IMG/VR virus record: IMGVR_UViG_3300020180_000104
Location: 1-27,631 of that record
Source of the DNA: a virus
Length of the DNA: 27,631 nucleotides
Reading direction: 5' to 3' (one strand)
Each line of letters begins with the position of its first letter. Position 1 is the stretch's first letter. Made by a program: the position numbers and the translations under genes. This document shows positions 1-27,631 of this stretch, in pieces. Under the pieces are notes generated by a model. The model searched no databases. It saw only the letters and a program-made list of their open reading frames with translations, and was not told where the DNA came from.

Positions 1-774
1 CCTCAGCAAGGACTCCAGCCGCAGCAGCCGCAGCAGCCGCAGCAGCCCCTGTGGGCTCCGCAGCAACCCCAGCAAGGATTCCAACCGCAGGCAGGGTCCG
101 TCTTCCCGGCGGGGGGTGGTGGCAGGCCACCAACACCGAACATGTCGCAGCTTTTTGCGGGCATAGGCTCGGCATCAGCCTCGAACGACAAAAACTACCT
201 GGTCAGGTGCCACGTCCTAGCTCGCATCGACCTGCTACAGGTGGGAACCAGCAGGGGGAACGGGCCTTTTTTCGTGGCAGAAATGACGTGCATGGGCGAC
301 CTAGCTCCGACAGCGTACAACCCCTCGCTCCAGGAAGAGGCCCGTTACGGCTACAAGCCCGGCCAAAAGCTGGCTGTCATGCACATGGCAAAGTTCGACA
401 GCTTCCTAGGCAACGTCAAATCTTTTTTAATGGGGGCTACGGGGCTCACTAGTGCGGAAATCACCGACGCTCGGGTTGCACAACTATGCGATCCTTCGCA
501 GCCCCTCGCGAATACTGTGGTTGAGCTCTCCGGGAAGCACATTCTCACGAAGGGCAACAAGAGGTTGTTCACGGTGCCAATCATCCATCGACATCTCTCT
601 TTCGCCACTGTGAGGGAGCACATGCTTTCCGACCCCGAGGCGTCTCAGCTGATAGGTGTGCTTTGGCCCAACGGACTGCTAGACCGCTTGTGTGCCGAGG
701 AGGTGCGTGCGGCAGTGCCTCAGACAGCACAGCAGCAGCAGCCTCTGTGGGCTCAGCAGCCGCAGCATGGATGA
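1..774 (+). CDS. Phage protein of unknown function, Gln/Pro-rich ends (5' partial)
   Basis: The frame is open from base 1, so the gene begins before the window; an internal ATG at 142 exists but the open upstream codons are a clear continuation. The first ~45 residues are Gln/Pro-rich with a PLWAPQQPQ stretch, and the last ~15 residues are again Gln-rich with PLWAQQPQ. Between them lies a ~190-residue globular domain with a stretch like FFVAEMTCMGDL followed by a GNVKSFL segment. I do not recognise the family with certainty. The general look (a beta-rich domain with disordered ends just upstream of a polymerase) would suit a replication accessory or single-strand-binding role, but that is inference. 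It ends at TGA 772-774, directly before a strong terminator. Confidence 0.7.
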   Translation, partial: PQQGLQPQQPQQPQQPLWAPQQPQQGFQPQAGSVFPAGGGGRPPTPNMSQLFAGIGSASASNDKNYLVRCHVLARIDLLQVGTSRGNGPFFVAEMTCMGDLAPTAYNPSLQEEARYGYKPGQKLAVMHMAKFDSFLGNVKSFLMGATGLTSAEITDARVAQLCDPSQPLANTVVELSGKHILTKGNKRLFTVPIIHRHLSFATVREHMLSDPEASQLIGVLWPNGLLDRLCAEEVRAAVPQTAQQQQPLWAQQPQHG

Positions 775-784
775 TTTCTCATAC

Positions 785-823
785 GGCAGCCCGCCTTAGC
801 GGGCGGGCTGCCCTTTGTTTTTT
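785..823 (+). terminator. Intrinsic terminator after the Gln-rich gene
   Basis: A perfect 11-bp stem pairs 785-795 (GGCAGCCCGCC) with 802-812, closed by a 6-base loop, and is followed by CTTTG and six T. It lies in the 60-base gap between the Gln-rich gene and the DNA polymerase, so the polymerase is probably read from its own promoter or by readthrough. I could not identify a convincing promoter in the remaining bases. Confidence 0.85.
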
Positions 824-834
824 GAGAGAGCAAC

Positions 835-3039
835 ATGAAGCTAGTCACCTTTGATTTCGAGACCCATCCAATCGCCTTCGGCGCGGTCTACCCTCAGCCC
901 GTTTGCGTCATCGTAAACTCCGGCGAGGAATCGGTGGTTATCACCGACGGGGACGAGGGCGGGAAAGAGGGTATGGTCCAGCAGATAGCTGGCTTGCTCG
1001 CAGACGAGAGCTTGATACTAGCCAATCACTCGATGGCTTTTGATCTCGGAGTCCTGTGCGCGGCCAACCCCATGTACGTGTCTCAGGTGTACCAAGCCAT
1101 TATCGCAGGGCGTGTAGTCTGCACCCTAATCAGGGAGAAGATGCTCACGCTCGCCCAAACAGGCGACCTGTCTATGGGTGTAGGAGACGTAAAGGTTAAG
1201 CTCTTGTACGACCTAGCATCAGTGATGATGCGACGATTCAGCATTGACCGGAGCGAGGCCAAGGACGGTGAGTCGTCTTGGCGCAGGTATTTCGGGGTGC
1301 TCTCGGGTGTGCCTGGGGCAGAGTACCCACAAGGGGCACTGGACTACCTGACGAACGACGGCGACGACCCGTACCGGCTGTATTTGGACCAAGAGCAGCG
1401 CCGGAGCGTGCTGGCTCAGGAGATCGGTTGCGACCCGTTAGCCCAGCAATCCCTGCGAATGGCTCAGGCTTTCTCCTTGGGGATGATGTCAGCCTACGGT
1501 GTCTGCACCGACGCATCCGAGCACCAAAGAATCAAGCAGTGGGCGACCATAGAGAGTAGCGGACCCAACGTCGATCTCCTGATACAGAACGGCATGTTGG
1601 TGCCTGCACAGCCGCCCCGCGAACATCTGAAAATCGAAGGTAGGATGGTCAAAGCCCAGCCGGAGAAGATGTCCACCAAGATCATCCGGGAATACATCTT
1701 GGGATTGCACACCGAGAACCCCGAACTGATCCCCCTTCTCTATTCCGACCCGTCCACTAGGTTCCCTGACGGGCAGATCAGCTTCGCCAAAGAGTGGCTC
1801 GATGAAGTAGCGCACTTGGACCCCGTGCTTTCGCAGATCCAACACCGCCAAGCGGTGCAGAAGATCCTTAACACCGACCTACCTCGCATGACATCCCTCG
1901 ACGCAGAGGGGGAGCACACATCAGCCGTCTCGCCGGTGGTGTATGTCAACTACGACGTACTAAAAGAAACCGGGCGTACCAGTTCTTTCGCTGGGACTCT
2001 ATACCCCAGCTTTAGTTGCCAAAATGTTCACCCGGATGTTGCTGGGGTTATCGTCCCCCGTCCGGGGTACCTGTTTTTGTCGATCGACTACCAGCAGCTG
2101 GAGCTGGTTACTCTCGGGCAAACTCTCCTGAACCTTTTTGGCACGTCGATGCTGGCTAAGCTGATTAACGAGGGCGTGGATCTGCACGCATATCTAGGCG
2201 CTCAGATCGCCATGCGTATGTCGCTGCCCTTCCAGCAGCACTGCATAAACTGTCGGATCTCCGAGGCGATGGATGTCTACCGGGCATTCAAGGGCTTGAA
2301 GGACCACTCAGACCCTGCGGCCGTGGAGATCTACGGGCAGTACCGGAAACTAGCTAAGCCGACCGGGCTCGGATATCCGGGGGGGCTCGGCGCTAAAACG
2401 ATGGTGGCGTACGCACATCACACCTACGGCGTGAAAATAGACTACGACACAGCGGCGCTACTCAAGCAGATCTGGTTCGACACATTTCCAGAAATGCGGT
2501 TATATTTCAAACATATTACGAAAGACTGTCGAGACACCCGAAACGGCCCCCGGATGCTGGATCGAAAAGGACCGAGTGGGGTTACAGAGCTCGTCTCAAT
2601 GGATCTGTACGAATACACATCCCCGTTGGGGTTGTTCCGAGGCGGGTGTGCGTTCACGGCCGCAGCGAATGGGATAGGGCTCCAGACACCTGCCGCCGAC
2701 GGGGCATCTTTGGCCACGATCAGTCTGGTGAGGGCGTGCAGAGATCCGAACGGCGGATATCCAGACCTCCTGCCCGACAGTTCGGGCGTTCGGCTCATGC
2801 CGGTGCTGTTCATCCACGATGAGTTTGTTTCGGAAATCAGAGACTGTGAGGAGAAACACCTCTGGATTCCGCAGGCTCAACAGATTATGGTGGATGCTAT
2901 GCGGGTGATTTGCCCCGACGTTGCTGTTCGCACCGATGCGTGTCTTATGGATCGATGGAACAAGAAAGCCCAGCCCGTCTTCGATGATTTGGGCCGTTTG
3001 AGTGTCTGGAAACCCATGAAAGCAGGTTCTTATGTCTAA
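835..3039 (+). CDS. Family A DNA polymerase with 3'-5' exonuclease domain
   Basis: Replicative phage DNA polymerase of the Pol I/T7 type, 734 residues. The N-terminal proofreading exonuclease shows Exo I (D7, E9 in FDFET), Exo II (N64 to D70 in NHSMAFD) and Exo III (Y171xxxD175). The polymerase domain has motif A (D418 in SIDYQQLE), motif B/O-helix (R504, K508, then LGYPGG at 512-517) and motif C (H661-D662-E663). There is no 5'-3' exonuclease domain, as in other phage family A enzymes. The O-helix residue aligned with E. coli Pol I Phe762 is Leu512, and Gly516 replaces the usual Tyr766. ATG 835 is preceded by a GAGAG ribosome-binding site. The 3' end overlaps the next gene by 8 bases, indicating an operon with the small basic protein and the resolvase. 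Confidence 0.97.
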   Translation: MKLVTFDFETHPIAFGAVYPQPVCVIVNSGEESVVITDGDEGGKEGMVQQIAGLLADESLILANHSMAFDLGVLCAANPMYVSQVYQAIIAGRVVCTLIREKMLTLAQTGDLSMGVGDVKVKLLYDLASVMMRRFSIDRSEAKDGESSWRRYFGVLSGVPGAEYPQGALDYLTNDGDDPYRLYLDQEQRRSVLAQEIGCDPLAQQSLRMAQAFSLGMMSAYGVCTDASEHQRIKQWATIESSGPNVDLLIQNGMLVPAQPPREHLKIEGRMVKAQPEKMSTKIIREYILGLHTENPELIPLLYSDPSTRFPDGQISFAKEWLDEVAHLDPVLSQIQHRQAVQKILNTDLPRMTSLDAEGEHTSAVSPVVYVNYDVLKETGRTSSFAGTLYPSFSCQNVHPDVAGVIVPRPGYLFLSIDYQQLELVTLGQTLLNLFGTSMLAKLINEGVDLHAYLGAQIAMRMSLPFQQHCINCRISEAMDVYRAFKGLKDHSDPAAVEIYGQYRKLAKPTGLGYPGGLGAKTMVAYAHHTYGVKIDYDTAALLKQIWFDTFPEMRLYFKHITKDCRDTRNGPRMLDRKGPSGVTELVSMDLYEYTSPLGLFRGGCAFTAAANGIGLQTPAADGASLATISLVRACRDPNGGYPDLLPDSSGVRLMPVLFIHDEFVSEIRDCEEKHLWIPQAQQIMVDAMRVICPDVAVRTDACLMDRWNKKAQPVFDDLGRLSVWKPMKAGSYV

Positions 3040-3421
3040 GTCCAAGAAAAAAGTTAGTAAGGTTGCCCGCAAGGCTCCTCTCGCCAAAACCGATCTCGCC
3101 GGGGCGGCTCTCCAACGATCTGCAAAGGCGATTGCCGCTGCGGCGAAGAGATGGTACGACCCGACCTTTGCCAGAGTCATTGAGTCGATCCGCGCACTCG
3201 GCCCTAATTGCAGCGTCACCATCACCCCGCCCGCAGGGACCACGGTCGAGGGCTACATGCAGAAGATCTCTTCGGGGATGGTTCACCGAGCAAGGAGCAA
3301 GACATGCCCGCTGACACCCCCAAAAGGCCAGCGGTTTATCCGGCGGGTGCTGGGATCGTCGATCAGCATTTACACCGTCCCCGCTCGGAAATCTAAGACC
3401 TCGGCCCCGGATCGGCTTTGA
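3032..3421 (+). CDS. Small basic hypothetical protein
   Basis: 129 residues, not recognised. The N-terminus is very Lys/Arg-rich (KSKKKVSKVARK), which suggests nucleic-acid binding, but no named domain is visible. It starts inside the polymerase stop region (ATG 3032, 8-base overlap) and its TGA overlaps the TTG start of the resolvase, so the three are probably translationally coupled. Its place between polymerase and resolvase implies a replication or recombination role; this is inference from context only. Confidence 0.75.
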   Translation: MSKSKKKVSKVARKAPLAKTDLAGAALQRSAKAIAAAAKRWYDPTFARVIESIRALGPNCSVTITPPAGTTVEGYMQKISSGMVHRARSKTCPLTPPKGQRFIRRVLGSSISIYTVPARKSKTSAPDRL

Positions 3422-4089
3422 CCTCAATCCCATACTTTTTTGAGTATTTTGTGGGTGTGGACCCCGGAACGCACGCCACCGCTATAGCCGTGCTGGCTGT
3501 GTCTGGAGGGGTGGTTCACGAGATCCGATGGGTACTAGTTCGGGCTAAAACCGTAGACGAGATGATCTCCAGAATCGCCAACGTCAACTCTGAGGCGATC
3601 GCCCACCGATGCCCCATCCTTGGGATGGTAGAGGGGCAATACTTCAACAAGGCCCTGAAACGAAACCCCGACGACATTCTGCGAGTCGCATTGGTGGCTG
3701 GCGCGGCAGCGTGCAGGCTATCCACCCTCTGCCCTGTCCAGGTCATCAAGCCGCAGGACTGGAAGGGCTCAATCCCCAAGCGGGTGAGCCAGAAGAGAAT
3801 TGCTGAGGGCCTCGGCATCGACGGAAGCCTGAGCAGCCGCAACACGAAAAGCGATTCGTACTGGGTACCCAAAATGCCCCAGTTCCGTTTAGCCGAGCCT
3901 GTAATCATCCAAGCCAGCCACCGGCCCCTGAAAGTCGGCGATTGGTCGCACCTCATGGATGCTGTAGGGCTGGCAAGACATGCGTACCAGCAGAGCAGCC
4001 CCGGTCGATGCGATCATTTCGTAGCACCAACCAAACCACCGGTGGTCTCACCCAGCCTGCATTGGTGCCCTGCGGTCAGCCAACCGTGA
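3418..4089 (+). CDS. RuvC-like Holliday junction resolvase (RNase H fold)
   Basis: 223 residues with the acidic residues expected of the RuvC/phage resolvase fold: D15 in FVGVDPGTHATA (first strand), E72 in VEGQYF, and H178/D181 in HLMDAVGLA near the C-terminus. The stretch VIKPQDWKGSIPK (109-121) resembles the substrate-binding region of RuvC-like enzymes. Phage members of this fold cut branched DNA before packaging. The start is taken as TTG 3418, which overlaps the previous stop as TTGA; a GTG at 3451 just before the first strand is an alternative. No clear ribosome-binding site is seen, consistent with coupling. The last 14 bases overlap, tail to tail, the minus-strand neck gene. Confidence 0.85.
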   Translation: MTSIPYFFEYFVGVDPGTHATAIAVLAVSGGVVHEIRWVLVRAKTVDEMISRIANVNSEAIAHRCPILGMVEGQYFNKALKRNPDDILRVALVAGAAACRLSTLCPVQVIKPQDWKGSIPKRVSQKRIAEGLGIDGSLSSRNTKSDSYWVPKMPQFRLAEPVIIQASHRPLKVGDWSHLMDAVGLARHAYQQSSPGRCDHFVAPTKPPVVSPSLHWCPAVSQP

Positions 4090-4639
4090 TAGTTTGCTTG
4101 TGTTGAAGAACCTTGGCTGCTTTTAGCTTCTCCAGGACAAAATCGGAAAACACCTTCGGTGCGATCGAAGAGACTACCGAAGAAAAACCAAGCATCCCGC
4201 CTGAGTTCTCAAAGAAAGGACTAGCGTTGGTTGGCTTTTGGATTTTCCTCCTGACGATGATTCGACCATCTTGCAGCATCTCTCGGAATAGGCCCTTGGG
4301 CAGTTTGAGATGTTTTAACTGGCTGACCCTCTCGGGCGTAAGCCCTCCAGGTATTCGCGGATCTTCCAGGGGGTTCGTGAACCAGACGAACGCCTTAACC
4401 GGCGATGTGGGGAGGACGGGTGCTGTGCGGCCATCGTGGACATACTCAGCCCAATAGTGCGGGATGTGTATCGCTACTGAGTTGGTGCCGGTAGTCCGCA
4501 CCCGCAGCGCCGCAGCGAGCTGCCGAGAGCCGTGGCCGCCGCCCACCCCTTGCTCGACCTTCGGGCGAACATACTCCACCCCAGCCCCTCCTATGGCTTT
4601 GGCGATCGACAAGCAGAGCTGTTGCGGTGTGAACGCCAA
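4076..4639 (-). CDS. Putative neck/tail-completion protein (HK97 gp10-like)
   Basis: 187 residues. The stretch IHIPHYWAEYVHDGRTAPV followed by FVWFTNP, and a later NASPFFENS, resembles minor structural proteins of the HK97 gp10/tail-completion type, which sit at the head-tail junction. The similarity is by pattern only. The start is TTG 4639, directly after the portal stop; AAGGA just upstream (in the portal's last codons) serves as ribosome-binding site. It is the second gene of the minus-strand portal island and its 3' end overlaps the convergent resolvase by 14 bases, with no terminator visible between them. Confidence 0.6.
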   Translation of the reverse strand: MAFTPQQLCLSIAKAIGGAGVEYVRPKVEQGVGGGHGSRQLAAALRVRTTGTNSVAIHIPHYWAEYVHDGRTAPVLPTSPVKAFVWFTNPLEDPRIPGGLTPERVSQLKHLKLPKGLFREMLQDGRIIVRRKIQKPTNASPFFENSGGMLGFSSVVSSIAPKVFSDFVLEKLKAAKVLQHKQTITVG

Positions 4640-6118
4640 TTATTCCTTGAGCCCCTTCCCAGGATCTCGCCCCTCAGCCGATGCCTGTTGCGGGCTCTGT
4701 CTCATTCGAGAGACAGTATCCATGTTAATCAGCGGAATCTCTTCCGTGATTTTTGCCAGAGCGAAGTCCTCGATACCGAGTCCAAGGTTGGACCCCTTCG
4801 CTCCGAGCGTTTCCCCGAGGCGGGACTGAATCCTAGCTTGGACAGGACCGGTCCATAGAATCTGGAAGAGGCTTAGAGACATGGCAGCCTCGTTGGTCGC
4901 TCCCATCTTCCCCGGTATTTGAATTCCTGCGAGGATCGGAGGAACGCGGTGGGATGTGACGATCCGAGATGCTGTGGCGGCAAGGATGGTTTCTGATCCA
5001 TCCTCGTTCGACGCCACCATCCCCAGCTTCTCGATTTGCAGCTTGGCTTCAGTGGACTGGGTTTGAAGGGCGAGCGTCTTGTGGCTCTTACCCAAACCAA
5101 TGTGGTTTTGGAGTTGTTTTTCGATCGCCGTCCACTCCGTAGGCGAATACTTCACCCCACTTAAGAACAGGATAAACTCAGGCACTCCACGGTTCTGGTA
5201 GTGGTCGAATTGAAACTGCGTGGTCATCTGGCCTAGTTCAATTTGCGGTGTGCTGCTCAGCCATGCAGGCACGCCGTACCACAAATCTTGCCCCGAAGGC
5301 ACTCGAAAGTAGATGATCTCTGAGTAGTGGGTGCCGGGGGATTCCGCAAATCCCGTCTCCAAGTCACCCGACATAACCACGGGGACGCCCGAGGAATCCT
5401 CTGTTGCTTGGAGCAACGAACCGCTGCGACGTAAGGCACTCTCGTAGTCTCCGAACGAAGCTATCCGAATGTCGGTCCCCCCATGACGAGAGACTCGGAA
5501 GTGATACCCCCCTGACGGCTCCTCAACGAACCATACTCGCTCTACGGGCATCTGAAAAATCCCTACTATCTCGTTAGTTCCCTTTTTCCGGCGAACCTCG
5601 ATAGCCCCGTTCTCCAGGGATGCGATGTCCTCTGCGGTTGCCCCTAGAACATCCTGCCACCCGAAACGAGTGAGGGGGTCGAGGGCGATATCTACCTTCG
5701 ACTTCTGGAAGATCTTGCGAGACGGTTCCGGGGTGCCGGGGGTCGCAGCCTCTACCGATCTCTTCTGGTGTTCTTTCTGGCTATCCAGATTTCCCAGGCC
5801 GACCAGCGATGTTGTTTTTGCTGCTACGCAAGCTGCGTGATGAACGTCGCTCTGGTAGAGCCGCTTAGCCATAGCAAAGTCGAACGGGTGACTCTGCTCT
5901 CCGGATGACGCCGACAAGGTGTCTACGGATCTGAGCACTGTCGATGCGTCTTTGTGCAGCAATTCATGCAAACCCAACCCTGTCGGGTTTTCCTTCGTAA
6001 GAGGCTTGAAAAGCCTCGTGTTGGAGCGGCCGTACAGATCACCCAGTAACCGCGAGACCGCAGCGGGCATGGGGATGGGGTTGCTGGAATCGACCGAAAC
6101 GCGGTGCTCGTTGGACAT
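4640..6118 (-). CDS. Phage portal protein (PBSX/HK97-type)
   Basis: 492 residues, the usual size for a portal. The dodecameric portal forms the DNA entry vertex and binds terminase and neck proteins. The diagnostic stretch is at about 270-310: EIIYFRVPSGQDLWYGVPAW, then IELGQMTTQFQFDHYQNRGVPEF, the conserved core of PBSX-like portals (a YGxPxW motif followed by a helix ending in NRGVP). A second conserved stretch, RVPPILAGI..GKMGATNEAAM, follows. ATG 6118 is preceded by AAAGAG. The gene reads away from the protease and capsid genes, the reverse of the usual co-directional portal-protease-capsid order, and is tightly followed by the neck-like gene. Confidence 0.9.
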   Translation of the reverse strand: MSNEHRVSVDSSNPIPMPAAVSRLLGDLYGRSNTRLFKPLTKENPTGLGLHELLHKDASTVLRSVDTLSASSGEQSHPFDFAMAKRLYQSDVHHAACVAAKTTSLVGLGNLDSQKEHQKRSVEAATPGTPEPSRKIFQKSKVDIALDPLTRFGWQDVLGATAEDIASLENGAIEVRRKKGTNEIVGIFQMPVERVWFVEEPSGGYHFRVSRHGGTDIRIASFGDYESALRRSGSLLQATEDSSGVPVVMSGDLETGFAESPGTHYSEIIYFRVPSGQDLWYGVPAWLSSTPQIELGQMTTQFQFDHYQNRGVPEFILFLSGVKYSPTEWTAIEKQLQNHIGLGKSHKTLALQTQSTEAKLQIEKLGMVASNEDGSETILAATASRIVTSHRVPPILAGIQIPGKMGATNEAAMSLSLFQILWTGPVQARIQSRLGETLGAKGSNLGLGIEDFALAKITEEIPLINMDTVSRMRQSPQQASAEGRDPGKGLKE

Positions 6119-6200
6119 TATTTCTCTTTCCGGGATACCCGTACCCCGAGATTGGTTAGATCGAATCGAGCGGGTGCCCGAAACCGCTTACTGTACCGCC
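6119..6200. promoter_or_regulatory. Divergent intergenic region between portal and protease
   Basis: This 82-base gap must hold the start signals for both the leftward portal pair and the rightward head genes. It has two short dyads with the same half-sites: CGGGATACCCG (6131-6141) and CGGGTGCCCG (6171-6180), centred about 39 bases apart. They could be operator half-sites. No convincing -35/-10 pair was seen by eye, so the promoters are inferred from gene orientation only. Confidence 0.35.
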
Positions 6201-7301
6201 ATGCCACGCCGACGCATAACAAAAGCCCTAATCCAGTTCATCTCCTTGGTGCCCAAGGGTGCTAACACCTGCCCGGTGCTTTACAAGGCGGACGACGGTA
6301 AGCCAGACGAGGGCACGTTCACTCTGGACACAATCATCAAAGCCAGCGACGGTTTTCGGGAAGACGGGGAACTAACCGCAGTTGTGATGGCCCCGGAAAT
6401 CACAGACTCTCAAGGCGACATCGCCTCGGGTGCGGTAATCAAAGACGCCATGTACAGCTTCTCGCAGCGGCGAGGGCAGATCGACATTCGACACGACGGC
6501 AAGGCCGTAGATCCGTCCCGAGCGTTCGTGGCCGAGAGCTTCATCATCCAGAAGGAAGATCCTCGGTTCAAGGATTTCAAGGACTACTCCGGCAGGCCGC
6601 TTGACGTCACCGGTGCTTGGGCGACGGTAATCAAGATCGAAGATCCCGAGCTTCGCAAGGCGTACAGCTCAGGAGAGTGGAATGGGGTTTCGGTTGGCGG
6701 CTACGGCGCTGCCGAGACTCTGACGAAGGGAGAGGACGCCGACTCCCTCGCAACAAAGATCATCAAGGCGATTTGCAACCTCCTGCCCTTTGAAAAGGAA
6801 CACACTATGACCCCCGAACAACTGGCCACACTCACCAAGTCGGTTACCGACGGCAACGCCGCAACCATCGAAGCCCTCGCAAGGCTTACTGCGGCTCTGA
6901 CCCCCGAGAAGGCGCACGCCCCGGTTTTCGTCGAGAAGGCGGACGCCACCCCCGGCTTCGTCGGTGATCGCTTCAACCCCGTTGACATCTCTCGGCACGT
7001 CCTCAAATGCTCGATGCACAGCCTGCAAAAGGGTGTCGATTGGGGTGACGCTGATAGCGTCGCCAGTTACCACGTCGCCCTCGTGAAGTTCCAGACGGAG
7101 AACGGCATCGACGACGTAACGATTACCTCGCTAGGCGGCCCGCCCCCGACCGCCAGCCGATCGGCTACCGCCAGCGTGCTCGCTGGATTTTCCAAAGGTA
7201 TGGCATCGGATACCGGCCATGAGGAACTGGAAGGGCTCTCTTTCGCGGACGAGATCAACAAATCCCGTGGGTACGCATCGGCCAAGACCGCTTTGCGGTA
7301 A
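6201..7301 (+). CDS. Prohead serine protease, XkdF-like, with C-terminal scaffold-like region
   Basis: 366 residues from ATG 6201, the first start downstream of the portal promoter region; longer upstream reading would overlap the portal gene. The N-terminus ISLVPKGANTCPVLYK matches the start typical of XkdF-type phage proteases. The core contains the DSQGD segment (69-73), a putative catalytic His98 in IDIRHDG and Ser164 in NGVSVGG. Such proteases cleave scaffold and capsid N-termini during prohead maturation. Residues from ~203 on look like a separate helical segment, and an internal start there could make a scaffold (listed separately). A decoration and a capsid gene follow directly. No good ribosome-binding site is seen before 6201; GTG 6171 (in the cgggtg stretch) is a weaker alternative start. 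Confidence 0.85.
   Translation: MPRRRITKALIQFISLVPKGANTCPVLYKADDGKPDEGTFTLDTIIKASDGFREDGELTAVVMAPEITDSQGDIASGAVIKDAMYSFSQRRGQIDIRHDGKAVDPSRAFVAESFIIQKEDPRFKDFKDYSGRPLDVTGAWATVIKIEDPELRKAYSSGEWNGVSVGGYGAAETLTKGEDADSLATKIIKAICNLLPFEKEHTMTPEQLATLTKSVTDGNAATIEALARLTAALTPEKAHAPVFVEKADATPGFVGDRFNPVDISRHVLKCSMHSLQKGVDWGDADSVASYHVALVKFQTENGIDDVTITSLGGPPPTASRSATASVLAGFSKGMASDTGHEELEGLSFADEINKSRGYASAKTALR
6795..6809 (+). promoter_or_regulatory. Internal Shine-Dalgarno and ATG inside the protease gene
   Basis: AAAAGGA at 6793-6799 is followed after ACACACT by ATG 6807. It decides the start of the nested scaffold candidate. Confidence 0.5.
6807..7301 (+). CDS. Candidate in-frame nested scaffolding protein
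   Basis: ATG 6807 lies in the same frame as the protease and corresponds to its Met203. It is preceded by AAAAGGA with a spacing of about 7 bases, better than the signal before the protease itself. Translation from here gives 164 residues beginning MTPEQLATLTKSVTDG, predicted helical at first. In lambda, the scaffold Nu3 is made from an internal start in the protease gene C, so this arrangement has a known parallel. No separate scaffold gene is seen between protease and capsid. Translation from this start is inferred. Confidence 0.5.
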   Translation: MTPEQLATLTKSVTDGNAATIEALARLTAALTPEKAHAPVFVEKADATPGFVGDRFNPVDISRHVLKCSMHSLQKGVDWGDADSVASYHVALVKFQTENGIDDVTITSLGGPPPTASRSATASVLAGFSKGMASDTGHEELEGLSFADEINKSRGYASAKTALR

Positions 7302-7356
7302 TCGCTCGCGGCTCACTTCGAAAACTTGAACGCCCCTATGGGGCACGGAGAAAAAC

Positions 7357-7752
7357 ATGACTCTCGCTACCGTTCAGTTCGTTACGCAAACCACCGGCCC
7401 TACCAGCGACATCCGAATGTTCCCCGAGACGGTGCAGGTAAAGACCTTCTCAACTGGGACCGAAGTCATGGTGCGGGGCACGCTCGTTGCCTTCAACACG
7501 TCAGTCGGATTTTGGATGCCTTGGGCTACGGGTGGGGCTAACGGTACTGGCACCGCCCTCGGTATCCTTAACGAACCATGCACGCTAACCCCTGGTGGTG
7601 AGGTGCAGGCCAACGTCATGCTCACAGGCCGCATCCACCGCGCAGATATTGTCAACCAGTCCACCGCCTCCGCCGCAGAAGTCACTGCGGCCGTTATCTC
7701 TACGTTCCGAGCCCTTGGCATTATCGTAGAAGGTCTTGCCGGAGTTCGATAA
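7357..7752 (+). CDS. Head decoration protein (lambda gpD-like)
   Basis: 131 residues, close to the size of lambda gpD-type decoration proteins, which bind the outside of the expanded capsid and stabilise it. The stretch GTLVAFNTSVGFWMPWATG followed by TALGILNEPCTL and a VMLTGRIHRADI segment fits the family pattern of a substrate-poor small beta protein that lists A-x-GIL and a V-x-x-G-x-x motif. Position between protease and a gpE-like capsid gene supports the call. ATG 7357 follows GGAGAAAAAC. A small 5-bp hairpin (7332-7344) sits just before the ribosome-binding site. Confidence 0.8.
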   Translation: MTLATVQFVTQTTGPTSDIRMFPETVQVKTFSTGTEVMVRGTLVAFNTSVGFWMPWATGGANGTGTALGILNEPCTLTPGGEVQANVMLTGRIHRADIVNQSTASAAEVTAAVISTFRALGIIVEGLAGVR

Positions 7753-7793
7753 CCCTCGCGGCACCTACCACCACAACCACGAGGTAAACACCT

Positions 7794-8864
7794 ATGTCTG
7801 CTGCATCTATCCTCTCTCCGTCGTTCCTGACGGATACCATCAATGCTATCAAGTCCCCCAACTCGTTTCTCAAGAACCTCCTCTACCCCGCAAGCGTGGA
7901 GCGGGCTATCCCATTGGAGAGGGTGGAAATCCCCATGTACGAGCGGGGCCGCGTTATCGCCCCGTTCGTGCGCCGCGGTGCCGAAGGCATCATGGTTGGC
8001 GGAACCACATCCAAGACGATCGAGGTGGAGGCTCCGAACATCCGCATTAAGCGACCGTTCACGGGCCGAGCTCTGATGTACACTCGCCGCCCCGGTCAGC
8101 CCATCTACCGTACGTCGAATGCGGAGATGATTAAATACGCCCGCGAGCAGATGCTCCGGGAATTGACCGACCTCGCCGACAGCGTAACCAACGCCGAGGA
8201 GTGGTTGGTGGCGATGTCCCTGCAAGGGGTGATTACCTACTCGGTCCCTGATGGCGATCACTTTACCATCACTTACCCTCGCTCGGCCTCGAACAACATC
8301 ACCCTCTCTACGTTCTGGAATGACGTCACCCCTGCCAACGTCAAGATTTTTACGAACATCTTGTCGGCTAAGCGGGTCGCCAGCGTGGACGGACACACGC
8401 TCACCGACGGTATCTGCGGTAGCGAAGCTGCGGCAGCTCTCGTGGGTCTGGTCGAGGGCGGCAACGTCAAGATGCTCGGATCTGACGGAACTAACGTCTC
8501 TGCTGGCGACGTCTCGTTCGTGGAGCAGTTTCGCAACGACGGGGCCATCTACCTCGGCAAGCTCGGCGGCATTCGCTTTTGGGAATACGCACGGACTGGC
8601 GTACTCAACGACACTACGGTTGATCTTATTCGACCGAAGTACGTTGAGTTCATCACGACCAGCCCGACCGCGGATCGCCAGATGATCTACGCGGCCATCG
8701 ATGACATGGACGCCATCGCGGAAGGCTTGGTCGTCCGCAAGCGATTCGCAAAGAGCTGGACGGTCCCTGATCCGTCAGCCACGATGGCTCTCGTCCAATC
8801 GAAGCCCCTTCCCATCCCACGACAGCTCAACGCATCAGTGTCCATGAAAGTCGTTTCAGGATAA
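7794..8864 (+). CDS. Major capsid protein (lambda gpE-like)
   Basis: 356 residues, the normal size for gpE-family capsid proteins with the HK97 fold. Family features seen: RPFTGRAL-type core with KRPFTGRALMYTRRPGQPIY (~residues 83-103), a helix with AEEWLVAMSLQGVITYSV (~140-155), GGIRFWEYA (~258-266) and a C-terminus PSATMALVQSKPLPIPRQ that is typical of gpE relatives. The N-terminus SPSFLTDTI also fits. A clear GAGGT ribosome-binding site precedes ATG 7794. It pairs with the gpD-like decoration gene 41 bases upstream and is followed by a hairpin terminator, as expected for a very highly expressed gene. Confidence 0.93.
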   Translation: MSAASILSPSFLTDTINAIKSPNSFLKNLLYPASVERAIPLERVEIPMYERGRVIAPFVRRGAEGIMVGGTTSKTIEVEAPNIRIKRPFTGRALMYTRRPGQPIYRTSNAEMIKYAREQMLRELTDLADSVTNAEEWLVAMSLQGVITYSVPDGDHFTITYPRSASNNITLSTFWNDVTPANVKIFTNILSAKRVASVDGHTLTDGICGSEAAAALVGLVEGGNVKMLGSDGTNVSAGDVSFVEQFRNDGAIYLGKLGGIRFWEYARTGVLNDTTVDLIRPKYVEFITTSPTADRQMIYAAIDDMDAIAEGLVVRKRFAKSWTVPDPSATMALVQSKPLPIPRQLNASVSMKVVSG

Positions 8865-8876
8865 ACCTCTCTCACG

Positions 8877-8909
8877 CCCCCGAGGCGGGGAACCGCCGAG
8901 GGGGTTTTT
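8877..8909 (+). terminator. Intrinsic terminator after the capsid gene
   Basis: CCCCC (8877-8881) and GGCGG (8884-8888) pair with CCGCC (8893-8897) and GGGGG (8900-8904). A tandem G-A/A-G internal mismatch lies between the two 5-bp helices and a GGAA (GNRA-type) loop caps the stem. Five T follow at once. The capsid transcript probably ends here in part, with the downstream connector and tail genes reached by readthrough or another promoter. Confidence 0.85.
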
Positions 8910-8936
8910 GTCTTCCCCACCCATCTGGAGTTTTCT

Positions 8937-9416
8937 ATGTCTGAGAGATTTAAAGTCAACCCGACCGGTAGCATCCTCTTACCGAACGGTGATTCCGAGT
9001 TGGACCGCAGCCGCCGATATACCGTTGAAGATCTGGTATCTATGGGCGTGTCGAAGAGATCCGTGGCTGGTTTTATCGAGGATGGATTCCTTCTACCTGA
9101 GTCCGAGCCGACTGTGAATATCCAACGGCTCCCCGCAGGAGTCAACACGGACAATAACAAGCCGTTTGATGCTGACGACGAAGCGAGGGATGCTCGCCGC
9201 GAGCCTCCCAACATCAAAACCAAGAAGGATGCAGATGAAACGCCGCGACCGTGGGCGATGAACCCCCTAACCCTGTCGCAAAAGAGTTTGAAGGACTTAA
9301 ACCTTCTGGCCCAAGATGAGAACGAAAAGATTAAAGACCCGGCGGTATTAGCCTCCCTGCCTTTCAAGTCGGTCCCTGAAGCGATTGCGTTCATGTCCCA
9401 AAACGAGCGATCCTAA
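8937..9416 (+). CDS. Hypothetical protein after the capsid gene
   Basis: 159 residues, not recognised. The N-terminal third has a YTVEDLVSMGVSKRSVAGFI segment; the middle (~70-105) is charged and probably disordered; the C-terminus ends with a short helix-like KSVPEAIAFMSQ. In lambda-like genomes this position holds head-completion or packaging accessory genes (FI-like), which is a positional hint only. ATG 8937 follows GGAG with 7-base spacing. Its stop at 9414-9416 abuts the next ATG with no gap, so the two are probably coupled. Confidence 0.7.
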   Translation: MSERFKVNPTGSILLPNGDSELDRSRRYTVEDLVSMGVSKRSVAGFIEDGFLLPESEPTVNIQRLPAGVNTDNNKPFDADDEARDARREPPNIKTKKDADETPRPWAMNPLTLSQKSLKDLNLLAQDENEKIKDPAVLASLPFKSVPEAIAFMSQNERS

Positions 9417-9956
9417 ATGCCCCCCTCCTCCACGGTCCCCTTGTTCGTTGACTCCCTCCAAAAGCTCAAATCGAGCTTGCGGATGTCTACTGTTGGCGGA
9501 TCGGGGACCGATGGGGGCGAGGTATTGGAGGCTGCTATAGAGTCGGTTCGGGTGCAGATCTATGACGTTCTCGGTAACACGTTGGTCGATCAAATCCTCG
9601 CCACAGCACCAACGGCATCCCCTACGACGGCATTACAGATTAGGCGAATGCGTGCGTCGCTCGTAGAGATCGACGGGGTACGAGCCGAGCTTATGGCGAC
9701 GGAGCATGTAATCGTGCAATCCGCTGCGGCCGCAACGCGGCAGATATCCCAAGACGACGGCTCTTTGCGGTTTGCCAGCCACACCGATCAGCGGAGAGCT
9801 ATCGAGGCTATGCAAGCCCGATTCGCTAACGGGCTGCACGCACTCTCTGCGGCCGCTGCGAGTCCTTCGAGTTTCCACGTCTCCACCATTGAGAGCTTGG
9901 AAAAAATCATCTACCCCGGCGATTCCCTGCGTGTGGGTGACGGGTACGGAGAATAG
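9417..9956 (+). CDS. Putative head-tail connector protein
   Basis: 179 residues, mostly predicted helical (VLEAAIESVRVQIYDVL, then ALQIRRMRASLVEIDGVRAE). No family could be assigned firmly. The N-terminal helical region of about 50-100 residues and the place between capsid and tail-terminator candidates fit a head-tail adaptor/connector (HK97 gp6-like role). The ATG directly follows the previous TAA and the TAG overlaps the next GTG by one base, so it sits in a tightly coupled string. Confidence 0.65.
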   Translation: MPPSSTVPLFVDSLQKLKSSLRMSTVGGSGTDGGEVLEAAIESVRVQIYDVLGNTLVDQILATAPTASPTTALQIRRMRASLVEIDGVRAELMATEHVIVQSAAAATRQISQDDGSLRFASHTDQRRAIEAMQARFANGLHALSAAAASPSSFHVSTIESLEKIIYPGDSLRVGDGYGE

Positions 9957-10390
9957 TGGAGCTACGATCAAAGATCTTAACTGCGGTGCGTGATCGCCTC
10001 GCAACTATAAAGTTCCCCGCCTTACCTCTGGAAGTAGAAGGGCGAACCCCGCCCTTCACGGTCGGACCCAGCATCTCTTCCGAAAAGCCCGCATCCTTTG
10101 AGGCCGCATACGTCTCCTCCTCGTTCGAGCGAGATACTCAGTTCGGTCGCAGCTTTCGTGGCCGACAAACAGAAGCCACCTTTCAGGTGCAAATCACCTT
10201 CGCCAGAACTGTTTCGATATCGGATATGGAGCGTAGTTTCTGCGACGATCCCATCTTCCTGCCCGACGACGGAGAATCACCCTCCTGCATTGTAGAGTTG
10301 GTTCGGCACAACAATTTTGAGGGCGGGAGATCCGACTCACCCCACACACTGTTCATGTACTTCAAAGCGTCGATTAACCGCCGATCCTAG
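9956..10390 (+). CDS. Putative tail terminator / completion protein
   Basis: 144 residues starting at GTG 9956, which overlaps the previous TAG by one base; GGAG lies four bases upstream. The N-terminal helix LRSKILTAVRDRLATI followed by a beta-rich part (TFQVQITFARTV) is the layout of gpU-type tail terminators, which cap the tail tube and join it to the head. Location directly before the major tail protein matches the U-V order of lambda. No sequence motif is decisive, so the function is a contextual inference. Confidence 0.6.
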   Translation: MELRSKILTAVRDRLATIKFPALPLEVEGRTPPFTVGPSISSEKPASFEAAYVSSSFERDTQFGRSFRGRQTEATFQVQITFARTVSISDMERSFCDDPIFLPDDGESPSCIVELVRHNNFEGGRSDSPHTLFMYFKASINRRS

Positions 10391-10423
10391 ACTCGGCTCG
10401 CACCTACACCAAGGAAACAACAA

Positions 10424-11269
10424 ATGCCTGGCTCAAACACATCTGGAACGAGCAACACTTCCCACTACCTCCTCGGTCGTGGGATCATCCAGCTCTCACT
10501 TATCGACCCCATTACCGGCAACGCTGTAGGTGGCTTCCGAGACATCGGCAACGCATCGAGCTTTTCTCTCACCAACGAGAGCGAAAAGCTCGAACACCAG
10601 TCCAGCCGCGGAGGGCTGCGGATCACAGACAAGGAGGTTGAGATCAGCCGCAAGGTGAACGTCTCAATCACCACGGACGAGCTAAACGACGAGAACTTGG
10701 CTCTGTTCTTCTCGGGCGGTCAGGTGGTAATCACAAACCCGGCTACCGCAGGTTTCACCGAATGGACGATTGTTCCAGCAAGCCCCGGCGTCTCCCTCGC
10801 TCGGTGGTACCCCCTTACCAACTCGGCGGGCGTTCGCGCAATGGGGATCTTGAAGGCGAATCTCAACCTCAAGAACGCAACAACTAACACCTCGCTTGTT
10901 GAAGGAACCGACTTCGAGGTTGACGAGGCTCTAGGACTGGTCTTCATCAAGCCCGTCCCCACTAACATCACAGCGGGGGTTGGTCTCAAGGCCACGCTTA
11001 CCGCCCAGGCTGGCTCGAAGAACATCGATGAAGTTCGGATGCTCACGACGACCAACCAACCTTACATGCTCCGCTTTGTCGGCAAAAATCCGGCTGACGG
11101 CGACAGAGCGTACGAAGTCGTCCTCTACAAGATCACTCCCAAGGGAGAAGGCGACTTCGGCCTCATCTCGGATGAATGGGCGACGATGCAGATTACCGGC
11201 GTTGCGGAGGCCAATTCCGCGTTCAACGCCGCTTCCCCGTACGGGCATATCCGCAGCGTGAAGCTGTAA
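10424..11269 (+). CDS. Major tail tube protein
   Basis: 281 residues. The N-terminal region FRDIGNASSFSLTNESEKLE followed by HQSSRGGLR is typical of phage tail tube subunits, as is the C-terminal YKITPKGEGDFGLISDEWAT segment ending in ITGVAEAN. Hexameric rings of this protein form the tube around the tape measure. ATG 10424 follows AAGGAAACAACAA, a good ribosome-binding site. It precedes the tail-assembly chaperone frameshift and the tape measure, the order expected in siphoviruses, and is itself followed by a strong terminator. Confidence 0.88.
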   Translation: MPGSNTSGTSNTSHYLLGRGIIQLSLIDPITGNAVGGFRDIGNASSFSLTNESEKLEHQSSRGGLRITDKEVEISRKVNVSITTDELNDENLALFFSGGQVVITNPATAGFTEWTIVPASPGVSLARWYPLTNSAGVRAMGILKANLNLKNATTNTSLVEGTDFEVDEALGLVFIKPVPTNITAGVGLKATLTAQAGSKNIDEVRMLTTTNQPYMLRFVGKNPADGDRAYEVVLYKITPKGEGDFGLISDEWATMQITGVAEANSAFNAASPYGHIRSVKL

Positions 11270-11303
11270 CCCCGCAGCGGCAAAGGCCACGAGACTGGTC
11301 TAG

Positions 11304-11345
11304 GTGGCTCGGGTACACTCCGCGTATCCGGGCCACTTTTTCTTT
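11304..11345 (+). terminator. Intrinsic terminator after the tail tube gene
   Basis: A long hairpin: 11304-11316 pairs with 11324-11336 (13 bp with two wobble pairs), 7-base loop, followed by TTTTTCTTT. With the terminator after the capsid gene, it shows that the two most abundant structural proteins are each followed by a stop signal, leaving the lower-demand genes downstream of it to readthrough. Confidence 0.88.
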
Positions 11346-11371
11346 GGTCCTCAACCTCAAGGAACCTAACC

Positions 11372-11989
11372 ATGCCTCTGCCCTTCGTGCCTGCATACAT
11401 CGGAAAGACCATCTCTCACGTTGCGGAGGATTGGCTCGATCTCGCGGGAAAGCCTGTGGTGATTCAGATGCGACCCGTCACAGGGCGCATGTTTTTGGGT
11501 TTCAAGGATTTGCTGGAGACAGCCTCGGCAGCGATCTCGCGAATCTTCGACGTTCGGACGAACGACGTGGGCATGGATACCGTGAGCGATATTGGCATCT
11601 CGAACGATGTTGCTCAGTCGAGCATCACCAGAAATCTAACTACGTCCATCACGCCCGAGCTGGCGAAGATGCGATCGGACAACCGAGCATCTGCGTTCGG
11701 ATCTCTAGTCTCCGCCCTCCTGAGCGAAGCCACGCAAGGTTCGTTCTTTCAACTGATTTTCCATTCGTGGGTAAACAGACCGCCTCAGTTGACGAAGCCC
11801 GATGATATCGCAGACTTAGAGCTGCCCCAATTGTTCCAGCTCTTAACTGCTGTCATCAAAGCCAACAAGGGGGTGGCAGGCCCTTTGGCAGGAACCGGGG
11901 TGTGGAAGGATCTGATGAAGAAAGCAACAGACCGTCTCGCCCCGGCCTCCGCAAACTCCGTCGAAAGCAGCCCGCCAAACGAGCCCTAA
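11372..11989 (+). CDS. Tail assembly chaperone, lambda gpG-like
   Basis: 205 residues. Cytoplasmic chaperone that holds the tape measure during tail assembly. The call rests on position (between tail tube and tape measure) and on the -1 frameshift near its 3' end, rather than on sequence motifs. ATG 11372 follows AAGGA with 8-base spacing. Ribosomes that do not slip end at TAA 11987-11989. The slip occurs at codons Pro171-Leu172. Confidence 0.85.
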   Translation: MPLPFVPAYIGKTISHVAEDWLDLAGKPVVIQMRPVTGRMFLGFKDLLETASAAISRIFDVRTNDVGMDTVSDIGISNDVAQSSITRNLTTSITPELAKMRSDNRASAFGSLVSALLSEATQGSFFQLIFHSWVNRPPQLTKPDDIADLELPQLFQLLTAVIKANKGVAGPLAGTGVWKDLMKKATDRLAPASANSVESSPPNEP

Positions 11990-12309
11990 ATGTCTCGGCG
12001 GCCAAGGATGCTAGTTGGATTGAGTTGCAGGACTTGATTCTATGGTGCTCGGTAGTTTCCCACCAGACTATCGACTACGTGTTAGATCTTGACTTGCACG
12101 CCCTCGACTCGTTCCACGGTTCTTGCATCCGTCTTCACGCCAGAGCTGCAATGGAAAATGTGTCAAACTACCTTCTAGCCAGCCGTGGCGATCAGGAATC
12201 TATGCGAAAGTTTTTGAGGGCGAACCATCGCATCTTAGATGAAGCCACCGGGGCGGGGGATCGCAACGATTTGGGCGAGCTACTTCGAGCGTCAGGAGGA
12301 GGTATCTAA
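11372..12309 (+). CDS. Tail assembly chaperone gpGT-like fusion (by -1 frameshift; extension 11887-12309)
   Basis: After slipping one base back on CCCTTTG (11881-11887), translation continues in the -1 frame from 11887 to TAA 12307-12309, giving about 312 residues: the first 172 of the gpG-like protein plus a 140-residue extension containing ASWIELQDLILWCSVVSHQT. The -1 frame has no stop between 11887 and 12307. In lambda, the G-T product recruits tail tube subunits to the tape measure. The extension has no good start of its own; GTG 11902 has no ribosome-binding site. The stop overlaps the tape-measure ATG as TAATG. Confidence 0.8.
11881..11945 (+). other. Programmed -1 ribosomal frameshift site
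   Basis: The heptamer C CCT TTG (11881-11887) fits the X XXY YYZ slippery rule in the gpG frame, so both Pro and Leu tRNAs can re-pair one base back. Seven bases downstream, CCGGGG (11895-11900) pairs perfectly with CCCCGG (11940-11945), with two more pairs possible inside (a wobble and G-C) and a ~34-base loop. Such a stem is the usual stimulator at tail-chaperone frameshift sites. Confidence 0.8.
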
Positions 12310-12311
12310 TG
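12294..12311 (+). promoter_or_regulatory. Strong Shine-Dalgarno and TAATG start of the tape measure
   Basis: AGGAGGAGGT at 12294-12303 precedes ATG 12309, which overlaps the TAA of the chaperone by one base. It fixes the tape-measure start. Confidence 0.85.
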
Positions 12312-15300
12312 CCTGTAGATCGTGGAGGGCTCGATTACCCCATCAATGTCGGAGATGGTTTCTCCACCAACCTGACCGCTTTCACGGAAGGCGCTAAGGC
12401 AGCCCGCAAAGAGATCGAGGCGCTTGCGACAGCTGCCGCTAACCTCAAGGGGTTGGCGGCTGCTGCTCGCGAGGTCGCGAAGGCCAGCGCCACGCAAGGG
12501 CGAGAAACCAAGAAGGCCGCGACTGCTTCAGCCGAGAAATCTCAGCAGGAAGACGTAGCACTGCGGAGGTACAGGAATCGTCTGCGAGAAGTGCTTATTG
12601 AGAGACGGATTGCCAACATCGATGCTATCAACGCTTCGAGGCTAGCGGGAACGCAGCAAACGGCTAACGAGAAGCGGGCAGCAGGGGAGCGACGGCTAGC
12701 GAACGTCATCAACGTCCGGGCAGCGGCCGCAGCGAACCTTGCGGCGGTCCAGCGAACGGGGATAGCCCTATCGACGCAGGAGCAAGCCCGCCTCGGGCTT
12801 TTGAACACCGAACAACTCAGGTCGTTGCAGATCACGAAAAAGTTAGAGGGTGTAAAGACCGACACGTCTAGCGCTTCGATACGTAGTTCTCAGGTAGAGA
12901 TCGCGGTTCTAAAGCGGCAAGCCCAAGCCGCGAACGAGTTGCGTGTTGTCGAGGCGCTCCGCGCCCGCGGCCTCAACGCGAGAGGCGTGGCTGTCCCTCT
13001 GCCCGCAGCGCCCGGATTACTAGAGCGAATCAGGAACTTCAGCGGCCTCTCCTCGGCGATCGGCAAAGCGACCGACTCGGCTAACCGAGCATCGTTCACC
13101 TTCCGAAGGCTGTTTGGCATCCTCGCAGCGTTCACAGCCGTTCGCTTAGCACTACAGGGTTTCCGCAGCCTTATCACCGAGCTGATTCGGTACAACGCGA
13201 ACATTGAGCAAGCGACACTGGGCATCACATCTCTTTTCGTCGCGGTCGGTGACGTGCGAGACGCGACCGGGCGGGCGACGACAGCCGCCTACGGCTTGGC
13301 TCTGGCACAGAAGGAAGCTCGCCGACAGACCGCACTACTCCGCAGAGATTCGCTCGAAACCGCGGCAACCTTTGAGCAGCTCTTAGAGACGTTCCAGGTG
13401 GCGGTTGCCCCCGGACTCCAGGCGGGCTTGGATGTAGATCAGATCCGCGAGTTTACGGTCAGGATCAGTCAGGCGGCAGCAGCTGCCGGGGTTGCTCAGA
13501 ATCAGCTTGCCGAAGAAATCCGATCCATTCTTTCGGGGACGATCCAAGTCCGCACCACACGCCTAGCGGTGGCGCTGGGCATCACGAACCAAGACATTCG
13601 AGACGCCAAAGCTGCGGGCGTTCTCGTCGAGTTCCTCAATAAGAAGTTCGAGGCGTTCCGGGCAGCCGGAGTGCTCAGCCTCAACACTTTCAACGCTCTG
13701 TTTACGAACACCCAAGAGGCCATCCAGCGAGTACTAGAGTCCGGAGGGCTCAACTTTTTCTTATCGGTTAAGAGCACCCTCAAGGAAATTTTCGATATCC
13801 TCATTAACGCCGACCCGATCACAGGGCTTCTAACTCCCGACCCTCGGGCTGTGGCTGTGGTGAAAGTATTCGGCGACGCTCTAGTTTCGGTTCTGGAAGC
13901 GGCACGAGAGGCCGCACGTTCGCTAGATACTAACGCAGCGGTTAATGCGGCCAAAGCCCTTGCGGGCGGCATATTGTTTGCGACCAAGGTCACCATTTCG
14001 TTTATCCGGGGCTTCCTTAGCGGCCTTAGCGATATAGGCTCGGCGGTTGAACAAATCTTTAAGCTTTTCGGGGGTAAGAGCCCGTTAGATAATCCTGGCC
14101 TCCAGAAGTCAATAGGGCTTCTCGGACGAGTTCTCGCCATCTCGTTAGCGATCGCCGCAACGGCCTCAATCGTAAAGCTCTTGATGGCCCCTATCTTTTT
14201 GGGTATCGGGTTTTTGCATACGGTAATGGGGCCGCTGGTGTTGGCGTGGCGAGCGATAGCCCTCTTGGTCCCCCTCATCTTTGCGGGGGTGGGACTTATT
14301 AGCGTCCCCGTCCTCGTGATATCTGTTGCGGTGATCGCCATCGTCGCCAGCTTGGGGGTTGGTTTTGTCCTTTTGCAGGGATGGCTGTCAAAGCTTACGG
14401 GATTGGATCTCAAGTTCTCTTCGATCGCGAAAATACTGAAGACCGGGGTTACGGCGGCTTTGGATGTTGCGGCCTTATCGGTCAATTCCTACTTCGCGAA
14501 AATCTTCAACGAATTAAAGCTTCAGGTTCTGAAGTCATCGGCTCTCGCAGTCGATACTGTGCTAGGGCTCGTGCAGGAAGCACTATCTGCCATCGGAACT
14601 CTTAGTTCCGCAGCATCCGCAGCAGCTACGGCCGTCTCAATAACCAGGGCCGGCATATCCAGCGATATCGCGGAGCAAATCTCTAAGACGGCTTTAGACC
14701 TCGCACAATCTGCCGCTGCGTACGACGCCGCCCGGTCGGCCCTGTTCGGCGCTGCGGCTGGCGACATCGGAAAGGCGCTACGGGGCAACGCCTCCGCCCT
14801 CGGCTTCGCTGACCTCGTAAAATCCGGACTGACAAAGGCTTTCGCTTTTATCAAGAGCCAAAAATTCGGAGTGGCACTGTTTGAATCTTTGGGGTTGAAA
14901 GACACCAATAAGCTGCTTGGAGAGGCCAAGGATCTATTTGATTCGATGCTGGCCGCCCCTCGATCCTTAGTTGCTGAGTTTGATGCTATGCCCGGCATCG
15001 TCGGACTCGTCAACCAGAGACTCAAGGACAACGCCGATCTCCTCAATTCGATGGCCGACAGTGCTCGTGATGCGGCCGACGAGTTGCGTCAAGGCTCCGC
15101 CACCATCGGGCTAGATGGGGACGGCCTGCGAGCAAGGCAAGAAGCGTTCAAGACAGAAGCTCAGATTCGCCGCCAGTCCGTTGACACCCTCTTGCAGATC
15201 CAACAGTTGGAGGCTCGACGCATCACCCTTCTAGGGCAGCGAGCGCAAAACGAATCCCGCATCGCCTCCCTCGGAGACAAACAACGAGAGCAGGTCCGGG

Positions 15301-17000
15301 AATCTCAACAGGGACTAGAAAAGATCGTCGGGCTACAGAACGATCTAGCCCAACTGCAAGATAAGGCCGTTATCTCTCGGCTCCGCAGTAACAAGCTATT
15401 GAGTTTAGGGTTGGTCGAACAGGCGGACGCGGCTAAGGTCGAAGCCGCAGCCAATCAAGACGGTGTGGACGCACTCGAAAAAAGAATCCAACTCCTCAAA
15501 GATGCGGCCGAGATTGCGTTGAAGTCGGCCGGGTTCAATGCAGGGGATCAGGGGAAAATCATAGATTCAACCCTGGCTCGCATCCGCTCTGCGGGCGAGC
15601 TTCGCTTGATCGAAGAACAAATCTCGAATGTTGAATCCGACCGCATCGCCATAGCTCGATCCCTAAACGATGTGCTATCGCAGAGACTGTCCCTGATTGC
15701 CTCTGAGTCTGCATACACCGCCCGGAGAGTTGCGTCGGAAATCCGGATACAGCGAATTCAGATCCAAGCGGAGATCTCGTCCCGAGATCAGCTCAACAAC
15801 GCAGCTAAGAGGCTGACTCTCGCTGAGGCTGAGCTAACGACCTTAGAGGCTCAGACGCAAATCTCGGAACGACTCCGAGAGCGAGAAGCGTCCGATCTGG
15901 ACCAGCTCCTAGCCCAACGCAAGGAATACCTCAATAGCCTGGAGGAGAGCCAAGCCACGGTGGTGTCGGGGTCCGAGGACGAGCTAACCCTCCTCCAGCA
16001 AATCGCCACAGCCCAAGCTGCGGTGAACGCCATAGCCTCGGCCCGAGAGGCCGTCCAGACGAGGAACGCGAACGCTACCGCACTCGAAGCCGAACAGATC
16101 GATCTGCTTCTGCAACGAGCTCGGGACGCCAAGAAAGAGCTAGAGGAGCCAATCACCTTTGGTTTGGAGAAGGGCCTAGAAGAGTTCGTCAACAAGTCCC
16201 TCGACCTGTTCTCGGAAATGAAAAACATCGTCGTTAGCTCCCTCGATGGTCTTTCGTCTTTGATCTCCTCTTCGATCGTAGACGCCTTCGACCCCTCCAA
16301 CGATAAAAGCTTCCGGGATCGCTTTCGCTCATTCCTGAGCTCGGTAGCGGAGCAGATCATTCAGATGTTAGTTCGGCTTGCCATCGCTAAGGCGGTGCTC
16401 GGCTTAGGATTCCTTGGGGGTGGGGGCCAGGCGGGGGCTGCCGTAGGGTTTGCCTCGGGCGGCCATGTGAAGAAGAAAAAGCCTGTGGGCGGTATGGGTT
16501 TTGCCAGCGGTGGCTCGTCATCTCTCGGTGCTGGCTTCAACGGACGCATTGCCTCGGGGCTGCGAACAGGCGGGATTGGATCGGTCATAGACGCGATTCG
16601 CCCCTCCGGCTTAGACGCCCGCGACCGCATCCCGGCGTGGCTTCGTAAGGACGAGTTCGTGCTGGTGCCCGAGGCCGTCAAGGCTTACGGGCTGGGCTTC
16701 ATCTCAGACCTCAACAACCTCCTCGTTGATCCCTTCCAAATCAAGACTTTCTTGGGTTTGTTCGGCCGCTCCAACAGTGCCAAGAAAAATGGGAGGCTTG
16801 GGTTCGCGTCGGGGGGTAGCGTGGGCGGTTCGTCGATATCCTCCGCAATCTCGGCCGGAGGGGGTGTAGGTCCGACTCCGGCGTACATCATCGCGGACGA
16901 GGCTGCTGCTCAAGCACTCCTCACGAACGGCAAGCGGGCGTTCCTCGATTTCCTGAGACAAAATAAGAGCTCGTTCATGGCGGGAGAAAAATACCGATGA
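12309..17000 (+). CDS. Tail tape measure protein
   Basis: 1563 residues, the longest gene in the window. It sets tail length and helps eject DNA. Residues ~25-210 and ~900-1310 are rich in Ala, Arg, Glu and Gln with long coiled-coil-like stretches. A strongly hydrophobic stretch spans ~603-695 (several membrane-like segments), as in tape measures that insert in the inner membrane. The C-terminus has GFASGG at about 1380, 1397 and 1498 and a conserved-looking DRIPAWLRKDEFVLVPEAV motif of the GEYV type. Using the usual ~1.5 A per residue the tail would be about 230 nm (estimate from family rule). A strong Shine-Dalgarno precedes ATG 12309; its TGA overlaps the next ATG by 4 bases. Confidence 0.95.
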   Translation: MPVDRGGLDYPINVGDGFSTNLTAFTEGAKAARKEIEALATAAANLKGLAAAAREVAKASATQGRETKKAATASAEKSQQEDVALRRYRNRLREVLIERRIANIDAINASRLAGTQQTANEKRAAGERRLANVINVRAAAAANLAAVQRTGIALSTQEQARLGLLNTEQLRSLQITKKLEGVKTDTSSASIRSSQVEIAVLKRQAQAANELRVVEALRARGLNARGVAVPLPAAPGLLERIRNFSGLSSAIGKATDSANRASFTFRRLFGILAAFTAVRLALQGFRSLITELIRYNANIEQATLGITSLFVAVGDVRDATGRATTAAYGLALAQKEARRQTALLRRDSLETAATFEQLLETFQVAVAPGLQAGLDVDQIREFTVRISQAAAAAGVAQNQLAEEIRSILSGTIQVRTTRLAVALGITNQDIRDAKAAGVLVEFLNKKFEAFRAAGVLSLNTFNALFTNTQEAIQRVLESGGLNFFLSVKSTLKEIFDILINADPITGLLTPDPRAVAVVKVFGDALVSVLEAAREAARSLDTNAAVNAAKALAGGILFATKVTISFIRGFLSGLSDIGSAVEQIFKLFGGKSPLDNPGLQKSIGLLGRVLAISLAIAATASIVKLLMAPIFLGIGFLHTVMGPLVLAWRAIALLVPLIFAGVGLISVPVLVISVAVIAIVASLGVGFVLLQGWLSKLTGLDLKFSSIAKILKTGVTAALDVAALSVNSYFAKIFNELKLQVLKSSALAVDTVLGLVQEALSAIGTLSSAASAAATAVSITRAGISSDIAEQISKTALDLAQSAAAYDAARSALFGAAAGDIGKALRGNASALGFADLVKSGLTKAFAFIKSQKFGVALFESLGLKDTNKLLGEAKDLFDSMLAAPRSLVAEFDAMPGIVGLVNQRLKDNADLLNSMADSARDAADELRQGSATIGLDGDGLRARQEAFKTEAQIRRQSVDTLLQIQQLEARRITLLGQRAQNESRIASLGDKQREQVRESQQGLEKIVGLQNDLAQLQDKAVISRLRSNKLLSLGLVEQADAAKVEAAANQDGVDALEKRIQLLKDAAEIALKSAGFNAGDQGKIIDSTLARIRSAGELRLIEEQISNVESDRIAIARSLNDVLSQRLSLIASESAYTARRVASEIRIQRIQIQAEISSRDQLNNAAKRLTLAEAELTTLEAQTQISERLREREASDLDQLLAQRKEYLNSLEESQATVVSGSEDELTLLQQIATAQAAVNAIASAREAVQTRNANATALEAEQIDLLLQRARDAKKELEEPITFGLEKGLEEFVNKSLDLFSEMKNIVVSSLDGLSSLISSSIVDAFDPSNDKSFRDRFRSFLSSVAEQIIQMLVRLAIAKAVLGLGFLGGGGQAGAAVGFASGGHVKKKKPVGGMGFASGGSSSLGAGFNGRIASGLRTGGIGSVIDAIRPSGLDARDRIPAWLRKDEFVLVPEAVKAYGLGFISDLNNLLVDPFQIKTFLGLFGRSNSAKKNGRLGFASGGSVGGSSISSAISAGGGVGPTPAYIIADEAAAQALLTNGKRAFLDFLRQNKSSFMAGEKYR

Positions 17001-19519
17001 GTGTCACCCCCTCACCGCTAATCGGCTCCGACTCCAACGCATCCGCGAATGATCTTTGGGCTCCCAAAGTGCTGTACCTGCATGACTGGTCCCTTCCGAT
17101 CAGCGAGACGATCACATGGAGGACCGTGGTTCTGTCTGCGTTGAGTTTGGCAGAGCAGCGGATTAGCCAAGCCGATAAGCCCTACCGCATCCAACAGCTT
17201 GTGTTTCGATCGTACGACCGGCTAGGGGCTCAGCAAATCATCGCCAATGTTCGGCGATCAATGCGTGCCCGATCAATAACGCCCCTGCAAGCCGACCGCG
17301 CGGAGTTGCGTGGGCGAACATCTCCGCTAGGCAATCGGTATTTTGTCAACCGAGAGTTTCGACGCTTCCAGGTCGGGGCTCGGGTGGTAGCCTTCGCCGA
17401 AACGCCCAGCGCAGGTATGGTCGAGGGCTTCACCTTTCGCAAGGTGCTATCGCTCCCCGCAGCCGACCAAATAGAACTGGACGGAGACCTCGGGGAAACG
17501 TACTCGCCGCCCACAATCGCATCGCACACCAGTGTTGCGGCGGTGAGTAACACCCTGACCGTCATCGGGGGTACGTTCATCCTAGCCGCAGGGCAGAGTA
17601 TCTGCGGGTTTCTCGCCTCTGTCGGAGTCCTGCCCGGCTCCATATCCTCTGTAGTCCTGAAATGCCTAGATACCGGTTTCGAGATTGACCTTGTTGCGGC
17701 TGGGGTGCTCATCTCGCAAAGCAAGACCGTGGGGGGTGAGACTCTCCGCGTGGGTGCGATTGCAGCGTACCCCATTCAAGATCCCCGATTGTGGGGGCAG
17801 TGCTCTATAACTTGGACCATCGCTGGGGGCAGCTCCTCAAGGCATAACGTCCACTCGCTTCTCGTGAACGGGGTACACCGCACGGTAGGGGTGTTCGCTA
17901 ACGGGTTCGACCTGACGGCAGGCTCGGGAGTGATTAACGATCTCGTAGTAACCCCCTCGATGCCCCAAGGCAGCATTATCTCTCTCCATACGGGGGTTTC
18001 TGCAACAGGACAGTTTGTTAGTGGCACGGAAACGTACATCACGGAATCTCACCAAGCCAACCTACAGACCTTCGTTCAGTATTTGCAGGGGGGAACGGTA
18101 GGGGCTCCGGACACCCTTTCGGCGAGCCATAACGGTTCGCCGAGCCTCGCCAGTCTGACAGCGTTCTACTTCGAGTTGGCCCCAGTGGAGCAAGGCGGCT
18201 TCAGCCTTGGCGGGGTCATGCCTGTGATGGAATCGGAGCTGGCACTGACGGGCCAAGTCCAGGGGCGCACAGATACGGTATTCGAGGTGCCCCACGAAGC
18301 GATCGAGTCTGCCGGTGTGAGCGCCCTCGACCCCACAATCAGCCCCGGCCTAATCCCCGCTTGGTGCTACAGCAGCGGCGGGTATCCCATCCTTTCGACC
18401 GAGCACGACTGGAAAACGGTTATGGTTAACTCCCCGACCCGAGGCGGGGAGAGGGTCCAAACCGGAATTGGGTCGATCGTCCAGGCGTTCGGCTCGCTCC
18501 CCGGCGACGCTTACACCCTGTCGCTCCTCGCGACGACGAGGGAGGATTGCTTTCGGTTGCTGGAGTTCTTCGACAGCCGCGCCGGGCGAGCCCATCCTTT
18601 CTGGCTCCCCGCCCCGGCACCGTACTTGACCGCAACCACGGCGGCTGGGACTTCGGTGGTGGTGGCAAAGGCCATCACCTCTCAGGACTGGGAGTCCCAC
18701 AAGAATCTAGCTGTCCGAGTTCTCGCGACCGGAGTTTGGTCCAGGCACGCCATCACATCGGTAGTTGTGGGAGTCTCAGATGTAACCCTGACCGTCACCC
18801 CTGCCCTGCCCGCAGGTGGCCCCTCCGGCCTCGATATTCGCTTCTGCTACTTGCTTCGTTTTTCTTCTGACGAACTGGAAGTCAGCTGGATCACCAACGA
18901 CAAGCTGACTTGCTCGCTGGGGTGTGAAGAGTTGGTGAACGAGCAAGTGGTGGCTATCGAGCTGGAGGACAACACGGGCGCTGGCGGGGGATCTGCTTGG
19001 GAGCCCGATGACGCTTTTGATCTGTGCAAGTGTGCGGAAAAGATCTGCGGAGTCACCGATCCGGATGGGTGTTGTATTTGTGGTATGGACGGTTTGACGT
19101 ACCGCCTAGCTCACTATCTCGGCTCCTGCCATCCTCTCGTAGATGACTGCGCGGAACCGGCCGTACTAAAGAAGAAATGCGCCGGAGTTCTCCCTTTCCT
19201 GTCGTGCGTGAACAACATAGCTCGTTGGCAGTTAGGTGATTTTTGGGTCGAGTTAGATACGGAGACTAAAGTGTGGTCTTACGACGCGGGAACCAATCTT
19301 TGCGCGTTGGGGTTCGATAACGGCAGCGGCGCTTGTTTCTGCTCAATCTCTCCGTTTTGTTGGGGACAGCCCGACACCATAGAGGAGTGGGATTGCAAGA
19401 TGTACACAAAAAAGAGACTCCGCAACCAATACCAGCCCCTGACCCCCTGCGACTATGTTGAGATCACCCACTTCGAGTTGTTGGACGGTGGGCCGGGTTC
19501 GGCTAGGTGCGCCGTATGA
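16997..19519 (+). CDS. Distal tail protein with duplicated beta module and Cys-rich C-terminus
   Basis: 840 residues, in the place of the distal-tail/tail-tip gene after the tape measure. The N-terminal part (~21-165) has the pattern of phage tail proteins with HDW at 29-31 followed by ~130 residues of beta-rich sequence; a second region begins with HDW at 470-472 and continues with REDCFRLLEFFDSRAGRAHP and LTATTAAGTSVVV, which looks like a repeat of the same module. The last 165 residues contain 17 cysteines (C677 to C838), including the segment CCICGMDGLTY (692-702). This region may bind metal or be disulfide-linked; the function is unknown. ATG 16997 overlaps the tape-measure stop as ATGA. 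Confidence 0.75.
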   Translation: MSVTPSPLIGSDSNASANDLWAPKVLYLHDWSLPISETITWRTVVLSALSLAEQRISQADKPYRIQQLVFRSYDRLGAQQIIANVRRSMRARSITPLQADRAELRGRTSPLGNRYFVNREFRRFQVGARVVAFAETPSAGMVEGFTFRKVLSLPAADQIELDGDLGETYSPPTIASHTSVAAVSNTLTVIGGTFILAAGQSICGFLASVGVLPGSISSVVLKCLDTGFEIDLVAAGVLISQSKTVGGETLRVGAIAAYPIQDPRLWGQCSITWTIAGGSSSRHNVHSLLVNGVHRTVGVFANGFDLTAGSGVINDLVVTPSMPQGSIISLHTGVSATGQFVSGTETYITESHQANLQTFVQYLQGGTVGAPDTLSASHNGSPSLASLTAFYFELAPVEQGGFSLGGVMPVMESELALTGQVQGRTDTVFEVPHEAIESAGVSALDPTISPGLIPAWCYSSGGYPILSTEHDWKTVMVNSPTRGGERVQTGIGSIVQAFGSLPGDAYTLSLLATTREDCFRLLEFFDSRAGRAHPFWLPAPAPYLTATTAAGTSVVVAKAITSQDWESHKNLAVRVLATGVWSRHAITSVVVGVSDVTLTVTPALPAGGPSGLDIRFCYLLRFSSDELEVSWITNDKLTCSLGCEELVNEQVVAIELEDNTGAGGGSAWEPDDAFDLCKCAEKICGVTDPDGCCICGMDGLTYRLAHYLGSCHPLVDDCAEPAVLKKKCAGVLPFLSCVNNIARWQLGDFWVELDTETKVWSYDAGTNLCALGFDNGSGACFCSISPFCWGQPDTIEEWDCKMYTKKRLRNQYQPLTPCDYVEITHFELLDGGPGSARCAV

Positions 19520-19920
19520 AAAAGGAAACATTCTCCAACGGCGATATCCGCATCTGCGAGGCGACGTGGTGCGTTCGCATCAATCCATCTGAAAAAACGG
19601 CTGTCTGGTGCGACCCTCCGGAAGTGCCCGCGGTGGGCAGCCCCCAGGGCTCCGCAGAAAAGCCGTGCCTTGGCTGCGGGGGTGATTTCCCAATCTGGGA
19701 GCGGATCGCCAAAGGATCGGTGGGAATCTACAACCTTCTCATGGCACAGAAGAAAATCCCGGAATCGGTGCTGTCTTATCGGTCTAGTGTGTGTGATGAT
19801 TGTCCCTCCGGGCAAAACGACCGGGGGTTATGCAACGCTTGCGGCTGCATCATCCCCCTCAAGATCCGATCCAAGACCGAGCAGTGCCCTAAAAAGCACT
19901 GGCTAACTCATGCCGATTGA
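19516..19920 (+). CDS. Small Cys-rich protein, zinc-ribbon-like C-terminus
   Basis: 134 residues from ATG 19516, which overlaps the previous TGA as ATGA; an upstream start at 19507 is possible but unlikely. It has 11 cysteines. The last ~45 residues read CDDC, CNACGC and CPKKHW (93-96, 106-111, 124-129), a spacing seen in small metal-binding phage proteins. Residues 51-54 add a CLGC pair. It probably binds zinc or an iron-sulfur cluster and lies in the tail-tip gene string, with an 11-base overlap to the gpL-like gene. Its role in tail assembly is inferred from position only. Confidence 0.65.
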   Translation: MKKETFSNGDIRICEATWCVRINPSEKTAVWCDPPEVPAVGSPQGSAEKPCLGCGGDFPIWERIAKGSVGIYNLLMAQKKIPESVLSYRSSVCDDCPSGQNDRGLCNACGCIIPLKIRSKTEQCPKKHWLTHAD

Positions 19921-20734
19921 CTATTCAAAACCTCAAATCACGCTGCTCCCCTTCCTAATCGTCTCGTGGGACAATCAAGTGAGGCGGTACGTCCGTGCGG
20001 ACAGCGCCCTAACAATTAACGGTGACCTGTTCGCCGCCGTGCCCGAGCTGGCGATCAATGCCATCACCACCGACGGGGGCATAGAGCCTCAGCCCCATGT
20101 TTTCGTTGTCCCTTCCAGCCTAGACCCCTTCACCCGTCTGATTTACGGAGTCATGCCGAAAGTCACAGTCTCGATCGGCGAACTCGACGCCGACGAGCCC
20201 TCTACCCCCCCGAGGATCATGGCGCAGGGGGACGTAAGTAAGACCATCACCAACTTCCAAGGGCGGCCGGGGTTGATGCAGGTTTCGTTAGCCACAGCCA
20301 AAGACAGGCTCCAAGAGGCCGGGCTGGGGATCAAGTGCTCTGCGGAGTGCGGGAACATCTTCGGAACTCTGCCCTGCCGAGCTACGGTTGCTTCGGTCAC
20401 AGCTACAGTAGAGACCATAAATAACACCACGTTGGTCCTAGTCTCTCTCCCTGCCGACACGAACAAGGGTGCTTGGTTGGAGGGCCGGTACACCCGAGGG
20501 TACGTCTTGAGGGGTGGCCTGCGGATAATGATCCGCAAACACTCGGTAGGTACTCGCACGCTAATAACCGCTAAACCCGCCCCCGTCGAGTGGGTGGGGC
20601 AGGTCGTTACCGTGTTCGAGGGGTGCGACAAATCCCAAGCGGCCTGCACGGCTCACGGGGCCACTGCGAGCTGGATGGGCTTAGGTGTCAACATGCCCCC
20701 ATACAACCCCCTGCTAGAACAGCCCCAACAATAA
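19910..20734 (+). CDS. Tail-tip protein, lambda gpL-like (Fe-S cluster family)
   Basis: 274 residues. Lambda gpL relatives form the tail-tip ring and coordinate an iron-sulfur cluster by four Cys. Here C143, C147 and C156 cluster in KCSAECGNIFGTLPC and C239 with C246 lie in EGCDKSQAAC. The C-terminal sequence MGLGVNMPPYNPLLE matches the end of gpL/BR0599-like proteins (a GxPxxPxxNP-type tail). The neighbours (NlpC/P60 then hub) reproduce the L-K-J order. ATG 19910 overlaps the previous gene by 11 bases; TAA overlaps the next ATG by one base. Which four of the five cysteines bind the cluster is not determined. Confidence 0.75.
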   Translation: MPIDYSKPQITLLPFLIVSWDNQVRRYVRADSALTINGDLFAAVPELAINAITTDGGIEPQPHVFVVPSSLDPFTRLIYGVMPKVTVSIGELDADEPSTPPRIMAQGDVSKTITNFQGRPGLMQVSLATAKDRLQEAGLGIKCSAECGNIFGTLPCRATVASVTATVETINNTTLVLVSLPADTNKGAWLEGRYTRGYVLRGGLRIMIRKHSVGTRTLITAKPAPVEWVGQVVTVFEGCDKSQAACTAHGATASWMGLGVNMPPYNPLLEQPQQ

Positions 20735-21252
20735 TGCGATCTACCGCAGAGTATGCAGCATTCCTGACCTCTTGGGAGGGTGTCCCCTACCGCGACGGGG
20801 GTTGCACGCAACAGGGGGTGGATTGCATCCGCTTCGCCGTGATTGTGCTCGACTGGCTACACGGCCTAACGGGCGGGGCGGAAGCGTGCCCGAAACTCCC
20901 CAAGCAAACTTCGCTGCACAACCCCCAAGGCGCAGAATCGGTCGTGTCTTGGCTCAGCGCCCGATACTTGAACAACCGGAGGGTTGGGGTCTGTTGCGGG
21001 GATCAGACGTACATCTCCAAGGATCTGGAGGCTGGATCTTGCGCGGTGCTGTCCTGCGATTCTGGCTTGTCACAGAGCAAGACCCCCAACCATATCCTCG
21101 TTGCCGGGGCCGAACCGTATACGCTGTGGCACTGCGTTAACGGAGACTCTCTCCCCCACGGAGGATGCGTGCAAAAAACCTCAGTGGGTTGGGCTGCCCA
21201 AAACGGCCTCCGCTTGCTTTGGATTCCCTACAGACCACTACTTCACCCATGA
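20734..21252 (+). CDS. Tail-associated NlpC/P60 peptidase (lambda gpK-like)
   Basis: 172 residues from ATG 20734 (TAATG overlap with the gpL-like gene). NlpC/P60 peptidases cleave peptidoglycan peptides; in tail-tip operons they help penetrate the cell wall. The motif SWEGVPYRDGG..QQGVDCIRF gives catalytic Cys31, and NHILVA gives His120; H133 could supply the third polar residue. The size, and the position between L- and J-like genes, match a single-domain gpK. Cysteines are again frequent (8 in total). A gpI homologue between it and the hub is absent as a separate gene. Confidence 0.88.
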   Translation: MRSTAEYAAFLTSWEGVPYRDGGCTQQGVDCIRFAVIVLDWLHGLTGGAEACPKLPKQTSLHNPQGAESVVSWLSARYLNNRRVGVCCGDQTYISKDLEAGSCAVLSCDSGLSQSKTPNHILVAGAEPYTLWHCVNGDSLPHGGCVQKTSVGWAAQNGLRLLWIPYRPLLHP

Positions 21253-23801
21253 TTGACTACCTAAAATACTGGGATTCGGCGTCGTGGGCGTCTCAAGACC
21301 CCAGCACAGCACAAATCCTGATACCTATCATCCTCTCTGTTGGGTTGATGTTGCTGTCGGCACTGCTGTTTAAGCCAAAGAAGCAACAGTTCTCAATCGA
21401 CAACAAGCCCAACACCGCGACGACGAGGGGCAGTTTCATTCCGCTGGTGATTGGGACCGAATTAGTCGGCCCTGTAGTTATGTGGGTTGGGGGCCGCAGC
21501 GTTGTAGTCGAGCAGACGGAATCTGGCGGTAAGGGCTTCCTTGGTGGCGGCGCTTCTACGTCTCAGACGTATATCTACTATGAAAAAGCGATCCATGCCC
21601 TCTGCGTCGGCCCTGCGGCTCGCATACTTGGGATTTACGAAAACGGTCGCCTCATTCCGGGCACGGAAAACATAGATAGGCGGCTCTACCCGACAGGCTC
21701 GGCTGTGACGACCGATATGGGTACTTTTCGGGTTCGCTGGGGGGAGATGAACCCAGGTAATACCGATCCGGTTGTCACGGCCGCCCTCGGTCTGCCGTCT
21801 GAGATGCCCCTAGTCTGCTGTGTCGTGTGGGATTCCTGCCGCATCCGAAACCCAAACTGGCCGGTGATAGAGTACAAGGTGGAGGTGCCCCCTTGTGCAT
21901 CCGGGGTGAGCCCCATATCCCAACCTGCGGTGGGGAACGGGGTCAATCCAGCCCAAGCCCTCTACCAACTACAGACCGCCAACTACCCCCACGGGGCGGC
22001 TATGGCAGAAAATACAGACTTTGCGGCCCTAATCCGACTAGGCGATCTATTAGCTGCGGAGGGTGTAGGGCTAAACATGAGTGCCACAGGGGGCATGAGG
22101 GCCAACGAGGCTGTGGCTCTTGTCATGCAGGATTTTTCCATCATGGCAGTTGAGGACTCGGGAATACTCTCGATGGTCCCCGTCCGACACGAATTAGGCT
22201 CCGTACCCGTCCTATCCGACAGCCTAATCCTGGAGGTGCCGGAAATCACTACTTTGCACGTTGACGGTCTAGGAAATCAGATCGTCTACCTGTACGACGA
22301 CGAGAAGCAGCACTACAAACCCGGATCTATCGGCGTTGACGACGATAGCGAATCCGCCATCCGAGCTTTTCGAGAGCCGAAAGAGATCAAGTTTGAGACG
22401 ATCACGTCCCGAGAGGGGGCATCGATCACTGTCTCTCGCAGGCAAGTCGAGGATCTGTCTACCCCCAACACCGTGCGGGTAGTGGCAACCCGCGGCCTCC
22501 GCACAGCTCAACCATCCCAAATCCTCGAAATCCCCGGACAAGGGCGATTTAGACTGGTGTCCTCTGAGGTTGAGCCGGGGTCTCCTGAAACCACGCTCGG
22601 GCTGCTGCGAGATCCCTACCAGCAAGCCCCCATCGACTTCACGGATGCAGACCTGCCCACGGTGGGAGGCTCTGGCCCCCTGCTTGCGGACATCAGATAC
22701 CGAGTGCTCGAACTGCCGTTCCTCTTCTCCGGGGGCAAGGGCAAGCTCGTAGCACTCCGAATCCGCGACAACCCCTCGATCTTCACCGCAACGATAATCG
22801 CATCAAACGACGGCGTTACCTATAGCCCCATAGGCAATCAAACCTTGGCCGCAACTGGGGGCATCATCAACGCGGATTGGAACCCCGGACTATGGGTTTT
22901 CTGCGAGGTTGGCCCTACGTTCGTGGTTGACGGAAACGGCGACCAGTTTTTAGTGCCAGAAAACCTCACGACGAACCCCGCCCTGTTCTTTCAGGGCTCG
23001 CAAATCTTGGTGGTTGGGGGTGAGATGATGTACGTCCGCGAGATGGTCCAAATCTCGGGAAGCACTTGGAGAGCTCAAGGCGTGCTTCGCGGGCGAGCGG
23101 GCACGGGTCGAGCGCCCCTAGGACTCGCCCGAAATGATTGGGTTGGGGCGAAAAACGGAGACGAGGCATATATCATCCCCGCAGCATCGCTAACGGCCAT
23201 GACCAACCCCGTGATTCAGTCCTCGGGCATCACGGCCGCGAAGAGCCTGCCCGCGAACAACCTCGGGCAGATCCCAGCCGGGGCTGTGGTGCCTGTCGAT
23301 GTGGTGATGTCCTCGCAGGCAACCCGAACACCTCAAATCGCTTGGTTCGAGTGTGGGGGCTCCCGAGGCTGCACAGCCCCCGAAGGGCGGCGAGATCGTC
23401 AGTACGTTTCGAACGAAACCATCGTCTTTGAGTGGCTTCCCACGGCACGCGCTGGCGGTGCGGGGACCACAGGCTACGGACAGCCTACAGAGATAGCAGT
23501 GCCTGCGGGAGACTTCATCCTTGACGTCTGGTTTGATCCTAGCCTAGCAACGGTCGAGTTTGAGAATCTGACGGTGCAGAAAACGTACACTCTTCCCGCC
23601 GCCTCGGCGAGGGGCTCTGACGGCATTTACCGCTGGAACTACACCCACGCGATGCGAATCATCGACGGATCCGACGGCCTGCTGTCGGACGACTCGCCAC
23701 CTACAATCTGGCAAATCAGCATTCGACAGGTTGACGGGACCGAAGGCGTCCCGACGTTTATCCGACCCCATATCGTCTCCACAGGGAATATCCCGAGCTA
23801 A
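21249..23801 (+). CDS. Tail hub / tip attachment protein, lambda gpJ-like
   Basis: 850 residues from ATG 21249, which overlaps the previous TGA as ATGA. Forms the central hub of the tail tip and often carries the receptor-contacting end. Residues 24-42 are hydrophobic (ILIPIILSVGLMLLSALLF), recalling the gpI-like N-terminal part of some hub proteins. The FIPLVIGTELVGP segment (~64-76) and the FxDxxxxY-type region with VYLYDDEKQHYKPGSIGVDD match putative phage tail-hub domains. The C-terminal third is beta-rich without a recognisable receptor-binding module. A coupled small gene follows two bases after the stop. Confidence 0.82.
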   Translation: MIDYLKYWDSASWASQDPSTAQILIPIILSVGLMLLSALLFKPKKQQFSIDNKPNTATTRGSFIPLVIGTELVGPVVMWVGGRSVVVEQTESGGKGFLGGGASTSQTYIYYEKAIHALCVGPAARILGIYENGRLIPGTENIDRRLYPTGSAVTTDMGTFRVRWGEMNPGNTDPVVTAALGLPSEMPLVCCVVWDSCRIRNPNWPVIEYKVEVPPCASGVSPISQPAVGNGVNPAQALYQLQTANYPHGAAMAENTDFAALIRLGDLLAAEGVGLNMSATGGMRANEAVALVMQDFSIMAVEDSGILSMVPVRHELGSVPVLSDSLILEVPEITTLHVDGLGNQIVYLYDDEKQHYKPGSIGVDDDSESAIRAFREPKEIKFETITSREGASITVSRRQVEDLSTPNTVRVVATRGLRTAQPSQILEIPGQGRFRLVSSEVEPGSPETTLGLLRDPYQQAPIDFTDADLPTVGGSGPLLADIRYRVLELPFLFSGGKGKLVALRIRDNPSIFTATIIASNDGVTYSPIGNQTLAATGGIINADWNPGLWVFCEVGPTFVVDGNGDQFLVPENLTTNPALFFQGSQILVVGGEMMYVREMVQISGSTWRAQGVLRGRAGTGRAPLGLARNDWVGAKNGDEAYIIPAASLTAMTNPVIQSSGITAAKSLPANNLGQIPAGAVVPVDVVMSSQATRTPQIAWFECGGSRGCTAPEGRRDRQYVSNETIVFEWLPTARAGGAGTTGYGQPTEIAVPAGDFILDVWFDPSLATVEFENLTVQKTYTLPAASARGSDGIYRWNYTHAMRIIDGSDGLLSDDSPPTIWQISIRQVDGTEGVPTFIRPHIVSTGNIPS

Positions 23802-23803
23802 AC

Positions 23804-24352
23804 ATGCCACTCGTAAGCAAGACCCTATCGCAGCTCTTGACACCCATCCCAATCAACCCCGGCTCTGCGGGGTGGGATGCGGCTCTCACTAAGTTCTTGC
23901 AGGAGGCGAACACCTACGCCTTCGAGCGGCTGGTTACCCGCGTGGAGACTCTGGCTCCAGCATCCTCCGCAGCCGGCTCTGTGGTCGTCTCCTGCCCTGC
24001 GGGGATGATCTGCGTCGTAACCAAGATCATGTTCTATCTCCGAGGCGGCACGCTGGCTAGCCCCCAAAACTATGACATCTTTCGGGGGACGAACTCAGCC
24101 GACAACTCTTGGGCTGGCAACGGCTCTGGCGGTAGCGTTGTGAACTTCTCGAATTTGGCGATCCACAGACCTCTCATGGTCTGGCCTCGGCCTGGATCAA
24201 CGCTATTCGCCGACAACGCTCCAGAGGCAATCCCCCTCCTAGACGGCGACGATCTAACGTTGCAGACTCTCAACATCCAGAAGACCGCGGGGAACTCCCT
24301 CACCCTCGGAATCCACGTCTACGGGTTCGCATACCCCAAGAATGACCCCTAA
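23804..24352 (+). CDS. Small tail-tip-associated hypothetical protein
   Basis: 182 residues, not recognised. It has a short helix-rich N-terminus (~15-50) followed by beta-rich sequence (GSVVVSCPAGMICVVTKIMFYL; NSLTLGIHVYGFAYP), a shape common in small phage fibre/tip proteins. It follows the hub stop by two bases and is the last rightward gene before the terminator, so it is likely translated with the hub. A tip or fibre function is inferred from position. Confidence 0.6.
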   Translation: MPLVSKTLSQLLTPIPINPGSAGWDAALTKFLQEANTYAFERLVTRVETLAPASSAAGSVVVSCPAGMICVVTKIMFYLRGGTLASPQNYDIFRGTNSADNSWAGNGSGGSVVNFSNLAIHRPLMVWPRPGSTLFADNAPEAIPLLDGDDLTLQTLNIQKTAGNSLTLGIHVYGFAYPKNDP

Positions 24353-24410
24353 AGATCGACGCCGATAGTCTGTGCTAGACTACGGCGGCACGCTGGTTGG
24401 TCCCCGGAGA
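24353..24410 (+). other. Short inverted repeats between the last rightward gene and its terminator
   Basis: TAGTCT (24366-24371) pairs with AGACTA (24377-24382), and GGTC (24399-24402) with GACC (24409-24412); the second pairing would compete with the terminator's left arm. A TGC-TAGACT element at 24373-24381 resembles an extended -10, without a convincing -35. Nothing else is seen here. Confidence 0.3.
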
Positions 24411-24440
24411 CCGGAAGGGGCTTACCCTTCCGGTTTTTTT
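24411..24440 (+). terminator. Intrinsic terminator of the tail operon
   Basis: A perfect 9-bp stem (CCGGAAGGG 24411-24419 with CCCTTCCGG 24425-24433), five-base loop and seven T (24434-24440). It ends the rightward tail operon. The minus-strand zinc-ribbon gene ends inside this hairpin: its TAA (24422-24424) lies in the loop, and the seven-T run is read as an A-rich coding stretch on the other strand. Confidence 0.9.
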
Positions 24441-24640
24441 GTGGGTGTTCTTCGCTTGAGCCTCTCCGCCAGCGAGCGAGCGCCCTGCCCCGGCCGAGGG
24501 TCTACCGCGACGATCACCGATTGCCTTGTGGCCACGCAGCCGCAACTGTTGCAGACCATGCGGGCCGTAGTGTTCCCCGGACCCGCCTGATAGACGTGGG
24601 TTGGGTGCATCGAACCTCCCCCGCACTTAGGGCAGATCAC
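24422..24640 (-). CDS. Small zinc-ribbon protein
   Basis: 72 residues from GTG 24640, which overlaps the terminase TGA as GTGA; GTG 24679 inside the terminase gene is a less likely longer alternative. It has CPKCGG near the N-terminus and CNSCGC (MVCNSCGC) about 25 residues later, so four Cys can bind zinc. Small Ogr/Delta-like or transcription-accessory phage proteins have this layout, but no DNA-binding function can be shown from sequence. The basic, Lys-rich C-terminus (LKRRTPTKKPEG) supports nucleic-acid contact. The gene ends within the rightward terminator. Confidence 0.7.
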   Translation of the reverse strand: MICPKCGGGSMHPTHVYQAGPGNTTARMVCNSCGCVATRQSVIVAVDPRPGQGARSLAERLKRRTPTKKPEG

Positions 24641-26094
24641 CCCGACCCCCCGAGCAGCGAGCACCGAGAATGATTGCACGGAGCATCGCTCATTACCTGA
24701 GTGGCGCAGTCCGCGCGGTCAGGAGACTCGTGCCCGCGAGCAACGTAATCATCTTTTTTCTCCAACACCAACTTGCCTTTGGCGTCTGTGAAGTACAGCC
24801 TAGTTGCTAGTTGGGTCAGCAGCATTTGATCCTTCGGCAAGTGGACGCGGGGAAGCCCGCCGCACACCCTATGGTATCTGACTTTGCTCCTCAAGCTGAA
24901 CCAAGCCTCTGCATCCCGTTGCTTGTATTGTGGGGAAACTGCGGAGGTGTTGTGGCTGCTCCACTCGAAAACGTTCTTGCCGGCCTCATAGAAGAGGCCA
25001 ACTACCCCCTGCCCCATGCCCGCCACGTCGGGGACGTACAGAGTCTCTTTGTTGTTCCAGCCCGCCCGTGCCTGCATGGCCATCGCCAGCCTCGCAGTCT
25101 CGGTCGGCTCTTGATGGGGAAACCTCTGCGTCTCCACGATGGCCTCGCCTCGGCGGCGCATGTTCACCGACTCATCCCCGCCGAACCGAGCGAAGTCGGT
25201 GGCTATCTGCTTGGCAATACCTCCGTCGAGGGGCCTGTCACTGGACGCGCACCGCAGTAAATCGCCGTCATCCCCGCAGCAATCCATCAACTCTTCCATA
25301 GAAAAAACGCAATTAGGGTCTGTGAGGGGAAACTCTCCGAGCACACGGACCCGATATACGTCGCTGTCTCTACCAAACTCGTTCTCTGTGTCTTTGTTTC
25401 GGTCAGGGTGGACGATGTTTGGATAGTATTTCGCTGTGTCCTCAGCGTTGAAATGCAGCTTTTTCCATCGGGAATTATCGAAGCCGTAGAACGAATCGAA
25501 AAACTCGCTGTCTCTAGTGTTGGGATTTCCAATTAAGAGCAGGAGAGCCCCTTGGGGGTGGTTGGACAGAGTGTTCTTGTATTGCGTGATGATCTCACGA
25601 GAAACACCCGATGCCTCCTCGACAATGATGAACAGATTGGGGTTGTGATAGCCTTGAGCGTTCACATCCTTGGTGGCCGTGGCGAGCTGAATCCCCCAAT
25701 CCTTCTGCCCAAAACAGATTACGCGGCTGTCCGTCACTTCGATCTTGGATCGAATGGCAGGATGCGCCCTTTGGATCAGTTTGCGGAACTCGGCCAGCCA
25801 GACCCGCTGGCACTGCCGCATCGTCGGAGCTGTGACAATGCCGAGGGCTTGGTGGTCGCAAAAGACCCTCCAAGCTGCCGCGATGCAGGAAACGGTTGTC
25901 TTCCCAGGCCCCTGTCCGCTGCGAACGGTTATGCGGTTAGATCCCACACCAAAACGGGCATCTTGAACCGCCTGCAACAAACCGCACTGCTGATACGTCG
26001 GAGCGAACCGCAGGGCCTTGCAGAAGGCGAAAATGTTAGACCGTAATTGGGCGTATGCCGAGTTGAAGTCGGCTATCTGTCTCGCAGAAGGCAT
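24637..26094 (-). CDS. Terminase large subunit
   Basis: 485 residues. ATP-driven packaging motor and nuclease. Walker A is SGQGPGKT (59-66); Walker B-like LFIIVEEASG has E159-E160 after the hydrophobic strand; LIGNPN (187-192) fits the coupling motif. The nuclease domain has ATDFARFGGDE (D300), a YVPDVAGMGQGV stretch (D356) and the C-terminal HESPDRADCA (D459/D462), consistent with the RNase H-type metal-binding acidic residues. No small subunit is seen adjacent. ATG 26094 follows the upstream membrane gene by 7 bases; its ribosome-binding site is weak (GAAGG farther upstream). Confidence 0.93.
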   Translation of the reverse strand: MPSARQIADFNSAYAQLRSNIFAFCKALRFAPTYQQCGLLQAVQDARFGVGSNRITVRSGQGPGKTTVSCIAAAWRVFCDHQALGIVTAPTMRQCQRVWLAEFRKLIQRAHPAIRSKIEVTDSRVICFGQKDWGIQLATATKDVNAQGYHNPNLFIIVEEASGVSREIITQYKNTLSNHPQGALLLLIGNPNTRDSEFFDSFYGFDNSRWKKLHFNAEDTAKYYPNIVHPDRNKDTENEFGRDSDVYRVRVLGEFPLTDPNCVFSMEELMDCCGDDGDLLRCASSDRPLDGGIAKQIATDFARFGGDESVNMRRRGEAIVETQRFPHQEPTETARLAMAMQARAGWNNKETLYVPDVAGMGQGVVGLFYEAGKNVFEWSSHNTSAVSPQYKQRDAEAWFSLRSKVRYHRVCGGLPRVHLPKDQMLLTQLATRLYFTDAKGKLVLEKKDDYVARGHESPDRADCATQVMSDAPCNHSRCSLLGGSG

Positions 26095-26101
26095 GGGCTG
26101 C

Positions 26102-26557
26102 TCAAGCCTTCCGAGAGTCCTTGGAGCCTCGTTCAGCTTCCAAGACGGCCACCTTCGTTAACATCTGGCTGGTGAGATTCTGCGTTGTATTGTGGATATT
26201 GCAAAAGTCCATCACTCGCGCTTGAAGGCCGGAGATGGCTGCGATTACTACGTCGTGCTTGGCTGACAGCTCCTTCGAGCTGACACAAGTATCCGCAACG
26301 TGCCGCATGATGCGGCCTTCCATAGCCGCAACCTCGCCTTGTACACCTCGCACCGCTATCTCTAGGCCCCCTACATCCGAGCTCAGACGAGCAGATTCCA
26401 TGCGGACGTCTTTGCTCTCGGTCCTAACCCAACCAGCCAGGGCCCCAAAGACGGTCACGATCAAAAAACTCAGAGCGCCAAATGCGGCCCAAGAGATTGA
26501 AAAGCCGTTCTGATCCGATTTGGATGCTTCGATTTCCAAAAAGAGAGCTAACAACAT
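26102..26557 (-). CDS. Membrane protein with coiled coil, possible inner-membrane spanin
   Basis: 151 residues. One transmembrane segment (~24-44, WAAFGALSFLIVTVFGALAGW) is followed by a long charged, heptad-like stretch (~50-145), the layout of phage inner-membrane spanins (Rz-like) and of holin-associated proteins. ATG 26557 follows GAGGT. It sits between the lipoprotein gene and the terminase. Spanin identity is inferred from the membrane/coiled-coil layout and the neighbouring lipoprotein; no sequence motif is diagnostic, and a small-terminase or structural role cannot be ruled out. Confidence 0.6.
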   Translation of the reverse strand: MLLALFLEIEASKSDQNGFSISWAAFGALSFLIVTVFGALAGWVRTESKDVRMESARLSSDVGGLEIAVRGVQGEVAAMEGRIMRHVADTCVSSKELSAKHDVVIAAISGLQARVMDFCNIHNTTQNLTSQMLTKVAVLEAERGSKDSRKA

Positions 26558-26599
26558 GGCTATTACCTCATGAAATCGGTGGAGGCCCCTAAACCCGGA

Positions 26600-26857
26600 T
26601 CACTCCGGAGCTAACGCAGTGTCAACGGTTTCGTTGAGAAGCGACGAAGACCGGAGCGCCACCGACTTCTCGGTCCCTGAAAGGGTGGCGTCCTGATTGA
26701 CGTAGGCATCGTGGCGGGTCGTCACGGCCTTGACCAACGGCGAGATTGCCGAAGCGTCAACCGCCTGTTTGGGGGCGCAGGCCGCCCCTAAGAGACTGAG
26801 GATGGCTGAGGACAAGACGAGATGGGCGCGAGATCTGCGGAAAGTCGCTGGACGCAT
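26600..26857 (-). CDS. Small lipoprotein, possible outer-membrane spanin
   Basis: 85 residues. A basic N-terminus (MRPATFRRSR), a hydrophobic segment (HLVLSSAILSLL) and a lipobox LGAAC with Cys27 give a lipoprotein signal peptide; the mature part is short and soluble. This is the shape of the outer-membrane spanin (Rz1-like) in Gram-negative phages. ATG 26857 follows GGAG. Pairing with the membrane/coiled-coil gene next to it is inferred; the usual order (inner spanin first) is reversed here. Confidence 0.65.
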   Translation of the reverse strand: MRPATFRRSRAHLVLSSAILSLLGAACAPKQAVDASAISPLVKAVTTRHDAYVNQDATLSGTEKSVALRSSSLLNETVDTALAPE

Positions 26858-26870
26858 GTGTTACTCCGGA

Positions 26871-27131
26871 TTAGGGTGTGGGTTGTTGCGGCGTCACCAC
26901 TGTAGCAGATATCTGGTTTGTGGAAGATTGCTTTGCAAAACCTCTGCTCAGACTGTACGCGCCAACGCTTGTGCCCACCAACATCACCCCGAAGTCCTGC
27001 ATGGACTCCCGAGAGTGGTAGCACAAGATCAGTCCGATAGCGGCTCCCAAGAGCGACAGCCAAAACTCTGAGGTCTTAAACCCTCGATGGGTTGGTTCTT
27101 CCGAGCGGGGGCGGGGGTTGATCTGGTTCAC
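26871..27131 (-). CDS. Holin-like two-helix membrane protein
   Basis: About 86 residues from GTG 27131; AGGAAGG lies eight bases upstream of it, while GTG 27140 gives 89 residues but sits against that ribosome-binding site. Two hydrophobic segments are seen (FKTSEFWLSLLGAAIGLILC and FGVMLVGTSVGAYSLSRGF), joined by a short charged loop. The TSEFW start and the AYSLSRGFAK end are typical of small phage holins that open the inner membrane at lysis. No endolysin is found in the window. Confidence 0.6.
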   Translation of the reverse strand: MNQINPRPRSEEPTHRGFKTSEFWLSLLGAAIGLILCYHSRESMQDFGVMLVGTSVGAYSLSRGFAKQSSTNQISATVVTPQQPTP

Positions 27132-27144
27132 TTCCAGCACCTTC

Positions 27145-27631
27145 CTATCGATTTACGTCGATTTCAATGTTTATCATGTCAACAACGATTTTTCGGTTGG
27201 TGCTTCCTGCGCTCTTCACACCTCCGACAAATAAGCCGGTGGTTCGAGCCGGCCCTGTTGGGATGTTTGCCGTGATCGTCGCCACGATGGTATTGTCAAT
27301 CGTGAATTGCACGCTCGTGCCCGCGGCGTTCACGGAGATTTCGAACATGTGAAACCCCGTGTCCGCGGTGATGCCTGTGTTAGCAACAGTCTCGGTTGAG
27401 TTAGTTCGACAAACAGCCTCCCACCTGCCTGAGTTCACAGCATGTGTGTAGCGGAACGACACCATGTCTACGCCGTTACCCGTCGCCGCGTCGTTGAAGC
27501 CGACCCAGGCGGTGTATGTTTCCGTTGCGTCAGATAGGGTCTGTAGAAAGAGACAGGCTAGGAGTTGGTTTGGGTTCGTGCCGAACAAAAACGCCTGAGT
27601 GTTTTCGCTGAGCACGAGCCCTGCTCGGCCG
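27145..27631 (-). CDS. Tail fibre/appendage-like protein (N-terminus beyond window)
   Basis: The reading frame is open to the right-hand edge, so this is the C-terminal ~162 residues of a longer protein; a GTG at 27615 is internal to the open frame. The end is a beta-sandwich-like domain with RWEAVCRTNSTET, HMFEISVNAAGTSVQFTID and GLFVGGVKSAGS segments, recalling lectin/LamG-like domains at the ends of phage fibres. Receptor binding is inferred from this and from its place next to the lysis genes. It terminates at TAG 27145-27147. Confidence 0.65.
   Translation of the reverse strand, partial: GRAGLVLSENTQAFLFGTNPNQLLACLFLQTLSDATETYTAWVGFNDAATGNGVDMVSFRYTHAVNSGRWEAVCRTNSTETVANTGITADTGFHMFEISVNAAGTSVQFTIDNTIVATITANIPTGPARTTGLFVGGVKSAGSTNRKIVVDMINIEIDVNR

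Follow-up and report, generated by a model that had tools for sequence, protein, structure and literature searches.

Tailed phages are well known for making two products from one gene by a -1 slip. In lambda, the ratio of gpG to gpGT is about 30:1, with the T domain binding the major tail protein and G binding the tape measure (PMC5009743). According to the account of Xu et al. (2004) given in PMC5009743, lambda-type G/GT pairs also occur in other dsDNA phages. For dnaX and many IS elements, it is established that a Shine-Dalgarno sequence stimulates -1 shifting (PMC5009743). With a strong stimulator, 61 of 64 X XXZ ZZN heptamers shifted in E. coli, and C_CC.U_UU.G was outside the three failures; among A-site codons, UUU and UUC were efficient and mixed ones such as UUG were weaker (PMC4066793).

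The window analysed here is the entire IMG/VR record IMGVR_UViG_3300020180_000104, comprising 27,631 bases. A pair of reading frames, G and T, was located between the genes for the major tail protein and the tape measure. We put the probability at about 93% that programmed -1 frameshifting yields a minority 312-aa G-T fusion beside the 205-aa G, and that the two act like lambda gpG/gpGT. As judged from the sequence, the signal is real, conserved and ordinary in kind, and it lies in a putative tail chaperone family that is undescribed.

The G/T gene pair and its neighbourhood

The source virus classifies as a siphovirus by its predicted head and tail gene content. The window was annotated with a head maturation protease, a head decoration protein, major capsid protein E and tail genes, the structural genes further including a major tail protein with an Ig-like domain and a tape measure. 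The major tail protein gene was located upstream of G at 10424..11269 (+; PHROG phrog_807, E 2e-46). Downstream, the gene at 12309..17000 (+) encodes a tape measure protein of 1563 aa, matching Tape_meas_lam_C with an E value of 7e-4, which is below the curated cut-off. Used as a query, the tape measure also retrieved relatives of the window. No Rfam family was found anywhere in the window, and a scan of host genome contigs found no relative of the virus. The portal and large terminase genes, at 4640-6118 (-) and 24637-26094 (-), run against the direction of the capsid and tail genes and are separated by about 20 kb, which makes for an unusual gene order. The protease probably starts later than its listed GTG at 5919, since the portal ORF overlaps this position.

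G was located at 11372..11989 (+). Its product from standard decoding has 205 aa and was designated a tail assembly chaperone by position, based on the reading frame, the gene place and a weak fold similarity. The -1 frame spans 11806-12309 without interruption; the ATG of the tape-measure gene, at 12309, overlaps the stop codon of this frame. T, the extension in this frame, comprises 140 codons at 11887..12309 (+; coordinates include the stop), so that the predicted shifted product G-T has 172 + 140 = 312 aa. The sequence-only reading had already described a -1 frame open for 140 residues to the tape measure and a 205-residue product beside a fusion of about 312 residues; both the open frame and the lengths were reproduced. 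T domains of the relatives were homologous and shared the motif W..LQD..V....G...DYVL.LDL..F..L..S..R. In one relative, L074, an additional ORF (2025-3247) separated the T extension from the tape measure. Such an ORF is reportedly also present in HK97 and KL1.

No named chaperone among the PHROGs and Pfam families matched G or T, and two relatives matched the phrog_1442 tail assembly chaperone with an E value of 0.036 at best. The structural model of G had a mean pLDDT of 76. In the fold search it weakly matched phage proteins, several of which carry the name tail assembly chaperone, with E values above 0.001; the best named chaperone match showed a probability of 0.97, an E value of 0.037 and a TM score of about 0.4-0.5. 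A search of the PDB returned neither a sequence nor a fold match, and the fold search with the T model gave no clear match. The locus adds a putative tail chaperone family that is unmatched in PHROGs and Pfam and recognisable only by its frameshift.

The frameshift signal and its conservation

The slippery heptamer C CCT TTG was located at 11881..11887 (+), in frame with G, where the 0-frame codons 170-172 read GGC CCT TTG (11879-11887). Position and frame agreed with those given in the sequence-only reading, which had recognised the X XXY YYZ rule. Within the window alone, the heptamer was not significant by count or by codon shuffling: CCCTTTG occurred four times versus 4.5 expected, and when the codons of G were shuffled, some in-frame X XXY YYZ fell into the overlap in 24% of the trials. 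Its significance comes from the relatives, in which it is conserved.

The search with the tape measure resulted in 63 IMG/VR loci. Homologues without a -1 extension had been proposed beforehand as grounds for refuting the frameshift; the arrangement of G with a -1 T frame was present in nearly all loci whose sequence covers the upstream region. Codon statistics on loci selected by site class were biased and were superseded by a test on relatives picked by the G protein motif only, an Asn motif followed a few residues on by Pro-Leu or Pro-Phe (n = 24). NNC CCT TTN was encoded by 22 of these, versus 0.78 expected from their own codon usage (P 2.5e-36, relatives treated as independent). The codon before Pro ended in C although the residue varied between Gly, Arg, Ala and Asp. 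Both exceptions fit the frameshift reading. L039 encoded Pro-Leu as CCC CTG, but had GGGAAAA at the next codons. L037 kept the GPF motif as GGC CCG TTC (~2767-2775), one base off, and was the only one without a recognised slippery site, although its -1 T frame was open. The reading frames, the heptamer, the flanking elements and their conservation in diverged relatives were thus observed directly. Conservation of the slippery codons went well past the demands of the protein sequence, and the interpretation as a frameshift is supported because both NNC CCT TTN and the -1 extension were conserved in the relatives.

CCCTTTG had been called less common than GGGAAAG. In this lineage it was not rare, being one of the two commonest among nine heptamers, with 12 of 50 non-redundant loci, next to GGGGGAG with 13 of 50. 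CCCTTTG is an unusual heptamer, yet typical of this lineage. An earlier use of CCCTTTG for -1 shifting in a phage tail chaperone was not found in the open-access literature; the use of CCCTTTN by phages is now well supported. A modest shift would suit a minority product.

A Shine-Dalgarno-like stretch, AAGGGGGT, was identified as candidate upstream stimulator at 11867..11874 (+), ending 6 nt before the heptamer. It was missing from the sequence-only reading. The 22 nt before the heptamer showed a pairing energy of -11.8 kcal/mol with the 16S anti-Shine-Dalgarno, the strongest of the positions tested in the gene, and L023-L026 had an SD-like element in the same place. Downstream, folding predicted a stem-loop at 11895..11945 (+) after a spacer of 7 nt. 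Its outer stem pairs 11895-11902 with 11938-11945 in 8 bp, including one T-G wobble, and is followed by a weaker inner stem; this matches the earlier claim of a stem of up to 8 bp beginning 7 bases downstream. The 73 nt past the heptamer folded at -31.4 kcal/mol (z -3.7), and the 60-nt window right after the site ranked in the top 1.6% by folding strength when compared with the G and tape-measure genes of the same virus. The energy of a wider 143-nt fold around the site was not unusual (z -0.7); only its downstream part was. With an SD-like element upstream and a stem that begins 7 nt past the heptamer, inside the 5-9 nt range of such signals, the predicted elements form a dnaX-like three-part signal. 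A stem or SD-like element universal to the family was rejected, both being patchy among the relatives: many had no unusual structure at the site, and L030 (= L004) had neither stem nor SD-like element. SD-like elements were stronger at CCCTTTG than at CCCTTTA and CCCTTTC sites (p 0.0075; 0.04 after thinning of close relatives), in an exploratory comparison with a modest association among non-independent relatives. This hints at a compensation for the weaker UUG.

From the sequence and the analogy to lambda, we infer ribosome shifting, its rate and a chaperone role as follows. An elongating ribosome with CCU in the P site and UUG in the A site would meet the stem 7 nt ahead, while the 16S 3' end would pair with AAGGGGGU behind it. 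The tRNAs would slip back by one base to pair with CCC and UUU, and reading would go on as GGC and further into T. G and G-T would then serve as chaperones, covering the tape measure and bringing in the major tail protein.

Alternative origins of the two frames were weighed against this. T could be translated separately from an internal start, with no fusion, and the window offers a GTG at 11902 in the T frame, five codons past the slippery site and behind a short SD-like stretch (AGGA, 11890-11893). This GTG falls within the predicted stem. Start codons near the site were almost absent from the T frames of the relatives, which led to the rejection of T as a separate gene: the sole exception was a TTG in L045, seven codons on, and all others had no start within 28 codons past the site, the closest ones (L023 and L025) showing their first start 29-39 codons on. 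No conserved independent start for T was found across the relatives, as expected of G/GT-type genes. An internal start would also leave the conservation of NNC CCT TTN unexplained, and it is very improbable. Overlapping ORFs in different frames can also come from an indel, in a broken gene or in the assembly, with no programmed event. The contig L003, with 98.9% nucleotide identity to the window, showed the same frames without gaps and the -1 relation was kept in diverged relatives, by which an indel artefact was refuted; practically no weight was given to this explanation.

Slippery runs can affect RNA polymerase as well, and transcriptional slippage would put some mRNAs in the -1 frame with no shift of the ribosome. 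The slippage known from the literature involves about nine consecutive A or T residues (PMC5009743), whereas CCCTTTG is free of long homopolymers and the phase of C CCT TTN relative to the codons was conserved, so that this origin is hardly credible. A real shift could instead depend chiefly on the SD-like element and the stem, with UUG shifting poorly and P-site re-pairing on CCC as the main event. The weaker UUG in E. coli (PMC4066793) and the stronger SD-like elements at TTG sites point in this direction, but the latter association carries the limits given above and the TT of the A site was kept in every CCCTTTN member. We consider this version unlikely and favour programmed -1 frameshifting with re-pairing of both tRNAs.

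Changes of the slippery site across the family

The 50 non-redundant loci comprised 23 with CCCTTTN, 12 with GGGAAAN and 15 with GGGGGAG or GGGGGAA. Placing these as three pure site classes on the tape-measure tree required at least 10 changes. The 15 relatives of the last class (L044, L046, L048-L050, L055-L057, L059, L060, L062, L065, L068, L069 and L081) lacked an X XXY YYZ there and had an invariant NNG GGG GAR instead. Their codon before GGG, encoding Ala, Thr, Ser, Met, Lys, Val or Leu, always ended in G, and Gly was always GGG. Two sites occurred together in four relatives (e.g. CCCTTTGGGAAAG): CCT TTG GGA AAG in L024 (~2835-2848), CCT TTG GGG GGA AAG in L026 (~2762-2778), CCT TTG GGG GAA in L032 (~2874-2887) and CCT TTA GTG GGA AAG in L076 (~2769-2785). 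L024 and L026 were sisters of L027, which had GGGAAAA alone, with a tree support of 100/98. These tandem sites are plausible intermediates of site switching, which would let the site move without loss of the product.

More tentatively, and at somewhat less than even odds, the slippery site of this lineage of uncultured siphoviruses may be mobile, having switched at least 10 times among CCCTTTN, GGGAAAN and the irregular GGGGGAR, 2-3 codons apart, via cooperating tandem forms (CCCTTTGGGAAAG, CCCTTTGGGGGGAAAG, CCCTTTGGGGAA), while the strengths of the SD-like element and stem would have been retuned to hold the G:GT ratio. The relatives represent a natural series on how a slippery sequence can change while the product ratio is preserved. 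In two more distant viruses, L009 and L010, which were found by the major tail protein, the gene preceding the tape measure contained an in-frame A AAT TTT (AAATTTT; ~8276-8284 and ~5932-5940, respectively), and the -1 frame was open.

Comparison with known systems

A CCC UUU core is likewise present in the tail chaperone gene of E. coli phage 9g (CCCUUUUUUU), but with a longer U run and a reported -2 shift (PMC4276943). The GGGGGAR relatives, and not the site of the window, belong to the same class as the 'fivetwo' GGGGGAA of actinobacteriophage tail chaperones, which is known by annotation and was explained by G:U re-pairing (PRFect, PMC10885494).

Named relatives found by the major tail protein were mostly Casjensviridae (Chi-like; e.g. 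Xanthomonas phages FoX4 and AhaSv, Achromobacter phage phiAxp-2), with about 30% identity in this protein and the same layout. Each of their G/T overlaps contained one X XXY YYZ, but this was AAAAAAN, GGGAAAN or TTTTTTG, and G had about 120-170 aa in the relatives examined versus 205 aa here. Comparison of their G/T profiles with G and T of the window gave no alignment, homology being undetectable in this way.

E. coli dnaX shares the arrangement of an upstream Shine-Dalgarno, a heptamer and a downstream stem. There, the SD spacing is about 10 nt, whereas the element is nearer here (6 nt) and the shift lengthens the product. The dnaX heptamer is A AAA AAG, with an efficiency of about 50% (PMC5009743).

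The locus resembles lambda G/GT in the gene place between major tail protein and tape measure, the -1 shift near the 3' end of G, the T extension just before the tape measure and the X XXY YYZ heptamer. It differs in having CCCTTTG in place of GGGAAAG and in the added SD-like element. With this gene place, a second, -1-frame ORF that stays open past the end of G and runs up to the tape measure, and a conserved heptamer, the pair fits a G/GT-type -1 frameshift chaperone, a type defined by place and frameshift and carrying no claim of descent from lambda G.
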